The notes under the pieces were generated by a model that was not told where the DNA came from, did no database searches, and saw only the letters and a list, made by a program, of their open reading frames with translations. A stretch of DNA of 64,000 nucleotides from an uncultured Hyphomicrobiales bacterium (GTDB lineage Bacteria > Pseudomonadota > Alphaproteobacteria > Rhizobiales > Xanthobacteraceae). Numbering within the stretch: position 1 is the first letter of the stretch; each line of letters starts with the position of its first letter. The stretch is from NCBI GenBank assembly GCA_903878085.1, contig CAIRGJ010000049.1, positions 1-64,000 on the forward strand, written 5' to 3'. Of this stretch, positions 1 through 64,000 are shown one piece after another. The translations under genes were made by a program, and so were the position numbers.

Positions 1-265
1 GCGTCTTACGGCGTCCGGTCCGCGCTTTCGGCCAGTCTCCCGAAGGACACGCCGTCAGCGAGCTCCTCGCGGGGCACCCTAGTGTGCCCGGGCAGAGTCC
101 GGCGCCGCCCGGGAGCTCGGAGTGCGTATCTCCAAACCCGCGGGCGCCACATCCTGCTCCACCATCACGACGCCTCATGAGAGCGCCCTCGATGAGCAGG
201 ACGAAATGGAATATAGTCCATATGTAGGATTCTTGTCAAGGGGGCGTTTCGGATGAAAAAACCGT
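1..265. other. Upstream stretch with no recognisable gene
   Basis: GC-rich sequence up to the FixK box of the UspA gene. I see no open frame with protein-like composition and no tRNA or rRNA pattern. It may be the 3' flank of a gene lying outside the window. Confidence 0.4.
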
Positions 266-279
266 TTGATTTCCATCAA
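266..279 (+). promoter_or_regulatory. Perfect FixK/FNR box of the UspA gene
   Basis: The sequence TTGATTTCCATCAA matches the TTGAT-N4-ATCAA consensus of FNR/FixK exactly. Its centre (272.5) puts a class II start site near 314, with a weak -10 (TAGCCT) at 302-307 and the start codon at 334. This arrangement argues against translation starting upstream of the box and for oxygen-responsive control of the gene. Confidence 0.8.
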
Positions 280-333
280 CGCGGCCGCACGACGTGGACC
301 ATAGCCTGCCGTCAATTCAAGCGAGGGCCGCCC

Positions 334-1161
334 ATGATCCGGGATATTGTCGTGAACCTGCCGCTGCGGGCCGAACGCGACCGAACCACCGCCTTCGCGG
401 CCTCGATGGCCGGCTTCTTCAATGCGCATTTGACCGGCATCGCCTTTGTCTACGACCCCGTCGTCGCTTGCGTCGAGTTCGGCGCCGGCGAGGCGCGTTT
501 CATCGAGGAGCAGGGCGCCGAAGCCAAGAAGAACGCTCAGGCCGCCATCGACCGCCTAGCGTTCGAAGTCCGGCGCGAGGGCGTGCCCTGCACCAGCCAT
601 CACATCAGAGCATCCATCGCCGACGCGCCCGACCAGTTTGCCGAAATCGCGCGCGGCTTCGATATCAGCGTCGTTGCGCAAAACGAGTCCACCATCAGTT
701 CGCTCGACGATCTCATCGCGGAAGCCGCTCTGTTCCAGGCCGGCCGGCCGGTCGTCATGGTTCCCTATGTCCACACCGCGGCCTTCAAGGCCGACCGCAT
801 CGCGATTTTCTGGGACGGCGGCGCGCCGGCAACCCGCGCCATCAACGATGCGCTGCCGTTTCTCAACCGCGCCCGGCATGTCGATCTGGTGTCGTTTGCC
901 GGCGAACGCGAGCTGCGCCAGGAACTGGCCGGCGCCAAGATGGCGGAGCACCTGGCGCGCCACGGCGTCGCCGCCGTCGTCAAACGGGTACAGACGGGAA
1001 GCGACGTCGCTTCGGCGATGCTCAATTACGTCGCCGACACCGGCCCGGATCTGGTCGTCATGGGCGGCTATGGCCACTCGCGCCTGCGCGAATTCATTCT
1101 CGGCGGCGCCACCCGCGGCATCATGCAAAGCATGACCGTGCCGGCCTTGATGTCGCACTAG
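334..1161 (+). CDS. Universal stress protein, UspA family
   Basis: Cytoplasmic UspA-fold protein of 275 aa, longer than a single 140-aa Usp domain and so probably a tandem two-domain protein. The C-terminal part carries the nucleotide-binding signature GGYGHSRLREFILGG followed by TRG and a hydrophobic end. The N-terminus MIRDIVVNLPL is a typical first beta strand. ATG 334 is preferred over an in-frame ATG at 253 because it has a GAGGG ribosome site just upstream and because a FixK/FNR box lies between the two. Such proteins help survival under low oxygen and stress; no enzymatic role can be assigned. The gene is convergent with the next one, with a 28-bp gap. Confidence 0.85.
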   Translation: MIRDIVVNLPLRAERDRTTAFAASMAGFFNAHLTGIAFVYDPVVACVEFGAGEARFIEEQGAEAKKNAQAAIDRLAFEVRREGVPCTSHHIRASIADAPDQFAEIARGFDISVVAQNESTISSLDDLIAEAALFQAGRPVVMVPYVHTAAFKADRIAIFWDGGAPATRAINDALPFLNRARHVDLVSFAGERELRQELAGAKMAEHLARHGVAAVVKRVQTGSDVASAMLNYVADTGPDLVVMGGYGHSRLREFILGGATRGIMQSMTVPALMSH

Positions 1162-1189
1162 AGCACGCGGCCGAAGCCGCGGTGTGACC

Positions 1190-2080
1190 TTACGCCAGCG
1201 CGCGGGTGACGTCGTCGAACAGTTCGTCAACCGTAAATTTCCGCGGGATCAGCTTCTGGCGGAAACTGTAGTCGATGACGAGTTCGAGCGAGCGGCGGTT
1301 GACCTCGACGCCGAAGCGCCACGGATCGAGCAGGCCGTTGTCGGCCTTCGGCGGTACGGCGCGGCGGCTGTCGTACAGCATGCGGTAGATTTCCTTGACG
1401 ACGTCGGGCCGCGATTGCGCGATCGAGGCGCGCACCACCATCATGTGGTTGATCGGCACGCCGCCATGCGTCTGCGCCCAATTGCGCGCCACCGCGTCGG
1501 CGTCGGGAATGAGCGGCTTGAGCCGCGGATCTGGAATTTTGTCGCCGACGATAGCGGCGTCGATCTCACCGTCGAGCAGCATCTGCGTCAGGTTCTTGTC
1601 CGCGGGCGCGCGGGTGACGAAATCGGGGTCCTTGTATTCGGCGAGATGCGGGTCCTCGAACGTCACCCATTGCACCTTCAAGGGGTCGACGCCGTAATCG
1701 TCGGCGAGGAAGCCGCGCACCCAGGCGCCGGTGGTTTGCGTATAGGCGCGCACGCCGACGCGCTTGCCGGTGAGCTCGGCGGCTTTCAGTTCACCGCGCT
1801 CGGGATTATAGGCGATGGTGTGGTGCTGGCCGCGGCCGACCACGGTGGCCGGGATCAGCACGTAAGGCTTGTTGTAGGCCTTGGCCTGCAGAAAAGTGAC
1901 GATGGCGATTTCAGCGATGTCGAACTTGGCCTCGCGCACCAGCGGTTTGAACGCGGTGTTCGACACTTTGACGTCGGCGATGTCGAATTCAATCAGGCCG
2001 GATTTGATGTCGCCGTTCCTGATCGCCGCCGCGTTCGGATAGTTGCCCAGCAGCGTGTGGAGTTTGAGTTTCTCGGCCAT
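1190..2080 (-). CDS. 4,5-dihydroxyphthalate decarboxylase-like / periplasmic-binding-fold protein
   Basis: A 296-aa protein of the periplasmic-binding-protein fold. It resembles 4,5-dihydroxyphthalate decarboxylase (Pht5-type) and NMT1/phosphonate-like binding proteins: it starts with a short strand and a GNYPNAAAIRNGD loop, has an FDIAEIAIVTF segment, and later VGVRAYTQTTGAWVRG. No signal peptide is visible, which favours a cytoplasmic enzyme over a transport protein. ATG 2080 is chosen because homology-like sequence begins there and upstream sequence is the neighbouring gene. The amidohydrolase gene 11 bp upstream on the same strand suggests an operon for an aromatic or lactone acid. Substrate unknown. 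Confidence 0.6.
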   Translation of the reverse strand: MAEKLKLHTLLGNYPNAAAIRNGDIKSGLIEFDIADVKVSNTAFKPLVREAKFDIAEIAIVTFLQAKAYNKPYVLIPATVVGRGQHHTIAYNPERGELKAAELTGKRVGVRAYTQTTGAWVRGFLADDYGVDPLKVQWVTFEDPHLAEYKDPDFVTRAPADKNLTQMLLDGEIDAAIVGDKIPDPRLKPLIPDADAVARNWAQTHGGVPINHMMVVRASIAQSRPDVVKEIYRMLYDSRRAVPPKADNGLLDPWRFGVEVNRRSLELVIDYSFRQKLIPRKFTVDELFDDVTRALA

Positions 2081-2091
2081 CGGCTGACTCC

Positions 2092-2940
2092 TCAATCCGC
2101 CAGCGCCGGATAGAGCGCCTGCGCGGTCTTGGCGAAAATCCATTCTTGATCGGCTTGCGGCAGGCTGGCGACGGATTCGCGCGCCACCTTCAAAAGCTCC
2201 GGCAGCTTGCCTTCGCTGGACGGATAATTCGAACCCCAGGCCAGCCGTTGCGCACCGAACTCGGCGACCAGACGCGAGAAGAAGCTTTCCGGAGTCGCCT
2301 TGCCCTTGCGGCATTCGTTGAAAATGCGCGGCGTCAGCTTGATGTAGATGTTGGGAAGGCGCGCCAGCGCGAACAGGCTTTCGGCGGCAGTGTACGGCGG
2401 GCCGTCTTCCAGCACCGGCCGCGCGCCGTGATCGAGAATGATGCGCACCTTGGGAAAACGCTCGGCCATGCTGGCGGCCTGCGGGATACCCTTGGCCGAC
2501 ATTTGCAGACAGATCGACAGGCCCAGTTCGCCGGCGGTAGCCCAGGCCGGATAGGACTTCGGATCGTCGAGCCAGTTGGCCTGCTCCGACATGGTGCTGC
2601 CGAAGGTGAACAGCCTGAGGCCTGTGAGCCCCTTGCCGAGCCAGTGCCGCATCTTTTCCGGCGCGTCAGGCGCCAGCACGTCGACGGAAAACACGCCGGT
2701 GAAACGCTTGGGATAGGCGGCGACCGCGTCGGCGACATAAGAATTGTCATGGCCGTAGCAGGTCGAGGCCTGCACGATGGCGGCCTTCTGCACCCCGGCC
2801 TCGTCCATCGCGGCGACCAGTTGCTCGGTCGAGACCGGGCGCGTGCGCGACCAGTCGGACTGGTGGCCGCCGAGCGGCGCCAAGGGATACCTCACGGTGT
2901 CGCTGGCTATGATGTGGGGGTGGATGTCGATCGTGGTCAT
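2092..2940 (-). CDS. Amidohydrolase family protein (COG3618 / amidohydrolase 2)
   Basis: A 282-aa TIM-barrel metal-dependent hydrolase. The N-terminus MTTIDIHPHI provides the HxH-type metal motif of strand 1; a later ILDHGARP supplies a barrel histidine, and LAWGSNYPSSEG near residue 240 is the C-terminal W-G-S-(D/N)-(W/Y)-P motif. Note Asn replaces the usual Asp in GSDWP. Family members include lactonases such as LigI and decarboxylases of the ACMSD group. The gene heads a leftward pair with the decarboxylase-like gene and is divergent from a Bug-type binding protein, so the locus probably handles an imported aromatic or lactone acid. Confidence 0.75.
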   Translation of the reverse strand: MTTIDIHPHIIASDTVRYPLAPLGGHQSDWSRTRPVSTEQLVAAMDEAGVQKAAIVQASTCYGHDNSYVADAVAAYPKRFTGVFSVDVLAPDAPEKMRHWLGKGLTGLRLFTFGSTMSEQANWLDDPKSYPAWATAGELGLSICLQMSAKGIPQAASMAERFPKVRIILDHGARPVLEDGPPYTAAESLFALARLPNIYIKLTPRIFNECRKGKATPESFFSRLVAEFGAQRLAWGSNYPSSEGKLPELLKVARESVASLPQADQEWIFAKTAQALYPALAD

Positions 2941-3126
2941 TGGGGGGGGTCCGACACTGGTGAAACGCGGCGTTTGGCGCATCCGGGCCGCCTTGCCTAG
3001 AGCAACCGGGGAAGACCGTAAAGCGGCTTGGCCATGCAGCCGGCGCCGCACCGCGCGCGTCCCAAACATATTGTCAGCGCCGCCGTGGCTTCCTAGTGTC
3101 CGCGCCGAACGCGCCGCAGAAGGCCC

Positions 3127-4137
3127 ATGAGGAACAAAACGATGTCCATCGCTCCCTCCGCCCGCCTTGTGCGTTGCGCTATTGCCGCCGTCTGCGGCCT
3201 GTCGCTGACGCTGGCGATAGCTGCGCCCGCGCGCGCCGAGACCTACCCGTCCAAGCCGGTGCGCATCATCGTGCCCTACGGTCCCGGCGGCATCGCCGAC
3301 GTCACCATGCGCATGGTGGCGCAGAACATGAGCGAGCATTTCGGCAAGCAATTCATCATCGAGAACCGGCCTGGCGCCGCCGGCGTGGTCGGCATGCAGG
3401 GCGCCAAGGAAGCCGCGCCCGACGGCTATACGCTGGTCATGGTCGGCGGCGGCCTGACCATTGCCAAGGCGCTGTTCAAGACCCTGCCCTATAACATCGA
3501 GACGGATTTCACGCCGGTGTCGACCACCGCGTCCTACGGGCTGGTGCTCACGACCAAGGTCGGCTCGGCCTACAAGAACATCCAGGACGTAATCGCCGCC
3601 GCCAAGGCGAAGCCCGGCATGCTGAACTTCGGCACCATCAATGCCGGCAGCGCGCAGAACCTGTCCGCCGAATTGTTCCGCACCTTGGCCGGCATCGACG
3701 TCACCATCGTGCCGTACAAGACCACGCCGGATCTCGCCAATGCCGTGCTGCGCGGCGATGTCGATGTCGCGTTCGAGTATTTCGTCGGCTTCCAGTCGCC
3801 GATCACCAACGACCAGATGACCGTGCTCGCCACCACCGGGCGCGAGCGCGCCAGCAATTTGCCGAACGCGCCAACCGTGATCGAAAGCGGCGTGCCGGGC
3901 TACGAAGTGACAAGCTGGAACGGACTCGCCGTACCGGCGGGCACGCCGGCCGATATCATCGCCACGCTCAACCGCGCGGTGGAAGATGCGCTGAAATCGC
4001 CCGAGGTGCAGAAATTCTCCACCGCCGCCGGCATGGAGGCGCGCGGCATGTCGTCGGAGGATTTGCGCAAGCGCATCCAAAGCGACGTCGCCAAATGGGC
4101 GCAGGTGATCGAGAAGGCCGGCATCGCCAAGCGGTAG
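3127..4137 (+). CDS. Tripartite tricarboxylate transporter (Bug/TctC-type) substrate-binding protein
   Basis: A 336-aa exported solute receptor. The N-terminal hydrophobic segment after Arg18 ends at ARAETYPSKP, a typical signal-peptide cleavage site. The Bug signature follows (YPSKPVRIIVPYGPGG), then the family block with IIENRPGAAG and VGMQGAK. It binds a small carboxylate in the periplasm. No TctA/TctB membrane partners are encoded in the window, so it is an orphan, as is common in this class of bacteria. A LigI-like lactonase gene 42 bp downstream on the same strand suggests that the ligand is an aromatic or pyrone carboxylate. Confidence 0.9.
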   Translation: MRNKTMSIAPSARLVRCAIAAVCGLSLTLAIAAPARAETYPSKPVRIIVPYGPGGIADVTMRMVAQNMSEHFGKQFIIENRPGAAGVVGMQGAKEAAPDGYTLVMVGGGLTIAKALFKTLPYNIETDFTPVSTTASYGLVLTTKVGSAYKNIQDVIAAAKAKPGMLNFGTINAGSAQNLSAELFRTLAGIDVTIVPYKTTPDLANAVLRGDVDVAFEYFVGFQSPITNDQMTVLATTGRERASNLPNAPTVIESGVPGYEVTSWNGLAVPAGTPADIIATLNRAVEDALKSPEVQKFSTAAGMEARGMSSEDLRKRIQSDVAKWAQVIEKAGIAKR

Positions 4138-4179
4138 ACCAGCAGCGGCATCTTTCCTGGAACACGAATCGAACCGACC

Positions 4180-5061
4180 ATGAGCGACGCGCCACTTTGT
4201 CCCGCCCCCGACGCCAACCCGCATACGCCGGGCTTCGTCCTGCCGCCGGGCGCGACGGATTGTCATGCCCACGTGTTCGAGGCCGCGCGCTACGGCTATC
4301 AGGCCGAGCGTTCCTACACGCCGCCGGATTCGACCATCACGCAGCTGCGCGCCATGCATAAGACGCTCGGCGTCGAGCGCCTCGTCGTGGTGGCGGCGAG
4401 CGTGCACGGCACCAACAACAATCCGGTGCTCGACGCCATTGCCACCGATCCGAAAAATCTGCGCGGTATCGCCACCGTCGGCGGCGACATCACCGACAAG
4501 GAACTGGCGCGGCTGAAGGACGGCGGCATCCGCGGCATTCGCGTCAATCTGGTCGACAAAGGCGGCAATCCGTTCGGCTCGCTCGACGGCTTGAGCGGCA
4601 TCGCCGAGCGCATCCGCGATCTCGGTTTCCACATCGAACTGCTGGTGCATGTCGAAAGCTTCCCCGACTTGCGCAGCATGGCGAAGAAAATCTGCGTGCC
4701 GCTGTCGGTCGGCCATATCGGCTACACCAAAGTCGCGTCGGGCGGCTTGAACCATCCGGGCTATCAAGAGTTCCTGGCGCTGCTGCGCGACGGCTATTTC
4801 TGGGTCAAGCTGACCGGCCCATCGCGACTGACCGCGCACGAACGGTTCCCCTATCCGGACGTCACGGCGATGGCGCAGGCCGCCATCCAGGCTGCGCCGG
4901 ACCGCGTCGTCTGGGGCTCGGACTGGCCGCACGTCATGCAATATAAGCCAATGCCGAACGACGGCGATCTGCTCGACGCGCTTGCGGAGTGGGCGCCGGA
5001 CGCAGCCCAACGGCAACGCATCCTGGTTGATAATCCGGCGCGGCTGTACGGATTCGCCTAA
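4180..5061 (+). CDS. LigI-like amidohydrolase (2-pyrone-4,6-dicarboxylate lactonase family)
   Basis: A 293-aa TIM-barrel hydrolase closely resembling the LigI group. It has GATDCHAHVF (metal HxH), the RSYTPPDST loop typical of LigI-like proteins, LVHVES and VGHIGYTK barrel histidines, and a C-terminal VVWGSDWPHV with the catalytic Asp. LigI opens 2-pyrone-4,6-dicarboxylate in protocatechuate 4,5-cleavage. Here the substrate can only be inferred to be a related lactone. It lies between two genes for Bug-type binding proteins on the same strand, consistent with uptake and first processing of an external carboxylate. Confidence 0.85.
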   Translation: MSDAPLCPAPDANPHTPGFVLPPGATDCHAHVFEAARYGYQAERSYTPPDSTITQLRAMHKTLGVERLVVVAASVHGTNNNPVLDAIATDPKNLRGIATVGGDITDKELARLKDGGIRGIRVNLVDKGGNPFGSLDGLSGIAERIRDLGFHIELLVHVESFPDLRSMAKKICVPLSVGHIGYTKVASGGLNHPGYQEFLALLRDGYFWVKLTGPSRLTAHERFPYPDVTAMAQAAIQAAPDRVVWGSDWPHVMQYKPMPNDGDLLDALAEWAPDAAQRQRILVDNPARLYGFA

Positions 5062-5178
5062 GCTGTGCAAACGGCGGCGTGAAGCAATGCGGCGCGCGGC
5101 ATTGACCGGAAACAGGCCGGTCGCGTACCGATATTTACCGCTAAAATAAAAAGCCAAAACCGAGAGTTGGGGGAAGCG

Positions 5179-6150
5179 ATGAAATACAGCCTCAAGGCGA
5201 TAACCTACGCCGTCGCAGCCACGCTGCTGAGCGCAGCGCCGCTCAAGGCGCAGGATTTCGGCAGCCAGCCGATCCGCATGATCGTCGGCGTCGCCGCCGG
5301 CGGCGCCACCGACGTCACCGCGCGCATCATCGCACAGAAGCTGCAGCAGACGCTGGGCACACCGGTCATCGTCGAAAACCGGACCGGCGCGTTTTTCGAA
5401 GCGGCCTATCGCGAGGTCACCAACGCGCAGCCCGACGGCCACACGATCTTCATGATCTCTGCCAGCACCACCGTGACGCAGCCCGGCCGCAAGGACTTCG
5501 CCTATGATATCCGCAAGCTGGCGCCGATCGCCGAAGTGTCGCACGGCCCCTTCATTCTCACCTCGCGCAAGACCCTCGACGTCAAGACCGTTTCCGATCT
5601 GGTCGCCTACGGCAAAGCCAACCCCGGCAAGCTGAGCTTCGGCTCCGGCGGCGGCGCCGGCAGTTCGCTGTCGCTCGCCGCCGAACTGTTCCGGCTGCGC
5701 ACGGGCCTCACCATCATCAACGTGCCGTACAAGGGCGCCGCCAACGCGCTGACCGACCTGCTCGGCGGTCACATCGACGCGATGTTCGACGCGCTTCCGG
5801 TCCAGGTCGCTCAGGTAAAGGCCGGTTCGGTCACCGGTCTTGCCGTTACCAGCGCCCAGCGTTCGCCGGCGCTGCCGCAAGTGCCGACCATGATGGAGTC
5901 CGGCTTCAAGGATTTCGAAGCCTACAACTACTTCGGCCTGCTGGCGACGCCTGGCACGCCAAAGCCAATCGTCAACAAGCTGCATGACGCCGTGGTCAAG
6001 GCGGTCGCCTCGCCCGATGTCGTCGCCGAGTTCGAGAAGCAGGGCATGAACCCGGTCGGCGGCACGCCGGAGGATTTCGCCAAGATGCTGGCCGAGGACC
6101 TCGAGCGCTGGACCAAGGTCATCAAGGAAGCCGGCATCGAGCCGCAATAA
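5179..6150 (+). CDS. Tripartite tricarboxylate transporter (Bug/TctC-type) substrate-binding protein
   Basis: A second orphan Bug receptor, 323 aa. ATG 5179 follows a TTGGGGGAA ribosome site; a TTG 12 bases earlier is in frame but lies within that site. The signal peptide (MKYSLKAITYAVAATLLSAA) is followed by the mature start at AQDFGSQP, then IRMIVGVAAGGATDVTAR, the Bug ligand-loop signature, and VIVENRTGAFF. The protein is clearly a paralogue of the receptor encoded at 3127-4137, so the locus may import two ligands. It probably forms a transcription unit with the flanking LigI-like and alpha/beta hydrolase genes. Confidence 0.9.
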   Translation: MKYSLKAITYAVAATLLSAAPLKAQDFGSQPIRMIVGVAAGGATDVTARIIAQKLQQTLGTPVIVENRTGAFFEAAYREVTNAQPDGHTIFMISASTTVTQPGRKDFAYDIRKLAPIAEVSHGPFILTSRKTLDVKTVSDLVAYGKANPGKLSFGSGGGAGSSLSLAAELFRLRTGLTIINVPYKGAANALTDLLGGHIDAMFDALPVQVAQVKAGSVTGLAVTSAQRSPALPQVPTMMESGFKDFEAYNYFGLLATPGTPKPIVNKLHDAVVKAVASPDVVAEFEKQGMNPVGGTPEDFAKMLAEDLERWTKVIKEAGIEPQ

Positions 6151-6233
6151 GCAAACGCCGAAACAATTCTTCGGGGCCGGTCGAGCCATTGACCGGCCCT
6201 GTTTCACGACTACCGCATGAAAGAAAGCATTCC

Positions 6234-7415
6234 ATGAGCAACAACAACTGGACCCATCACTTCGGTGAGAAGAATTTTTCCTGGTCGAACGCGACCATGG
6301 TCACCAAGGGCATGGCGCCCTACGGCATCGTCGCGCTCGGCGAGATCGAGCGCATCGGTATGAAATTGATCGCACGCGGCAACGACCCGACCGATAAGGA
6401 AGCCTGGTACCAGGAGTGGTGCGCCATGGCCGACCACGTCGCCAAGCTCGGCAACGAGGCCGAAGCCAAAGGCCGCAAGCTCACCGCGGGCGATTATTTC
6501 ATGCGCGCCGGCTATTACTACTACACCGGCGAGCGCATGGTTTATCCGGGCGAGTTGAAGTCCTCGATCTACGCCAAGGCGCTGAAATATTTCAACAAGG
6601 GCTTCCCGATCCGCTATCCGCATTTCGAGCGGGTCAACGTACCCTATGAAAACACCACGCTACCCGCCTATTTCGTCAAGGCGCAGGGCGTCAGCGGTCC
6701 GGCGCCGACCGTGGTCGTGTTCGACGGCCTCGATAACTGCAAGGAAATGAGCTCGCTGTTCTGCGGCCTCGAATTCTCCCGGCGCGGCTACAACACGCTC
6801 GCCATCGACGGTCCCGGCCAAGGCGAGGCGTTGCGCACGCAGAAAATCCCGAGCCGCTGGGATTACGAAGTTCCGGGCAAGGCCGCTTTCGACTACGTCG
6901 CCGGCCGCAAGGAGGTCGATAAAGATCAAGTCGCCATCATGGGCTACAGCTTCGGCGGCTATTGCGCGCCGCGCATCGCCGCGCTCGATCCCCGCTATGC
7001 CGGCGGCATCGCCTTCGGCGCTATGTGGTGGGACATGCATGCCTGGCTGGTGCGCTCGCAGGAGCAGATGAAGAAGGGCGCCATTGCCACCTCACACTTT
7101 CAGGTGCCGTGGGTGTTCGGCGTGCCCGATCTCGATTTCAACAAGGCGGTCGGCCTGATGGAGAAGTTCACACTCGAAGGCATCGCCGAGCAGGTGAAGA
7201 CGCCGTTCCTGGTGATGCACGGCAAGGACGACGGCATCATCCCACCGGAAGAGGCCGAGCTTCTCTACAACAAGCTCGGCTCGAAGAAGAAGACGCTGAA
7301 AATCTTCGACAACATCGAAGGCGGCGCCGAGCATTGTCAGGTCGACGACCGCCAGGCCGGCGTCAACTATATGGCCGACTGGCTGGCGGAGAACGTGTTT
7401 ACGGCGAAGGCGTGA
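6234..7415 (+). CDS. Alpha/beta hydrolase (dienelactone / DUF1100-like, 2,6-dihydropseudooxynicotine hydrolase type)
   Basis: A 393-aa serine hydrolase with an all-helical N-terminal lid of about 150 residues followed by an alpha/beta-hydrolase core. The nucleophile elbow is GYSFGGY (near residue 240), preceded by the strand VVVFDGLDNC. The acid and base are in HGKDDGIIPPEE and near GAEHCQVDD. Proteins of this architecture cleave C-C or ester bonds in aromatic degradation (2,6-dihydropseudooxynicotine hydrolase, FrsA-like). ATG 6234 has a GAAAG site upstream. It closes the rightward set of binding-protein and lactonase genes. Exact substrate unknown. Confidence 0.8.
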   Translation: MSNNNWTHHFGEKNFSWSNATMVTKGMAPYGIVALGEIERIGMKLIARGNDPTDKEAWYQEWCAMADHVAKLGNEAEAKGRKLTAGDYFMRAGYYYYTGERMVYPGELKSSIYAKALKYFNKGFPIRYPHFERVNVPYENTTLPAYFVKAQGVSGPAPTVVVFDGLDNCKEMSSLFCGLEFSRRGYNTLAIDGPGQGEALRTQKIPSRWDYEVPGKAAFDYVAGRKEVDKDQVAIMGYSFGGYCAPRIAALDPRYAGGIAFGAMWWDMHAWLVRSQEQMKKGAIATSHFQVPWVFGVPDLDFNKAVGLMEKFTLEGIAEQVKTPFLVMHGKDDGIIPPEEAELLYNKLGSKKKTLKIFDNIEGGAEHCQVDDRQAGVNYMADWLAENVFTAKA

Positions 7416-7596
7416 TTCCGAAGGCTTCGGCGGCGCCGCGACCATCCAGCTTGATAAACTGGACGTTCGCGGCGCGATGCCCGATTTCCATTCCAAATTC
7501 TCGACAAGTCGCGGCGAACAGCACATACCGATTCTGTCGTGAATCGCGGACGGCGATGGAACTCTTCCTTCGGACGCGGTGACGGGAGAAATCGGC

Positions 7597-7782
7597 ATGA
7601 CGGCACCATTGCCTGGTTTGAGGGTACCATCCCTCCTCCTTGCGCCGGCCTGCCCGCAGTGTGGCGAGGATATCCATCTCGCCAGGATCGAGCCCGCGGC
7701 GCCGTCACACGAAGTGCGGATCTTCGAATGTGCCGCATGCGGCTATTCGAAAGAGGTCGATATCCAGTTCAGGGATAACTGA
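7597..7782 (+). CDS. Small zinc-ribbon protein
   Basis: A 61-aa protein with two CxxC knuckles, ACPQCGEDIH and FECAACGYSKE, 30 residues apart, forming a classical zinc ribbon. An ATG at 7597 with a GGGAGAA site 7 bases upstream is preferred over a GTG at 7579. Function unknown; such mini zinc ribbons are frequent in Bradyrhizobiaceae genomes. A strong terminator follows 8 bases after the stop. Confidence 0.65.
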   Translation: MTAPLPGLRVPSLLLAPACPQCGEDIHLARIEPAAPSHEVRIFECAACGYSKEVDIQFRDN

Positions 7783-7789
7783 ATAGAGA

Positions 7790-7817
7790 ATGGCCGGGAC
7801 CAGCCCCGGCCATTTTT
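7790..7817 (+). terminator. Rho-independent terminator after the zinc-ribbon gene
   Basis: ATGGCCGGG (7790-7798) pairs with CCCGGCCAT (7805-7813) around a 6-base loop, followed by a run of five T. It separates the zinc-ribbon gene from the ars operon. Confidence 0.85.
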
Positions 7818-7823
7818 CACTGT

Positions 7824-7849
7824 CATATTTCGATATTACCAGAAATATG
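7824..7849. promoter_or_regulatory. Probable ArsR operator (perfect palindrome)
   Basis: CATATTTC (7824-7831) and GAAATATG (7842-7849) are perfect 8-bp inverted arms around a 10-bp spacer. The site lies immediately upstream of a consensus -35 hexamer for arsR. Its position and symmetry fit an ArsR-family operator; the regulator binding it is inferred. Confidence 0.75.
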
Positions 7850-7850
7850 G

Positions 7851-7880
7851 TTGACAGTGCCGCCGCGCCGGGAATATCTT
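7851..7880 (+). promoter_or_regulatory. arsR promoter
   Basis: A perfect -35 TTGACA at 7851-7856, 18-bp spacer and -10 TATCTT at 7875-7880. The start codon at 7887 is only 6 bases after the -10, so the transcript should begin at or next to the ATG, that is, a leaderless mRNA. No ribosome-binding site precedes the ATG. Confidence 0.7.
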
Positions 7881-7886
7881 GCAGCC

Positions 7887-8213
7887 ATGAAAATCGACGA
7901 CGCAGCCGCCCGGCTCGAAGCCCTCGGCAACCCGACCCGCCTGCAGATCTATCGCGCGCTGATGCGGGCCGGCGAGGCGGGAATGCCGGTCGGCAAGCTG
8001 CAGGCCAAGCTCGACATCGCGGCCTCGACGCTGTCGCACCATGTCAAAAGCCTGCTGACGGTCGGCCTGATCGTCCAGGAACGGCAATCGACGACGCTGA
8101 TTTGCCGCGCCAACTACGACGTCATGCAAGGCCTGGTCGACTTCCTGGTGGCCGAGTGCAGTTGCACCCAAGCCGTGTGCACGCCGTCACAGAACAAAGG
8201 CCGCGCCGCGTAA
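7887..8213 (+). CDS. arsR: ArsR-family arsenic-responsive repressor
   Basis: A 108-aa winged-helix repressor. The recognition helix is in ASTLSHHVKSL (residues 47-57). Cysteines 91, 93 and 98 in AECSCTQAVCTP form a C-terminal As(III) site of the type known from Acidithiobacillus and Agrobacterium ArsR, instead of the ELCVCDL site within the DNA-binding helix of plasmid R773 ArsR. It should bind the palindrome 40 bases upstream and be released by arsenite, inducing itself and the downstream arsC and aquaporin genes. ATG 7887 fits the promoter geometry; an in-frame TTG at 7851 is within the -35 and is rejected. Confidence 0.9.
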   Translation: MKIDDAAARLEALGNPTRLQIYRALMRAGEAGMPVGKLQAKLDIAASTLSHHVKSLLTVGLIVQERQSTTLICRANYDVMQGLVDFLVAECSCTQAVCTPSQNKGRAA

Positions 8214-8252
8214 TTCTTTCACCGCTCTTTCGAGACTGTCCGGAGACGTGCT

Positions 8253-8774
8253 GTGGCCGATTGTCCTTTCGAAGTCCTGTTTCTGTGCACCGGCAATTCG
8301 GCGCGCTCGATCATCGCCGAGGCCATCATGAACAAAGTGGGCGCGCCCGGCTTTCGCGCCTATAGCGCCGGCAGCCAGCCCAAGGGCCAGGTCAATCCGC
8401 ACACCATCCAACTGCTGGCCGACCTCGGCTATGACACCGCGGGCTTGCGCTCGAAGTCCTGGCACGAGTTCACCAAGCCCGGCGCGCCGCAATTCGATTT
8501 TGTGTTTACCGTTTGCGACAACGCCGCCGGCGAATCCTGCCCGCTGTGGCCGGGCCAGCCGATGACGGCACATTGGGGCATTCCCGATCCGGCCGAGGCA
8601 ACCGGCACGCCGGCCGAGATCGCGCTCGCGTTCAAGGAAGCCTACCGGCTGCTGAATCAGCGCATCGGCATCTTCACGGCGCTGCCGATCCGCGCGCTCG
8701 ACCGATTGACCTTGCAAGTCAAGGTCAAGGACATCGGCCGCATGGCAGGCGCCACGACCGTCAAGGCGGACTGA
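8253..8774 (+). CDS. arsC: Arsenate reductase, low-molecular-weight phosphatase / thioredoxin type
   Basis: A 173-aa LMW-PTP-fold protein. The P-loop is CTGNSARS with nucleophile Cys12 and Arg18; the general-acid D-P motif is at 112-113. Cys88 and Cys96 (VCDNAAGESCP) provide the second and third redox cysteines seen in thioredoxin-coupled arsenate reductases. It reduces arsenate to arsenite in the cytoplasm. It starts with GTG at 8253 (GGAG upstream) and its TGA overlaps the ATG of the aquaporin gene (TGATG), which indicates translational coupling in arsR-arsC-aqp. Confidence 0.88.
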   Translation: MADCPFEVLFLCTGNSARSIIAEAIMNKVGAPGFRAYSAGSQPKGQVNPHTIQLLADLGYDTAGLRSKSWHEFTKPGAPQFDFVFTVCDNAAGESCPLWPGQPMTAHWGIPDPAEATGTPAEIALAFKEAYRLLNQRIGIFTALPIRALDRLTLQVKVKDIGRMAGATTVKAD

Positions 8775-9451
8775 TGCCACAGCTTGCGCGCCGCGCGGCT
8801 TGCGAATTATTGGGCAGCGCATTTCTGCTGGCCGCCGTGGTCGGCTCCGGAATCATGGCGCAACGCCTTTCCGGCGGCAACGCGGCGCTGGCGCTGCTGT
8901 GCAACACGCTGCCGATCGGCGCCATTCTGACCGTCCTGATTTTGGTGTTCGGTCCGCTGTCCGGCGCGCATTTCAATCCGGCGGTCAGCATCGCTTTTGC
9001 CTTGCGGCGGACGTTATCGTGGCGCGATGCGGCGGTTTACGTCGCGGTACAAATTGCCGGCGGCGCGATCGGCGTCTGGCTGGCGCAGCTGATGTTCGAG
9101 TTGCCGGTGTTGCAAGTGTCGCTGACCATGCGGAGCGGTACCGGACAGTGGCTGGCGGAGGTTGTCGCGACGTTCGGCCTGCTGTTGACGATCTTCGGCT
9201 GCGTGGCGCGCAACCCGGCGGCGGTGCCCTATGCGGTCGGGCTTTATATTACGTCGGCCTACTGGTTTGCCGCTTCGACGTCGTTTGCCAATCCGGCGGT
9301 CACCATGGCGCGATCGATATCCGACACCTTTGCCGGCATCGCGCCGTCTGCGGCGCCCGCTTTCATCCTGTCTCAGTTCGCCGGAATGCTGGCGGCGGTG
9401 GCGCTAGGCCGCTGGCTGTGGCTCGGCGGCGCGGACCGGGATCAGCGTTAG
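8774..9451 (+). CDS. Aquaporin / MIP-family channel in the ars operon (AqpS-like)
   Basis: A 225-aa membrane channel with six hydrophobic segments and the two NPA half-helices, HFNPAVS near residue 70 and FANPAVT near 175. The operon context is that of Sinorhizobium meliloti aqpS, where an aquaglyceroporin replaces the ArsB pump and lets arsenite made by ArsC leave down its gradient. The GSGIMAQRLSGG segment is usual in this subgroup. Its start overlaps the arsC stop, and its last 48 bases overlap the 3' end of the oppositely oriented FkbM gene. Function is inferred from family and context. Confidence 0.85.
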   Translation: MPQLARRAACELLGSAFLLAAVVGSGIMAQRLSGGNAALALLCNTLPIGAILTVLILVFGPLSGAHFNPAVSIAFALRRTLSWRDAAVYVAVQIAGGAIGVWLAQLMFELPVLQVSLTMRSGTGQWLAEVVATFGLLLTIFGCVARNPAAVPYAVGLYITSAYWFAASTSFANPAVTMARSISDTFAGIAPSAAPAFILSQFAGMLAAVALGRWLWLGGADRDQR

Positions 9452-10291
9452 ATAGCGCGACACCGCGTCCGGCGGCAGCACGCCTCGCTGCATGAGGTGG
9501 AAGATGCAATTGCCGGCGAGGTCGAACGAGCCGTAGCAATAATGCGCCACCAGCGCCAAATGCTTCAGCTGTTCAATCGACATCTTTTCGGCTTGGGTGA
9601 AATTTCGGACATAGACCATATCGCCTTCGAGGATCTGGTTGATGTGGGCGAGCCGGTCATTGACGTTCTGGATCGGCAGAATCATCCGCTTTTCGATATT
9701 GGCGAACATGTGCGGAATGAAGCCGAGGGCGCGCAACGCCGAGTCGATCTCGCCGAAGCCGGGCTGTTTCTCGTAGAGCTGGACGAACGACACTTCGGTT
9801 TGCACCGCCACGGCGTTGGACAACAGCGACCGGCCGTTGCGAAAGATCGACAGCTCCGAACCCTGCACGTCGATCTTCAGGTAATCGAGCGCCTTGATTT
9901 CGGAAATGCTGTCGAGCGTGCGCGTCTCGATCGGGACCTGCCGGTGCACGGTGCCGAAATGCGAGTAGAACGGAAAGCAGTCGAGCGCCTTGGGGTCCGG
10001 CGTCAGCAGACTGCTCATGCCGGGCGCCTGGCAGATGTTCAGCATGCCGGGCGAGCCGTCGCCGACGGCGTAGGGCAGATAAGTTTCGAGATCGCCTTTG
10101 CTTTTCATCAGCATGGCGAACTCGGCCGGCTGCGGCTCAAAACCGACCACGGTGCAGAGCCGCTGCTTCATCATGCTGTAATAAGGCGGAAAGCCGTCGG
10201 TCGGATTGGCGCCGATATCGACGACCGCGGTAAGCCGCTCCGCGGCCAAGAATTCGGCCACAGCGGCCACGTTGGTCTGAACAGGTGTCAC
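9404..10291 (-). CDS. FkbM-family methyltransferase
   Basis: A 295-aa class I SAM-dependent methyltransferase of the FkbM family. Motif I is VVDIGANPTDGFPP (residues 23-36), followed by VVGFEPQP with the acidic SAM-ribose residue, and the family DYLKIDVQGSELSIF motif in the middle. FkbM-type enzymes O-methylate sugars or secondary metabolites, often of surface polysaccharides; the substrate here is unknown. The C-terminal 90 residues after the catalytic domain look like an added helical region. It is convergent with, and overlaps, the aquaporin gene. Confidence 0.8.
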   Translation of the reverse strand: MTPVQTNVAAVAEFLAAERLTAVVDIGANPTDGFPPYYSMMKQRLCTVVGFEPQPAEFAMLMKSKGDLETYLPYAVGDGSPGMLNICQAPGMSSLLTPDPKALDCFPFYSHFGTVHRQVPIETRTLDSISEIKALDYLKIDVQGSELSIFRNGRSLLSNAVAVQTEVSFVQLYEKQPGFGEIDSALRALGFIPHMFANIEKRMILPIQNVNDRLAHINQILEGDMVYVRNFTQAEKMSIEQLKHLALVAHYCYGSFDLAGNCIFHLMQRGVLPPDAVSRYLTLIPVRAAEPQPAA

Positions 10292-10452
10292 GATTGGCCC
10301 TTGAGTCGCCGCGGAGCGCTTAAGTCTAGCGCCAAGCGCCGGGGAAGCGAGCGCAAAACCGCGATCGTCCCGGGATTCCGGGCGACTTGGTCAAGCAGGT
10401 CGAGACCTTTGAAGGCCTTTTACGCTCATGAATTGCGCGGCAACGATGCCAT

Positions 10453-10481
10453 GAAAAAATGCGGGGCCAAACCGGCCCCGC
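10453..10481 (-). terminator. Terminator of the MHS transporter gene
   Basis: GCGGGGCC (10461-10468) pairs with GGCCCCGC (10474-10481) around a 5-base loop. On the minus strand the hairpin is followed by a T-rich run (the complement of the A run at 10454-10459). It lies 32 bases after the stop of the transporter gene. Confidence 0.85.
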
Positions 10482-10512
10482 ACGCAGCTTATTGTCAAAT
10501 TACCGATTACGC

Positions 10513-11838
10513 TTATGCCGCGTCGTCGCCCCAGATCTTCATCTGGCGCGTCTCCGGCATCCAGATCAGGCTGAGCACCAAGCATACGACCGGAACGGCG
10601 ATCGGGTAGATCAGAGCATAGGCAAGACTGCCCGTCGCCGTGTAGGCCGCCGTGGTGATGAACGGCACCAACCCGCCGCCCCAGCCGTTGCCGATCATGT
10701 ACGGCATGGATACCGCCGTGTAGCGGATTCGGCCGGGGAAGAATTCGGCGAGGAATGCGCCGATCGGCCCGTAGACCATTCCAACATAGCAAACGAGAAT
10801 GGCGACGATGAAGATCGCGACCGGATAGTTGATATGGCCCGGCTGCGTGACCGTCCCGAGCCAACTGTACAGCGGATAGTACGTAACCGCCGCCAAGAAG
10901 AAGCCGCCCAAGATCACCGGCTTGCGGCCGATCTTGTCGGACAGCCAGCCGAACAAGACGAGCGACGGAGTGCCGATGACCAGGCCGATGCCCACGATGA
11001 AGGCGCTGGACAGCGTGTCCACCTTGGAGACCGTCTGCAGGTAGAACAGTGCCCAGAACTGGCTTGAGTACCAGACCACGCCCTCGCCCAAGACCACGAC
11101 GGTTGCGATCACCACGTACTTAAGGTTGGCAGGGTTGAGGAACGCCTCGCGCCAGGGGTTCTTGCTCTGCTTCCCCTTGGCCTTGATCTCCGCGTAGACC
11201 GGCGATTCCTCGAAGTTCGCCCTCATGTAGAGGGTGACGAACACCAGCAGGAACGAGCACAAGAACGGAATGCGCCACGCCCAGTCGGCAAACGCGGCCT
11301 CACCGAAGTAAGTGCGGGTCGCGATGATCACGATAAGCGACAGCACGATGCCGAGTGTCGGCGAGGTCTGCAGCCAGCCGGTATAGTAACCGCGTTGTGC
11401 CTCCGGTACGTGCTCGGCGACATAGGTGATGGCGCCGCCATAGGAGCCGCCCAGGCAAAGGCCCTGGATCATTCGCAAACAGAACAGAATGATCGCGGCG
11501 CTCAAGCCGATCTGGTCGAAGGTCGGGATCACCCCGATCGCCCCCGTACCCAGAGCCATGCCGACGAGCGTCAAGAGGAACGTATATTTGCGGCCGACCA
11601 TGTCGCCGAGCCAGCCGAACACAAACGCTCCCAACGGACGAACCAGGAACCCGGCGGTGAACAGCGCGATCGTGCTGAGCAGAGCCGCAATGGCGTGGCT
11701 TTTATCGAAGAATTTGACCGACAAAATTGTGGCCAAGCTCCCGAAAATATAGAAGTCGTACCACTCGATGACGTTTCCCCCGGCCGCAGCCATGATCACG
11801 GTCCGGAAATTCTTCGGAACTTGAGCGACTTGAGTCAT
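10513..11838 (-). CDS. MFS transporter, metabolite:H+ symporter (MHS) family
   Basis: A 441-aa permease with about 12 membrane segments. MHS-family features are NVIEWYDFYIFG in helix 1, the loop 2-3 motif GWLGDMVGRKYTFLLT and RMIQGLCLGGSYGGA in helix 4. The later GWLSDKIGRKPVILGG repeats the motif in the second half. Relatives (KgtP, ShiA, ProP, PcaT-like) take up organic acids or betaines with protons. It stands alone between two intergenic regions, with an AGGAGGC ribosome site before the ATG and a terminator after the stop. Substrate not predictable from sequence alone. Confidence 0.88.
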   Translation of the reverse strand: MTQVAQVPKNFRTVIMAAAGGNVIEWYDFYIFGSLATILSVKFFDKSHAIAALLSTIALFTAGFLVRPLGAFVFGWLGDMVGRKYTFLLTLVGMALGTGAIGVIPTFDQIGLSAAIILFCLRMIQGLCLGGSYGGAITYVAEHVPEAQRGYYTGWLQTSPTLGIVLSLIVIIATRTYFGEAAFADWAWRIPFLCSFLLVFVTLYMRANFEESPVYAEIKAKGKQSKNPWREAFLNPANLKYVVIATVVVLGEGVVWYSSQFWALFYLQTVSKVDTLSSAFIVGIGLVIGTPSLVLFGWLSDKIGRKPVILGGFFLAAVTYYPLYSWLGTVTQPGHINYPVAIFIVAILVCYVGMVYGPIGAFLAEFFPGRIRYTAVSMPYMIGNGWGGGLVPFITTAAYTATGSLAYALIYPIAVPVVCLVLSLIWMPETRQMKIWGDDAA

Positions 11839-12645
11839 GTTATTAGCCTCCTGTTCTAGGGCTTTATGACTTCGCGGCGCGAGGTCGCACTGGACCGCCG
11901 CGAAGCGAAACGCTTCCTCGCCAATTAGCTTCGCAAGCTTTTGTTGAGCCGAAGCCGGCCGTCCTGCTCGCTATTTTTTTGTAGCGTTGGTCGATTTTGG
12001 GTGAGCCAAAGGCGCACCCCTTGCAAAGCACCGAGCCGCAATGCGGAACGTATCGAACGCGACGGAGTAAGCCGGCCGTAAATTTGGGGCGCGCCCCTCT
12101 GCCACTCACCGCGCCCGGTATCGGTCCCGCATAGTGGTCGATGAGCCAAAGCCTAACATTGCAACCGAAAGTCTATTATAAGACTTTGGGTGGGGTGCGC
12201 TCTACGCTAACCCTTTCCGAATTGATTTAGATCAAGGCAATCAGCCACGACGCGGCTTTGAGGATCGCGATGCGCTGGTCGATGGCGCGCGCCCGAATCT
12301 CCGATTGAGCAATGTTGGCGCGCATTTGTAGCTCGGATGTGCACGCACAGTCTCGTCAAAGCGGCTCAGATGATCGAGTAACGCAATGCGCTTACGCCAA
12401 CGCGGCTTGCTCAACAATCTTGAGCGCCTTGTGCGTGCGTGAGCAATTGAAATCCAATCGCTAACGGGACTCCATCCTGCTCCCAATAAGTGCAGGCCGC
12501 ATAAGTACCAAAACTCACGTCGGTTTAGTCGTCGTGCCGCTCGGCCGTTGAAGCCGGAATACCCGCAATTGGCGGGTAGCTACGGACAGTTTTGGGCGCT
12601 CAAAAAGCGTCGACCTGCTTTGATCAATCTGGCTTTCCCTAAAGC
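11839..12645. other. 0.8-kb gene-poor region with an isolated FixK/FNR box
   Basis: Between the start of the MHS transporter gene and the end of fdhA. Short open frames on both strands (12109-11864, 12149-11925, 12486-12241) have no recognisable protein features. The minus-strand stretch ending near 12237 (translating to a helical IRARAIDQRIAILKAASWLI) could be a remnant of a lost gene. No tRNA was seen. Confidence 0.5.
12222..12235. promoter_or_regulatory. Perfect FixK/FNR box without an obvious target
   Basis: TTGATTTAGATCAA matches the consensus TTGAT-N4-ATCAA exactly. The nearest gene start is the MHS transporter 384 bp to the left; on the right there is only the 3' end of fdhA. It may drive an unannotated transcript or be left over from a deleted gene. 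Confidence 0.7.
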
Positions 12646-15441
12646 CTACTCCGCCGCTTCCCGCTGCGGGCCGACGGCTTCGACCTTCGCCGCGCAGAAT
12701 TTGAATTCCGGAATCTTGCCGAACGGATCGAGCGCCGGGTTGGTCAAGAGGTTCGCCGCCGCCTCGACATAGGCGAAGGGGATGAACACCACGCCGTCGG
12801 GCACCGCGTCGTCCTGGCGCGCCGCCAGTTCGACCACGCCGCGGCGGGTGGTGACGCGCACCAAGTCGCCGGGCTGGATGCCGAGCTTCTCGATTGTGCC
12901 GCGCGACAGTTGCGCGATCGCCGACGGCTCGAGGGCGTCGAGCACGGTGGCGCGCCGCGTCATCGAGCCGGTGTGCCAATGCTCGAGCTGGCGGCCGGTG
13001 GTGAGGATGAAGGGGTAGTCGTGGTCCGGCGTCTCATTGGGCGGCGTCAGCTTGGCCGCGACCAGTTTCGCCATGCCGTTGGGGCGCGGGAAGCCCTTGT
13101 CGAACACCACATCGCGGCCCGGCTGGTCAGGCGCGTCGGTCGGATAGGTGACGTGATCCTCGCGCTCGACGCGCTCCCAGGTGATGTTGTTGAACGCCGG
13201 CATCAGGCCCGCCATCTCGGTGAACACTTCGCTGACGTGCTTGTAGTTCCACTTCTCGCCCATGCGCTGGGCGAGATCCTGGATGATCCACAAATCCTGG
13301 CGGGTATCGCCCGGCAGCGGCAGCGCCTTGCGGCCCATCTGCACCTGGCGATTGGTGTTGGTGACGGTGCCGTCCTTCTCCGGCCAGGCTGAGGCCGGCA
13401 GGATGACGTCGGCATAGGACGCGGTCTCGGTGACGAAGATGTCCTGCACCACGAGATGCTCGAGATGCGCCAGCGCGCCGCGGGCGTGGTTGAGATCGGG
13501 GTCCGACATCGCCGGGTTCTCGCCCATGATGTACATGCCCTTGATCTCGTCGGCGTGCACGGCGTCCATGATCTCGACCACCGTCTTGCCGCGCTTGGGA
13601 TCGAGTTTCTTGCCCCAGGCGGCTTCGTACTTGGCGCGGATCTCGTCGTTCTCGACCGACTTGTAGTCGGGGAAGAACATCGGGATCAGGCCGGCGTCGG
13701 AAGCGCCTTGGACGTTATTTTGGCCGCGCAGCGGATGCAGGCCGGTGCCGGGACGGCCGACCTGGCCGCAGATCAGCGATAGCGCGATCAGGCAGCGTGC
13801 ATTATCGGTGCCGTGGGTGTGTTGCGACACGCCCATGCCCCAGAAGATGATGGCGCTTTCGGCGCGGGCATAAGCACGAGCGACCTCGCGGATGGTGTCG
13901 GCCGCAATGCCGCAGATCGGCTCCATCTCCTCGGGCGTGAAGTCCTTCACGTTGTCGGCGATCTGCTGGAAGCCCTCGACGTAGGTCTGCACGTACTGCT
14001 TGTCGTAGAGGTTCTCGCCGATGATGACGTTGAGCATGGCGTTGAGCATGGCCACGTCGGTGCCGTTCTTGAACTGCATCATCTTCCAGGCATGGCGCTT
14101 CATCGCCGTGCCGCGCGGGTCCATGATGACGAGCTTGGCGCCGCGCTTGGCGGCCTGCTTGAAGAAGGTGGCGGCGACCGGATGGTTCTCGGTCGGATTG
14201 GCCCCGATCACGATGATCATGTCGGAGTTCTTGACCTCGTTGAAGATCGCGGTCACGGCCGCGGAGCCGACGCCCTCCAGCAGCGCCGCCACCGACGAGG
14301 CGTGGCACAGCCGCGTGCAGTGATCGACATTGTTGGAGCCGAAGCCGGTGCGCACCAGCTTCTGGAACAGATAGGCCTCTTCGTTCGAACCTTTGGCCGA
14401 GCCGAAGCCGGCCAGGGCGCGCGGGCCGTCGCGGTCGCGGATCTTCTTCAAGCCGGAGGCGGCGCGCTCCATCGCCTCGTCCCAGGTGGCTTCGCGGAAA
14501 TGCGTCCACGGGTTCGCCGGATCGACCAGATCGTCGGCGGCCTTGGCGACGCCGTCCTTGCGGACCATCGGTTTGGTGATGCGCTGCGGATTTGAGACAT
14601 AGTCGAAGCCGAAGCGGCCTTTGACGCAGAGCCGGTTCTGGTTGGCCGGGCCATTGCGGCCGGTGACCGCGATCAGTTTGTCGTTCTTTATCTGATAAGT
14701 GAGCTGGCAGCCGACGCCGCAATAGGGGCAGACGCTGTTGACTTCGCGGTCGGGGAATTCGGTGCGGACGTTCGCCATGTTGACCAGCGACGACGGCATC
14801 AGCGCGCCGGTCGGGCACGCCTGCACGCATTCGCCGCAGGCGACGCAGGTCGAATTGCCCATCGGGTCGTCGAAATCGAACACGATCTTCTCGAGATGGC
14901 CGCGGCCGGCCATGCCGATGACGTCGTTGACCTGCACTTCGCGGCAGGCGCGCACACAAAGGTTGCACTGGATGCAGGCGTCGAGATTGACCGCCATCGC
15001 CGGATGGCTGCGATCCGGCGCCGGCACCGCCGCGCGCTCGCGTTTCGGGAAGCGGCCGGCTGCGACTTTCTGACGCTTGGCGGTTTTCCAGAATTCGGAT
15101 TCCGGATCGTGCGCCACTTCGATGGCGGGCTGGTCGGTGAGCAACAGTTCGGCGACCATCTTGCGCGCGGTCTTGGCGCGGTCGGTTGCGGTCTTGACCT
15201 TCATGCCGGGCGCTGGCTGGCGGATGCAGCTGGCGGCAAGCACGCGCTCGCCCTCGATCTCGACCATGCAGACGCGGCAATTGCCGTCGGCGCGGTAGCC
15301 GGGCTTGGGCGTATAGCACAGGTGCGGCAGCTTAATGTCGAGGCGGCGCGCGGCGCGGAAGATCGACTCGCCGTCGCGGATGTCGATCTCGCGGTCGTCG
15401 ATGAAGAAGGTGTTGGGCTTTTGTTCGTTGCTGTCAGCCAT
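12646..15441 (-). CDS. fdhA: NAD-dependent formate dehydrogenase, alpha (Mo/W-bis-PGD) subunit
   Basis: A 931-aa catalytic subunit. The N-terminal [2Fe-2S] domain has Cys42, 55, 58 and 72. A NuoG-like [4Fe-4S] region follows, with DACIQCNLCVRACRE and CVACGECVQACPTG. The catalytic molybdopterin domain begins with CPYCGVGC, and HCTRLCHASSV contains the metal-liganding Cys. The C-terminal domain is the cofactor-closing barrel. It oxidises formate to CO2 and passes electrons to the beta subunit and NAD+. Length and partner match Methylobacterium FDH1 (tungsten) and Rhodobacter FdsA (molybdenum); the metal cannot be told from sequence. It begins 3 bp after the fdhB stop, in one operon. Confidence 0.93.
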   Translation of the reverse strand: MADSNEQKPNTFFIDDREIDIRDGESIFRAARRLDIKLPHLCYTPKPGYRADGNCRVCMVEIEGERVLAASCIRQPAPGMKVKTATDRAKTARKMVAELLLTDQPAIEVAHDPESEFWKTAKRQKVAAGRFPKRERAAVPAPDRSHPAMAVNLDACIQCNLCVRACREVQVNDVIGMAGRGHLEKIVFDFDDPMGNSTCVACGECVQACPTGALMPSSLVNMANVRTEFPDREVNSVCPYCGVGCQLTYQIKNDKLIAVTGRNGPANQNRLCVKGRFGFDYVSNPQRITKPMVRKDGVAKAADDLVDPANPWTHFREATWDEAMERAASGLKKIRDRDGPRALAGFGSAKGSNEEAYLFQKLVRTGFGSNNVDHCTRLCHASSVAALLEGVGSAAVTAIFNEVKNSDMIIVIGANPTENHPVAATFFKQAAKRGAKLVIMDPRGTAMKRHAWKMMQFKNGTDVAMLNAMLNVIIGENLYDKQYVQTYVEGFQQIADNVKDFTPEEMEPICGIAADTIREVARAYARAESAIIFWGMGVSQHTHGTDNARCLIALSLICGQVGRPGTGLHPLRGQNNVQGASDAGLIPMFFPDYKSVENDEIRAKYEAAWGKKLDPKRGKTVVEIMDAVHADEIKGMYIMGENPAMSDPDLNHARGALAHLEHLVVQDIFVTETASYADVILPASAWPEKDGTVTNTNRQVQMGRKALPLPGDTRQDLWIIQDLAQRMGEKWNYKHVSEVFTEMAGLMPAFNNITWERVEREDHVTYPTDAPDQPGRDVVFDKGFPRPNGMAKLVAAKLTPPNETPDHDYPFILTTGRQLEHWHTGSMTRRATVLDALEPSAIAQLSRGTIEKLGIQPGDLVRVTTRRGVVELAARQDDAVPDGVVFIPFAYVEAAANLLTNPALDPFGKIPEFKFCAAKVEAVGPQREAAE

Positions 15442-15444
15442 GGA

Positions 15445-17160
15445 TCACCATTTTCCCAGCGGTTTGCTGAGCTCCTCGGGAAAATATTTCAGCACGCAGA
15501 GCAGCGGGTTCGGCGCCGCCTGGCCGAGGCCGCAGATCGAGGCATCGCGCATCAGGGTCGAGAGTTCCGTCAGCAAAGCGACGTCCCAGGGGCCTTGCGC
15601 CATCAGCTTGACGGCCTTCTCGGTGCCGACGCGGCACGGCGTGCACTGGCCGCAGCTCTCGTCCTCGAAGAAGCGGAGCAAATTCAACGCCACCGCCTTC
15701 ATGTCGTCCTTGTCGGACAGGATCACGACGGCATGGGAACCGACGAAACAGCCGTGCTTTTCCAGCATGCCGAAATCGAGCGGAATGTCGGCCATCGAGG
15801 CCGGCAGGATGCCGCCGGAGGCGCCGCCCGGCAGGTAAGCCTTGAAGGTTTCGCCCTCAGTCATGCCGCCGCAGAATTCGTCGATCAGTTGGCGCGCGGT
15901 GATGCCGGCAGGCGCCAGCTTGACGCCGGGGCTTTTCACCCGCCCGGACACCGAAAAGCTGCGGAAGCCTTTGCGCTCGTTGCGGCCTTGCGAGGTCGCC
16001 CACTCCGCGCCCTTGTCGAGGATGTCGCGCAGCCAGAACAAAGTCTCGACGTTCTGCTCCAGCGTCGGGCGGCCGAACAGGCCGACCTGCGCCAGATATG
16101 GCGGGCGGTGGCGCGGCAGGCCGCGCTTGCCTTCGATCGACTCGATCATCGCCGATTCTTCGCCGCAGATATAAGCGCCGGCGCCGCGGCGCAGATGCAG
16201 TTTGGTGTGGGCGCTAAGCCCCGCGGCCTCTAACTTCTCGATCTCTTCAAGCAGCATCAGCCGCAATTCGGGATATTCGTCGCGGATATAGATGTAGGTG
16301 TCGGTCGCCTCGACCACCCAGGCGGCGAGCAGCATGCCTTCGAGAAAGCGGTGCGGGTCGCGCTCGAGATAATGCCGGTCCTTGAAGGTGCCGGGCTCGC
16401 CCTCGTCGGCATTGACGGCGAACAGGCGCGGTCCCGGCTCGGCGCGCACCAGCGACCATTTGCGCCCCGTGGGAAATCCGGCGCCACCCATGCCGCGCAG
16501 GCCGGCGTCGCTGACGACCTTGATCACGTCGTCGCGCGTGCGCTTGTCGGACAGGCAATCTTTCAGCAGCGTATAGCCGCCAGCTTTTTGATAGGCAGCG
16601 AAATCGATCGCCGGATGCCAGGCATGCGGATGCGGCACCGCTTTCGCCGCCGCGGCCACGGTATCGAGCGTGCCGTGGAACGTCTGCATGTGGCCGACGG
16701 CGACGACCGGCGCGCGGTCGCAAGCGCCCATGCACGGCGCGCGCACCACGCGCACATCCGTGCCGAGAATTCCCGGAAGCTTGGCCAGCAGTTTCTCCGC
16801 GCCAGCCATCGCGCAGGACAATGAATCGCACACGCGCACGGTGATGGCGGGCGGCGCCACGTCGTTTTCCTTCACGACGTCAAAGTGCGAATAGAAAGTC
16901 GCGACCTCATAGACTTCCGCGAGCGCCATCTTCATCTCGAAGGCCAGCGCGGTGAGATGCGCGGCGGACAGATGGCCGTAACGATCCTGCAGCAGATGCA
17001 GGTGTTCGATCAGCAGATCGCGGCGGCGCGGCCGATCGGTCAATAGCGACTGCACATCGGCCAAGGCGGCCGGATCGACCTGACGGCCCTTCGGCGTGCG
17101 GCCCGATTTGCGCCGGCCGGCACCTTTGCCGGTCGCCGGCGGCGGCGTTTGAATGTTCAT
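15445..17160 (-). CDS. fdhB: Formate dehydrogenase, beta subunit (NuoE-NuoF fusion, diaphorase)
   Basis: A 571-aa fusion. Residues about 30-180 are NuoE-like, with the thioredoxin-fold [2Fe-2S] cysteines in VCDSLSCAMAG and APCMGACDRA. The rest is NuoF-like: GMGGAGFPTGRKWSL for NADH/FMN, GAGAYICGEESA, and the [4Fe-4S] ligands in ESCGQCTPCRVG. It transfers electrons from fdhA to NAD+. In Fds enzymes these are two proteins (FdsG and FdsB); a single 570-aa chain is characteristic of Methylobacterium FDH1. ATG 17160 has GGGAG upstream; the basic N-terminal 25 residues (GRRKSGRTPKGR) are extra. Confidence 0.93.
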   Translation of the reverse strand: MNIQTPPPATGKGAGRRKSGRTPKGRQVDPAALADVQSLLTDRPRRRDLLIEHLHLLQDRYGHLSAAHLTALAFEMKMALAEVYEVATFYSHFDVVKENDVAPPAITVRVCDSLSCAMAGAEKLLAKLPGILGTDVRVVRAPCMGACDRAPVVAVGHMQTFHGTLDTVAAAAKAVPHPHAWHPAIDFAAYQKAGGYTLLKDCLSDKRTRDDVIKVVSDAGLRGMGGAGFPTGRKWSLVRAEPGPRLFAVNADEGEPGTFKDRHYLERDPHRFLEGMLLAAWVVEATDTYIYIRDEYPELRLMLLEEIEKLEAAGLSAHTKLHLRRGAGAYICGEESAMIESIEGKRGLPRHRPPYLAQVGLFGRPTLEQNVETLFWLRDILDKGAEWATSQGRNERKGFRSFSVSGRVKSPGVKLAPAGITARQLIDEFCGGMTEGETFKAYLPGGASGGILPASMADIPLDFGMLEKHGCFVGSHAVVILSDKDDMKAVALNLLRFFEDESCGQCTPCRVGTEKAVKLMAQGPWDVALLTELSTLMRDASICGLGQAAPNPLLCVLKYFPEELSKPLGKW

Positions 17161-17220
17161 CGTTTGCTCCCAGATTTTTATTTGGAGCCATTCCAAAGCC
17201 TATGCAATCCCGGAATTCCA

Positions 17221-17245
17221 TTGATCGATAGGGTTTATCTATCAA
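17221..17245. promoter_or_regulatory. LysR-type operator between fdhBA and the LysR gene
   Basis: Imperfect 10-bp arms TTGATCGATA (17221-17230) and TATCTATCAA (17236-17245) with one mismatch and a 5-bp spacer. The inner part reads ATAG-N7-CTAT, a T-N11-A LysR core. It lies midway in the divergent promoter region, so it can control both fdhBA and the regulator. Confidence 0.75.
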
Positions 17246-17365
17246 AATGCCGCCTGTTGTTGCCATTTTCCATCATGCAGCGGTATAAACCGGCATGTGC
17301 ATGGTTCATTTCCGAAATTCCTCAATGTCTGTAACCAATTCCTACGCCGGCAGGGAGCGGATTCG

Positions 17366-18265
17366 GTGATCGATAAGCTCGAATTCCTCCTGGCTTTGTC
17401 CCGGGAACGGCATTTCGGCCGCGCGGCCGAGGCCTGCGGCGTCACCCAGCCGACTTTGTCGGCCGGGGTGAAGCAGCTCGAGGAATCCTTCGGCGTGCTG
17501 CTGGTCAACCGCGGTTCCCGCTTTCAAAGCTTCACGGCGGAAGGCGAGCGCGTGCTCGATTGGGCGCGCCGCATCGTTGGCGATACCCGCTCGATGCGGC
17601 AGGAAGTGCATGCCCTCAAGCACGGCCTCGCCGGCCGGCTGCGGCTCGCCGCGATCCCCACTGCGTTGGCGATGGTGGAAACGCTGACCACGCCATTTCG
17701 GGCGCGGCATCCGGAAGTGCAGTTCACGATCCTGTCGCGCACCTCGATCGAGATTTTGACGCAACTGGACAATCTCGAGATCGACGCCGGTCTCACTTAT
17801 CTCGACAATGAGCCGCTCGGCCGCGTCACCGCGGTGCCGTTGTACAGCGAACGCTACCGCCTGCTGGTCGCCACCGATGCGCCGCTCGGCGACCGGGAGT
17901 CGGTGACCTGGGCTGAAGTGGCGAAAGTGCCGCTCTGCCTGCTGACGCCCGACATGCAGAACCGCCGCATTATCGAACGGCTGCTGCGCGACACCGGCGC
18001 CGATCCAGACATCACACTGGAATCCGATTCGATGATCCTGCTCTATTCACATGTCCGCACCGGGAGATGGGCCAGCGTGATGCCGGCGCGGCTGGCGGCG
18101 ACGCTGGGCCTCACCGACACCAATATTCTGCGCACCATTCCGATCGTCGAGCCGGAAGCCAGCCACACCATCGGATTGGTGGCGCCGGCGCGCGAGCCGA
18201 TGACGCCGTTGACGGCGGCGCTGGTGGCGGAAGCGCGTCGCGTCGCGCCGATGCTCATCGACTAA
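17366..18265 (+). CDS. LysR-family regulator, probable regulator of formate dehydrogenase
   Basis: A 299-aa LTTR. GTG 17366 is chosen because AGGGAG lies 8 bases upstream and the protein then starts VIDKLEFLLALSRERHFGRA, the usual LysR N-terminus. The HTH is AAEACGVTQPTLSAGVKQLE. The co-inducer domain follows from residue 90 (LRLAAIPTALAMVETL). It is divergent from fdhBA and shares with it a palindromic T-N11-A site, so formate-responsive activation of fdhBA is likely. A strong hairpin follows the stop. Confidence 0.85.
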   Translation: MIDKLEFLLALSRERHFGRAAEACGVTQPTLSAGVKQLEESFGVLLVNRGSRFQSFTAEGERVLDWARRIVGDTRSMRQEVHALKHGLAGRLRLAAIPTALAMVETLTTPFRARHPEVQFTILSRTSIEILTQLDNLEIDAGLTYLDNEPLGRVTAVPLYSERYRLLVATDAPLGDRESVTWAEVAKVPLCLLTPDMQNRRIIERLLRDTGADPDITLESDSMILLYSHVRTGRWASVMPARLAATLGLTDTNILRTIPIVEPEASHTIGLVAPAREPMTPLTAALVAEARRVAPMLID

Positions 18266-18267
18266 GC

Positions 18268-18298
18268 TTTCGCCATAGCTCTTCGCTATGGCGAAATT
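18268..18298. terminator. Long hairpin after the LysR gene
   Basis: Perfect 12-bp arms TTTCGCCATAGC (18268-18279) and GCTATGGCGAAA (18285-18296) with a 5-base loop. Only two T follow, so termination is plausible but the T run is weak. It separates the LysR gene from the OFA transporter gene. Confidence 0.6.
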
Positions 18299-18408
18299 CA
18301 AATCTCCTATCGCACGATAGCGATCACGCGATTGATTCTCCCGATTGCTGCCGACACTGTCGCGCACCAATAACGCGCGCAAAAAGGCGCAGGATTCAGG
18401 GGAAGCGC

Positions 18409-20064
18409 ATGACGACAATCGATCAACCGCTGAGCGGCGGTGGCGGACTCGCTGGCATACTCGATCGCGACCACACCATCGCCAAAGCGGGTTTCAATCG
18501 CTGGCTGGTGCCGCCGGCGGCGCTTTGCATTCATCTCTGCATCGGCATGGCTTACGGCTTCAGCGTGTTCTGGCTGCCGCTGTCGCGCGCCATCGGGATG
18601 ACCGCCGCCAAGGCGTGCCCCGATATGACGCTGATGCAGGAGCTTTTCACCACCACCTGCGACTGGCGCATCGCCAGCATGGGCTGGATGTTCACGCTGT
18701 TCTTCGTGTTGCTCGGCGTGTCGGCTGCGATCTGGGGTGGCTGGCTGGAGCGGGTCGGGCCGCGCAAGGCCGGCTTCGTCTCAGCGCTGTGCTGGTCCGG
18801 CGGCCTCATGATCGGCGCCCTCGGTGTCTATGTCCATCAGCTCTGGCTGATGTGGCTGGGCGCCGGCGTAATCGGCGGCATCGGCCTTGGCCTCGGCTAC
18901 ATTTCGCCGGTGTCGACGCTGATCAAATGGTTTCCCGACCACCGCGGCATGGCCACCGGCTTTGCCATCGGCGGCTTCGGCGGCGGCGCCATGATCGGCG
19001 CGCCGCTGGCGAATATCCTGGTCAATACCTTCAAGACTCCGACTTCGGTCGGCGTCTGGGAAACATTTGTCGCCATGGGCGCGATCTATTTCGTGTTCAT
19101 GATGATCGGCGCTTTCGCCTATCGCGTCTCGCCGGCCGGCTGGCAACTGGATGGCTGGAAGGCGCCGGCAAAAGCCAACGCCATGATCTCGCAACATCAC
19201 GTGCATCTGAAAGACGCGCACAAGACGCCGCAGTTCTGGCTGATCTGGTGGGTGCTGTGCCTGAACGTGTCGGCCGGCATCGGCGTCATCGGCATGGCGT
19301 CGCCGATGTTGCAGGAAATCTTCGCCGGCACGCTGATCGGCAAACCCGAACTGAGCTTCACTCAGCTCGCAGCCGATCAACGCGTGCTCATCGCCGGAAT
19401 CGCCGCCGGTTTTGCCGGACTGCTGTCGCTGTTCAACATCGGCGGCCGGGTGTTCTGGGCCTCGCTCTCCGACTTTATCGGCCGCAAGAACACCTACTAC
19501 ACGTTCTTCCTGCTCGGCATCGCGCTGTACGCACTCGGACCGTGGGCTGCCGGCATCCACTCGAAGGCGCTGTTCGTCGCGGCGTTCTGCGTCATCCTGT
19601 CGATGTATGGCGGCGGCTTCGCCACCGTGCCGGCTTATCTCGCCGATATGTTCGGCACGCAGTTCGTCGGCGCCATTCACGGACGATTGCTGACGGCATG
19701 GTCGACGGCCGGCATCATCGGGCCGGTGGTGGTGAACTACATCCGCGAGTTCCAACTGGCCGCCGGCGTGCCGCGCGACCAGCTGTACAACACCACCATG
19801 TACATTCTTGCCGGCATGCTGGTCATTGGCCTGATCTGCAATCACCTGATCAAGCCGGTCAATCCGAAGTGGTACATGGACCCGGCAGAAGTCGCCAGGC
19901 TGCAAGCGGCACACGCCAAAAGCGACGCGGCGATCGTGCATGGCTCATTCGGCATCGGCAAAGGCGGTTTCGACACCAAAGCCGCTTTGTTCTGGGCAGT
20001 GGTCGGAATTCCGTTGGCCTGGGGCGTGTGGAAGACCTTGGAAAGCGCCATCAAGATTCTCTAA
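18409..20064 (+). CDS. MFS transporter of the oxalate/formate antiporter (OFA) family
   Basis: A 551-aa permease with about 12 transmembrane helices. The first helix is CIHLCIGMAYGFSVFWLPLS; the loop 2-3 motif is GGWLERVGPRKAGF, and helix 4-5 includes GLGLGYISPVSTLIKWFPDH, the OFA signature. The second half has SDFIGRKNTYY. It is longer than OxlT (about 420 aa) because of an N-terminal extension, a cysteine-containing loop between helices 1 and 2 (AKACPDMTLMQELFTTTCDW) and a C-terminal extension. ATG 18409 has AGGGGAAG upstream. Its position beside formate dehydrogenase suggests formate or another small carboxylate as substrate. Confidence 0.85.
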   Translation: MTTIDQPLSGGGGLAGILDRDHTIAKAGFNRWLVPPAALCIHLCIGMAYGFSVFWLPLSRAIGMTAAKACPDMTLMQELFTTTCDWRIASMGWMFTLFFVLLGVSAAIWGGWLERVGPRKAGFVSALCWSGGLMIGALGVYVHQLWLMWLGAGVIGGIGLGLGYISPVSTLIKWFPDHRGMATGFAIGGFGGGAMIGAPLANILVNTFKTPTSVGVWETFVAMGAIYFVFMMIGAFAYRVSPAGWQLDGWKAPAKANAMISQHHVHLKDAHKTPQFWLIWWVLCLNVSAGIGVIGMASPMLQEIFAGTLIGKPELSFTQLAADQRVLIAGIAAGFAGLLSLFNIGGRVFWASLSDFIGRKNTYYTFFLLGIALYALGPWAAGIHSKALFVAAFCVILSMYGGGFATVPAYLADMFGTQFVGAIHGRLLTAWSTAGIIGPVVVNYIREFQLAAGVPRDQLYNTTMYILAGMLVIGLICNHLIKPVNPKWYMDPAEVARLQAAHAKSDAAIVHGSFGIGKGGFDTKAALFWAVVGIPLAWGVWKTLESAIKIL

Positions 20065-20083
20065 GGCTTAAAACAAGACGCGG

Positions 20084-20122
20084 CGCGCCGTTTCCCATTG
20101 CGGGAAACGGCGCGTTGCTTTT
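20084..20122 (+). terminator. Terminator after the OFA transporter gene
   Basis: Perfect 13-bp arms at 20084-20096 (CGCGCCGTTTCCC) and 20102-20114 (GGGAAACGGCGCG), loop of 5, followed by TTGCTTTT. Confidence 0.85.
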
Positions 20123-20132
20123 CGGACAACGA

Positions 20133-20420
20133 ATGATGTCGCAGCGGTTTAGTTTCGGGACAGTGCAGGAATCGCGGCGGACCGCGATCTATGTGGTGCG
20201 CCTGATGGACGGCACGGCCGATGAGCTCGAAATCACCGAGATCGCCGAACGAATGCGCGAAAAGCTGGCCGCACGCGGCGAGTTCGCCAGCGAAATCGTC
20301 GTGGTGCAGGGTGCCGCCAAGGAGACGTTGCGGCTGCACGGCACGGCCTATGCGGTGCAGCGCGTGCGCGCTGCCATGTTCAATGCCGCCATTAGCTGGC
20401 GGCCGATCGAACTCGACTGA
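20133..20420 (+). CDS. Conserved small protein, function unknown
   Basis: A 95-aa protein with alternating strands and helices: an N-terminal TAIYVVRLMDGTADELEITE segment, a helix ERMREKLAARGEF and a C-terminal RVRAAMFNAAISWRPIE. Codon use and composition look genuine. No family is recognised. Two ATG codons (20133 and 20136) are possible starts. It lies just after the terminator of the OFA transporter gene and so may have its own promoter. Confidence 0.5.
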   Translation: MMSQRFSFGTVQESRRTAIYVVRLMDGTADELEITEIAERMREKLAARGEFASEIVVVQGAAKETLRLHGTAYAVQRVRAAMFNAAISWRPIELD

Positions 20421-20474
20421 AAAAGACGCTTTGGCTGCGGAACGCCGGATGGCCCTAAGCCGTTAGGGTTTGTC

Positions 20475-20735
20475 ATGATCACGCAGCTCAATCCGCCACT
20501 GCCGCTGGAGACTCCGAAAGGCGTGGGGCTGGCGCATTTCGTCATCGACTACGGCCCGGAAGCCGACCTGGTCTGGGTTGTTTTCATGGACAAAGACGGC
20601 GCCTGCTGGTCGGTGCCGAACCCGGAAATCCGGATGTCGTTCAACTGGACCATGGGCCGGCGCAAGCCCGACCCGGGTGAAGCGGCCAGAGCCGCCGACA
20701 AGGTTCATCGCGCCTATCCGCGCCCTGCCGAGTAA
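20475..20735 (+). CDS. Conserved small protein, function unknown
   Basis: An 86-aa protein starting MITQLNPPLPLETPKG and rich in beta-strand segments (GLAHFVIDYG, LVWVVFMDKDGACWSVPNPE), then a basic proline end. The pattern is that of a small conserved cytosolic protein found in Bradyrhizobium-like genomes; no function can be assigned. Confidence 0.55.
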   Translation: MITQLNPPLPLETPKGVGLAHFVIDYGPEADLVWVVFMDKDGACWSVPNPEIRMSFNWTMGRRKPDPGEAARAADKVHRAYPRPAE

Positions 20736-20740
20736 CCCGC

Positions 20741-20890
20741 ATGGCCGACGCGCACGAGGTCTTCGGATTTAATTGCAGCAAATCCGACGAGGGCGACGGC
20801 GACGATTGGCCGGACTTGCGCAAGCGCATGCTGGCCGCCGACATCGGGGTGATCGGCACGCACACCTGGCGCGGCTGCCGAAAGCGCAGC
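20741..20890 (+). pseudogene. Fragment of a flavodoxin-family NAD(P)H reductase
   Basis: The frame from ATG 20741 encodes FGFNCSKSDEGDGDDWPDLR and then MLAADIGVIGTHTW, which matches the SDEGDGD-W-x-hydrophobic-LAADI-hydrophobic-T-x-x-W block of flavodoxin-like FMN reductases. The expected N-terminal strand and 130 residues of the C-terminus are missing, and the frame becomes meaningless where it runs into the 3' end of ppa. It is a remnant, not a working gene. Confidence 0.55.
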
Positions 20891-20921
20891 AATATCCCGG
20901 GATCGAAGATGGGCGGCAACG

Positions 20922-21467
20922 CTACGCCTTGGCGCTGCCGGCTTTCTTCAAGCGTTCGATGCCTTCCATGATCAGCCGCTCGGCGTCCGCCGCATCGAGC
21001 CATTTCACGATCGTCACCCACTTGCCCTTTTCCAGATCCTTGTAGTGCTGGAAGAAGTGCGCGATCTGCTCGGTCATCACCACCGGCAGATCCTTGTAGC
21101 TGTTCACGCCGGTGTAGAACGGATGCAGCGCGTCGACCGGCACGGCGAGGATCTTCTCGTCCTTGCCGGCTTCATCCTCCATCAACAGTGCGCCGACCGG
21201 ACGGCAGCGGATCACCGCGCCCGGCACCACCGGCACCTGGCTGATCACCAGCACGTCGCAAGGGTCGCCATCTTCCGACAGCGTATGCGGGATGAAGCCG
21301 TAATTGCCGGGATAGAACATCGCGGTGTGCAGAAAGCGGTCGACGAAGATCGCGCCCGACACCTTGTCGAATTCGTATTTGACCGGGACGCCGCCGAGCG
21401 GAATTTCGATGACGGCGTGGACATCCTTCGGCGGATTGCGGCCGGACGGAACGAGTTTGAGGTCCAT
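20922..21467 (-). CDS. ppa: Inorganic pyrophosphatase (family I)
   Basis: A 181-aa soluble PPase, the usual length. It shows IEIPLGGVPVKYEFDK, the FYPGNYGFIPHT active-site block, and the signature DGDPCDVLVI with the three metal-binding Asp. It hydrolyses PPi and drives biosynthesis. ATG 21467 gives the standard N-terminus MDLKLVPSG. It is a monocistronic leftward gene between the GST gene and the flavodoxin remnant. PPi from the ATP-dependent steps of biosynthesis gives no special tie to the oxalate genes. Confidence 0.95.
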   Translation of the reverse strand: MDLKLVPSGRNPPKDVHAVIEIPLGGVPVKYEFDKVSGAIFVDRFLHTAMFYPGNYGFIPHTLSEDGDPCDVLVISQVPVVPGAVIRCRPVGALLMEDEAGKDEKILAVPVDALHPFYTGVNSYKDLPVVMTEQIAHFFQHYKDLEKGKWVTIVKWLDAADAERLIMEGIERLKKAGSAKA

Positions 21468-21576
21468 AGCGGCCGTCCCGGTTGATGGCGCGGCGCTCAG
21501 AGCATTGGCCCGCCCCCGGACTATATCCGGAGACGGGCCAAATCGAAATCGCAGGCGGTTGATCGACGGCTGCGGC

Positions 21577-22263
21577 TTACGCCACCTTCTCCGACAGATG
21601 CCGGAACATGGCCTTCTTGGCTTCGTCGTCGAACTCGGTCTTGAACTTGTGCTTGTCCTTGAGCGCGTTGGCGCGCGCCGCCGCCGGACGTGCGTTGATC
21701 TCATCGACCAGGCGCTTGAGGTTCGGGAACTTGGCCCAGCCGCCTTCGCCGAGCACGGTCGGGATCAGACGCGCCCAGCCCCACAGCGCCATGTCGACGA
21801 TGGTGTAGGTATCGCCGAGCATGTATTTCCGCGTCGCCAGCCGCGCGTCGACGATGCCGAAATGTCGCTGCGCCTCGAACATATAGCGGTTGATGGCGTA
21901 TTCGTTCTTCTCCGGCGCGTAGTTGCGGAAGTGCACCGACTGGCCCGCATAAGGACCAATGCCGGAGGCGACGAACATCAGCCATGAGTACAATTCACCC
22001 TTCGCCTTCGGCGTGTTGGCGGGCATGAACTTGCCGGTCTTCTCGCCGAGATACAGCAGGATCGCGCCCGAATCGAACACGGTGACGTCGCCGTCGACGA
22101 TCGCCGGCACCTTGGCGTTCGGATTGATCGCCAGATAGTCCGGCTTGTGCTGATCGCCCTTGCGGGTGTCGACCGGCATGGCCTCGAATTCCAGCCCGGC
22201 TTCTTCGAGAAACAGCGCAACCTTCATCGGGTTCGGCGCGCCGGAGTAATAGAACTTGAGCAT
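21577..22263 (-). CDS. Glutathione S-transferase family protein
   Basis: A 228-aa GST. The thioredoxin-fold N-terminal domain starts LKFYYSGAPNPMKVALFLEE, continues to NPNAKVPAIVDGD with the cis-Pro, and VFDSGAILLYLGEKTG binds the glutathione gamma-glutamyl group. The helical C-terminal domain has YTIVDMALWGWA, the N-capping box. ATG 22263 has AGGG at the right distance; another ATG 9 bases upstream has it directly abutting. It resembles Nu/YfcG-like or YghU-type bacterial GSTs; substrate unknown. Confidence 0.9.
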   Translation of the reverse strand: MLKFYYSGAPNPMKVALFLEEAGLEFEAMPVDTRKGDQHKPDYLAINPNAKVPAIVDGDVTVFDSGAILLYLGEKTGKFMPANTPKAKGELYSWLMFVASGIGPYAGQSVHFRNYAPEKNEYAINRYMFEAQRHFGIVDARLATRKYMLGDTYTIVDMALWGWARLIPTVLGEGGWAKFPNLKRLVDEINARPAAARANALKDKHKFKTEFDDEAKKAMFRHLSEKVA

Positions 22264-22286
22264 GAGCTTCATCCCTGATTTCGAAA

Positions 22287-22400
22287 TTGTCGTCCCCGCG
22301 AAGGCGGGGACCCATACGCCGCAGCGCTATCGATAGATCACGGAGTATGGGTCCCGGCCCTCCCCCCGATCAAGCCGGGGGTCGGCCGGGACGACAGGCG
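22287..22400. repeat. Intergenic palindromic mosaic element 1
   Basis: Two outward-facing stems, GTCCCCGCG-aag-CGGGGAC at the left end and the CCGGG/CCCGG-rich stem at the right, with the inverted pair GACCCATAC ... GTATGGGTC between them. It fills the gap between fhs and the GST gene. This is a typical dispersed rhizobial intergenic element of the REP/RIME type. Confidence 0.7.
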
Positions 22401-24110
22401 CTAAAACAGCCCGACGATCTTGCCGTCGGCGCCGACGTCGATGCTATCGGCCGACGGCACCTTGGGCAGGCCCGGCATGGTCATGATCTCACCGCAGATC
22501 GCCACCACGAATTCGGCGCCGGCGGAGAGACGGACCTCGCGCACCGGAATATTGAAGCCGGTCGGCGCGCCCTTGGCGTCGGGATTGGTCGAGAACGAAT
22601 ACTGCGTCTTGGCGATGCAGACCGGCAGCTTGCCGAAGCCCATCTCTTCCCAGGTCTTGAGCTGATCCTTGACCGCCTTGTCGGCGGTGGCGTCATCGGC
22701 GCGGTAGATTTCCTTGGCGATGGTGCGGATCTTCTCGAACAAAGGCATCTCGTCGGGATAGAGCAACTTGAGCTTGCCTTTGCTCTCGTCGATGACCTTG
22801 ACCACCGTCTTGGCGACGTCGGCGGCGCCCTCGCCACCCATGGCCCAGTGGTCGGCCATCACGGCTTCGACGCCGAGCGCCTTGCACTTGTCCTTGACCA
22901 GCGCGATTTCCGCGTCGGTATCGGCCGAGAAGCGGTTGATCGAGATCACCGCCGGCAGGCCGAACTTCTTCACGTTCTCGACGTGGCGCTGCAGGTTGGC
23001 CATGCCGGCTTCCAGCGCCTTGAGGTCTTCCTTCTTGAGGTCGTCCTTCTTGACGCCGCCGTGCATCTTCAAAGCGCGGATGGTAGCGACGATGACGACG
23101 CAGGACGGCTCGAGGCCGGCCTTGCGGCATTTGATGTCGAGGAACTTCTCGGCGCCGAGATCCGCGCCGAAGCCGGCTTCGGTGACGACGTAGTCGGCGA
23201 GTTTGAGCGCGGTCGAGGTCGCGACCACCGAGTTGCAGCCATGCGCGATATTGGCGAAGGGGCCGCCGTGGATGAAGGCCGGGGTGCCTTCCAGCGTCTG
23301 CACCAGGTTTGGCGCGATGGCTTCCTTCAACAGCGCGGTCATGGCGCCGTGCGCCTTGATGTCCTTGGCGCGGATCGGCTTACGCTCACGCGTATAGGCG
23401 ACGATGATGTTGCCGAGGCGCTCCTTGAGGTCGTCGAGGTCCTTGGCCAAACAGAAGATCGCCATGACTTCCGACGCCACGGTGATGTCGAAGCCGGCTT
23501 CGCGAGGATAGCCGTTGGCGACGCCGCCGAGCGAGCAGACGATCTCGCGCAGCGCGCGGTCGTTCATGTCCATGACGCGGCGCCAGACGACGCGACGGCT
23601 GTCGATGCCCAGCGCATTGCCCCAGTAGATGTGGTTGTCGATCAGCGCCGACAGAAGATTGTGCGCCGAGGTGATGGCGTGGAAGTCGCCGGTGAAATGG
23701 AGGTTGATGTCCTCCATCGGAATGACCTGGGCGTAGCCGCCGCCGGCGGCGCCACCCTTCATGCCGAACGACGGACCGAGCGACGGTTCGCGCAGGCACA
23801 GCATGGCCTTCTTGCCGATGAAATTGAGCGCGTCGGTGAGGCCGACCGTGGTGGTGGTCTTGCCTTCGCCCGCCGGCGTCGGCGAGATCGCCGTCACCAG
23901 GATGAGCTTGCCGTTCGGCTTGTCCTTGAGCGACTTGACGAAATCCATCGACACCTTGGCCTTGTAGTGGCCATAGGGATCGAGATTCTCCGGCGCGATG
24001 CCGAGCCTTTCCTTGGCGATGTCGAGGATGCGCCGCTTGGTGGCGGTCTGCGAAATTTCGATGTCGGATTTCGGTGACTGGTGCTGCGAGGCGGGCATGG
24101 GTTGATCCAT
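22401..24110 (-). CDS. fhs: Formate--tetrahydrofolate ligase
   Basis: A 569-aa enzyme that makes 10-formyl-THF from formate, THF and ATP in the cytoplasm. The P-loop-like ATP motif is [14 protein letters not shown] near residue 75, followed by [20 protein letters not shown], the family signature, and later [20 protein letters not shown]. Length is normal (555-570 aa). ATG 24110 yields a 25-residue polar leader before the conserved start. It is the last gene of the leftward oxalate/C1 cluster and would channel formate released from formyl-CoA into C1 metabolism. Confidence 0.95.
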
Positions 24111-24129
24111 TCAAATGGTAGACGGTGAA

Positions 24130-24271
24130 CCGGCGATTTCTCACTTGTCATCACCGGGCTTGTCCCGGTGATCCCGCTTAGGAAGGCACAGTGCGTCCCT
24201 AAGCGAGATGGCCGGGACATAGGCGTTCGAAGAACGCCGTTCTTCGAACGGCTACGCCCGGCCATGACACC
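24130..24271. repeat. Intergenic palindromic mosaic element 2
   Basis: Contains CACCGGG-cttgt-CCCGGTG, an inverted CTTAGG/CCTAAG pair and a long stem with GCGTTCGAAGAAC / GTTCTTCGAACGG-type arms inside GGCCGGG ... CCCGGCC. It fills the gap between the formyltransferase and fhs genes and resembles element 1 in organisation but not in sequence. Confidence 0.65.
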
Positions 24272-25204
24272 TCAACTAAATTTCGCTCCAACGGTGACGT
24301 TGGCGGACTTCGCCCACTCGCCGGCTTCGATCTTCTTGGCCCCATCGGGCTGCACGCGTGTGACCTTGAAGCGGCCATCGGCGCAGACCACGGTGATGCC
24401 GTCGGCTTCGACCGCGACGATCTCGCCGAGCTTGCCGGCGATGCCCTTGGGGTCCTTGGCCGGCAGCGGCTTGGCGTCGAAAATCTTGACGGTTGCACCA
24501 TTGAGCGTGGTCCAGGCGCCGGGCGCCGGGTTGCAGCCGCGGATCAGGCGGTCGATCTGCTCCCACGGCTTGCCCCAATCGATCTTGGCATTGCCGGGGC
24601 CGCAGCGGCCCTCGTAAGTGGCGAGCGATTCATCCTGCTTGATGCGCGGCGCCTTGCCGGCTTTCACCAGGTCGACCGATTCCATCATTGCCTCGACGCC
24701 TTGCGGGAACAGCCGGTCGAAATAGACGGTGCCGAGCGTGTCGTTCGGGCCGATCGGGGTCTTGCGCGTTGTGAGGACGTCGCCGGTGTCGAGCCCGTTG
24801 TCGGGCCAGAAAATCGACAGACCGGCTTCCTTCTCGCCCTTGATGATCTGCCAGTTGATGGCGGAGGCGCCGCGATAGGCCGGCAGCAGCGACGGGTGAT
24901 ACTGGATCGAGCCGTGGGTCGGCGCGTTGAGAAATTCCTCCGGCACGAACAGCGTGACGAAGGCCATGACCTGGAGGTCGGGCTTGAGCGCCTTGAACTC
25001 GGCCAGCACTTCCGGCGTCTTGTACGAGGCCGGCTGCATCACCTTGAGGCCGGCAGCGAGCGCCGCTTCCTTGAGAGGATCGGCCTTGGCGCCTTCTTTT
25101 TCCGGCGCGACATAGACGGCGACGACGTCTTCGCCACGCTTGAGCAGCGCTTCCAGCACCGCTTTACCGAAAGCCTGCTGGCCGTGGACCACGATACGCA
25201 TCAA
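24272..25204 (-). CDS. 10-formyl-THF hydrolase/dehydrogenase-type formyltransferase
   Basis: A 310-aa formyltransferase-fold protein. The N-terminal Rossmann-like domain starts MRIVVHGQQAFGKAVLEALL; the active site is QYHPSLLPAYRGASAINW with the catalytic His, then SIFWPDNGLDTGD with the catalytic Asp. A C-terminal OB-like domain follows PAPGAWTTLNG. The segment IFWPDNGLDTGD and the TYEGRCG linker resemble the hydrolase domain of ALDH1L-type 10-formyl-THF dehydrogenase more than Fmt. It may release formate from 10-formyl-THF or transfer the formyl group to an unknown acceptor. It sits between frc and fhs, on the same strand. Confidence 0.75.
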   Translation of the reverse strand: MMRIVVHGQQAFGKAVLEALLKRGEDVVAVYVAPEKEGAKADPLKEAALAAGLKVMQPASYKTPEVLAEFKALKPDLQVMAFVTLFVPEEFLNAPTHGSIQYHPSLLPAYRGASAINWQIIKGEKEAGLSIFWPDNGLDTGDVLTTRKTPIGPNDTLGTVYFDRLFPQGVEAMMESVDLVKAGKAPRIKQDESLATYEGRCGPGNAKIDWGKPWEQIDRLIRGCNPAPGAWTTLNGATVKIFDAKPLPAKDPKGIAGKLGEIVAVEADGITVVCADGRFKVTRVQPDGAKKIEAGEWAKSANVTVGAKFS

Positions 25205-25359
25205 TGACTCTCCTCGAATTTATTTCTTACTTGTCCCGGGCGCTGCGCAACGCGAAGCGGTGCGCAGCAGAACCGGGACCGTAACAAGCACCATTTGCGC
25301 GACGGTCTCGGATCAGCGGTGCACCACTTCGTGGCGCACCGCGTCCGGGACAAGAAAAA
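25205..25359. repeat. Intergenic palindromic mosaic element 3
   Basis: An inverted TTGTCCCGG ... CCGGGACAAG pair encloses two GCGCAnC / GnTGCGC stems. It fills the gap between frc and the formyltransferase gene; with elements 1 and 2 it shows that every gap in this part of the cluster carries such an element. Confidence 0.65.
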
Positions 25360-26805
25360 CTACGCCGCCTTCTCTTCCTTCTTCGGCGCGCTGAGCGCAC
25401 CGGAGTTCTTGATCTCCGCGATCTCGTTAGCCTTGAAGCCGAGCACGTCGGTCAAAATCTCGTCGGTGTGTTCGCCCAAGAGCGGCGAGCGCGTCACCTC
25501 GGAGACCGAGTCCGACATCTTGATCGGATTGCCGACCGACAGATATTTGCCGCGCGTCGGATGATCGACCTCGACGACGGTGCCGGTCGCGCGCAGCGAC
25601 GGCTCCTCGGCGATCTCCTTCATCGACAAAATCGGGCCGACCGGGATGTCATGCTCGTTGCACTGCGTCATGACCTCGAATTTGGTCAGGGTCATGGTCC
25701 AGTCTTCGATGCGGCGGAAGATCGCCTTCAGCTTCGGCAGCCGCGCCCGCGGCGTGGCGTATTCCGGATCGGTTTTCCAGGTCGGCTCGCCGATAATGTC
25801 GCAGATCGCCTGCCAGACCGGCGCCTGGGTGATGAAGTAAATGTAGGCGTCGGGATCGGTCTCCCAGCCTTTGCACTTCAAGATCCAGCCGGGCTGACCG
25901 CCGCCGGAATCGTTGCCGGCGCGCGGCACTGCGGCGCCGAACGCAACGCCCTCGCCGAACTGGCTGTATTCGGCGAGCGGGCCGACCTTGAGCCGCTGCT
26001 GGTCGCGCAGTTTGACGCGGCAAAGATTCAGCACGCCGTCCTGCATCGCGCACAGCACCTTCTGGCCGCGGCCGGTGCGGTTGCGCTGGAACAGCGCCGA
26101 GACGATGCCGAGCGCGAGATGCAGACCTGTTCCGGAATCGCCAATTTGCGCGCCGGTGACCAGCGGCGGGCCTTCGCGGAAGCCGGTGGTCGAGGCCGAG
26201 CCGCCGGCGCACTGCGCGACGTTCTCGTAAACCTTGCAGTCCTCATAGGGACCGGGGCCGAAGCCTTTCACCGAGGCAACGATCATCCGCGGATTAAGCT
26301 TGTTGATGTAGTCCCAGGTCAGACCCATGCGGTCGAGCGCGCCGGGCGCGAAGTTCTCGACCAGCACGTCGCACTTCTTGATCAGCTCGTTGAGCACGCG
26401 CATGCCCTGCGGATGCTTGCTATCGATGGTGATCGACCGCTTGTTGTGGTTGAGCATGGTGAAGTACAGCGAATCGGCGCCCTTCACATCGACCAGCTGG
26501 CCGCGCGTGATGTCGCCGACACCCGGACGCTCGACCTTGATGACGTCGGCGCCGAACCAGGCCAGCAACTGCGTGCAGGTCGGTCCCGACTGCACATGCG
26601 TGAAGTCGAGAATGCGAACGCCATCGAGCGCCTTGCCATCGAGGCCGTACGGCTTGTTAGACATTTTCGGCGCGGCCGATTTGCTATTGCCGTTCGCCTT
26701 TTTCACGGCGGGCTTTTTAGCGGCGAGCTTCACCACCTTGCGGGCGGGCTTCTTCGCCGCCGGTTTGGATTTGGCTTTCGCCTTCTTGGATTTCTTCTTA
26801 GCCAT
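25360..26805 (-). CDS. frc: Formyl-CoA:oxalate CoA-transferase with lysine-rich N-terminal tail
   Basis: A 481-aa class III CoA-transferase. From residue 58 it follows Oxalobacter Frc closely: [35 protein letters not shown], and [13 protein letters not shown] with the catalytic Asp that carries the oxalyl/formyl anhydride. It moves CoA from formyl-CoA to oxalate. Known Frc proteins start near MTKPLDGIRVLD (about 425 aa). Here about 47 extra residues contain 18 lysines with Ala and Pro, like a histone H1 tail. ATG 26805 has GGAGGA at ideal distance; the internal ATG 26664 has no ribosome site. It is 67 bp downstream of oxc. Confidence 0.93.
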
Positions 26806-26872
26806 CTCGAATTTCCTCCATCTTCGCCGGCTATGCACACGGGCATCCGGCGCTAAGCGAATTGCGTGGTGA

Positions 26873-28612
26873 TTACTTCTTTTTCAGCTTGCTCTGCGGA
26901 TTAAGATTGCCGATGCGGCCGCTCTCGCTGCCGGCCGCGGGGTCGAGCACCGCGTTGATCAGCGTCGGCTTGCCGGAATCCATCGCCTCGTTGACGGCGC
27001 GTTTGAGTTCATCCGGGCTTGTCGCATTAACGCCGACGCCGCCGAACGCCTCCATCATCTTGTCGTAGCGCGAACCCTTGACGAAGACGGTCGGCGCCGG
27101 GTCCGAACTGACATTATTGACATCGGTGCCGCGATAGATGCCGTCATTGTTGAAGATGACGATGCAGACCGGCAGCTTGTAGCGGCAGATGGTCTCGACC
27201 TCCATGCCGGAGAAGCCGAAGGCTGAGTCGCCTTCCACGCACAGCACCGGCTTGCCGGTCTCGATCGCCGCGGCGATCGCGTAACCCATGCCGACGCCCA
27301 TGACGCCCCAGGTGCCGACGTCGATGCGCTTGCGCGGCTGGTACATGTCGATGATGCCGCGGGCAAGATCGAGCGTATTGGCGCCCTCGTTGACCAGCAT
27401 CGCGTCCGGCCGCTCTTTGACGATGGTGCGCAGCACGCCGAGCGCGCCGTGGTAGTCCATCGGCGAGTTGTTGTTCATCAGGCGCGGCGCCATCTTGGCG
27501 ACGTTCTCTTCGCGCTTTTGAGCGACGGCGCCGGTCCAATCGGCCGGCGGGGCCGGCCATTTGCTGCCCATGCCATCGAGCAGCGCGGCGACGCAGGAGC
27601 CGATATCGCCGACCACCGGGGCGACGATCTCGACGTTGCTATCCATTTCCTTCGGCTCGATGTCGATCTGGATGAACTTCTTCGGCGCCTCGCCCCAGCT
27701 CTTGCCCTTGCCGTGCGACAAGAGCCAGTTCAGGCGCGCGCCGATCAGCATGACGACGTCCGAGTCCTTCAGCACGGTCGAGCGCGCCGCGCCGGCGCAT
27801 TGCGGATGCGTGTCGGGCAACAGGCCCTTGGCCATGCTCATCGGCAGGAACGGAATGCCGCTCCGCTCGACCAGCGTACGGATGGCGTCGTCGGCCTGCG
27901 CGTAGGCCGCGCCCTTGCCGAGAATGATCAGCGGGCGCTTGGCGCTCTTGAGCACCTCGAGCGCGCGCTTGATCGCATCGGGCGCCGGAATTTGCGCCGG
28001 CGCGGCGTCGATCACTTTCACCAGCGATTTCTTGCCGGCCTCGGCATCCATCACCTGGCCGAACAGCTTGGCCGGCAGATCGAGATAGACGCCGCCCGGG
28101 CGTCCCGACACCGCGGCGCGGATCGCGCGCGCCACGCCGATGCCAATGTCGGCAGCGTGCAGCACGCGGAACGCCGCCTTGCACAGCGGCTTGGCGATGG
28201 CGAGCTGGTCCATCTCTTCGTAATCGCCCTGCTGCAGGTCGACGACCTCGCGCTCGGACGAGCCCGAAATCAGGATCATCGGGAAGCAATTGGTGGTGGC
28301 GTGGGCCAAGGCCGTGAGACCGTTGAGGAACCCTGGCGCCGACACCGTGAGGCAGACACCGGGTTTCTTGGTCAGGAAGCCGGCGATCGAGGCGGCATAG
28401 CCGGCGTTCTGTTCATGACGGAAGGACAGGACTCGGATGCCCGCGGCTTGCGCCATACGGCCGAAGTCTGTGATCGGAATGCCGGGCACGCCGTAGATCG
28501 TGTTCAGGCCGTTGAGCTTCAGCGCATCGATGATGAGATTGAAGCCGTCGGTTTGCTCGCGCTCTTCCCCGGCCGCTACCGCTGGGTTGGTTTTTACTGC
28601 TGCTTCAGCCAT
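26873..28612 (-). CDS. oxc: Oxalyl-CoA decarboxylase
   Basis: A 579-aa ThDP enzyme. The N-terminal Pyr domain has [16 protein letters not shown] and the catalytic Glu in [13 protein letters not shown]. The middle domain includes [12 protein letters not shown]. The C-terminal PP domain has [18 protein letters not shown] followed by NNDGIYRG, the Mg-ThDP motif. It converts oxalyl-CoA to formyl-CoA and CO2, completing the cycle with Frc. ATG 28612 follows GGAGGAATTCCC. The gene lies 17 bp downstream of the GntR regulator gene and 67 bp upstream of frc, in one leftward operon. Confidence 0.95.
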
Positions 28613-28629
28613 GGGAATTCCTCCGTCTT

Positions 28630-29388
28630 TCAATCCAGATAGTCGGCGAAGCGCGCCACGTGATCGGCCAGGCCGAGCGCATGGTCGCGCACCAGTTCCT
28701 CGGCGCGATCGGTCGAGCGCGCCTCCAGAGCTTCGATGATGTTCATGTGGTCGCGCATCGAACGGTCGGCGCGATCTTTCTCGACGATAGTCTTGCGGCG
28801 GATCATGCGCATGTGAGTAAACAGATTCTCCGCCAGATCGATCAGCACACGGTTACCGCTGAGCTTGATGATGCTCTGGTGGAACTCGATATTGACCTCG
28901 GAATATTCGTCGAGGTGGGCGCGCACCTTGCCGCCTTCAAAGGTGGTGAGCATCTTGCGCAGGCCGGCGATCTGGTCGACCGTTGCGGTCTGGGTGATCA
29001 GGCGCGCGGCCATGCTTTCCAGCGCCGCCCAGGCGGTGATCATCTCGATCACTTCGCGCTTGGTCTTGCGCACGACATAGATGCCGCGCCGCGGCACCAG
29101 CCGCACGAAGCCTTCGCTCTCGAGCTGCGCCATGGCTTCGCGCACCGGCGTTCGGCTGATGCCGAAGTCCTGCGCCAGCTTGCGCTCGTCGAGCCGGATG
29201 TCCTCGCGATTGCGATAGATATCCATCGCGACGATGGCGTTCTTCAGGGCGGTATAGGCCTTGTGCTTGAAGCTTGGCGTGGCGTCGATCGGCGCCATCG
29301 CCGGCTGCGAACGAGGCGCCGCGCCGGCAGGCGCAAGGCCGCTGGCAACTGCACTGACGCTACGGGGGGTACGAACGCGACTGCTCAT
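28630..29388 (-). CDS. GntR-family (FCD) regulator of the oxalate genes
   Basis: A 252-aa FadR/VanR-type repressor. A 40-residue Ala/Pro-rich leader precedes the winged HTH ([21 protein letters not shown]). The all-helical FCD effector domain follows, with the metal-binding pattern in [17 protein letters not shown] and later the DHMNIIEAL histidine. It probably senses oxalate or a derived acid. ATG 29388 is chosen; a TTG at 29400 would lie in the -10 region. The promoter is TTGCAC (29426-29421) - 18 bp - TATTGT (29402-29397), and the start codon is 8 bases after the -10, so the mRNA is nearly or fully leaderless. First gene of the oxc-frc operon. Confidence 0.88.
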
Positions 29389-29390
29389 GC

Positions 29391-29400
29391 TGGTATACAA
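29391..29400. promoter_or_regulatory. GntR operator in its own promoter (GTATAC core)
   Basis: TGGTATACAA (TTGTATACCA on the minus strand) fits the T-N-G-T-(N)-A-C-N-A pattern of FCD-type GntR sites. It overlaps the -10 hexamer of the gntR-oxc-frc operon, a position for autorepression. The same GTATAC core recurs in front of the oxlT gene. Confidence 0.7.
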
Positions 29401-29489
29401 TATGCCAGATGGAAACGAAGGTGCAACCGCCTTGATGAAGAGGGCGCATGGACGCGCCCGTTATTTGCTGCAGTGCACTAGAATGAAAG

Positions 29490-29519
29490 CGCCGCCCGTG
29501 GCTGTCGCAACGGGCGGCG
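29490..29519 (-). terminator. Terminator of the oxlT-like gene
   Basis: CGCCGCCCGT (29490-29499) and ACGGGCGGCG (29510-29519) form a 10-bp stem with a 10-base loop. On the minus strand the stem is followed by CTTTCATT. It separates oxlT from the promoter of gntR. Confidence 0.75.
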
Positions 29520-29535
29520 TTTCACGCAGGTACGA

Positions 29536-30954
29536 TCAGCCTCGGGCGATCATTTTACGGCGCCATGGCTTGAGGACCGCGATGGCCAGCACCGCGGCGA
29601 GAATATTGGCGCCGGCCGCGATGATGAACACCGTATCCCAGCTGCCCGTCATCTTCTGGATCTGGTTGGTGTAGGGCACCAGGAGCGCGGCCGTTCCCTT
29701 CGCGGTGTAGAGCAGACCGGCGTTGGTGGTGGCGAACTTGGAGCCGAACGTGTCCGTGCAGGTCGACGGGAAGAGACTGTAAATCTCACCCCAGGCGAAG
29801 AACACGAGACCGCTGAGCAACACGAACATGAACGGGTTGTTGCCGAACAGATAGAGCGCGAAGATGCCGATGCCTTCGATGAAGAAAGCGATGAACATCG
29901 TGTTTTCGCGGCCAATATGATCGGACACCCAGCCAAAGAACGGACGGGTCAACCCGTTGAGGATGCGGTCGAGCGTGGCGGCGAATGTCAGCGCCGTCAT
30001 GGTCAAGCCGAACATGCTCACCGGCACGCCGGCGATCTTCAGATCCTGTGAGATCGGCGCAAGATTGGCGGTCACCATCAATCCGCCGGCGCCGACGATC
30101 ACGAACATGAAGTACATCAGCATGAAGATCGGCTGGCCGCGCGTGCTGACGGTATAGCCGCCATAGCCGAAGATGAGGATGGCGAGCGCCAGCGGAATGT
30201 AGAATTGCTGGCCGATCGCCCAAAGCCCCAAGCCGCCCGCCAAGGCGATGCAAGCGCCGATGATGTACAAGTTGGTCGGCCCGATGATTTCGTTCGGGGC
30301 AAACTGGCGTGCGTTCTGGATGACTTTGGTATTGCGCGTAGTATCAGGCACCTGTCCGGGCTTCGGCACATTCATGAAGAAGGCAAGTGCGCACACGATG
30401 ACGCCCTGGCCGATGCCGAAGTTGAAGAAGGTAGCCTGGAAGCCGCTCGAGGCGATCATGGCTTGGATCGGTGCGACAGTCAGCGCCGAACCGGCGCCAA
30501 AGCCCGCGGCGGTGATGCCGGCGGCAAGACCGCGTTTGTCCGGAAACCACTTCAGCGCGGTGCCGATGCAGGTGCCGTAGACCGCGCCGGCGCCGATGCC
30601 GGCGATGATTTGCGCGGCATAGTAGGCACTGAGCGTACCGGCGTAGGAATTCATCACCCAGCCGATGCCGCACAATACGCCGCCGAAGAAGATCACGATC
30701 TTCGGGCCGTATTTATCGACGAACCAGCCTTCGATCGGCACCAGCCAGGTTTCGAACAAGACAAAGAGCGTGAAGGCGACCTGAATGGACGCCCGATCCC
30801 AGCCGAATGTCTTCTGAATATCGGGTACGAAAAACGTCCAGCCATATTGCAGGTTGGCGATCATCGCCATGCAGATGACGCCGATGACAAGCTGCCCCCA
30901 GCGCATCAATTCGGATGCGCGGGCGGAAGTGCCGGTTTCCATTGCGAGTGCCAT
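29536..30954 (-). CDS. oxlT: Oxalate:formate antiporter (OxlT-like MFS)
   Basis: A 472-aa OFA-family permease with 12 hydrophobic segments. It has LQYGWTFFVPDIQKTFGW in helix 1, the WFVDKYGPK loop 2-3 motif, and the helix 4-5 block IGAGAVYGTCIGTALKWFPD followed by RGLAAG. OxlT in Oxalobacter exchanges oxalate(2-) for formate(1-) and so generates a proton-motive force. Next to gntR-oxc-frc the same role is very likely here. ATG 30954 has GGGAGGG 8 bases upstream. It is transcribed separately, with its own GTATAC-type operator about 100 bp upstream. Confidence 0.88.
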   Translation of the reverse strand: MALAMETGTSARASELMRWGQLVIGVICMAMIANLQYGWTFFVPDIQKTFGWDRASIQVAFTLFVLFETWLVPIEGWFVDKYGPKIVIFFGGVLCGIGWVMNSYAGTLSAYYAAQIIAGIGAGAVYGTCIGTALKWFPDKRGLAAGITAAGFGAGSALTVAPIQAMIASSGFQATFFNFGIGQGVIVCALAFFMNVPKPGQVPDTTRNTKVIQNARQFAPNEIIGPTNLYIIGACIALAGGLGLWAIGQQFYIPLALAILIFGYGGYTVSTRGQPIFMLMYFMFVIVGAGGLMVTANLAPISQDLKIAGVPVSMFGLTMTALTFAATLDRILNGLTRPFFGWVSDHIGRENTMFIAFFIEGIGIFALYLFGNNPFMFVLLSGLVFFAWGEIYSLFPSTCTDTFGSKFATTNAGLLYTAKGTAALLVPYTNQIQKMTGSWDTVFIIAAGANILAAVLAIAVLKPWRRKMIARG

Positions 30955-31053
30955 TTTGAATCCCTCCCTCAGTGTTTCCTGCGCGCGGCCAGTCTCATCG
31001 CTGGCTCGGCAGTCGTCCCCGTGGGCAGGAGCCTAATTCAAAATGCAAATGCG

Positions 31054-31061
31054 TGTATACA
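31054..31061. promoter_or_regulatory. Probable GntR operator upstream of oxlT (TGTATACA)
   Basis: A perfect 8-bp palindrome sharing the GTATAC core with the site in the gntR promoter. It lies 100 bp upstream of the oxlT start codon. The two sites would place transporter and enzymes under one regulator. Confidence 0.6.
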
Positions 31062-31071
31062 TAATAACGAT

Positions 31072-31404
31072 CGCCCCCTGACGGTTATTGTCGCAGGCAG
31101 CCCAACCCGGCGCACGCTGCTGTTGCAATGCAACGCAATCCGATTCAGTCGGTGAAGCATATTGTTAGGGCGCAACGCAGATCATATTGGGGGCTTTTTT
31201 GTTGCTGCGCGAAGAGACAAAAAACAAAGCCGACAGCCTGCGTTAAAGCGTCTTAGATATGCATCGCGTGCGTAGCTGAAGGCTGAGCGTGCCGATCGAC
31301 AGCATCGGGTCTGGCCGGCGCGCGCAACGCACGCCCGACCGGGGCGATTGTTTTGGGATCGCAGGCAGGTTGTTCGCAGGAGATATTTCCCTTGGCGGCT
31401 CAAT
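31072..31404. other. Intergenic region at the chromosome/element border
   Basis: No convincing gene. A minus-strand frame (31521-31243) has no recognisable feature. The region links the oxlT promoter to the att-like border. Confidence 0.5.
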
Positions 31405-31441
31405 AAAAAAAGCCCGCCAAGCTGATCGCTTAGCAGGCTTT
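31405..31441 (-). terminator. Terminator at the left border of the element
   Basis: On the minus strand a long hairpin (arms at 31409-31417 and 31433-31441, with an inner AAGC/GCTT stem) ends in a run of seven T. It directly follows a tRNA-like 3' end, as tRNA terminators do. Confidence 0.8.
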
Positions 31442-31445
31442 AATT

Positions 31446-31471
31446 TGGTTGCGGGGGTAGGACGCGCAACC
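31446..31471 (-). other. Probable attachment site: tRNA 3'-end copy with recombinase arms
   Basis: On the minus strand 31462-31446 reads TCCTACCCCCGCAACCA, the 3' acceptor end plus CCA typical of an initiator-type tRNA, but no tRNA body lies upstream. The same place shows 7-bp inverted arms GGTTGCG (31447-31453) and CGCAACC (31465-31471) 11 bp apart, the layout of a tyrosine-recombinase core site. This is best read as one att end of an element integrated in a tRNA gene. Confidence 0.6.
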
Positions 31472-31541
31472 ACATCCGAAGACCAGCCTGAATTCCTTTG
31501 AATCGCAAGGAGTTCGCTCAAACGAGGGGGCGAATTTCGCG

Positions 31542-31568
31542 GTGAATCATCCTACCTGGATGATTCAC
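31542..31568. repeat. Perfect 11-bp inverted repeat upstream of the integrase remnant
   Basis: GTGAATCATCC (31542-31552) and GGATGATTCAC (31558-31568) with a 5-bp spacer, 28 bp before the ATG of the integrase fragment. It may be an operator of the integrase gene or an accessory recombination arm site. Confidence 0.65.
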
Positions 31569-31596
31569 GGAAATGGCGCGCCCTGAAAGGCGAACC

Positions 31597-32233
31597 ATGG
31601 CACGTCCCAGTTACCTCTGCCGCCGCGAAGGCGGGCGTTATTACCTGCAGATAAGGGTGGGAAAAGCCGGCGCCGCCCTTTACGGGCGTCCAATTCTGCG
31701 GGCGTCCTTAAGGACGGCAGATTTTGGCGAGGCACGGAGCGGCTTTTGGACAGTCTTGGATGGGCGCGCGATCTCATGGATGCTCCCGACCTGGAGGCAG
31801 TCGGGACCGTCATCGACCGGCGGCTGCAAAGCTACACGGCGGCAGGCGCCCCCGACAGTGAACGCGCCCTCACGGAGCGTGTTGCGTTCGAGCACCACGC
31901 CCGACACTACATGGCGCGCGCCAACGAGCGGGGCTTCGAGTTCGCGCGGCGCTTCGAGTTCTTCGCCACCCGATGGGTCGACTTCGTCGACCAGAACAAG
32001 GCCAGCGAGGACAACCTCGCTCGTCTAAGCCGCCAACAAGAATATGAGCGCGGCCGGGTGGAGGCTTCGACCGCGGCAGCACACGGTTGGCTGCCGGTAT
32101 CGGTCGCGCCCGCCCTCGTCGACCGGCTGCAGGCGGCAGCCGGCGGATCCGTCGTCCTGACCCACGAGGTGCACCAGACGATCGACGCCATCGTCAAAAG
32201 CGAGGTCGGCAAGCACGTCGCCGGACTTGGTTC
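31597..32233 (+). pseudogene. Truncated, frameshifted phage integrase (DUF6538-type N-terminus)
   Basis: From ATG 31597 the frame reads RPSYLCRREGGRYYLQIRV and, after the spacer AGAALYGRP, ILRASLRTADFGEA, the beta-sheet domain that begins many tyrosine integrases. Near 31730 the homologous frame shifts by one base and continues as RLLDSLGWARDLMDAPDLEA through to [10 protein letters not shown] near 32233. There the sequence turns into the antisense of the collagen-like gene. The SAM-like core and the catalytic domain with Arg-His-Arg-Tyr are absent, so no active recombinase is possible from this copy. Confidence 0.75.
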
Positions 32234-33370
32234 GTTGGCGCCTGCCGGACCGGTGGGGCCGGTTGCGCCAGTCGGACCCGTGGCGCCGGTCGCGCCTGTC
32301 GCTCCGGTAGCGCCCGTCGAGCCTTTGATATTGGCAATGACGGAATAAGTGCCGCTCGACTTTTGATAAACGTCGTCGGTGTCGGTCCGAAAATAGAAGT
32401 CGCCGTTGGCTCCGACTGTATTGGATGGCACTCCACTGCCACTTCGCCAGGTTGCGCCGTCAGCGCCGGCTGTCCCTGTAGCTCCGGTTGGGCCAGTTGG
32501 TCCTGTTGCTCCTGCGGGCCCCGTGGCGCCGGTCGCGCCCGTTGCTCCAGCAGCACCCGTTGGTCCAGTTGCGCCCGTCGAGCCTTTGATATTGGCAACG
32601 ACAGAATAAGTGCCGGACGACTTTTTGTAGACATCGCCAGTCGTATCATCGAGGTAATAGTCGCCGTTTGCTCCCAGCGAATTTGAAGGTGTACCTGATC
32701 CGTTGCGCCAGGTTGCGCCGTCGATGCCAGCAGGGCCTTGGGGACCTGTCGCGCCTACGGCTCCAGTTGGACCGGCCGGACCAACCGAACCTTGCGCGCC
32801 TACTGATCCCGGGTTGCCCTGCGGACCTTGGTCTCCTTGCAGACCGGAAGCGCCTTGGAGACCCTGCAAGCCTTCCGGGCCTTGTTCACCCTGCGGACCG
32901 CGGATGTCGACCGCGTCACCGATATCGGCGACCAGCCCGACGGCGCCGACATATTGGCCGCTTGCTGGCGGCGTACCGGTGCCTCCTGTCCATGACGCAA
33001 CTTGCAACACGCGCCGCGCGCCGTCGCCGACCACCGCAAATGCTGGTGACCAGCCGTCATCGCCATTGGAGCCATCCGCTCCATTGGCGCCGGCGGCACC
33101 GGCAGTCCCTTGCGCACCTTGCAGTCCGATTGGTCCTGCAGGGCCCGGCCCACCTTGCGCGCCTTGGGTCCCTTGCGGGCCTTGCAGACCTTGCAGACCC
33201 TGTGGTCCTTGCTCGCCCTGTGGTCCCTGCAGCGCAAGCTGCTCGACGATGGCGTGCAGCGGTGCCTGAACATTGCCGAGTTCGCTTCCGGTCGACTGTA
33301 CCAGCTCGACAAGCTCGTCACCGGTCAGCGGGCCGGCCGGGTCGAGCTCGGAAATTCGCTTGTCGACCAT
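31907..33370 (-). CDS. Collagen-like phage tail-fibre protein with foreign C-terminus
   Basis: A 487-aa protein. Residues 1-45 ([20 protein letters not shown] and following) form a virion-attachment head seen in alphaproteobacterial phage fibres. Then come several Gly-X-Y stretches ([13 protein letters not shown], later GATGATG) separated by beta modules. One module, [14 protein letters not shown] to [14 protein letters not shown], occurs twice with an exact 261-bp period. Beyond about residue 378 (32235) the frame runs antisense through the integrase remnant ([13 protein letters not shown] and on), so the last 109 residues are not natural fibre sequence. Low-complexity codons GCGCC/GGT dominate. 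The true C-terminal domain is lost. Confidence 0.75.
32316..32720. repeat. Duplicated 261-bp module within the fibre gene
   Basis: The segments near 32321-32455 and 32582-32715 are near-identical and 261 bp (87 codons) apart. They encode two copies of the ATWR-GSG ... [17 protein letters not shown] module, consistent with unequal crossing over or slippage in a fibre gene. Confidence 0.75.
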
Positions 33371-33375
33371 CGGCG

Positions 33376-33786
33376 CTATTCCAGAATCCTAAACTCGCCG
33401 GCTTCGGTGATCCGCCGACCCCCGAGCTCGGTCAGCAGATAGATGGGCGGGTCCTCGTCCTCATCCATGGGGGCGATCATCAGGATCAGGCGCAGCTCAT
33501 TGCCGTTCTCGACGAAGCTTTTGATCCGCCAGGCCGCACCGCTGAATGAGAGCTCGCCATCGACGAGATCATCGAAGGCTACTCCCAGCCTGACGAGCGC
33601 GCTGCGACGCACGTCAGCCGCCGGGCGGATGGTCTGCACCCCGATCATGCCGCCTTCATCGACGGTGACGCCCTTGGTGTTGTCGATCACCACAAGGTCG
33701 TACCGGACCGAGCCGATCGTAAGCACGGCCGGTAGCCCGAACGTGCCGTAGACCGGCCCGAACACCAGGGCGTCGAAGTCGATCAT
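33376..33786 (-). CDS. Head-tail connector protein (lambda FII-like)
   Basis: A 136-aa protein starting MIDFDALVFGPVYGTFGLPA and rich in beta strands, with VRRSALVRLGVAFDDLVDGE in the middle and a C-terminal LRLILM strand. Position directly after the capsid gene and before the fibre gene, length and beta-rich make-up fit the lambda gpFII / head-tail joining family. No sequence motif proves it. It starts 8 bp after the capsid gene stop. Confidence 0.6.
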   Translation of the reverse strand: MIDFDALVFGPVYGTFGLPAVLTIGSVRYDLVVIDNTKGVTVDEGGMIGVQTIRPAADVRRSALVRLGVAFDDLVDGELSFSGAAWRIKSFVENGNELRLILMIAPMDEDEDPPIYLLTELGGRRITEAGEFRILE

Positions 33787-33794
33787 TCCGCCGC

Positions 33795-34817
33795 TTAGTT
33801 GCTGGTCAGAATCTTGACCGCGAGCCGCGGCCGCTTGTTCACGGGCAGCGGCGACGCCTCGGTCTTGACATCGATGGCGCTGCCATCCAGCCGCGCTAGT
33901 TGCCGGGCATAAATCGGCAGGCCCATGGTGTTGACGGTCTCGATCAGGTTTGCCGGGGCGCCATAGGTCACGAAGGTGTCCATGGTGCCGAGCGGAAACG
34001 CGATGCCCTCATTCGTCGGAACCAGCGTCTCAGTCGCGCCAGTCGAGAGCGTGACGGTGGCGTTGTATTCCTCGAACACGATGCCAGCGAACGGGAACCG
34101 CCGACGGGTGTCCTCGCGCAACGGCTGGGCACCGGTTGAGGAGAAGTACTTGTAGGCCTCCTCCACCTTGGAATGGCCGATCAGCTTGTCGAAGAAGCCA
34201 GGGCTCACCAGCGCGAGCACGCCGTTCATGGTCTCACCCTTGAGCTCGGTCTCGATGTCACGCAACACTTGCCGGCACTTGGTCTGGATATTGGTACCGG
34301 CAGTCCCGAGCACGAAGTCGACCGACTGTTGGGCTAAGCCGAACTCGTCGAAATAGTCGTAAAGCTCGACGCCTGAGCCATCCTTGACGACCCCGCGCAG
34401 CGCATTGATCTCCATATATTCTCGGGTCTGCGCGTGTTTGGCCCGCATGCGCGTGATCTTTCGCTCCATGACGGTGGCGAGCGGGTCGGCAGCGTCGGCG
34501 ACGCCGAAGCCGCGCACACCCTGGATATCCTGCGGCGTGATCACGTCATCGTGCGGAATCCAAGGCACGGTGAACGAGCGCGTCGAGCGCGTGTCTCGGT
34601 TGGCGACGGTTGCCGGCCCGCCGAGCGGCACAGTCGGCAAGAGGTTCAGCACGCCTTCGGCCTGCTCGATGATGACGCTGCGCTGGGTGACTCCCTCGAA
34701 GCGGAACAAGCCCATCTCGCCCAACCGCGTATAAATGTTGGGCAGGATGTTGATGGCCGAAGTCATCTCGGCGAGCGTGTATCCGCCCGCGTCGAAGGGA
34801 TTGATCATAGGTGCCAT
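33795..34817 (-). CDS. Phage major capsid protein (lambda gpE family)
   Basis: A 340-aa HK97-fold capsid protein of the lambda E family. It begins MAPMINPFDAGGYTLAEMTS, has the N-arm IEQAEGVLNLLPTVPLGGPA, the conserved RSFTVPWIPHDDVITPQDIQ block, and the C-terminal FPLGTMDTFVTYGAP then RQLARLDGSAIDVKTEASPLP. These are landmarks of the E family. It forms the procapsid shell with the decoration protein encoded upstream. Order S49 protease, decoration, capsid is that of lambda C-D-E. Confidence 0.9.
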   Translation of the reverse strand: MAPMINPFDAGGYTLAEMTSAINILPNIYTRLGEMGLFRFEGVTQRSVIIEQAEGVLNLLPTVPLGGPATVANRDTRSTRSFTVPWIPHDDVITPQDIQGVRGFGVADAADPLATVMERKITRMRAKHAQTREYMEINALRGVVKDGSGVELYDYFDEFGLAQQSVDFVLGTAGTNIQTKCRQVLRDIETELKGETMNGVLALVSPGFFDKLIGHSKVEEAYKYFSSTGAQPLREDTRRRFPFAGIVFEEYNATVTLSTGATETLVPTNEGIAFPLGTMDTFVTYGAPANLIETVNTMGLPIYARQLARLDGSAIDVKTEASPLPVNKRPRLAVKILTSN

Positions 34818-34898
34818 GGGGGTTCCTTAAATGGTTCGGGCCCCGACGGTTAAGTCCGTCGAAGCCCGGTGTGGCGTGTAGGTTGATAAACGGCTCGA

Positions 34899-35288
34899 TC
34901 AGGCAGTGACGCGCGGAACGAGCCCGACATTGGCAAGCTGAGCTTGTTTTGCGGCTGACTTATCCGCGTCGTCGATCGAGTCATCAAAGACGAGGGCCGC
35001 CCTGGACACGATCGTAGGGCCGCGCGCGATCACAAGGCCGGTCTTGTCGGCAGCTGTGGCGTCCACCGCCTCGATCAGCACTGCGACCGCAGTCTCTGCG
35101 CCTTCATCGCCGGTGACTTCGGCGGCCGGCGAAAGCCGGTATTTGCCGGAGGCGGTGATTTGGCCCAGCACAGAGCCTAGCGCGTAGTTCGCGCCTGATT
35201 TGAGCGTCACGGTCTCGCGGCAGTAGTTCGCGTTGAGTTCAAACTTAAGCAGATCGCCGAGCGTCGGCGACATCGTCAGCGTAGTCAT
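34899..35288 (-). CDS. Head decoration protein (lambda gpD family)
   Basis: A 129-aa protein between the protease and capsid genes. The segment YCRETVTLKSGANYALGSVLGQ and the later ETAVAVLIEAVDAT are the conserved beta-tulip core of gpD-type trimers, which cement the expanded capsid at its three-fold positions. Length (about 110-130) and gene order support this. Confidence 0.85.
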   Translation of the reverse strand: MTTLTMSPTLGDLLKFELNANYCRETVTLKSGANYALGSVLGQITASGKYRLSPAAEVTGDEGAETAVAVLIEAVDATAADKTGLVIARGPTIVSRAALVFDDSIDDADKSAAKQAQLANVGLVPRVTA

Positions 35289-35309
35289 ATCTTGTGCTCC
35301 TTCGAGTGA

Positions 35310-35762
35310 TTAGGCGCGCGCCGCCGCGGCGCGTTCCTTGGCACGCCGCACGATCGGGCTGTCGCCTGCGACAGGTGTGGATGGGGCCGCCGCGATAACG
35401 CTGGTCGCCTCGGCGCGCGCGGCAAGCGCATCGAGCACGGTACGGCGGAGCTGATCGGTCGAGATGCCCTTGCCCATGGCATCGACCGCATCGACCGTCA
35501 CGCCAAGCCGGGCAGCCTGAGCTGCGAGTGCAGCGATGTCGGCATATTCCGCGCGCAGCTTGTTCGCCACGCCAGGGTCAGTCACAGGTTCAGCCGCGAG
35601 CTCCGGCGCCTGGATGGGTGCGGGTCGCTGGATGGGTGGAGGGGCCTGGATGGGTGGAGGAGCCGGTTCGGAATGCGACGCCTGTGGTGTCAACTCCAAC
35701 GCGAGCGATCGTTGCGGCTCGCTTGCGTCCTGCTCAATCCGTTCGGTCTTGTTCGTCGCCAT
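35310..35762 (-). CDS. Nested scaffolding protein (lambda Nu3-like internal start)
   Basis: In frame inside the S49 protease gene. ATG 35762 (MATNKTERIEQDASEPQRS) is preceded by GAGGAG at 7 bases, an ideal ribosome site not expected by chance at this exact domain boundary. The product would be 150 aa: polar, proline-rich centre, then two helical segments (LRAEYADIAALAAQAARLG and RRTVLDALAARAEATSV). Lambda makes its Nu3 scaffold in this way from the 3' part of gene C. Expression is inferred. Confidence 0.65.
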   Translation of the reverse strand: MATNKTERIEQDASEPQRSLALELTPQASHSEPAPPPIQAPPPIQRPAPIQAPELAAEPVTDPGVANKLRAEYADIAALAAQAARLGVTVDAVDAMGKGISTDQLRRTVLDALAARAEATSVIAAAPSTPVAGDSPIVRRAKERAAAARA

Positions 35763-36650
35763 GGACGTGCTCCTCTTCGGTATCGGGTTGATAATGATGC
35801 GCGCAGGCAACGCTGCCTGGTCGAGCTCGGCGGCCATGTCGGCAATCGCGAGATCGAGCGTCCCCACGCGATCGGCAAGACCAGCGCGGACCGCAAGCTC
35901 GCCGCGATAGACGGCGGCGTTGGTTCCGCGCACGGCCTCGTTGGTCAGACCGCGGTTGCCAGCCACGAGCCCGCACAGTTGCGCGTAGAGATGATCAACG
36001 TCGGCCTGGATCGTGGCGCGGGCCCGCGCGGACAGCGGCTCGTGGCCATTGCCATCGACCTTGCTTTCTCCTGCGAACACGAATGTCCAAGCCAGACCTG
36101 CTTTTGCATCGGCAGCACTCTCATCGACATGAACCGCGACCACGCCGACGGATCCGACCTCGCCGGTCCGCGTTACGTAAAGCCGGTCACCAGTGCTCGC
36201 GAGCGCATAGGCCGCCGATAGCGCGCCTTCGTTCGCAACTGCCCACAACGGCTTGTTGGTCACGGCCTTGATCGCGCTTACCCGCTCGACCAGGTCAAAC
36301 AGACCGCCGACTTCGCCGCCGGGCGAATCGATGTCGAGAATGACGCCGCGCACTGAAGGATCGGCCATGGCGGACGCAATGGCGTCGCCAATCTCGCCGT
36401 ACGACAGAAGGCCACTCGCGGCATCGAGATAACCCGAACGGCTCACCAGCGTGCCGACCACCGACACCACCGCGATTCCTTCGCCGGTGATCGAGGTCTG
36501 CGGTACGGAATCGGTTCCCGTATCGGCCGTTTGCAATGGCATCCCGGCAAACCGCGGCGCCATCACGCCAAGGATCACTTCAAGTTTCCCGCGTGCGATC
36601 ATCAGCGGCGTCCCGAATACACGGGAGGCCACGTGGGGCAGGTCAGTCAT
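35310..36650 (-). CDS. Phage capsid maturation protease, S49 family (lambda gpC-like)
   Basis: A 446-aa protein with an N-terminal SppA/ClpP-like protease domain (residues 1-290). VILDIDSPGGEVGG forms the oxyanion loop, the nucleophile is Ser145 in EGALSAAYALAS, and the general base is Lys197 in GESKVDGNGH, a spacing of 52 that suits the Ser-Lys dyad. Residues 297-446 form a charged, Pro/Gln/Ala-rich scaffold-like tail (PAPPPIQAPPPIQRPAPIQ). As in lambda C/Nu3, an internal start generates the tail alone. Located between the portal and decoration genes. Confidence 0.9.
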   Translation of the reverse strand: MTDLPHVASRVFGTPLMIARGKLEVILGVMAPRFAGMPLQTADTGTDSVPQTSITGEGIAVVSVVGTLVSRSGYLDAASGLLSYGEIGDAIASAMADPSVRGVILDIDSPGGEVGGLFDLVERVSAIKAVTNKPLWAVANEGALSAAYALASTGDRLYVTRTGEVGSVGVVAVHVDESAADAKAGLAWTFVFAGESKVDGNGHEPLSARARATIQADVDHLYAQLCGLVAGNRGLTNEAVRGTNAAVYRGELAVRAGLADRVGTLDLAIADMAAELDQAALPARIIINPIPKRSTSMATNKTERIEQDASEPQRSLALELTPQASHSEPAPPPIQAPPPIQRPAPIQAPELAAEPVTDPGVANKLRAEYADIAALAAQAARLGVTVDAVDAMGKGISTDQLRRTVLDALAARAEATSVIAAAPSTPVAGDSPIVRRAKERAAAARA

Positions 36651-36676
36651 TTATGGCGTACCGCTATCGATCAGGT

Positions 36677-38146
36677 TCAGGCAGCAGTGGCGTCAGCCGT
36701 TGCGCCAGGATCGCTTGGCATTTGCGCAGCATTTCCGGGCACGGCCGACCCGAAGGTCAGGCCGAGCGATTTCTCGCGCGCATTGTCGGCCGCAATCTCA
36801 GCGTCGACCTGTTCCGCGTCATAACCGCGCTCGGCCAGCGCCTGAGAGCGGCTCTTGAGGCCGGCGTCGATTTGCTCAATCTCGGCGCGAGCATCCTTCA
36901 TGGGGTCCACCCAGTCCCACTTCGGCGGCAACCAACCGCAGGAAAGATACTCACGCCGGCGCCGGTCATAGTCCGGAAGATCGAGCGCGCCTGCCATAAC
37001 TGCAGTGTCCATCCAGCGCGCCCAGACCTGGCGGCACAGTTGCCAGACCATCACGGCATGCTGGTAGGCCTCGATGCGGCGGCGGAACTCCAGCAGCGCC
37101 AGCCGGGAGTTCGAATAATTGGCCTTGAGCATGTCGTTCGATAGATACGCGTACGGCACACCGAGTGCGGCCGACACTTGTAGCAACGTCCTGTATTGGA
37201 ACGGTTCGTAAGTCTGCCCTGAATCCGCAGGCGCCGAGGTCTGCACCTCTTCACCGGGCTCCAGCATGGTGATCTGGCCCGGCTGCAGGTCGAGTGTGCG
37301 CTCGTCGTTCTCGTCGCGACCCTCCGCCGCATCGAGCGGCTCGGCTGGCGCCGGCGTCGTGATAAAGAGCGCGTGCATCGCCGCGACCTTCTTCCGGTCG
37401 AGCTCGGCATCGTCATACTGGTCAAGCAAGAACAGCTTCACGATGCCAGCGGCAAAGCGCGAGATCCCGCGCAGCTGGCCGGCATCGATCGGATCGATGA
37501 TGTGCACGATCTCGGACGCCGGGATGCGCACGATCTCACCGGCAAGACCAGGGTCGGTCATGTCGCCCGGGTGCCGGCGCAGGAAGTGATAGGCGACACG
37601 CCGCCCGATCGCATCGAATTCGATGCCCTGCCGGATGACGTTACCGCTAGGCGAGATTTCGTTACGGTTTAACGGCAGCATCTCCGAGGGCAACATCTGC
37701 AGCTGCAGCGGAACCGTGAGCCCATCCTGCGGCCGGCGCGGGCGAAACCGGAAGAACACCTCGCCAGCGATAAACACCTCGCGCGCGGCGCGGCGTTGCA
37801 GGCCGTAGAAGTCCGTAAACCCCTCTGCGTCGGCCTCGTCGGTCCAGTCCAGCCAGAGCTTTTGCACCCGCCCTTTCAGCTCGGTCTCCGCGATCAAGGA
37901 TGACGGCTTGATACCGGCGCCAACCACGTTGCCGGCCCAGCTCTCGATGGCGTTGGCGGCATAGCCGTTGTTGCGCACGAGCCAGCGAGCGCGAGCCGTG
38001 ATATCGGGACCGGCCGCCGCGATCAACGTATTGAGGTGCGCGCGGCTTGGCTGGAAGCCTCTCAGTCGCCTGTTTGCAAGTCCGGCCTCGAATCCGCCGA
38101 TGAACGCTCCGACCCGGCGTCGGAACTGCGTCAGCGACGCGAGCAT
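36677..38146 (-). CDS. Phage portal protein (lambda gpB family)
   Basis: A 489-aa lambda-type portal subunit. The N-terminus includes ANRRLRGFQPSRAHLNTLI and RARWLVRNNGYAANAIESWA, the family start; FRFRPRRPQDGLTVPLQLQ and ISRFAAGIVKLFLLDQYDDAE lie in the wing and stem region, and QTYEPFQYRTLLQVSAALGV in the clip. Twelve copies form the DNA entry channel at a capsid vertex. It directly abuts the gpW-like gene stop, with the protease gene 26 bp downstream. Confidence 0.92.
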   Translation of the reverse strand: MLASLTQFRRRVGAFIGGFEAGLANRRLRGFQPSRAHLNTLIAAAGPDITARARWLVRNNGYAANAIESWAGNVVGAGIKPSSLIAETELKGRVQKLWLDWTDEADAEGFTDFYGLQRRAAREVFIAGEVFFRFRPRRPQDGLTVPLQLQMLPSEMLPLNRNEISPSGNVIRQGIEFDAIGRRVAYHFLRRHPGDMTDPGLAGEIVRIPASEIVHIIDPIDAGQLRGISRFAAGIVKLFLLDQYDDAELDRKKVAAMHALFITTPAPAEPLDAAEGRDENDERTLDLQPGQITMLEPGEEVQTSAPADSGQTYEPFQYRTLLQVSAALGVPYAYLSNDMLKANYSNSRLALLEFRRRIEAYQHAVMVWQLCRQVWARWMDTAVMAGALDLPDYDRRRREYLSCGWLPPKWDWVDPMKDARAEIEQIDAGLKSRSQALAERGYDAEQVDAEIAADNAREKSLGLTFGSAVPGNAAQMPSDPGATADATAA

Positions 38147-38359
38147 TTAAAGTCCCTTTGAAGCAGAGGTCAGGATCCGGCGACGACGGCCGTCACTGCC
38201 GGCGAGTGCCATGCGGCGCTCTACATCCGTGATCGCGGCGGCCATCTCGGTATCTGTGGCATAGACCACGCGCCGGCCATCGATCTCGACCGTGCGCACA
38301 CCGCGCAAGCGCGCAGCCAGCAGCACATCGCGCTGCGCGGTCATCTCATCGAGGGTCAT
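38147..38359 (-). CDS. gpW-like head-tail joining protein
   Basis: A 70-aa protein, MTLDEMTAQRDVLLAARLRG, then VRTVEIDGRRVVYATDTEMAAAI and a basic C-terminus. Size, alpha-beta-beta-alpha pattern and position before the portal gene match lambda gpW, which plugs the head before tail joining. Confidence 0.85.
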   Translation of the reverse strand: MTLDEMTAQRDVLLAARLRGVRTVEIDGRRVVYATDTEMAAAITDVERRMALAGSDGRRRRILTSASKGL

Positions 38360-38523
38360 TGTCGGGATGGCTCTTTCAGCTCAGGTCAGGGCGCAGTCCT
38401 TCACCCAGCAGGTTCTTGAATTCATGGCCGGTTACTGGGGTACAGCGGCGGCATAGAGCAATATGGAGTTGGACGGATCGGTACTGAATGACCCATACCG
38501 GAAACGATGCGCCACCAGGCTGA

Positions 38524-39063
38524 TCAAACTTGCGCCGTGTTATCCGGAGGGTTGGCCAGCACGACCGACGTTTCGATCTGTCGATCCGGGATATTCCAAT
38601 AGGTCTTGAGAAGCATGGATTTTCGCCCAGGTGAAACCAACTCGAAACCGTGGCGCTCATAGAACCGAATTGCCCACTCTGCAGCGCCCCACGTGCCGAC
38701 CAGCATAGGCCGCATGCTCAAGGACCGCAGATGCCGCAGCAGCGCGCCGCCAATGCCATGCCCTTGATGGACTGGCAGAACGTAAGCATGTCGGATGAGA
38801 TCGACGTCCTGAACCGACTGGATGCCCATTACACCGACGAGCTCGCCATTCGCCGTGTGGCCCCAGAACTTCACTCCAGCGGCTATCTCGCTATTTAGCT
38901 CATCCAACGGCATGTATGGCACGTGCCAACGATCGGCCGGGATTATCCCCCGATAAGCTTCAGCTGCAGCGTTGACAATCGCCAGCATGACGCCGCAATC
39001 ATCATTGCGGCATTGGCGAATGCTGCTCACGGCCCGGCCCTGGCTTTGGTCTTCGCCCATCAT
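38524..39063 (-). CDS. GNAT-family N-acetyltransferase (probable cargo gene)
   Basis: A 179-aa GCN5-related acetyltransferase. The acetyl-CoA loop is VHQGHGIGGALLRHL; upstream is the strand VMGIQSVQDVDLIRHAYVL, downstream AIRFYERHGFELVS. It sits between terL and the gpW-like gene, a place with no gene in lambda, with 138-164 bp gaps on both sides that are less GC-rich than the head genes. It is therefore probably a cargo (moron) gene with its own promoter. Substrate unknown. Confidence 0.85.
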   Translation of the reverse strand: MMGEDQSQGRAVSSIRQCRNDDCGVMLAIVNAAAEAYRGIIPADRWHVPYMPLDELNSEIAAGVKFWGHTANGELVGVMGIQSVQDVDLIRHAYVLPVHQGHGIGGALLRHLRSLSMRPMLVGTWGAAEWAIRFYERHGFELVSPGRKSMLLKTYWNIPDRQIETSVVLANPPDNTAQV

Positions 39064-39201
39064 CGCGCACCTCCGCCAGCAAGAACTCTAGCATAGATGT
39101 CTCTGATTTTGTGCAATGGCACATGGCGACATATAGCGGCGCACACGAACGCTCGAAATTTCTGTCCGCTCTTGGAGCAACAGCGGAAGTGACGAGCGTC
39201 A

Positions 39202-41172
39202 TCAACTCATGTAGCTCGACCGGAACACGCGCCGGCTCCGTTGCTCCGGTCGTCGTCGGAGAACGCCAGCGATGCTAGCGGACGGCGCATCTGGCTTTTC
39301 CACTTTTTCATGTTCAAGAAGTTCTGGTGCCCCGACCTGTTGCTCGAGATTGCGCCACATTGCCTCGGTCCACCGATCGGCCCCTGCGATCCAGGCCGCG
39401 GCACGAGCATAGACACGGCAGTCGAGCGCCTCGTTGCGTTCGCGCAGTTTCTGCCATTCGAGCCGATTGAAGCCGCGTTTGGTCTTGACCGTGACCAGCT
39501 GCTCGCCGACCAGCTGCTTGAACCATTCGGCATCACTGCCGCGCGGTAAGTGCACGTAGCCCGCGGGGAATTTTGCCCCCGCGGCGATTTCCTCGTCGGT
39601 CGGCGCCGACAGACGGAGATAGCGATAGGTCTCGCTCTTGAAGGTCGCAACCGCGATCGTCCACAGCCGTGCGCCACGGCGGAGCTTCTTGCCACCCTCG
39701 GTAACGTCGACATGCGTCGGGCCCGCGACGGGTGCCGCTCGGTTGAAACCGTCGACGCCCTTGATCGGCGCGACCTGCGCGTGACCCGCACGGCGGGCCC
39801 ATGCGTACACGGCGGGCGACTCGTAGCCGGTATCGATCGCGAGCTTGGCGAGACCGAGCTGGGCGCCATTGGCGTGCGGCCATGTTTGGCTCAGAAGTTG
39901 GCCGAGCTTAGTCCACGTCTCGGCATGCTCGGGTCCGCCGTCTATAATGATGTGGTCGACCAGCCAGCTTTCGAGCCCCCGCCCCCAGGCCCAGACATCG
40001 ACCTCGATGCGATCCTTCTGCACGTCGGCGCCGGCGGTCAGGAACAGACCACCCGACGGCACTGTGCCGATTTGCCACTGCTCACGGCGCTCATAGAGCC
40101 GCTGCCAGTCCGGCGCCTCGCCGCTCTCAACCCACGTCAGGCCCAGCACGCCGTTCTTGAAGCTGCGTTTGGCCTCGTCGGTGGCCTGCGCCGCCTCCCA
40201 CATCCGGGCGATGTCCGACCAGGACAGCCAGCCAACCGGTGAATAGAGCGCCGAGAGATGGAAGCCGATGGTGCCGGGATCGGCACCATCGGTGGTGGCG
40301 CGCCACTCGCCGGCTTTGAGCAGCGCGGTCTTGTGATGCTCTTCGATAATGCCACCGCAATCGACGCACTCGTAATGGGCGGTCTCGGGTTTGCCCTTAT
40401 CCCAGCGCAGCCGCTCGAATTCGAGCCACTGCATGTGTGCGCAATGCGGGCACGGTACGAAGTAGCGGCGCTGGTCCGAGGTCTCGTATTCCCGCTCGAT
40501 CCGGGAGATGCCATGGATCGTCGGGGTCGACCCAAGCAGCACCTTCGACCGCCACGAGAATGTGCGAGTTCTAGCCTCGGCGAGTGCGACCGGATCGCCC
40601 TCCTCGTCAGCCGAGGGCGGATAGGCATCGACCTCGTCCAGAAACAGATAGCGCGCCGGCATCGAGCGCAATCCCACTGCGCTGTTTGCGCCGGTGATGA
40701 TGAGCAGCCCTGCCGGGAACTCCTTTGAGAGCACAGTATTGCCGGCGTCGCGGGCGCGGGACGGTTTGACCCGCTCCCGCAACGCAGGGCTCTCGGCAAT
40801 CAGCGGCTCGATACGTTGCCGTGAAAACCGTTTCGCCAACTCCACCGTTGGCTGCACCGCTAGCATCGGCCCTGGCGCATGATGGATGACGTAGCCAATC
40901 CAACAGTTGCCACTCTCAGTGAAGCCGACCTGCGCGGACTTCATCACTACGATGCGGCGCGCCGGATGGCTGGGCGACAGCGCATCCATAATCGCCCGCA
41001 TGTAGGGCGTGCGGTCGGTGCGGTAGCGCCCCGGCTCTGCCGACGCGCGCGGGCTGAGATAACGATGCGTATCGGCCCATTCCGAAACAGTGAGCCGCGG
41101 ATCGGGCCGCAACCCATCCCGCCAGACCTGGCCGAGTTCGTCCGCGCCCTCGAAGCTGAGTTGATCGTCCAA
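39202..41172 (-). CDS. Phage terminase large subunit (GpA family)
   Basis: A 656-aa packaging motor and nuclease of the lambda GpA type. VVMKSAQVGFTESGNCWIGY is the Walker-A-like adenosine/P-loop region; ARYLFLDEVDAYPPSADEEGDP holds Walker B; a CPHC ... CVDCGG zinc knuckle follows at about 235-270. The nuclease domain begins around SGGLFLTAGADVQKDRIEVD with the metal Asp, and AKLAIDTGYES follows. It packages DNA through the portal. It starts 6 bp after the terS stop. Confidence 0.93.
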   Translation of the reverse strand: MDDQLSFEGADELGQVWRDGLRPDPRLTVSEWADTHRYLSPRASAEPGRYRTDRTPYMRAIMDALSPSHPARRIVVMKSAQVGFTESGNCWIGYVIHHAPGPMLAVQPTVELAKRFSRQRIEPLIAESPALRERVKPSRARDAGNTVLSKEFPAGLLIITGANSAVGLRSMPARYLFLDEVDAYPPSADEEGDPVALAEARTRTFSWRSKVLLGSTPTIHGISRIEREYETSDQRRYFVPCPHCAHMQWLEFERLRWDKGKPETAHYECVDCGGIIEEHHKTALLKAGEWRATTDGADPGTIGFHLSALYSPVGWLSWSDIARMWEAAQATDEAKRSFKNGVLGLTWVESGEAPDWQRLYERREQWQIGTVPSGGLFLTAGADVQKDRIEVDVWAWGRGLESWLVDHIIIDGGPEHAETWTKLGQLLSQTWPHANGAQLGLAKLAIDTGYESPAVYAWARRAGHAQVAPIKGVDGFNRAAPVAGPTHVDVTEGGKKLRRGARLWTIAVATFKSETYRYLRLSAPTDEEIAAGAKFPAGYVHLPRGSDAEWFKQLVGEQLVTVKTKRGFNRLEWQKLRERNEALDCRVYARAAAWIAGADRWTEAMWRNLEQQVGAPELLEHEKVEKPDAPSASIAGVLRRRPEQRSRRVFRSSYMS

Positions 41173-41178
41173 CTTGTG

Positions 41179-41730
41179 TCATCGAAATTCTGGGCGGACC
41201 TCAGCGAGCTCAGAAAGCTGCGCCCGAACATGGGTCTCCAGGATCTTTTGCATCGGATGCGCCTCGACGCCGAGTTCGGCCGCCATCAGTGCCGCGACCC
41301 GCGCCGGCCAATTGATCCAGGCATCGCGCTCCTCACGCGCCAGCCGGAACACAAGTGCAGTCGCGCGTGCACGATCTATCAACTCGCCTTTGCGCTCCTG
41401 CAGTCGTAGGCGGGCGAGGTGCGCCTTTGCAATCTCATGCGCGGTGCGGGCCTGGACGAACGTGACGTTGCCACTGGCCGGGAGACCTTGTTCCTTCAAC
41501 GTCTCGCGCACGGAACCGACAGCCGAGTCCGCAACTGGTCGAAGTTTCTCAGCAACCAGCTTGCGACGGGCCGGATCGCTCGAGCGCTCCCAGGACGCAT
41601 CGGCCTTGGCCGCATCAACGCTGCCGTCTGGTTCCAAAACTACGCGGCCATGCTTGACGGCGCGCAGAACCGCGACGTGGCTTACGCCACGCTGCCGCGC
41701 ATAGGCCCGAATTGATAATCCCACGATCAT
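41179..41730 (-). CDS. Terminase small subunit (Nu1-like)
   Basis: A 183-aa DNA-recognition subunit. Its N-terminal winged HTH begins GLSIRAYARQRGVSHVAVLRAVKHGRVVLE and is followed by an Asp/Ala-rich linker and a helical region with QARTAHEIAKAHLARLRLQER, then HPMQKILETHVRAQLSELA at the C-terminus for the large subunit. Order terS-terL and length fit the lambda Nu1 / phage DNA-packaging group. Confidence 0.8.
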   Translation of the reverse strand: MIVGLSIRAYARQRGVSHVAVLRAVKHGRVVLEPDGSVDAAKADASWERSSDPARRKLVAEKLRPVADSAVGSVRETLKEQGLPASGNVTFVQARTAHEIAKAHLARLRLQERKGELIDRARATALVFRLAREERDAWINWPARVAALMAAELGVEAHPMQKILETHVRAQLSELAEVRPEFR

Positions 41731-41823
41731 TCTCGCGCGAACTGAGCAATCAAATTGCTCGTAATCAACTTGGCTATCGCTGTAATCGAAGCATTCATGC
41801 GGTCACCCACGCAGGAGACCGCC

Positions 41824-42042
41824 ATGCGCCGCAACGACAAACAAACCGCCCTCGACGCCTTTATGGCTCGTAAGTCCGAGATTGACACGATGCTCGATCG
41901 CCTCAAGGCACTGAGTAACGAGCACTTCGGCTACGGCCCCGACGACATCAACTGGGGTCACGTCGGCACGCTTGCCCACTACGCCGAGCTGCTCAAGCGC
42001 ATTACCGACGCGGCCTTCAAGGAAGGCGAGCACGCTGCATAG
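41824..42042 (+). CDS. Small hypothetical protein next to DUF3489 gene
   Basis: A 72-aa protein (MRRNDKQTALDAFMARKSEI, then LKALSNEHFGYGPDDINWGH) that is mostly helical. ATG 41824 has CAGGAGA upstream. It is opposite in direction to the flanking head genes and forms a pair with the following DUF3489 gene; such pairs are common in rhizobial prophages. Function unknown. Confidence 0.65.
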   Translation: MRRNDKQTALDAFMARKSEIDTMLDRLKALSNEHFGYGPDDINWGHVGTLAHYAELLKRITDAAFKEGEHAA

Positions 42043-42145
42043 CCTGCCGCGCTCCAGCCTCGCCCCGCACGATCATGGCAGGCGGGGCTTGGGCTGGTAG
42101 CAGGGTCGCGATGGTCGTGGGCCCCACTGCTGATGGAGCAAGATC

Positions 42146-42718
42146 ATGTCACGCTTGTCCGATTCCCAACTCGTCGTTCTTACCGCCGCCTGCCAGCGAT
42201 CCGAGGCTTGCGTGTTTCCAGTCACCGCCAAGCTCAAGGGCAATGCCGCCGGCAATGTGCTCAAGAGCCTGCTGAAGAAGAACTTGATCAAGGAGGTCCG
42301 CGCCAAGCGCGACGACACCGTCTGGCGTCACGACGAACAGCACGGCCGCATGACGCTCGTTGCCACCAAGGCCGCATTCGCCGCGCTCGGCATCGACCCG
42401 CGCGACGAGGCGGAAGATGCTGAGACCAAGGCGGCAGATGAGGCGCCAGCCAACGTCGAGGCCGAACCGAATACGCGCCCGAAGACACCCAAATCCACGG
42501 AACCGAAAGCGCCCCGCAAGGACAGCAAGCAGGCACAACTCATCGCGATGCTGCGTCGAGCCAAGGGCGCCTCCATCGACGAGGTCGTCAAAGCCCTGGA
42601 ATGGCAGCCGCACACGGTTCGAGGTGCCATCGCAGGCGCCCTGAAGAAGAAGCTTGGGCTCGACGTCACATCTGAAAAAGATGAGAAACGCGGGCGTATC
42701 TATCGAATTGCAGAATAA
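42146..42718 (+). CDS. DUF3489 protein with two winged-helix-like regions
   Basis: A 190-aa protein. Residues 1-85 (SRLSDSQLVVLTAACQR; VLKSLLKKNLIKEVRAKRDD) look like an HTH domain, a Glu/Pro/Lys-rich linker follows, and 125-190 is the DUF3489 domain (KQAQLIAMLRRAKGASIDEV, TVRGAIAGALKKKLG), also HTH-like. Phage or integrative-element DNA-binding protein of unknown role. A terminator lies 139 bases after the stop. Confidence 0.75.
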   Translation: MSRLSDSQLVVLTAACQRSEACVFPVTAKLKGNAAGNVLKSLLKKNLIKEVRAKRDDTVWRHDEQHGRMTLVATKAAFAALGIDPRDEAEDAETKAADEAPANVEAEPNTRPKTPKSTEPKAPRKDSKQAQLIAMLRRAKGASIDEVVKALEWQPHTVRGAIAGALKKKLGLDVTSEKDEKRGRIYRIAE

Positions 42719-42856
42719 CGCCAGTAGGTTCACGCAAGTGTGAAGCAGGTGCGCGCATTTGGCTACCTTGCCCGAGAGCCAAGGTTGATTATCTTAACGC
42801 ATAAGCTGGACAGCCCCTCAGTCCCCCCTGAAATTGTCCGGCAACAGTAGTGAGAA

Positions 42857-42892
42857 ATGGTCCCCGGTGCGTATTTGCCGGGGGCCATTTTT
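42857..42892 (+). terminator. Terminator after the DUF3489 gene
   Basis: ATGGTCCCCGG (42857-42867) pairs with CCGGGGGCCAT (42878-42888), with one G-T pair and a 10-base loop, followed by five T. Confidence 0.85.
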
Positions 42893-42923
42893 GTATGAAA
42901 CAACTGGGACCTATCTGTTTGCC

Positions 42924-43523
42924 ATGTTGTGTGACCGCCGAACGATTTTGTTACTCGCCGCCTCCCTCTCGGTCGCCGGCGGCTCAGCGCGAGGCGAGAC
43001 CATGAGTCAAAAATCGGCCACCATCGACGATCTGAGCCGTGAGCCGCCCCTCTCTGCGATCGGCAGCCGCTGGCAGTTGTTCACCGACCAGGTGATGGGT
43101 GGCGTCTCCAATGGGACGATGGTGCGCGAGACGGTAGCGGGCCGACCGGCCATTCGTATGCGGGGCAACGTCAATCTCGAAAACAACGGAGGCTTTGTGC
43201 AGATTGCGATTGATCTTTCCCCCGATGGCAAGGCCGTGGATGCCAGCCCTTGGCGAGGGATCGAGCTCGATGTGTTCGGCAACAGCGAGGAATACAGCAT
43301 TCACCTGCGCACCGAGGATCTCACTCTACCTTGGCAGTCCTACCGGCAGAGCTTTCGTGCAGATCCGCAGTGGCGGACGATCACGTTTCGCTTTCAAGAC
43401 TTCGTGCCATATCGGACCGAGACGGCGCTCGATACCCTCCGCCTACGACGCATTGGCGTGGTTGCGATCGGCCGCGCGTTTTCGGCGGACCTTGCCATCG
43501 GCGGGTTGAGATATTTGGCCTGA
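42924..43523 (+). CDS. CIA30-like (NDUFAF1-type) exported protein
   Basis: A 199-aa protein starting with a hydrophobic segment (MLCDRRTILLLAASLSVAGG) that ends at SARGETMSQ, a likely signal peptide. The rest is a galactose-binding-like beta sandwich of the CIA30 family: WQLFTDQVMGGVSNGTM, then GNVNLENNGGFVQIAIDL, WRGIELDVFGN and ITFRFQDFVPY. In mitochondria CIA30 assists complex I assembly; bacterial roles are uncertain. It sits among phage genes, in the opposite direction, and its last 81 bases overlap the 3' end of the methyltransferase gene, so it may be a captured host gene. ATG 42924 lies after the upstream terminator. Confidence 0.75.
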   Translation: MLCDRRTILLLAASLSVAGGSARGETMSQKSATIDDLSREPPLSAIGSRWQLFTDQVMGGVSNGTMVRETVAGRPAIRMRGNVNLENNGGFVQIAIDLSPDGKAVDASPWRGIELDVFGNSEEYSIHLRTEDLTLPWQSYRQSFRADPQWRTITFRFQDFVPYRTETALDTLRLRRIGVVAIGRAFSADLAIGGLRYLA

Positions 43524-44747
43524 CCCGTTGAACGGTTGAGCTGTTTCCGCGTGCCGCGCTTCGCCCCCGTTCACCTCCTGCCATCGCTGAACGATGACAT
43601 CGACGTATTTCGGATCGAGCTCGATAAGCCGCGCGCGACGCCCAGAGTGTTCCGCCGCAATCAGCGTCGTACCCGAGCCGCCGAATGGATCGAATACGAT
43701 GTCGCGGCTCTTGGATGAATTGCGGATCGCCCGCTCGACCAATGCCACCGGCTTCATCGTCGGGTGTAAATCATTCTTGTGCGGCTTATCGAAGAACCAG
43801 ACATCGCCCTGGTCGCGGGCGCCGCACCAATAATGATCGGTACCGTTCTTCCAGCCATACAAGATCGGCTCGTATTGGCGCTGGTAGTCCGAGCGTCCGA
43901 GCGTGAAGGTATTCTTGGCCCAGATCACAAAGGTCGACCACTTACCGCCGGCCTCGCGGAACGCATTCTGCAGCCGGTCGAGCTCCGAGGATGACATGCA
44001 GATGTATATGGCGCCCTTGGTGAGTGTGAGGATATTGACGCAGGCGTCGTAGAGCAGCGCGCCGAAGTCTTCGCCGAGTGCATCATTGAGGATTGGACGG
44101 TTCTTACCTCGTAATTTGTCTTTAGCCGAGTTGGCGTAGTTCACATTGTAGGGCGGGTCCGTGAACGCCATGTCGGCGAGTTCACCGCCCAGCACCTTCT
44201 CGACATCGGCCAGAACCGCGGCGTCGCCGCACAGCACACGGTGCTCGCCGCATATCCATAGATCGCCAGGACGGCTGACCGGCTCGGCCGGCGGCTCGGG
44301 TGCTTCATCGAGATCCGCCGCCTCGTCATTAGTACCGGCCAGAAGGCGATCGATTTCGGATTCGTCGAAGCCGAGCAGTTCGAGATCGAATGCTTCCTCT
44401 TTCAGCGTAGCCAGCTCGGCCGCCAGCATCTCATCATTCCAACCTGCGTTGGTCGCGATCTGGTTGTCCGCGATCATCAGCGCGCGGCGCTGGGTCGGCG
44501 TGAGGTGCGACAGCACAATCACCGGCACCTCGTGCAGCCCCAGTTTGCGTGCAGCAAGCACGCGGCCATGGCCGGCGACGATCACGCCGTCGTCACCCAC
44601 CAGGACCGGATTGACGAACCCGAACTCGGCGATCGACCCCGCGATCTGCGCCACTTGCTCCTCGGAATGGGTGCGGGCATTGCGCGCATGCGGGATCAAT
44701 CGCTCGAGCGGCCAGCGCTCGACGGTTGCTGGAAATAGCGGTGTCAT
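43443..44747 (-). CDS. ParB-domain DNA adenine/cytosine-N4 methyltransferase
   Basis: A 434-aa phage methyltransferase. The N-terminal ParB/Srx domain (residues 1-110) starts VERWPLERLIPHARNARTHS and has GDDGVIVAGHGRVLAARKLG. The beta-class methylase domain has motif IV TDPPYNVNYA before motif I FDPFGGSGTTLIAAEHSG. Such fusions methylate phage DNA and protect it from host restriction or regulate packaging. No matching restriction enzyme is adjacent in its direction. Its C-terminal 27 codons overlap the convergent CIA30 gene. Confidence 0.9.
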   Translation of the reverse strand: MTPLFPATVERWPLERLIPHARNARTHSEEQVAQIAGSIAEFGFVNPVLVGDDGVIVAGHGRVLAARKLGLHEVPVIVLSHLTPTQRRALMIADNQIATNAGWNDEMLAAELATLKEEAFDLELLGFDESEIDRLLAGTNDEAADLDEAPEPPAEPVSRPGDLWICGEHRVLCGDAAVLADVEKVLGGELADMAFTDPPYNVNYANSAKDKLRGKNRPILNDALGEDFGALLYDACVNILTLTKGAIYICMSSSELDRLQNAFREAGGKWSTFVIWAKNTFTLGRSDYQRQYEPILYGWKNGTDHYWCGARDQGDVWFFDKPHKNDLHPTMKPVALVERAIRNSSKSRDIVFDPFGGSGTTLIAAEHSGRRARLIELDPKYVDVIVQRWQEVNGGEARHAETAQPFNGSGQISQPADGKVRRKRAADRNHANAS

Positions 44748-44819
44748 GCTCTGTCAGTCGGGCTACACTGTCGATCGCAGCCCCTTCCCTGAGGGGTTGC
44801 TCGACGAAAGTGGGATTAG

Positions 44820-45737
44820 GTGGCAATCAAGCTGCTTGTCGCGGTCACGGACCACGAATGGTTCGAATTACTGCGACAAAAACCCGACCTCACAGAGGTC
44901 AATTTCTGGGCCCCGTCCGGCGCTAATTTCAAGGCGCTGGAGGAAGGCGAGCTGTTCCTATTCAAGCTCCACGCACCTCGTAATTTCATCGTGGGAGGCG
45001 GCATATTTGCTTACGCAAACGCTCTTCCCTGTTCGCTTGCATGGGAGGCTTTCGGAGAAGGAAACGGCGCGCGAACACTGCATGAGATGCGAGCTCGTAT
45101 TGCCAAGTATCGGAAGACGGATCCAGGCGATCGAAGCGACTTTCAAATTGGGTGCCGGATCCTGACCCAGCCATTTTTTCTCCCAGAAGACGAATGGATT
45201 CCGATGCCGGAGAGCTGGTCACCCAATATCGTGTCGTTCAAAACGTATACAACCGAAGAATCAGACGGCCTTAAGCTCTGGGATGCAGTCAGCGATCGGA
45301 TCAGCAGAATCGACTCTGGTAGCAGCAGCAACGCCGAGCGGTTCGGTGAGCCTCGACTCGTGAAGCCTCGTCTTGGCCAAGGTGCATTCCGAATTCTTGT
45401 GACCGATATCTACGAGCGCAAGTGTGCTATCACCCAGGAGAGGACGCTGCCGGCTCTCGAAGCCGCACATATTCGACCCTACAGCGATGGTGGAGCACAC
45501 GAAGCCAGAAATGGCCTACTACTCCGGCGTGACATTCACAGTCTTTTTGATTTGGGATACGTGACCGTCACACCCGAATTGCGCTTTGAGGTCAGCCGGC
45601 GAATTCGCGAAGAGTTTGACAACGGCCGCCACTATTACGCACTGCATGGAAGGCAGATAGAGCCTCCCAAAAATGTCGCTTTGCGGCCCGATGTGGCGGC
45701 GCTCTCCTGGCATAATGACAACTGCTTCAAGGGGTGA
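44820..45737 (+). CDS. HNH endonuclease with PUA/EVE-like N-terminal domain
   Basis: A 305-aa protein. Residues 1-150 form an EVE/SRA-like (PUA-superfamily) beta barrel: NFWAPSGANFKALEEGELFL, then HAPRNFIVGGGIFA, the pattern of modified-base or RNA readers. Residues 200-290 are an HNH domain: YERKCAITQERTLPALEAAH, then IRPYSDGGAHEARNGLLLRR and DIHSLFDLGYVTV. Reader-plus-HNH fusions are modification-dependent restriction enzymes in several known cases; this function is inferred. GTG 44820 start. It is divergent from the methylase gene and is the first of four rightward cargo genes. Confidence 0.8.
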   Translation: MAIKLLVAVTDHEWFELLRQKPDLTEVNFWAPSGANFKALEEGELFLFKLHAPRNFIVGGGIFAYANALPCSLAWEAFGEGNGARTLHEMRARIAKYRKTDPGDRSDFQIGCRILTQPFFLPEDEWIPMPESWSPNIVSFKTYTTEESDGLKLWDAVSDRISRIDSGSSSNAERFGEPRLVKPRLGQGAFRILVTDIYERKCAITQERTLPALEAAHIRPYSDGGAHEARNGLLLRRDIHSLFDLGYVTVTPELRFEVSRRIREEFDNGRHYYALHGRQIEPPKNVALRPDVAALSWHNDNCFKG

Positions 45738-45808
45738 TCGCTTCAACAAGCTGCGCGGACCTGGTTTGAACGTCGATGTCGCGTGACCAGGTTATTGGAG
45801 ATTACAAC

Positions 45809-46417
45809 ATGACAGATGCAACCGTATTGACTGATCGTTTTGATCGAGCCCTACTGTACGCTACGCACGTCCACGGTGGCCAAGTGCGCAAAGGGACGCC
45901 TATTCCCTACATTGCACATCTGCTCGCGGTCGCTGCGACAGTGCTCGAATATGACGGCTCCGAGGACATGGCGATTGCCGCCCTGCTACACGACGCTGTC
46001 GAGGATCAGGGTGGCGAACCCCGCCTCTCAGACATTCGTAACCGGTTCGGCGATCGAGTTGCGGATATAGTTCGCTCCTGCTCAGACACGGTCGTCAACT
46101 CGTCAGCTGGTCAGCAAAAGGAAGATTGGCACACCCGCAAGACACGCTACGTTGAACACCTCAATTTGATCGACCAAGAAACGCTTTTAGTGTCGCTGTC
46201 CGACAAAATCCACAACGCTCGCTCGATTCTTCGTGATCTGCGTAAACCAGAAATTGGTAAATCGGTCTGGGATCGATTTAAAAACTCGAGGAAAGACACG
46301 CTTTGGTATTATCGAGAGCTTGCGAAGTCGTTTCAGAAGCGCCTGAAGGATCAGTCGGCCAAGATGCAGCTGGCAGATGAGCTAAGCGAAATTGTCGACG
46401 TTCTAGAGAGGACGTGA
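45809..46417 (+). CDS. Stand-alone HD-domain (p)ppGpp hydrolase-like protein
   Basis: A 202-aa protein consisting only of the HD domain of RelA/SpoT enzymes. It has VHGGQVRKGTPIPYIAHLLA with the first His, AALLHDAVEDQGG with the HD dyad and following Glu-Asp, and LVSLSDKIHNARSILRDLR with the distal Asp. There is no synthetase, TGS or ACT domain, so it resembles small alarmone hydrolases (Mesh1-like). Such enzymes also act as antitoxins of toxSAS toxins; no toxin gene is adjacent. ATG 45809 has GGAG upstream; 72 bp after the HNH gene. Confidence 0.82.
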   Translation: MTDATVLTDRFDRALLYATHVHGGQVRKGTPIPYIAHLLAVAATVLEYDGSEDMAIAALLHDAVEDQGGEPRLSDIRNRFGDRVADIVRSCSDTVVNSSAGQQKEDWHTRKTRYVEHLNLIDQETLLVSLSDKIHNARSILRDLRKPEIGKSVWDRFKNSRKDTLWYYRELAKSFQKRLKDQSAKMQLADELSEIVDVLERT

Positions 46418-46460
46418 TCTTTATTGGCTGATGAGCCATTCGTGAAGCCATAGCGAACTG

Positions 46461-47171
46461 ATGCCAATGCCTGAGGATCGCCTCGATCATCTCAAACGTT
46501 TCTATTCAGCGCTGGATAGCCTTACCGAGAAGCTCGGCGGCCCTCAGCTGCTGGAGAATTGCAATGGCCGAATGGATTGGCCGCAGCGGGGCGTCTATTT
46601 CTTTCTTGAAAACAATGAGATCCGAAAGCACTCGGGCACTGGTCTGCGCATAGTGAGGGTCGGAACGCACGCACTCAAAAGTGGCTCTCGAACAACACTC
46701 TGGCATCGCCTCTCACAACATCGCGGTACGATGAACAACGGCGCTGGGAATCACCGCGGATCGATTTTTCGATTACATGTTGGTGGCGCTCTCTTGACCC
46801 GCGATTCTAAGATCGAATGCACATCTTGGGGCGTCGGCCATACAGCTCAACCGGACACCCGGCCACGAGAAACGTATCTCGAAAAGCTCGTTAGCCAAGT
46901 TATTCGACAAATGCCATTTGTTTGGGTCGGCATCGACGATCCCGCAGGGCCAGAAAGCAAGCGGGGCTACTTGGAACGCAATGCTATTGCATTGTTGAGC
47001 AACTACCGTAAGCCGCCCCTCGATTTAACGTCAGAACAATGGCTTGGCCGCGCCTGTCCTTCCGAGAGAGTACGAAGTTCTGGGCTCTGGAATTCAAATC
47101 ACGTCGATGAAGCATATGACCCATTATTTCTCGACGATTTCGAGCGTGCAGTGGCGCAAGGCGTACGATGA
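46461..47171 (+). CDS. GIY-YIG-like nuclease
   Basis: A 236-aa protein. The start of the domain is PQRGVYFFLENNE (GVYFF as a GIY variant), then LRIVRVGTHALKSGSRTTLW (VRVG as a YIG variant) and HRLSQHRGT with the basic catalytic positions; Glu144 region ESKRGYLERNAIALL may provide the metal ligand. Proteins with this GVYFF-VRVGTHA-LW-RLSQHRG pattern are widespread and uncharacterised. Its TGA overlaps the ATG of the next gene (ATGA), implying translational coupling. Confidence 0.65.
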   Translation: MPMPEDRLDHLKRFYSALDSLTEKLGGPQLLENCNGRMDWPQRGVYFFLENNEIRKHSGTGLRIVRVGTHALKSGSRTTLWHRLSQHRGTMNNGAGNHRGSIFRLHVGGALLTRDSKIECTSWGVGHTAQPDTRPRETYLEKLVSQVIRQMPFVWVGIDDPAGPESKRGYLERNAIALLSNYRKPPLDLTSEQWLGRACPSERVRSSGLWNSNHVDEAYDPLFLDDFERAVAQGVR

Positions 47172-47827
47172 AGATCGTCATTCAGTGCGCGGGATCCAAA
47201 AACCCTTCAGCCGGTCATTTCATGACAGCCGCGGGCCGGAGGATTAAGTTCATAGCACGGCCGGATATTGCACCTCGAAGTGCAGAATTTCTCTTCGCCC
47301 GCCCGGATGACGAGTCAGATCAAAACGGACGGTCCTGGCGCGATCTTGTTGTTGATTACAATAAACGCCTAGGAAGCAATCCTTTTGGTTTGGTGCCGGC
47401 CTACCTTCTTTACTCAAACGATGCCTATCGGGCCCTCGTGAGCCGGTATGGTTCGGAGAGCGTGTTTGTGCTGTCCGCTGGTTGGGGCCTCATCCGGTCC
47501 GATTTTCTGACCCCTTGGTACGACATTACATTCAAGCTAGACGCCGACGCGTATAAGCGCCGAAGGCGGGGCGATATATATTCTGATTTCCACTATCTGA
47601 CGGATTCAAACGAGGAGGTCATGTTTTTCGGCGGCAAGGATTATCTGCCGTTCTTTTGTCAATTGACCGATTCGGTTCGCGCGCGTCGTATCGTCTTCTA
47701 CAATTCCCGTATTACACCTTCGGTGCCTGGCTGTGTTCTCAAGCGTTACGAGACGACCATGCGCACTAATTGGCACTACGCATGTGCGAGGGATTTTGCA
47801 GGGGGTAAGATCGATGCGACTGATTAA
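47168..47827 (+). CDS. YaaA/DUF6884-like protein
   Basis: A 219-aa protein starting MKIVIQCAGSKNPSAGHF, the beginning of the YaaA/DUF6884 fold, and with VFVLSAGWGLIRSDFLTPWY in the middle, equivalent to the LSA-x-(Y/W)-GL motif of that superfamily. YaaA binds DNA and protects it from oxidative damage; the DUF6884 branch is often found in phages and defence-rich regions. Coupled to the GIY-YIG-like gene by a 4-bp overlap. AT-richer than the head genes, suggesting separate origin. Confidence 0.65.
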   Translation: MKIVIQCAGSKNPSAGHFMTAAGRRIKFIARPDIAPRSAEFLFARPDDESDQNGRSWRDLVVDYNKRLGSNPFGLVPAYLLYSNDAYRALVSRYGSESVFVLSAGWGLIRSDFLTPWYDITFKLDADAYKRRRRGDIYSDFHYLTDSNEEVMFFGGKDYLPFFCQLTDSVRARRIVFYNSRITPSVPGCVLKRYETTMRTNWHYACARDFAGGKIDATD

Positions 47828-48128
47828 AGTCGATGCCTATCGCCTGTTGGTAACAGGCTGCCGGATACCAGTTCCGTTACGGCCCACCTGCACTACAGAT
47901 TGTCCGCGTTTATAGGGCTAGTCGAGCTCTTCGGGTGGTACCTGGTAACTCAGATTTTGCGGCTGACGGTAGCGATGTTCCGGGCCGTTGCCCCCCGCAT
48001 AGGATTTTCCGCCAGGGAGGACCCGCGACTTCGCTCGCGCGACTCTCGCGATCATGCCAACGAGACTAACTTTTTTGACCGAATCTGTCACAGCGAAAAG
48101 TGTCCTCGGACAATTTTCGATCCTGTTC
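47828..48128. other. Junction between cargo genes and the early operon
   Basis: No gene is supported. A minus-strand frame (48214-47918) ends with GGNGPEHRYRQPQNLSYQVP and could be a small protein or the decayed end of one, but it overlaps the DUF6362 gene. The region marks the right border of the cargo insertion. Confidence 0.45.
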
Positions 48129-48572
48129 TCAGATTCTTTCTGCTTGTGCTCGCTCAACAACGAACTGGCGTGACCGCTTGCTCGGGACTTTCCGTCCATT
48201 GAGTCGCAGCACAATCACGCACAGTGCGTAGAGCCAGTGCTGGTGAGCCGCAGAGCGCACGAGACCGACCTTCCAACAGACCGCCTTCCAACGCTCGCCG
48301 GTTGCCCGTAGCCAGACGATCTTTGCATCCACCGGGTCAAGCCATGCAAGCCAACTCAGCGTCTCCTCCATCCGGCCGATAGCATCCGGCGCCGGTGGAG
48401 GCAGCCGCATCCGCCGCGGCTCTTGCCCAATACGATCAGCAAACTCGACGACCATCGTTGGCCATGTGTTGAAGTGACCCGGAACACGGACCTCGGGCAG
48501 TCTATTCATCACATCGGCGGCTTCGACGAATCGCTCCTCGACCAATGTGGGTGTCCAGCGCATCTCAGCCAT
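48129..48572 (-). CDS. DUF6362 phage protein
   Basis: A 147-aa protein, MAEMRWTPTLVEERFVEAAD, then VMNRLPEVRVPGHFNTWPTM and a C-terminal HTH-like region (RWKAVCWKVGLVRSAAHQHW) ending in basic residues. This pattern is the DUF6362 family of alphaproteobacterial phages, perhaps a sigma-like or late-gene regulator. Last gene of the leftward early operon. It starts within the 3' end of the preceding gene. Confidence 0.75.
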   Translation of the reverse strand: MAEMRWTPTLVEERFVEAADVMNRLPEVRVPGHFNTWPTMVVEFADRIGQEPRRMRLPPPAPDAIGRMEETLSWLAWLDPVDAKIVWLRATGERWKAVCWKVGLVRSAAHQHWLYALCVIVLRLNGRKVPSKRSRQFVVERAQAERI

Positions 48573-48762
48573 TGCTCGTCTCCGTCTTTTGGTTCTTTCC
48601 ATAGAGCTTCTCGCCGAGCTGGCGGATCAATTCGCGCTCTGGCCATGTGAGCCGTTGATCGTCGACGGAGACCGCGAGCAACCCCTGCTCACGCCAGCCA
48701 TCCTCCTTGACCTTCTCGGGCGGACGCCGCTCGCCGCCATAGCCGCGTGGTGTCCACATCAT
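48565..48762 (-). CDS. Small phage hypothetical protein
   Basis: A 65-aa charged protein (MMWTPRGYGGERRPPEKVKE; LTWPERELIRQLGEKLYGKN). It overlaps the following DUF6362 gene by 8 bp and the preceding gene by 4 bp, as expected in the compact early operon. Function unknown. Confidence 0.6.
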   Translation of the reverse strand: MMWTPRGYGGERRPPEKVKEDGWREQGLLAVSVDDQRLTWPERELIRQLGEKLYGKNQKTETSNG

Positions 48763-49016
48763 CGCGTCACCTCTGGCAACAAGGCGGCGTAGCCGATCAC
48801 GTCGGCCGTGCTGTCTTGGTGCTTCGGATCGTGCGCGAGGCGGACAAGTTTCAAATCGATCATGCAGAGAACGACCTGCGCCGGCGTCACAGTGCAGCCG
48901 AGCGTGATTGACCAGCGCGCGGCAACCTTGGACATGGACGCTTCTGCGTCACCGTAGGCTGCACCTCGCTCGGCAATGATCGCGGCTGCGTCCTGAAGCA
49001 TCTCTTCGGAGGTCAT
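48759..49016 (-). CDS. DUF6378 phage protein
   Basis: An 85-aa protein, MTSEEMLQDAAAIIAERGAA then YGDAEASMSKVAARWS and VVLCMIDLKLVRLAHDPKHQ-DS, which is the DUF6378 pattern (a helical MazG-like fold is likely). Overlaps both neighbours by 4 bp. May act on nucleotides, but that is inference. Confidence 0.75.
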   Translation of the reverse strand: MTSEEMLQDAAAIIAERGAAYGDAEASMSKVAARWSITLGCTVTPAQVVLCMIDLKLVRLAHDPKHQDSTADVIGYAALLPEVTR

Positions 49017-49354
49017 ATGCTGACCTCCGTAATAATCTGTTGATGGGATGCGCTTGCTGCCGCCACTAGATCGATGACCGCGCCGATGATCGAGGCGGGC
49101 TCCGCATTGCCAAGTCGGCCCATGCTGGTCGCAAGATCACGCGGTTCGACGCCGTACTGGATCAGACAAGAGACAACCACGCACGCATCTGCCAGGAGCG
49201 CGTCGAGAGCAGAGCCGCTGCGCGCGCCGTAGGTGAACACCTCGCCGGGGCGACCATCCGGATAGAACCCGATGGTGACCATGAAGCGGGTGCCGTCGTG
49301 CTCAATCGCAACGGTCTCGGCGGCACGGCGATCGGGAAGACGCACCCGCGTCAT
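49013..49354 (-). CDS. Stand-alone TSCPD-domain protein
   Basis: A 113-aa protein carrying only the TSCPD domain, otherwise found at the C-terminus of some class II ribonucleotide reductases: DGRPGEVFTYGARSGSALDA, then LLADACVVVSCLIQYGVEPR and DLATSMGRLG. No reductase is present. It overlaps the RuvC-like gene by 4 bp (ATGA). Possible DNA-binding or regulatory role in phage nucleotide metabolism. Confidence 0.7.
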   Translation of the reverse strand: MTRVRLPDRRAAETVAIEHDGTRFMVTIGFYPDGRPGEVFTYGARSGSALDALLADACVVVSCLIQYGVEPRDLATSMGRLGNAEPASIIGAVIDLVAAASASHQQIITEVSI

Positions 49355-49890
49355 CGCACGCCTCCCTGTGTTTCGACCGCCCACAGCAGGATGGCGAGTG
49401 CGTCGGCTTCGTTGTCGTCGGCGGGGTTGAAACCGCGCGCACGGACGGCAGCGATGACCGCGGCTTTGTCAGCATTGCCCTTGCCGGTGACGTAACGCTT
49501 GATCGTTCCGACGGGGACACCTTGGTAGGCGATTGATCGCTGTTCACACCAGGCGGTCAGTGTGGCGAGCAGGCCACCATGGACGTGCGCGGCGTCGGTG
49601 CTTAGGTGTCTGCGCACCTCCTCGAAATGCACGACACCGATGCCGGCGGCGTCCTGCGCCATGCTGTCGAGCCAGCCCCTGAAGCGCAGATAACGGATAC
49701 CGCCGCCGTCGTAACGACTCGGGCGGAATGACACCGTGCCGCTGACGATAGCGCCGTCGGCGGTCTGCAGGGCGAACCCGGTCAAGGTGCCGAGGTCGAG
49801 CGCGAGGATGGTTCCGAGGCCAGAGCCGAGCGATTGTTTCGCCGCGATGGTTGTCATGGTGGCGGGCAGAGTCTGAGTCGTGGAAGCCAT
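49351..49890 (-). CDS. RuvC-like Holliday junction resolvase
   Basis: A 179-aa RNase H-fold nuclease. Catalytic acidic residues lie in LALDLGTLTGFAL (first Asp), VVHFEEVRRHLSTDAAHVHG (Glu), and FNPADDNEADALAILLWAVE (C-terminal Asp/Glu cluster). It would resolve branched phage DNA before packaging. ATG 49890 follows GGAGACC. The 486-bp repeat-containing region precedes it. Confidence 0.8.
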   Translation of the reverse strand: MASTTQTLPATMTTIAAKQSLGSGLGTILALDLGTLTGFALQTADGAIVSGTVSFRPSRYDGGGIRYLRFRGWLDSMAQDAAGIGVVHFEEVRRHLSTDAAHVHGGLLATLTAWCEQRSIAYQGVPVGTIKRYVTGKGNADKAAVIAAVRARGFNPADDNEADALAILLWAVETQGGVR

Positions 49891-50376
49891 GATGGTCTCC
49901 GTTATTGGGGTCTGTCGTGGTGGAGGACGGCGGCCTGATGCTTGGCGGAGCTGGCCGTCGTCGTCCGGCAATCGATCGGGGCTCATGTGGAGCGCGGGAC
50001 CAGCCTGACGCACCTCGCGCGCGCGAACCCCTGGGGGTGGGATTGGGAGAGCCCGCCTGCGGCGCTCTCCCCCACCCCCGAAGGGGGTGGGTTTCACCCC
50101 CACAACTTGAAAGGCGGAGTAAGACCCTGAACTGACTCACGAAAATCAAGTTGGGAAAGTTGTGAAATGACTTCTCGTTCACAACTGGATGCTGCGTAGC
50201 TGATCGCAGCCCAGCGGGGCGCAACGGGGGTAGTTGTGAAAACCGTTCACAACTGGTTTGTGCGCGGCTCTTTGCGACCCAGCGGGGCGTCGCGTAGGTA
50301 GTTGGGAATAGTTTTCCCAACTTCCCCAACTGGTTTGTGCGCAGTTTTGCGAAGGCTGCTCTCGGCGCGATCCTGG
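49891..50376. other. Non-coding region with hairpins and repeats, possible replication origin
   Basis: Two strong GC hairpins occupy 50045-50091: GGGAGAGC/GCTCTCCC, and CCCACCCCC-gaa-GGGGGTGGG. From 50158 three palindromes follow. No protein-like frame is convincing across it. It separates the primase/RepA-like gene from the RuvC-like gene, a place where phage origins are often found. Confidence 0.5.
50158..50360. repeat. Three tandem imperfect repeats with internal palindromes
   Basis: Hairpin arms: AGTTGTGAA 50158-50166 / TTCACAACT 50178-50186; AGTTGTGAA 50232-50240 / TTCACAACT 50246-50254; AGTTGGGAA 50300-50308 / TTCCCAACT 50314-50322. Between them occur shared blocks: CCCAGCGGGGCG twice and AACTGGTTTGTGCGC twice. 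Period is about 70 bp. The third copy has a compensatory change (GTG to GGG with CAC to CCC), so the stem is conserved rather than the sequence. Confidence 0.75.
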
Positions 50377-52662
50377 TCATTGATCGCTCTCCGGATAGAC
50401 CCAGACCGAAGGGTTCTCGACCGGCAGCGCGGCTCCGCTAAGCGGGCACTTGTAGTGGCTCGGCATAACTGAGCGGACGGTGCTCTCGACCTCGCCCGTG
50501 TTTGGGTCAACGGTCTCCTCAGCCGGTCCAAAGGCCATGCTTTCCGTGCAGAGATATCCAAACTTGGATGTGGTCTTGGCGAGGCCGAAAGGTTTGCCAT
50601 CCCGAACGAACTTGATGTAGCCCTTGGTCGCGAGCACGCTGATCCGTTCACGGATCGTGTCTTTGCCTCCGAGTCCGGCTCGGTTCTCAAATTTTTCGGC
50701 GAACTGCAGATTCGTATAGAGCCGCCCCTCAGCGGCCTCATCGAGCAGGATGCCGAGGATCACGTCGTGCTTGCGCACGCGCTCGGCATCGAGCTTGTCG
50801 CCGATATCCTTGCGCACGAGACGTTCGGAGTTGCGGTCGAGCTCAACCCACTGGCCATTCTGCTTGGTGATCAGCATCGGCTCGAGAGCCGGTCCGTTGC
50901 GCAACTCGATCTCAAGCTGGCGTTCCGGCCGGCCCTCGTTCGGGCGGTGCATGATGATGCCGGATGTATAGAAGCCGCGGAGCGCGCTCGCGCCCGAGAG
51001 CGCCTGGAACGGATCCTCCGCCACCTGCCTCTTATTCATCTTCTTGGTGTGATGGACCAGAATGAGCCCGGTCTCCGCCGTGACGGCCTCGCGCAGCGAC
51101 TCGATCCGCTCCTGCAGGAAAAACATCATGGCGGCGTTGTCGTTCTCGCCACCACCATCGGGGCCGCCATCGAACAGATTGCGGATCGGGTCGAGACATA
51201 TGATGTCCGGCGGTGCTTCGCGGAATCTCGTTGCGATCGCGGTCGTGACCAGCGCGACCCCACGCTCGTTAAGCAGCATGCGCAGCTTCGGCGTGGCGAC
51301 CAGATTGACACGCGCTGCGGCAATAACGGCCGGGTCGAGCCGGATGGCTTGCAGGCGCTCGCGCAGATAGTGGTACTGGATCTCGGCCTGCAGATAGAAA
51401 ATCCGCAATGCGCGTGGCGGCGTGAAGCCGAGGAAGGCCATGCCCGCTGCCATGTGGACAAGCAGGCAGATGAGGAAGTCGCTCTTGCCGACCTTCGGCG
51501 CGCCGCCCAGAACCAGCATTCCGCCCGGCGTCAACACGCGCGGCGCGATGATGTCCTCGGGCATCGGGCTGTTATCATCGAGCAGCGTGCCGAGCGTGAA
51601 GGCCGGTATGATCGAGACGGCGGGCGTTTCGTTGCGCAGCAGGGCCGGACCATTGCGCTCCACATGACGGCGCCACAACCGATCGGCCTCCAGCTTTAGC
51701 CGCTCGATCGGCCAAGCCGGGCGCAGCATCGCGGCGTTGTACTGGCAGATGGCCTCCCACCCCTCGTTCGGGCTCAGGCGGCCGTCATGCACCAGGCGGA
51801 TGTAGTGGCCGATCGCAGCGCTCGCGCCCTCGAAGCGCGTCCATGCATCTTCGCCTGCTTCACGCGCTGGCGTCGTCAGCACATCGGCGATGGACGGCTT
51901 TTCGCTCGTGGGACCCGGCTCCATGCCGACGCCCGGCATGGCGGGCATGGCTTCGACCGCCTCGGTGAACTCGCTGAGATCGACCTCGACCTGCGCACGG
52001 TAGTGGCGGATCGCCACCAGCCGCTGGAAGCCGCCCTTGTGATAGATGCTGCCGGCAACACGAATCGGCTGGTGGGCCGAGCGGAAATGCGTGTCGCCCC
52101 CGACCTTGATGGCGATATCGCCGCGCGCCCGGCAGAGATTGACGAGGTCCTCGCCCGCGGCGGGCTCGTTGAGCTTCCACCAGACATGCAGCTTGGTCGC
52201 GCCTTCGACCGTCCGGCCGCCGCTTTCCACCACCAGCGTTGGGTCGCCAAGATGCCGGACCAGGTGATCGAGTTTGGCGCCGATATCGCCGGCGTCGAGA
52301 TCAACCACGATGGTCTGCATCTGACGAACGTCGGCGGCTTTGGCCTGACCGTTCTCGGCGACGGTGCCGGGGATGACATAGACCGCGGCCCCTTCACGCG
52401 CGGCCCAGGCCGCGAAGGTCACCATCTTGTCGGCAGCGGTAGCGTCAGCCTCAATCCAGATGTTGTGGGGCTTGCCGTCAAAACCCTGGCCTTTGTCGAC
52501 GAAGCCACGCACCGGCATAAAGCCTTCGCAATAACCGAAGACCACGTCGAGAAAGGTCGCGATCTGATTGCGATCCGGCTCCATGCCGAAGGCGTCCTGG
52601 TGCGGTAGCGCATCGTTGAAGTCGCGCCAGGGGTTGAAATGGACGATGTTGGCGTCGCTCAT
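50377..52662 (-). CDS. Primase / RepA-like AAA ATPase replication protein
   Basis: A 761-aa replication protein. Residues 60-250 are a RepB/archaeo-eukaryotic-primase-like domain (TIVVDLDAGDIGAKLDHLV and RSAHQPIRVAGSIYHKGG). Residues 390-620 form a RecA/RepA-type ATPase: LVLGGAPKVGKSDFL is Walker A, DIICLDPIRNLFDGG Walker B, and GLILVHHTKKMNK the sensor. A winged-helix-like C-terminus follows. It would prime and unwind DNA at the phage origin. ATG 52662 overlaps the upstream nuclease stop (ATGA). Confidence 0.85.
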   Translation of the reverse strand: MSDANIVHFNPWRDFNDALPHQDAFGMEPDRNQIATFLDVVFGYCEGFMPVRGFVDKGQGFDGKPHNIWIEADATAADKMVTFAAWAAREGAAVYVIPGTVAENGQAKAADVRQMQTIVVDLDAGDIGAKLDHLVRHLGDPTLVVESGGRTVEGATKLHVWWKLNEPAAGEDLVNLCRARGDIAIKVGGDTHFRSAHQPIRVAGSIYHKGGFQRLVAIRHYRAQVEVDLSEFTEAVEAMPAMPGVGMEPGPTSEKPSIADVLTTPAREAGEDAWTRFEGASAAIGHYIRLVHDGRLSPNEGWEAICQYNAAMLRPAWPIERLKLEADRLWRRHVERNGPALLRNETPAVSIIPAFTLGTLLDDNSPMPEDIIAPRVLTPGGMLVLGGAPKVGKSDFLICLLVHMAAGMAFLGFTPPRALRIFYLQAEIQYHYLRERLQAIRLDPAVIAAARVNLVATPKLRMLLNERGVALVTTAIATRFREAPPDIICLDPIRNLFDGGPDGGGENDNAAMMFFLQERIESLREAVTAETGLILVHHTKKMNKRQVAEDPFQALSGASALRGFYTSGIIMHRPNEGRPERQLEIELRNGPALEPMLITKQNGQWVELDRNSERLVRKDIGDKLDAERVRKHDVILGILLDEAAEGRLYTNLQFAEKFENRAGLGGKDTIRERISVLATKGYIKFVRDGKPFGLAKTTSKFGYLCTESMAFGPAEETVDPNTGEVESTVRSVMPSHYKCPLSGAALPVENPSVWVYPESDQ

Positions 52663-53426
52663 GCCGGCAACTCCCAGCAGCGGTTCGCCCACGCGCACAG
52701 GCGGCATTCGTGGAAATCGCGCTCGCGAGCGATGCGTGGCAGAAGCTCGCCGGAGTCGGTCGCCTGCAGGATTCGCACAGCGCGGTCGCTCATACGTTGC
52801 GCCAGAGCGGCGTCGAACGGCACAAGCTCATGGTGAAGCTCAGCAGTGTCCTTGTTGATCGCTGTGAACACAGCCGGGTTGGTCGCGACCCCGGGAACGC
52901 CCGCGTCCATGTAGGCCTGATAAAGTGCGATCTGCGCCGCATAGACGGGCTTTGCCACCACCACGCCCTTGTTGACGGCCTCCCGCCAGTTGCGAGCGTT
53001 CATGGTCTTGCATTCCCACAGTGCCGGGACACTCAAGTCGAGCGCTTCGGGCGCGGCGGCGATGATGCCGTCGACGTGACCGCGGATGCGACCGCCGGCG
53101 ACCGAGAAGCCAAATTGGTCGCCGTCGGGGCGATTGCCCTTGCGGGTGTAGAGATCGAAGCCGGAGCCGCGCAGCCAGCAGACTGCGAGATCCTCGAGCG
53201 CGTGGCCAATGCCGAATATGCGCAGCGTCCGGCCGGAGAATTCCGAACCTTCGTCCTTGGGAGCGCCGGCAAATTCGAATTGCAGCGCGCGCTCGCAGGC
53301 GTGCCCGAGGCGCGATCCACCGAGATAGGCGCGCGGCTGACGAGCGGCGTTCTCGCTGGCGAGACGCTCGTCCACGACCGCATTCACGCGGTCAGCAAAC
53401 TTGGGCTTATGGTTGTAATCGAGCAT
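52659..53426 (-). CDS. Cas4/RecB-like PD-(D/E)XK nuclease
   Basis: A 255-aa protein. Core motifs are GRIRGHVDGIIAAAPEALDL (Asp) and ALWECKTMNARNW (E-x-K), then YAAQIALYQAYM with the family Gln/Tyr. One cysteine in GHACERALQFEF and three in HECRLCAWANRCWE give the 1+3 arrangement of a Cas4-like [4Fe-4S] cluster. No Cas1/Cas2 or CRISPR array is present, so it is a phage exonuclease for recombination or replication, not an adaptation protein. Overlaps both neighbours by 1 to 4 bp. Confidence 0.85.
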   Translation of the reverse strand: MLDYNHKPKFADRVNAVVDERLASENAARQPRAYLGGSRLGHACERALQFEFAGAPKDEGSEFSGRTLRIFGIGHALEDLAVCWLRGSGFDLYTRKGNRPDGDQFGFSVAGGRIRGHVDGIIAAAPEALDLSVPALWECKTMNARNWREAVNKGVVVAKPVYAAQIALYQAYMDAGVPGVATNPAVFTAINKDTAELHHELVPFDAALAQRMSDRAVRILQATDSGELLPRIARERDFHECRLCAWANRCWELPA

Positions 53427-53836
53427 CAGAACGGCACCTCCGGGTCGGCGTTCTTTGCGGTCTCGCGCATGGCGTCCTGGAAGCCGCCGACAGCGACCTC
53501 GATCAGCGTGAGCACCTGTTGCTTCGTGAGCTCGATCAGCCTGGTCTCCCAGCCGATCTCCTCCATGATCTCGGCGATCAGCTTCACGCTGGCGCGGATG
53601 GCGGCCTGTTCCTGCTCGGTGAGATCAACCATGGCGGACGACCTCCTGGCCAAGGACCAGAAGAAGCGCTGACAGGTGATGGAACAAAACCACACTGACG
53701 GTCGTGGCTTGCTCGTTCGCCAGGGATCGACCCAGCCAAAACCACCCGCCGGTCGCCGGCAGACCGCACAGAGCTCGCCGCGCGGATGCCAGAGCCGCAA
53801 GCGCAATGCGGCTGACGGCGATGGAGAATGTTCCAA
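53426..53836 (-). CDS. DUF6511 phage protein
   Basis: A 136-aa protein. The N-terminal half has paired cysteines, CAVCRRPAGGFGWVDPW then WFCSITCQRFFW, a treble-clef zinc site. The C-terminal half is helical: TEQEQAAIRASVKLIAEIME then RLIELTKQQVLTLIEVAVGG. The whole matches DUF6511 of rhizobial phages. A TTG at 53836 is the only start that keeps the zinc domain; ATG 53632 would give just the helical part. Confidence 0.7.
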   Translation of the reverse strand: MEHSPSPSAALRLRLWHPRGELCAVCRRPAGGFGWVDPWRTSKPRPSVWFCSITCQRFFWSLARRSSAMVDLTEQEQAAIRASVKLIAEIMEEIGWETRLIELTKQQVLTLIEVAVGGFQDAMRETAKNADPEVPF

Positions 53837-53848
53837 GGAGCACCGCCA

Positions 53849-55525
53849 TCACGCCGCCACCGCGACCGCGGCCTCATCGGCTCCGAACACGAGGGAGCGG
53901 ATGGCGGACCGGTTGAACTTGAACGTGAGCAACGCCGAAGCCCGATACCGGGTCAGGCCGAAGTCGGCGCGGTACTCGACGGGCAGGAACGCCAGCTGCC
54001 GATCGGTCGGCGGCTGTTTGAGCCAGCCTTTGCTCTTGTGCGCACTCTCGTCGGTCTCATTGGCATTAAGCCAATCATCGGCTGCCGCAAGACAGACGAT
54101 ACGCTCGCCGGCGGCGATCAAGTGAGAGGCTTGCTTCAGGCGCCCAGCAACGCCGTACCAGCGGCCATTGAGGAAGAAGATTCCGGCCCAGGCATTGAAG
54201 CCGTTGGCGACCAGCGCCGCCCCATCGCCGAAGATGTCGCACCACTCAAAGCTGGAGCGCTTGAGCAGATCGATCTCCGACATGATGAAATCGCTGAGCG
54301 GAACGGCCATCCCGCCGCCGCCTTCCCAGACGTGACCGCAGAGCGGGCATTCTTGGACCGCGAGTGGCACGATTGCCCCGCACTCCGGGCACTCCTTGGT
54401 CGGCGCATCTCCGTTCGCTTGATGCCCGACAAGGTCGACATCTTGCTCGAGCGAGCCATGCAGCAGCGTCGAGGTACCAAAATCGAGGACGATGCAGTCC
54501 GACTTGATGATGCCGGGATGCTCCTCCGGATTCACCGTGCGCAGGCCACGGCCGATCATCTGGATCATCGTCGACTTGTAGGAGCTGGGTCGGAGCAGCA
54601 CGACGCAGGAGGTCGGCTGGTGGTCCCAGCCCTCGGTCAGCACCGCGACATTGACGACGACCTGGATTTCCCCGCGGCCATAGCGATCGATCGCAGCGCG
54701 CCGATCGGCCTCGGCCATCTCGCCGTACACCACGACCGCACGGACGCCGTCGGCGCTGAAGGCGCCGGCGACATTCTCGGCATGGTTGACGGTGGAGCAG
54801 AACACGACGGTCTGCCGGTTGCCGGCCTTCTCGCGCCAGTGCCGGACCACCTGATCGGTCACCGGCGCCTTGTTCATGATCGCGTCGACCTCGCCCATGT
54901 CGAAGTCGGCGGCGGTGCGGCGGACCGTCTTGAGCTTGTCCTGGACGCCAACGTCGATGACGAAGGTCCGGGGCTTCACCAGATGCCCCGAGGCAATGAG
55001 TTCGCCGATCCGAATCTGGTCGGAGACGTTCGAAAACACTTCGCGCAGACCTCTGCGGTCACCGCGATTGGGCGTTGCAGTGACACCGAAGATGCGAACC
55101 ATCGGATTGCGCTGCAGCGCCCGGTCGATTACTCGCCGATAGCTCTCGGCGACGGCGTGATGCGCCTCGTCAATCACCAGCAGATCGAGTGCCGGCAGGC
55201 GATCGAGATTTGCGGGGCGCGCCAGGGTCGGCACCATCGCGAAGGTAACCTGGCCCTTCCACGACTTCTCGCCGGCATCGACCACTGAGGTCGTCAGCGT
55301 CGGATTCACCCGCGAGAACTTAGTGCTGTTCTGCTCCGTGAGCTCGTCGCGATGGGCGAGCACACAGGCTTTGGCATCGCCATCGCCTATCATCTGGCCG
55401 GCGACGGCCGAGAGCATGATGGTCTTGCCGGCACCCGTCGGCGCGACGCCAAGGGCATTACCGTGAGTGTCGAGCGCAGCAAGACTGCGCTCGACAAAGA
55501 GTTTCTGGCGCGGACGCAGCAGCAT
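53849..55525 (-). CDS. DEAD/DEAH-box (SF2) helicase with zinc ribbon
   Basis: A 558-aa helicase. Q/Walker A: LGVAPTGAGKTIMLSAVAG; DEAH: LLVIDEAHHAVAESYRR; motif III VTATPNRGDRRG; C-terminal motif V NVAVLTEGWDHQPTS and VI MIQMIGRGLRTVN. A four-cysteine ribbon CPECGAIVPLAVQECPLCG follows at about residue 380, and the last 170 residues are a phage-specific domain. It acts in phage replication or recombination. ATG 55525 starts MLLRPRQKLFVERSLAAL. Confidence 0.92.
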   Translation of the reverse strand: MLLRPRQKLFVERSLAALDTHGNALGVAPTGAGKTIMLSAVAGQMIGDGDAKACVLAHRDELTEQNSTKFSRVNPTLTTSVVDAGEKSWKGQVTFAMVPTLARPANLDRLPALDLLVIDEAHHAVAESYRRVIDRALQRNPMVRIFGVTATPNRGDRRGLREVFSNVSDQIRIGELIASGHLVKPRTFVIDVGVQDKLKTVRRTAADFDMGEVDAIMNKAPVTDQVVRHWREKAGNRQTVVFCSTVNHAENVAGAFSADGVRAVVVYGEMAEADRRAAIDRYGRGEIQVVVNVAVLTEGWDHQPTSCVVLLRPSSYKSTMIQMIGRGLRTVNPEEHPGIIKSDCIVLDFGTSTLLHGSLEQDVDLVGHQANGDAPTKECPECGAIVPLAVQECPLCGHVWEGGGGMAVPLSDFIMSEIDLLKRSSFEWCDIFGDGAALVANGFNAWAGIFFLNGRWYGVAGRLKQASHLIAAGERIVCLAAADDWLNANETDESAHKSKGWLKQPPTDRQLAFLPVEYRADFGLTRYRASALLTFKFNRSAIRSLVFGADEAAVAVAA

Positions 55526-55535
55526 GGTTGTGACC

Positions 55536-56156
55536 TCACTGCGCCCAAGTGGGACGGATGCCGGCCGCCGGAGCTGCCGCCGGCGCCGGTGACACGGACG
55601 GCACTGCCGCCGGATAGCTCGGCACAGCCTGCTTCTGCGGCGGGGATGGGAAGGCAATGACGCCCATCAGGGCGGCATAGTCCTTGTGGTCCGGCGTCAC
55701 CGCGGCGCGGATCTCGTTCTTCTCATCGCCGTTGGTGTCGGTGCCGACATCGACACGAGCGACGAATTCGAGCCCGTCGAGGTCGGCGAAGCCGCTGATG
55801 CGACGCGCGGCCTGCGCCTGCGGGGAATTGTCCTTGTCGGTAATGCCACGCGCAGAATTGAGCATGCCGCGGACGAGGCTGCGGCCCATATTGGCCCAGT
55901 CCGGCCCCTTCGGGCTGTAAAGCCCGATCATGCTGAAGATCTTGCGGCGGGCGTATTGGCCTTCCAGTACCGTCAATTCGGCGTTGAGATAGACCGCGCC
56001 CGTCGTTCCGCGCGTGGCGTACCCGCCGGTCCAACCCTGTGTCGGATCGTCGAAGCCGCCGGGCCGGATCGTCATCCGCACCTTGGCGAGCGTGCCCTTC
56101 GGAATGATGTTGGAGTTCTTCTTGGCGTCGTTGAAATCGTTCCAGCTGCCGGTCAT
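55536..56156 (-). CDS. Phage single-strand-binding-like / DUF669-type protein
   Basis: A 206-aa protein starting MTGSWNDFNDAKKNSNIIPK with a beta-rich middle (GAVYLNAELTVLEGQYARRK, IFSMIGLYSPKGPDWANMGR) and a Pro/Ala-rich tail ending IRPTWAQ. Located between the Sak4-like ATPase and the helicase; its composition and tail suggest an SSB-like partner of these proteins. Assignment is by context. Confidence 0.55.
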   Translation of the reverse strand: MTGSWNDFNDAKKNSNIIPKGTLAKVRMTIRPGGFDDPTQGWTGGYATRGTTGAVYLNAELTVLEGQYARRKIFSMIGLYSPKGPDWANMGRSLVRGMLNSARGITDKDNSPQAQAARRISGFADLDGLEFVARVDVGTDTNGDEKNEIRAAVTPDHKDYAALMGVIAFPSPPQKQAVPSYPAAVPSVSPAPAAAPAAGIRPTWAQ

Positions 56157-56172
56157 GGTCTGGTTCTCCTGA

Positions 56173-57060
56173 TCAGTTGTTGGTGGAAGGGGTTGCAGGG
56201 GTGTCGACAGCCGGCGCGGTAAGAGCCGGACGGCTGAAGACAAAGCGTTCGAAGACAGGCACGGCAGGGCCTGAGATCTTCGTCATGAGGCGGCCGAGAT
56301 GGGCTTCCTCAACGAGATCGAGACGGCCGCTGCGATCCTTGGCGGGATATCCCCACGGATTGATCGTCTGGCAGACGAAGACCCGATGGGCGCTCTTGTT
56401 GGCGTCCATCAGCTCGGCCATCGTCAGGACTTCATCGACGATGCCGGGCAGTTCGAGGCCGGTCTTGGCGCCGTCGATCTGCGGCACGAAGATTTTGCGA
56501 TTGAAGTCATCGAGCTTCTCGTCGAGGACCCCAACGAAGAAGACGTTTTTGGCCCGGGTGTGCTGGAGATGCGTGATCCATGCGATCATCTCGCGGCCAT
56601 GCAGGCCGTAGGCGCCGCGCACATCGGGCTTGCCGGTCTTTTCCGAGAAGGCTTCCGGCTGCCCCTTCGACCACTGAAAGCACAGGCGCCCCGCAACTGT
56701 GATCGAGTCGACGAAGACCGTGCTATATTTCTCGAGCGAAGATGGATCGCCGAAGTGCTGTGTCACCGCCGCGTAATGCGCCGGGCTGTAAGGCTGGCCG
56801 TCACGAATGGCCGGGTTTGACCCACCGATAAACACGGCGAAGTCACGGCACTCCTCCCACGTGCGCGGGCGGATCGTGTCGCCGGTCCAGCCCTCGATGG
56901 CGAGGTCGCCGGCTTCGAGATCGATGAACAGCGTGGTTTGCGGATCGAGCGTCCAGAGTAGACTGGTCTTGCCGATGCCACTTTTACCGAAGATCGCTGC
57001 CTTGATGCCGCGGCGCTCGGCCAGCCGCTGATCGGCCAGGATGATAGGAAGGGCCATCAC
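56173..57060 (-). CDS. Sak4-like RecA-fold recombination ATPase
   Basis: A 295-aa protein with Walker A at AAIFGKSGIGKTSLLWTL and Walker B at YSTVFVDSITVAGRL, followed by LHGREMIAWITHLQHTRAKN and VFFVGVLDEKLDD, the pattern of phage Sak4 single-strand annealing ATPases. Sak4 proteins work with SSB-like partners in phage recombination. Start codon overlaps the stop of the upstream gene (ATGA). Confidence 0.85.
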   Translation of the reverse strand: MMALPIILADQRLAERRGIKAAIFGKSGIGKTSLLWTLDPQTTLFIDLEAGDLAIEGWTGDTIRPRTWEECRDFAVFIGGSNPAIRDGQPYSPAHYAAVTQHFGDPSSLEKYSTVFVDSITVAGRLCFQWSKGQPEAFSEKTGKPDVRGAYGLHGREMIAWITHLQHTRAKNVFFVGVLDEKLDDFNRKIFVPQIDGAKTGLELPGIVDEVLTMAELMDANKSAHRVFVCQTINPWGYPAKDRSGRLDLVEEAHLGRLMTKISGPAVPVFERFVFSRPALTAPAVDTPATPSTNN

Positions 57061-57542
57061 ACGCCCTCCCGATTGATCATCAGCTTGAAGCTCGGCGCAC
57101 CGGTCTTGACCGTGCGCGCGGTCTCGAAGCTAGAGCGGATATGCGATGGCCACGCCGCATACTTGCGCTCGGGAACCTTGAAGCTGATGTCGACATACTC
57201 GCGGGGATCGTTGCCGTCGGCCTTGATGCGCTCGACTAACCGGCCGAGCCCAACCTGGTCCCAGTCGACCTTCTTCGGCAGGTCGGCCACCACGGTGACG
57301 TCGCCGTCAATGAACCGTGCCGTGCCGAAGTCCTTGCCGGCATCCCGGCGGGCGGCCTCGGCGCGGTCGGCGTACTTGATCGCGAGCGCACCATCGAGCC
57401 AGGCGCTCGCAGCCTTTGCCGCGCGTAGCGCTTCGTTGGTTTCCTGCTGCAGGCGGGCGAGTTCTTCGGCCGGCAGAGCGGCGATCTCGCCGATCGGCAT
57501 GCGGACGAAGGCGTCCGGGGTGATGCGGTTGGGGATATTCAT
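57057..57542 (-). CDS. Phage protein of unknown function
   Basis: A 161-aa protein. The N-terminal half is helical (MPIGEIAALPAEELARLQQE; TNEALRAAKAASAWLDGALA), followed by a beta-strand region (GDVTVVADLPKKVDWDQVGL) and YVDISFKVPERKYAAWPSHI. It sits upstream of the Sak4-like gene with a 4-bp overlap and is conserved in rhizobial prophages next to it. Function unknown. Confidence 0.65.
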   Translation of the reverse strand: MNIPNRITPDAFVRMPIGEIAALPAEELARLQQETNEALRAAKAASAWLDGALAIKYADRAEAARRDAGKDFGTARFIDGDVTVVADLPKKVDWDQVGLGRLVERIKADGNDPREYVDISFKVPERKYAAWPSHIRSSFETARTVKTGAPSFKLMINREGV

Positions 57543-57553
57543 CGCCGCCGCCC

Positions 57554-57763
57554 TCACGCCGTCGCCTGAGGGGCTGCTGCCGCGGTGCTCTTGCGAATCT
57601 GTTCCGCCTCGAACGCCTCGACGTCTTCCTGGCGGTAAACCACCCTGCCGCCGATTTTGATGTATTGCGGGCCTTCGCCCGTCCACCGCCAACGCTCGAG
57701 CGTGCGGTGAGAAATGTTCCAGCGAGCGGCAAGCTCGGTCTGGTTCAAATGCCGAATAGCCAT
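57554..57763 (-). CDS. Excisionase/AlpA-like HTH protein
   Basis: A 69-aa MerR-like winged-HTH: MAIRHLNQTELAARWNISHR then TLERWRWTGEGPQYIKIGGR and VVYRQEDVEAFE, the standard helix_turn_helix_17 (AlpA/Xis) pattern. It could be the excisionase of the element or a regulator of the early operon that it heads. Confidence 0.85.
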   Translation of the reverse strand: MAIRHLNQTELAARWNISHRTLERWRWTGEGPQYIKIGGRVVYRQEDVEAFEAEQIRKSTAAAAPQATA

Positions 57764-57865
57764 CTGCGTCTCCTTCGGTTCTTGTCGAAGAACTGCGGAG
57801 AGGATGGCGAACGAGGATAGAGAAAACCGAGTGGGTTACAGGGAGAAAAACAGAGAGAAATTCGT

Positions 57866-58819
57866 CTACAGCTCGAAGCCCCAGAGGCCGTTCTGGGATT
57901 TCAGGTAGGGCTCAAGCTGGAGCCAGCGCTGCTTTCCAAAGGCCTGGCGCAAGGCCGTGGCATTCGATTGGGCTTCATCCAGCAATTCGCGCGCGCCAAA
58001 CCGCTTGCCGTCATTGAAACCCTGAACGAGCTTACGGATGATCGTAATGTGAATGTCCGCCTTGAAGGCAATGGTGACTGTCCCGTTGATGATCAACTGC
58101 TGGCCGCTAGCCGACAGATGCACAGCCTCACGAACGTCCGGCCGATGCACACCGTCGAGTCGGGCAACAAGGATGTCGGGCCGAACGGCTAGGCCACTGC
58201 CGAAATCAACGACGTCTCGCACCGAGACAATCAGATGTCCCGGCAACGGCTCATCGGGCAGGCGTGAGGATGGTGTACTGGTCAGCAGCACTCTGATGTG
58301 GGTGGAGGGTCGGCGGCTGGCCGCATCTTTGACTTGCCTCCATATCTTTTGGTCATACAGGCAGCGCGCAAACCAGATGGGTACGCGGTGAGACCGCCGG
58401 CCGATGCGGGCGTCGCCAATTTCCCAGAGCAGTTCAGGGACCAGGGCCGTCGCTCCTGCGCGCGAAGCGACGTCGAGCTGAACCGCCATCTGCGCCAGCA
58501 GGATGGGGAACTTCACGCCGAATACTGCGAGTCGCTCGCCGGGGACCGTGACCCACCCAGCCGATGAGCTGAAATACCCGTAACCCTGATGTTCGGCCGA
58601 CCATGTGAGGGAGACCGGCGCGTCGTCATGGTCGGCCATGGATGTCGTGGCCAACTGATCCCCGCAATGCTCAAGCAGGTTCGCGGAAATCAGTTGGCCT
58701 GCCTGACTGCCGAAATGGTCGGCAAGCACGGCACCAGAGATCGTACCGTTGGGCGTCTCGACGATGTTGAATAGGAGATCGACCGTCTGACGATCCATGT
58801 CTGCAGTAGCTTTAGACAT
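57866..58819 (-). CDS. Unrecognised phage/cargo protein, first of a linked pair
   Basis: A 317-aa protein not recognised by family. Residues 60-140 include VSLTWSAEHQGYGYFSSSAG and WVTVPGERLAVFGVKFPILL; the middle has strands such as HLIVSVRDVVDFGSGLAVRP, and the C-terminal 70 residues (HITIIRKLVQGFNDGKRFGA, ... FGKQRWLQLEPYLKSQNGLW) look like a winged-helix or HTH module. It overlaps the end of the upstream gene (58812-59978) by 8 bp and ends 100 bp before the excisionase-like gene. No signal peptide or membrane segment. Confidence 0.6.
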   Translation of the reverse strand: MSKATADMDRQTVDLLFNIVETPNGTISGAVLADHFGSQAGQLISANLLEHCGDQLATTSMADHDDAPVSLTWSAEHQGYGYFSSSAGWVTVPGERLAVFGVKFPILLAQMAVQLDVASRAGATALVPELLWEIGDARIGRRSHRVPIWFARCLYDQKIWRQVKDAASRRPSTHIRVLLTSTPSSRLPDEPLPGHLIVSVRDVVDFGSGLAVRPDILVARLDGVHRPDVREAVHLSASGQQLIINGTVTIAFKADIHITIIRKLVQGFNDGKRFGARELLDEAQSNATALRQAFGKQRWLQLEPYLKSQNGLWGFEL

Positions 58820-59978
58820 CCTGCACGATACCCCAGCGGCGCAGGTACTTATCGCCGATCATGCGCTCCCGCTCGGTACGGTCCTTGAGATCGCAGCCGT
58901 GCGGCATCGTGATCGTCAACGGCAATGTCTTGCCACGTCCCGATCCTTTCTCCGGCTGGAACCGAATGGTGAGCTTCGCCTGCGTGATAACCCAGCCGCC
59001 CAGAAGCGGGTTGTTGGCGCCGAAACGCTCCTGCGCCATCTGCCAGATGGACTGGGTCGCTTGGCGCATGCATTCGATAGTCACGCGCTCGCCGACTCCA
59101 TCGATCGGCATCAAGCGCAGATGATTGACCCGGACCGATTCGATGCCGTCGCCGGCGTCGGTCGGGAAGGTGAACGGCTGCTCCAGAACATCAAGATCAT
59201 ATTCCCGGAACGGCAGGCGCTCTTCGCCAAACTCGGTCGCGAGAAGATCGCGCGCGAATAGACGAACGAGATCCTCACGGCTTTCGCGATCATTCGCCAC
59301 GACTTCAATGACGCCGGTCGCCGGCTCGTAGGTGATCGCGGCCTCGAACACCGGACGGCGTGGGCGCCGGTCCAGGGCGCCGTTGACGAACTCAAGAAAA
59401 TCGTCCGGGCGCCCCTCGCGATAAACCGTCGCCTGGACGAGCGCACAGTCCGCGCCCTCGAACGTCGGGCGGTGCCGGTCGAAGAGGTCGACGTGCACGT
59501 TGTTGGACTGAAAGCGGTCACGAATCGCCGCCTTGAACGCATCAACCGAGGACGCATCCCGCTGCAGCACAAGGTTCGGCTCGCCGATGAAGCCGTCCCA
59601 CATGCGCCCTCGACGCCGCTCGTCGGTGAAGCGCACCTCCTCGGCATGCCGGAACCTGGCGACGTCGTTGAGAAACATCCAGAGCGCCCGATCATGGGCA
59701 TTCTGCAGCGCATCGAGGCGATCGGGCGCCTGGGCGATGCTGTAGATCGCAGCCTGCCCCGCTTCGTCCGCCATCGCGGTGACCCTCTCGGCGTCATTCA
59801 CGATGCGCGCGTGGGCGGTGTCGTCCATGTCGTCGACGGCCTGCAGCAAGGGGCGGACGACGTCTGGGCCAGAGGCATCCCAGTTGACCGGCGGCACCAG
59901 GTCGATGCCGGTCTTGTTAAAGTAGGCCTGCAGCGAGGCTGCCGGCGTGTTGCGGATAAAGCTCATCACCGATGCCAT
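58812..59978 (-). CDS. Unrecognised phage/cargo protein, second of a linked pair
   Basis: A 388-aa protein without a recognised family. The first 130 residues are helical (FNKTGIDLVPPVNWDASGPD; YSIAQAPDRLDALQNAHDRA). The next part alternates strands (VDLFDRHRPTFEGADCALVQ, AAITYEPATGVIEVVANDRE) and ends with LTITMPHGCDLKDRTERERM-IGDKYLRRWG. No nuclease or ATPase motif is obvious. It is translated before the 57866-58819 gene, with overlapping ends; together they sit between the regulatory switch and the replication genes. Confidence 0.6.
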   Translation of the reverse strand: MASVMSFIRNTPAASLQAYFNKTGIDLVPPVNWDASGPDVVRPLLQAVDDMDDTAHARIVNDAERVTAMADEAGQAAIYSIAQAPDRLDALQNAHDRALWMFLNDVARFRHAEEVRFTDERRRGRMWDGFIGEPNLVLQRDASSVDAFKAAIRDRFQSNNVHVDLFDRHRPTFEGADCALVQATVYREGRPDDFLEFVNGALDRRPRRPVFEAAITYEPATGVIEVVANDRESREDLVRLFARDLLATEFGEERLPFREYDLDVLEQPFTFPTDAGDGIESVRVNHLRLMPIDGVGERVTIECMRQATQSIWQMAQERFGANNPLLGGWVITQAKLTIRFQPEKGSGRGKTLPLTITMPHGCDLKDRTERERMIGDKYLRRWGIVQDV

Positions 59979-59992
59979 GATCCACTCCTCCC

Positions 59993-60229
59993 TTAGCCCT
60001 TGATTTTGCGGGGATCGTGACCGTGGCTGTCGCTCTGGCGGATGCGACCTTCACGATCGTGGATCTTGAACTCGGTGCCGGCATTGCGGCTGATCTGGCG
60101 GCCTCGATCAACGGCATCCGCCTTGTGGTCGAAATGACCGGCGGCACGTTCGGCGCCGCCACGGCGGATATCCCAGCCACCCTGGGGATTCGGCACCACG
60201 TGATGGGTATCAGGGCCACGTTTGGACAT
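59993..60229 (-). CDS. DUF2188 protein
   Basis: A 78-aa small basic protein: THHVVPNPQGGWDIRRGGAE, then FDHKADAVDRGRQISRNAGT and EFKIHDREGRIRQSDSHGHD. This is the DUF2188 pattern (a two-strand, one-helix fold). First leftward gene after the regulatory switch. Function unknown. Confidence 0.85.
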   Translation of the reverse strand: MSKRGPDTHHVVPNPQGGWDIRRGGAERAAGHFDHKADAVDRGRQISRNAGTEFKIHDREGRIRQSDSHGHDPRKIKG

Positions 60230-60257
60230 TACGCCAGTCTCCTATCCGGTACGATCT

Positions 60258-60277
60258 TGTTCGATATATACCGAACA
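60258..60277. promoter_or_regulatory. Phage operator O1
   Basis: TGTTCG-N8-CGAACA (60258-60277), with spacer ATATATAC. It is 28 bp from the leftward DUF2188 gene and shares both arms exactly with O2. It should control the leftward early promoter. Confidence 0.8.
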
Positions 60278-60290
60278 CGCCCCTATTTCC

Positions 60291-60319
60291 TTGTCAAGCA
60301 CGATTTTGTTCGCCATAGA
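60291..60319 (+). promoter_or_regulatory. Probable promoter of the XRE-ImmA genes
   Basis: TTGTCA (60291-60296), 17 bp, CATAGA (60314-60319). O2 overlaps the -10. On the other strand the same bases give a TTGACA, which may be the -35 of the leftward promoter, though its spacing to TATATA is 21 bp. Confidence 0.5.
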
Positions 60320-60326
60320 TCGAACA
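60307..60326. promoter_or_regulatory. Phage operator O2
   Basis: TGTTCG-N8-CGAACA (60307-60326), spacer CCATAGAT. Centre-to-centre distance to O1 is 49 bp. It overlaps the -10 of the rightward promoter, consistent with autoregulation by the XRE protein. Confidence 0.8.
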
Positions 60327-60354
60327 CCTGCTTTTCCCCGCATGAGGACCCTGG

Positions 60355-60675
60355 ATGCCATCGTCACTGGGAGACAAGATGAGGAAGCATCGCCTGGAAA
60401 AGGGCTATTCCCTGGACAAACTGGCGGAGCTAACCGATTCCAGCAAAAGCTACCTTTGGGAGCTCGAAAACCGGGATACCCGTAAGCCATCCGGCGAGAA
60501 GCTGACGCGAATCGCCGAAGCCCTCTCCGTAACGACGGATTACCTGCTCGACGAGTCTGCTGAACCCAATGAAAAAGTAATCAGGGAGGCCTTCTTCCGG
60601 AAGTTCAACAAGCTTGATCCCGAAGACCAGAAGAAGATCGAACAGATGGTCGATGCCTGGAGAAAAAAGAGTTGA
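60355..60675 (+). CDS. XRE-family phage repressor (ImmR-like)
   Basis: A 106-aa repressor. The HTH is GYSLDKLAELTDSSKSYLWE (residues 17-36), followed by a helical C-terminal region (EDQKKIEQMVDAWRKKS) for dimerisation. No RecA-cleavable domain is present; relief would come from the metalloprotease encoded next, as with ImmR/ImmA of ICEBs1. It should bind O1 and O2. Its stop overlaps the TTG start of the protease gene. Confidence 0.85.
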   Translation: MPSSLGDKMRKHRLEKGYSLDKLAELTDSSKSYLWELENRDTRKPSGEKLTRIAEALSVTTDYLLDESAEPNEKVIREAFFRKFNKLDPEDQKKIEQMVDAWRKKS

Positions 60676-61586
60676 AGCTGCCGACAACACCAGAAGGATG
60701 GGCGATCCACCTGTCGAAGCTCGTGAAAATATTTCACGAGGCGCACGGACTCGACAGGTTTCCCATTAAGGTAGCGTCGATCGCAACAGAGTATTCGCGA
60801 AACGTCTTCCCCAATGCCCCTATCACCAAGGTGGAGGGTCTCAATCTGTCAGCAAAGTTCGAGGGAATGCTGCTGCCTCGTCCGAACGGAAATGGCGAGT
60901 GGGGCATCATCTTCAACAGCTCGATCACCTCCAAGGGCCGCATCAACTTTACGCTTGGGCACGAGCTCGGCCATTACCTGTTGCACCGCCATCTTTCGCC
61001 TGAAGGATTTCGATGCTCAAGCCGCGACATGCTGGATTGGAAATCAGAGCACGGCCAAATCGAGGCTCAGGCGAACACGTTCGCTTCTTTTCTCTTGATG
61101 CCGCTCGACGACTTCCGGGCGCAAATCCGCAACCAAGAGATCACCATGGCGCTGATGCGCCATCTATCGGACCGCTATGAGGTATCGATCACGGCCGCTA
61201 TCCTCAAATGGCTCGACATAACCGACAAGCGGGCGATGATCGTCGTCAGCAAAGATGGTTTCATCGACTGGGCTTGGGGGAGCAAACGGCTCTTCAAATC
61301 AGGGATCTATTATCGCGCTCGTCAGGAAACCGTGCCGTTGCCAGAGCTTTCTCTTGCCGCTCGGCGAGATCCGTCGATCGACGCTGAAATCGGTTTCGTC
61401 CATCCGAAGAGCGTATGGGTTGGCAACGAAAGAGTGCATGAGATGACTGTCTTTGCTGCCAAGAGCGACATGACAATCACTCTTCTGCTTTATCCAAACG
61501 ACGGTGCGACCTACCTGCGTAGAATGCCGGATATCGATGAAGAAGATACGCCGGACACGTATGACCAAATCCATAGGCACGGCTAG
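60672..61586 (+). CDS. ImmA/IrrE-family metalloprotease
   Basis: A 304-aa protein. The zinc motif is FTLGHELGHYLLHRHL (HExxH) near residue 100, followed by ANTFASFLLMPLDDFRAQI, the second family block. It presumably cleaves the XRE repressor and triggers induction. It starts with TTG 60672 inside the stop codon of the repressor gene (TTGA overlap), so the two are translationally coupled. Confidence 0.88.
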   Translation: MKLPTTPEGWAIHLSKLVKIFHEAHGLDRFPIKVASIATEYSRNVFPNAPITKVEGLNLSAKFEGMLLPRPNGNGEWGIIFNSSITSKGRINFTLGHELGHYLLHRHLSPEGFRCSSRDMLDWKSEHGQIEAQANTFASFLLMPLDDFRAQIRNQEITMALMRHLSDRYEVSITAAILKWLDITDKRAMIVVSKDGFIDWAWGSKRLFKSGIYYRARQETVPLPELSLAARRDPSIDAEIGFVHPKSVWVGNERVHEMTVFAAKSDMTITLLLYPNDGATYLRRMPDIDEEDTPDTYDQIHRHG

Positions 61587-61593
61587 CCAATCA

Positions 61594-62319
61594 ATGCCGA
61601 AAATAGGCACTATTGCGTTCTTGGTTTGCTTTACCTGTGTGTCTGCATATGCCGCTGATTTAGAAGGGGTACCAAGAATCGTTGATGGCGACACACTCGT
61701 CATCAAAGGAACAAAAGTTCGCCTCGAAGGAATCGACGCTCCCGAGACCGATCAGATTTGCCTCAATGCAAAGGTTGCTCGATGGACTTGCGGTATCGAT
61801 GCCCGCAACCAACTCGCGGCGCATATCGCTGGTCGAGTTATTAGCTGTTCCTCGAAAGGCATTGATGTTTACAGACGCACTTTGGCGATATGTACACTTT
61901 CAACGGAAGACTTGAACGGTTGGATGGTCCAACAAGGTTGGGCGCTCGCTTATGTTAAATATTCATCCTCATACCGACAGGCCGAAGAAGATGCGCGAAC
62001 GAACCAGCGCGGGCTATGGCAAGGCGCTTTCATTGCGCCGTGGGATTGGCGTCATAAAAACAATAAGACGATTATCCTTGGCGCTCTCAGCGTTCCAATT
62101 GATGCACAGAAATTTCTGTTAGGTCCTTCTGCGACCGAAGGAGCACCATCACCTGAATGTACGATCAAAGGAAATATCAGCCAAAACGGCGAACGGATTT
62201 ATCATATTGAAGGCCAACGATTTTATCCCAGAATTAAAATGGATAAGGGTGGTGGCCGGCGATGGTTCTGCACACCTGAGGAAGCTGAAGCGGCGGGATG
62301 GCGCAGAGCACTGAGGTAG
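61594..62319 (+). CDS. Secreted thermonuclease (SNase) family protein
   Basis: A 241-aa protein. The signal peptide MPKIGTIAFLVCFTCVSAYA ends at AYA-AD. The SNase domain follows: PRIVDGDTLVIKGTKVRLEG, then IDAPETDQICLN and ...RRTLAIC with the catalytic Arg region, and GLWQGAF. The C-terminus is the short Cys-containing domain (CTIKGNISQNGERIYHIEGQ to RWFCTPEEAEAAGWR). It would degrade DNA or RNA outside the cytoplasm. ATG 61594 is chosen for the clean signal peptide; ATG 61561 would overlap the protease gene. Low-GC codon use differs from the neighbours. Confidence 0.88.
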   Translation: MPKIGTIAFLVCFTCVSAYAADLEGVPRIVDGDTLVIKGTKVRLEGIDAPETDQICLNAKVARWTCGIDARNQLAAHIAGRVISCSSKGIDVYRRTLAICTLSTEDLNGWMVQQGWALAYVKYSSSYRQAEEDARTNQRGLWQGAFIAPWDWRHKNNKTIILGALSVPIDAQKFLLGPSATEGAPSPECTIKGNISQNGERIYHIEGQRFYPRIKMDKGGGRRWFCTPEEAEAAGWRRALR

Positions 62320-62510
62320 CTGCACACTTCAACAATCTCTAGGGTTCTCGTGTCCGATCAAAAGGCCCGTCGCATATCGAAGATATTCGGTAGATTATGT
62401 CACCGACGAGAACTCTGCCCGGCAGGGTCGGATTAATATCTGGTCCGGTGACTTCGATATTCCATGGGATTGGCGCGCGCAGCACCGAAACTATTGATGC
62501 GATCATAGAG

Positions 62511-64000
62511 ATGAAACCGCAGCCGGGACCATCAACTCAGGAAGTGCTGGCCGGCCTCGTCGAGCGCGTCACGTATCACAACGCTGAGAATGGCTTCTGT
62601 GTTCTGCGCGCCAAAGCGCGCGGTCATCGCGACATGGTGACCGTGGTCGGCCATGCCGCAACCATCGCGGCCGGTGAGTGGATCACCGCCTCGGGCGAAT
62701 GGATCAACGACCGCACCCACGGCCAGCAGTTCAAAGCGCGGTTTCTGCGCACCTCGCTCCCTGATTCCGCCGACGGCATCGAAAAATACCTCTCGTCCGG
62801 CATGATTCGGGGGGTTGGTCCGGTTTACGCCAAGAAACTCGTGCGCACCTTCGGCGAGAAGGTCTTCGACGTCATCGAAGCAACACCGGACCGGCTGCGC
62901 GAGATCGATGGCATCGGGCCGGTTCGCGCAGCCAGTATTCTCGCCGCCTGGGCCGAGCAGAAGGCGGTACGGGAAATCATGGTGTTCCTGCACAGCCACG
63001 GTGTCGGCACGGCGCGGGCAGTCCGGATCTTCAAGACCTATGGTTCCGACGCCATTCAGGTCATGACCGAGAACCCGTATCGGCTGGCGCGCGATATTCG
63101 CGGCATTGGCTTCAAGACCGCCGACGCCATTGCGATGAAGCTCGGCATCGAGAAAACCGCGACGATCCGGGTTCGCGCGGGGATTTCCTATGCGCTGACG
63201 GAGGCCATGGACGAGGGGCATTGCGGCCTACCCACGGAAGAGCTGATACCGCTGGCCGAGAAGCTGCTCGAGGTACCGCAGGGGCTCATTCGCACGGCGC
63301 TCGATCTTGAGCTGCAGGAGGGTGCGGTAGTCGCCGACCGGGTTGGTGAAACGGCCTGTGTGTTTCTTGCAGGGCTACATCGGGCGGAGCGCACCATCGC
63401 CGAGCGGCTGACGCGGCTCGCAAACGGCACACTGCCTTGGCCCTGGATCGACCCGGACAAAGCCTTGCCGTGGGTCGAGAAACATATCGGTCTGGACCTT
63501 GCCGAAAGTCAGGTTGCCGCGATCCGGCTCGCACTGAAGTCCAAGGTGCTGGTCATGACTGGCGGTCCCGGCGTCGGCAAGACCACCATCGTCAAAGCCA
63601 TCCTGCGCGTCCTCGCCGCCAAGGGCACCGAGATCCTGCTGTGCGCGCCAACTGGCCGCGCCGCCAAACGTATGACCGAGGCGACCGGTTTCGAGGCCAA
63701 AACCATTCACCGGCTGCTGGAAGTCGATCCCAAGGGCGGCGGTTTCAAGCGTGGCGACGACAACCCGCTCGACTGTGACCTCCTGGTTGTCGATGAGACC
63801 TCCATGGTCGACGTCATGCTGATGCAGTCGCTTATGAAGGCGATACCGGACCGGGCCGCCCTTCTGATCGTTGGCGACATCGATCAGCTTCCCTCGGTCG
63901 GTCCTGGCCAAGTGCTGGCCGACATCATCTCATCCGGCGCCGTGCCGGTGGTGCGCCTCACCGAAGTGTTCCGGCAGGCAGCCCAAAGCCGCATCATCAC
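62511..64000 (+). CDS. RecD2-like helicase (partial, runs off the window)
   Basis: At least 496 residues of an SF1B helicase. The N-terminal OB-like region starts VLAGLVERVTYHNAENGFCV; helix-hairpin-helix segments GVGPVYAKKLVRTFG, IDGIGPVRAASI and IRGIGFKTADAIA follow, then Walker A LVMTGGPGVGKTTIVKAIL, DLLVVDETSMVDVML (Walker B) and LIVGDIDQLPSVGPGQVLAD (motif III). The C-terminal motifs lie beyond base 64000. RecD2 helicases unwind 5'-3' in repair. Start at ATG 62511 is uncertain; a GTG at 62448 is in frame. It could be element or chromosomal. Confidence 0.88.
   Translation, partial: MKPQPGPSTQEVLAGLVERVTYHNAENGFCVLRAKARGHRDMVTVVGHAATIAAGEWITASGEWINDRTHGQQFKARFLRTSLPDSADGIEKYLSSGMIRGVGPVYAKKLVRTFGEKVFDVIEATPDRLREIDGIGPVRAASILAAWAEQKAVREIMVFLHSHGVGTARAVRIFKTYGSDAIQVMTENPYRLARDIRGIGFKTADAIAMKLGIEKTATIRVRAGISYALTEAMDEGHCGLPTEELIPLAEKLLEVPQGLIRTALDLELQEGAVVADRVGETACVFLAGLHRAERTIAERLTRLANGTLPWPWIDPDKALPWVEKHIGLDLAESQVAAIRLALKSKVLVMTGGPGVGKTTIVKAILRVLAAKGTEILLCAPTGRAAKRMTEATGFEAKTIHRLLEVDPKGGGFKRGDDNPLDCDLLVVDETSMVDVMLMQSLMKAIPDRAALLIVGDIDQLPSVGPGQVLADIISSGAVPVVRLTEVFRQAAQSRII

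Follow-up and report, generated by a model that had tools for sequence, protein, structure and literature searches.

Four short genes, called A to D below, lie side by side in a prophage and point rightward within the 64,000-nucleotide stretch of DNA analysed here (the window). Do they encode one undescribed anti-phage system, as the original prediction proposed, or several cargoes that share an insertion site?

The phage locus and its cargo slot

The four predicted rightward open reading frames (ORFs) are all present at 44820-47827 and form one cluster (Table 1). A and B are separated by 38 bp and B and C by 43 bp, and the ends of C and D overlap by 4 nt. Portal and capsid genes identified with Pfam to the left of A-D indicate a prophage setting; a terminase gene to the left, and on the right primase and RuvC-type genes, were named by eye. 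The cluster had been said to run against all neighbouring genes. This is true of the immediate neighbours, the methylase and DUF6362 genes, which are leftward, but not of two ORFs further left of the methylase, DUF3489 (42146-42718) and CIA30 (42834-43523), which are rightward. A scan upstream of A returned no promoter-like site. Over region 44600-48300, it gave one promoter-like site (2.1 in shuffled sequences) and five terminator-like sites (3.9 in shuffled sequences).

Table 1 Features of the insertion, its genes and its flanks, in window coordinates
Feature	Position	Strand	Remarks
Left flank: phage ParB/DNA methylase gene	43443-44747	-	phrog_498 2.8e-158
Inserted segment, 3,194 bp	44749-47942	.	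177 bp in its place in two related phage contigs
Gene A: HNH nuclease	44820-45737	+	305 aa; Pfam HNH_2 5.5e-12
HNH_2 domain of A, residues 202-250	45423-45569	+	Pfam
Gene B: predicted small alarmone hydrolase	45776-46417	+	213 aa; Pfam HD_4 1.1e-21, PDB 7qoe 4.5e-47
Gene C: probable GIY-YIG-fold nuclease, PADLOC PDC-M57B	46461-47171	+	236 aa
G44-V45-Y46 of C, GIY position	46590-46598	+	G44, Y46 in 66/66 aligned rows
R66-V67-G68 of C, YIG position, Tyr replaced by Arg	46656-46664	+	R66, G68 in 66/66 rows
R83...H87 of C, putative catalytic Arg and His	46707-46721	+	66/66 rows each
E172 of C, putative metal-binding Glu	46974-46976	+	65/66 rows; helix 167-179
Gene D: long DUF6884/YaaA-like protein	47168-47827	+	219 aa; DUF6884 2.8e-5; PDC-M57A and DpdC models
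CxxxK motif of D, C7-K11	47186-47200	+	C7, K11 at least 97% conserved, 62 rows
LSAxxG motif of D, LSAGWG, residues 102-107	47471-47488	+	at least 97% conserved, 62 rows
Right flank: phage DUF6362 gene	48129-48602	-	PF19889 1.6e-39

Comparison of the window with the related phage contigs L202 and L203 (blastn) showed that homology ends at 47943 and restarts at 44748 in both. The flanks of L202 are 83% and 88% identical to the window. In L203, the right flank matches at 94% over 6.4 kb, and the left-flank match (89%) is cut to 119 bp by the contig end. These two empty sites directly show that the insert is of foreign origin. Its GC content, 0.536, is the lowest of any stretch of this length in the window (mean 0.621, sd 0.025), in agreement with the AT-richness first noted; the values for the four genes range from 0.523 to 0.548.

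A survey of 61 related phage contigs yielded 47 in which both flanking genes are present in a measurable order, and the interval between them is under 600 bp in 35 of these. Only this figure is used, since slot lengths are unreliable where the methylase aligned partly (L205, L207, L212, L254, L258 and perhaps others). In L265 the interval contains a homologue of A (69% identical) without B, C or D, flanked by homologues of the N-terminal part of the window methylase (71%) and of the DUF6362 gene (42%). In L236 and L254, Fic-like and HigA-like ORFs were seen there by eye, on the opposite strand. The empty sites, the solitary A of L265 and the other ORFs of L236 and L254 together identify the methylase-DUF6362 interval as a cargo slot, as had been surmised from the position of the cluster.

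Two other regions of the window deserve mention. The rightward CIA30 ORF encodes a 229 aa CIA30-domain protein located between the methylase and DUF3489 genes, and other ORFs are found at this position in related phages, as in a second slot. At the right end of the window, a second AT-rich rightward group (60355-62319, GC over 1 kb down to 0.518) comprises an HTH_3 regulator, an IrrE-like M78 peptidase and an SNase-like nuclease.

Co-occurrence of the genes, and the nature of A and B

The check set beforehand, whether the four genes co-occur elsewhere, gave a negative answer for A and B. The loci retrieved near C relatives, 106 in all, contain C in 104 cases and D in 67, and neither A nor B in any (BLAST, 1e-4). 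None of the 24 loci fetched for A or B carries both, and none carries C or D. Many loci are shorter than the requested flank because of contig ends, and the absence of A and B applies to the DNA available. Short copies of the window or of L016-L024, namely L001 and L006-L015, were omitted here and from later scans; L016, L019, L021 and L022 duplicate L037, L068, L066 and L063, and L018 and L117 have no C ORF. L107, L108 and L115 look like a single phage in three copies, and one contig is the source of L032, L048 and L055; all were kept in the counts. Two genomes with two of the families have these on different contigs (A and C in G338; a fragment of A, and B, in G126).

The short gaps within the cluster are compatible with a single transcript and the low GC is common to all four genes, which would suit a single defence system. 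We nevertheless reject this view as extremely improbable, given that the 106 loci around C relatives have neither A nor B, that none of the 24 A or B loci has both of these or has C or D, that in L265 A occupies this slot on its own, and that the families are split over contigs in G338 and G126. The insert carries three independent cargoes, namely A, B and the two-gene module C-D, with A and B distributed separately.

A was predicted to be an HNH nuclease reading modified bases. The nuclease part of this assignment is upheld by the Pfam match and by a match of the HNH part only to PDB 6yex (1.4e-6), an entry named in the available text of the VcaM4I (EVE-HNH) paper (PMC7897488). A profile of the N-terminal ~165 residues retrieved no related solved chain from the PDB, and the modified-base reader is thus a lead only. 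A has the HNH domain in common with VcaM4I, its N-terminal domain being unmatched. Any match to A is found in 57 of 372 class genomes, and a match over at least 290 residues in 7, own genome included; the shorter ones, among the matches listed, mostly cover the HNH part. A second, different HNH protein is encoded directly after the A homologues of L263 (4929-5861) and L184 (7433-8371). The A-like HNH protein of L266 (2898-4253) has an additional domain at its N terminus, which looks EVE-like by eye; Pfam reports only HNH_2 (0.01).

B is, judging from its sequence, a stand-alone small alarmone hydrolase with a RelA/SpoT-type HD domain, as predicted. Its closest structure is 7qoe, followed by other stand-alone chains of the HD alarmone-hydrolase type. 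A match to B is present in 341 of 372 class genomes, among the matches listed mostly in open frames of ~700 aa, the size of RelA/SpoT proteins. In L198 and L200, relatives of B sit amid genes that look housekeeping-like by eye, so B may be an ordinary enzyme.

The C-D module

C has no Pfam hit, GIY-YIG included, and its profiles gave no convincing match to PDB sequences (best E 0.076). Profile-profile comparison with GIY-YIG gave a weak match. The structure model of C shows a beta-beta-alpha-beta-alpha core as in GIY-YIG endonucleases, with a modest structural match to this fold, the nearest structure being UvrC. The GxY residues, R83 and E172 expected of the family are conserved in the alignment; the tyrosine of the YIG element is invariably an arginine, R66, the position being assigned through secondary structure. 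In the model, R83 and H87 lie on helix 80-88, after the hairpin. From this model, C is probably a GIY-YIG-fold nuclease, in line with the initial proposal. In C the Arg helix and the Glu helix are separated by a long insertion, which together with the conserved partner gene sets C apart from the UvrC N-terminal domain, R.Eco29kI and Hpy188I.

D matches DUF6884 below the curated cut-off of Pfam. It has the CxxxK and LSAxxG motifs defined for DUF6884 in the available text of the Pfam paper PMC11701544, which relates this family to YaaA. Among 48 members of the D family (threshold 0.001), 45 match DUF6884, 44 PDC-M57A and 46 the DpdC model. D may accordingly be described as YaaA-like at the level of sequence, which bears out the first assignment. 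The two motifs are common to D and to DpdC/YaaA/DUF6884 proteins such as YfjM; D differs from DpdC, YaaA and YfjM as part of a two-gene unit with a nuclease. According to the accessible parts of two further sources, DpdC hydrolyses dPreQ0 to dADG (PMC12839542) and the dpdC domain is DUF6884 (PMC11888242). Of the Dpd 7-deazaguanine system, in which DpdA and DpdB accompany DpdC, it is the DpdC-like component that was seen here.

C and D are paired well beyond the window. A DUF6884-like gene, searched with HMMs of three DUF6884-like subtypes, lies on the same strand within 200 nt of C or is fused to it in 90 of 104 C loci (87 of 100 without four doubled loci). Fusions occur in both orders, with the DUF6884-like part first in L017, L085, L114 and L116 and C first in L027 and L076. 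Among the 14 remaining loci, the DUF6884-like gene is further off or overlapping in L042, L055, L093 and L080, and ~2 kb from C in L004 and L005. Contig ends cut the C locus in L113 and L115. L022 and L063, one and the same Reyranella locus, have an intact C ORF followed by an apparently degenerate D start alone. The HMMs found no DUF6884-like gene near C in L002, L070, L104 and L112.

The original prediction found no named defence system matching the cluster, a statement that has to be amended for C-D, already catalogued in PADLOC-DB 2.0.0 as the candidate PDC-M57. C matches PDC-M57B with 2.1e-79. D adjoins C as expected of such a pair, and its match to PDC-M57A is weak (5.2e-4); short DUF6884 proteins preceding C match this model far better (3.8e-39 in L111, 2.9e-43 in L067). 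The window differs from PDC-M57 in the order, C then D, and in the 219-aa long form of D. By these model matches, C-D would be a long-D variant of PDC-M57. Our literature search found no paper naming PDC-M57; an archaeal survey discusses other PDC candidates, and its main text does not contain "M57" (PMC12988326).

The module is sparse in the class. C was found in 7 of 385 class genomes and, with one weak match among them, in 4 of 60 relatives; both counts include the own genome. Of the seven, four have a long D, in two C is preceded by a short DUF6884 gene (G244, G226), and G339 has the degenerate start. With the window's D as BLAST query, the long form was retrieved from 5 of 372 class genomes, own included; it lies directly after C in four and is truncated by the end of a contig in the other. 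A C homologue is found in the same-genus genome G026, with the same match in the Pseudolabrys sp. record JAUXXH010000036.1. In all, 322 C relatives were retrieved from the genome_contigs collection and 13 from viral_contigs; a single-protein search with C gave no match in viral_contigs, nor did a search of the phages collection. According to record titles, the best 80 of the 322 come from Proteobacteria, Acidobacteria, Chloroflexota, a Thermoplasmata archaeon and others. C is also present on nine plasmid records, of which eight are haloarchaeal. In related phages, C lies downstream of a portal homologue in L105, L106, L109, L110 and L111, and after a large-terminase homologue in L113. These differing positions suggest that such phages probably gained C repeatedly. 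Simple ORF calling revealed no further conserved gene next to C-D; 282 neighbour ORFs were recorded near C, of which 148 were picked and 117 scanned with Pfam.

Possible function of C-D and competing explanations

Our preferred reading is that the ~3.2-kb prophage insertion consists of A, B and the C-D unit, and that C-D is a nuclease/YaaA-type pair restricting DNA with unusual bases; we give it about an even chance. The prophage has gained the insert in the slot between the methylase and DUF6362 genes, and C and D would act together as one unit. Going by their families, D would bind DNA and flip an unusual base into the CxxxK/LSAxxG pocket, and C would cleave where the base was flipped, so that incoming DNA is destroyed. 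The base could be a modification of rival-phage DNA or one left by D's own chemistry. The host would be spared for want of the mark, in a type IV-like manner rather than through a cognate methylase; the lack of a third conserved gene beside C-D, hence of an obvious self-marking partner, points to this form of self-protection. The nearest working analogue that we found is CMoRE, described in the available text of PMC12923530 as a single-protein GIY-YIG type IV restriction enzyme. Compared by description, CMoRE directs a GIY-YIG nuclease domain against phage DNA, as C would; it has a built-in sensor domain and the motif GIYxY-YIG, whereas C has GVYxF and RVG and a separate partner. A more specific version, in which the YaaA-superfamily enzyme alters or excises an unusual foreign base and hands the site to the GIY-YIG nuclease, would amount to base-chemistry-guided restriction of phage by phage. 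We consider it rather unlikely. If true, it would give the YaaA/DUF6884 fold a functional home.

The main rivals to restriction by C-D are DNA repair and homing. In a repair module carried by mobile elements, D would detect damage, for instance an abasic site, and C would incise there as UvrC does. This would fit the nearest structure of C as well as the listing of YfjM among interactors of abasic and RNA-base lesions in the available text of PMC11701544. The sparse distribution of C in the class is unlike that of core repair, and no repair family occurs among the first 25 of the 80 Pfam families from the 117 neighbour ORFs; we regard repair as unlikely. Homing is, in our judgement, less probable still. 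On this view C-D would be a selfish element, a free-standing homing endonuclease together with a helper that binds DNA; it would cut phages that lack it and insert copies of itself between genes. The GIY-YIG-like fold of C, the intergenic position of the insert, at which related phages have clean empty sites, and the other positions of C in L105, L106, L109, L110, L111 and L113 would all be expected of such an element. However, the positions vary instead of marking one cut site and partner D is nearly obligate, both of which make homing less likely. The excess of relatives in genome_contigs over viral_contigs also speaks against it, with the reservation that the former may include prophages and that the collections differ in size.

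Finally, the insert could be a stack of three weapons, A acting against modified DNA, B serving as counter-defence by removing the alarmones of toxSAS-type abortive systems of the host or of a rival phage, and C-D restricting by another route. This overlaps with the preferred reading and adds functions for A and B. The kinship of A's nuclease domain to 6yex and of B to stand-alone alarmone hydrolases is consistent with it, but the reader domain of A is unproven and the housekeeping-like surroundings of B relatives in L198 and L200 argue the other way; nor was an alarmone synthetase noticed next to B. We hold it as a tentative possibility, at somewhat less than an even chance.

The four-gene guess is thereby narrowed to a pair of genes that can be tested and that has bacterial and archaeal relatives. 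The pair links YaaA/DUF6884, a family that is poorly understood, to a nuclease and so provides it with a concrete biochemical hypothesis. The presence of C-D at several genome positions in such phages is consistent with inter-phage competition.

A general link of C to queuosine or deazaguanine genes is unsupported, QueC lying beside C in 1 of 105 loci (BLAST). On the viral contig L114 (4701-8226), a QueC gene overlaps the DUF6884-C fusion and is accompanied by a SIR2-like gene after the fusion. A SIR2-like gene also follows the DUF6884-C fusion of L017.
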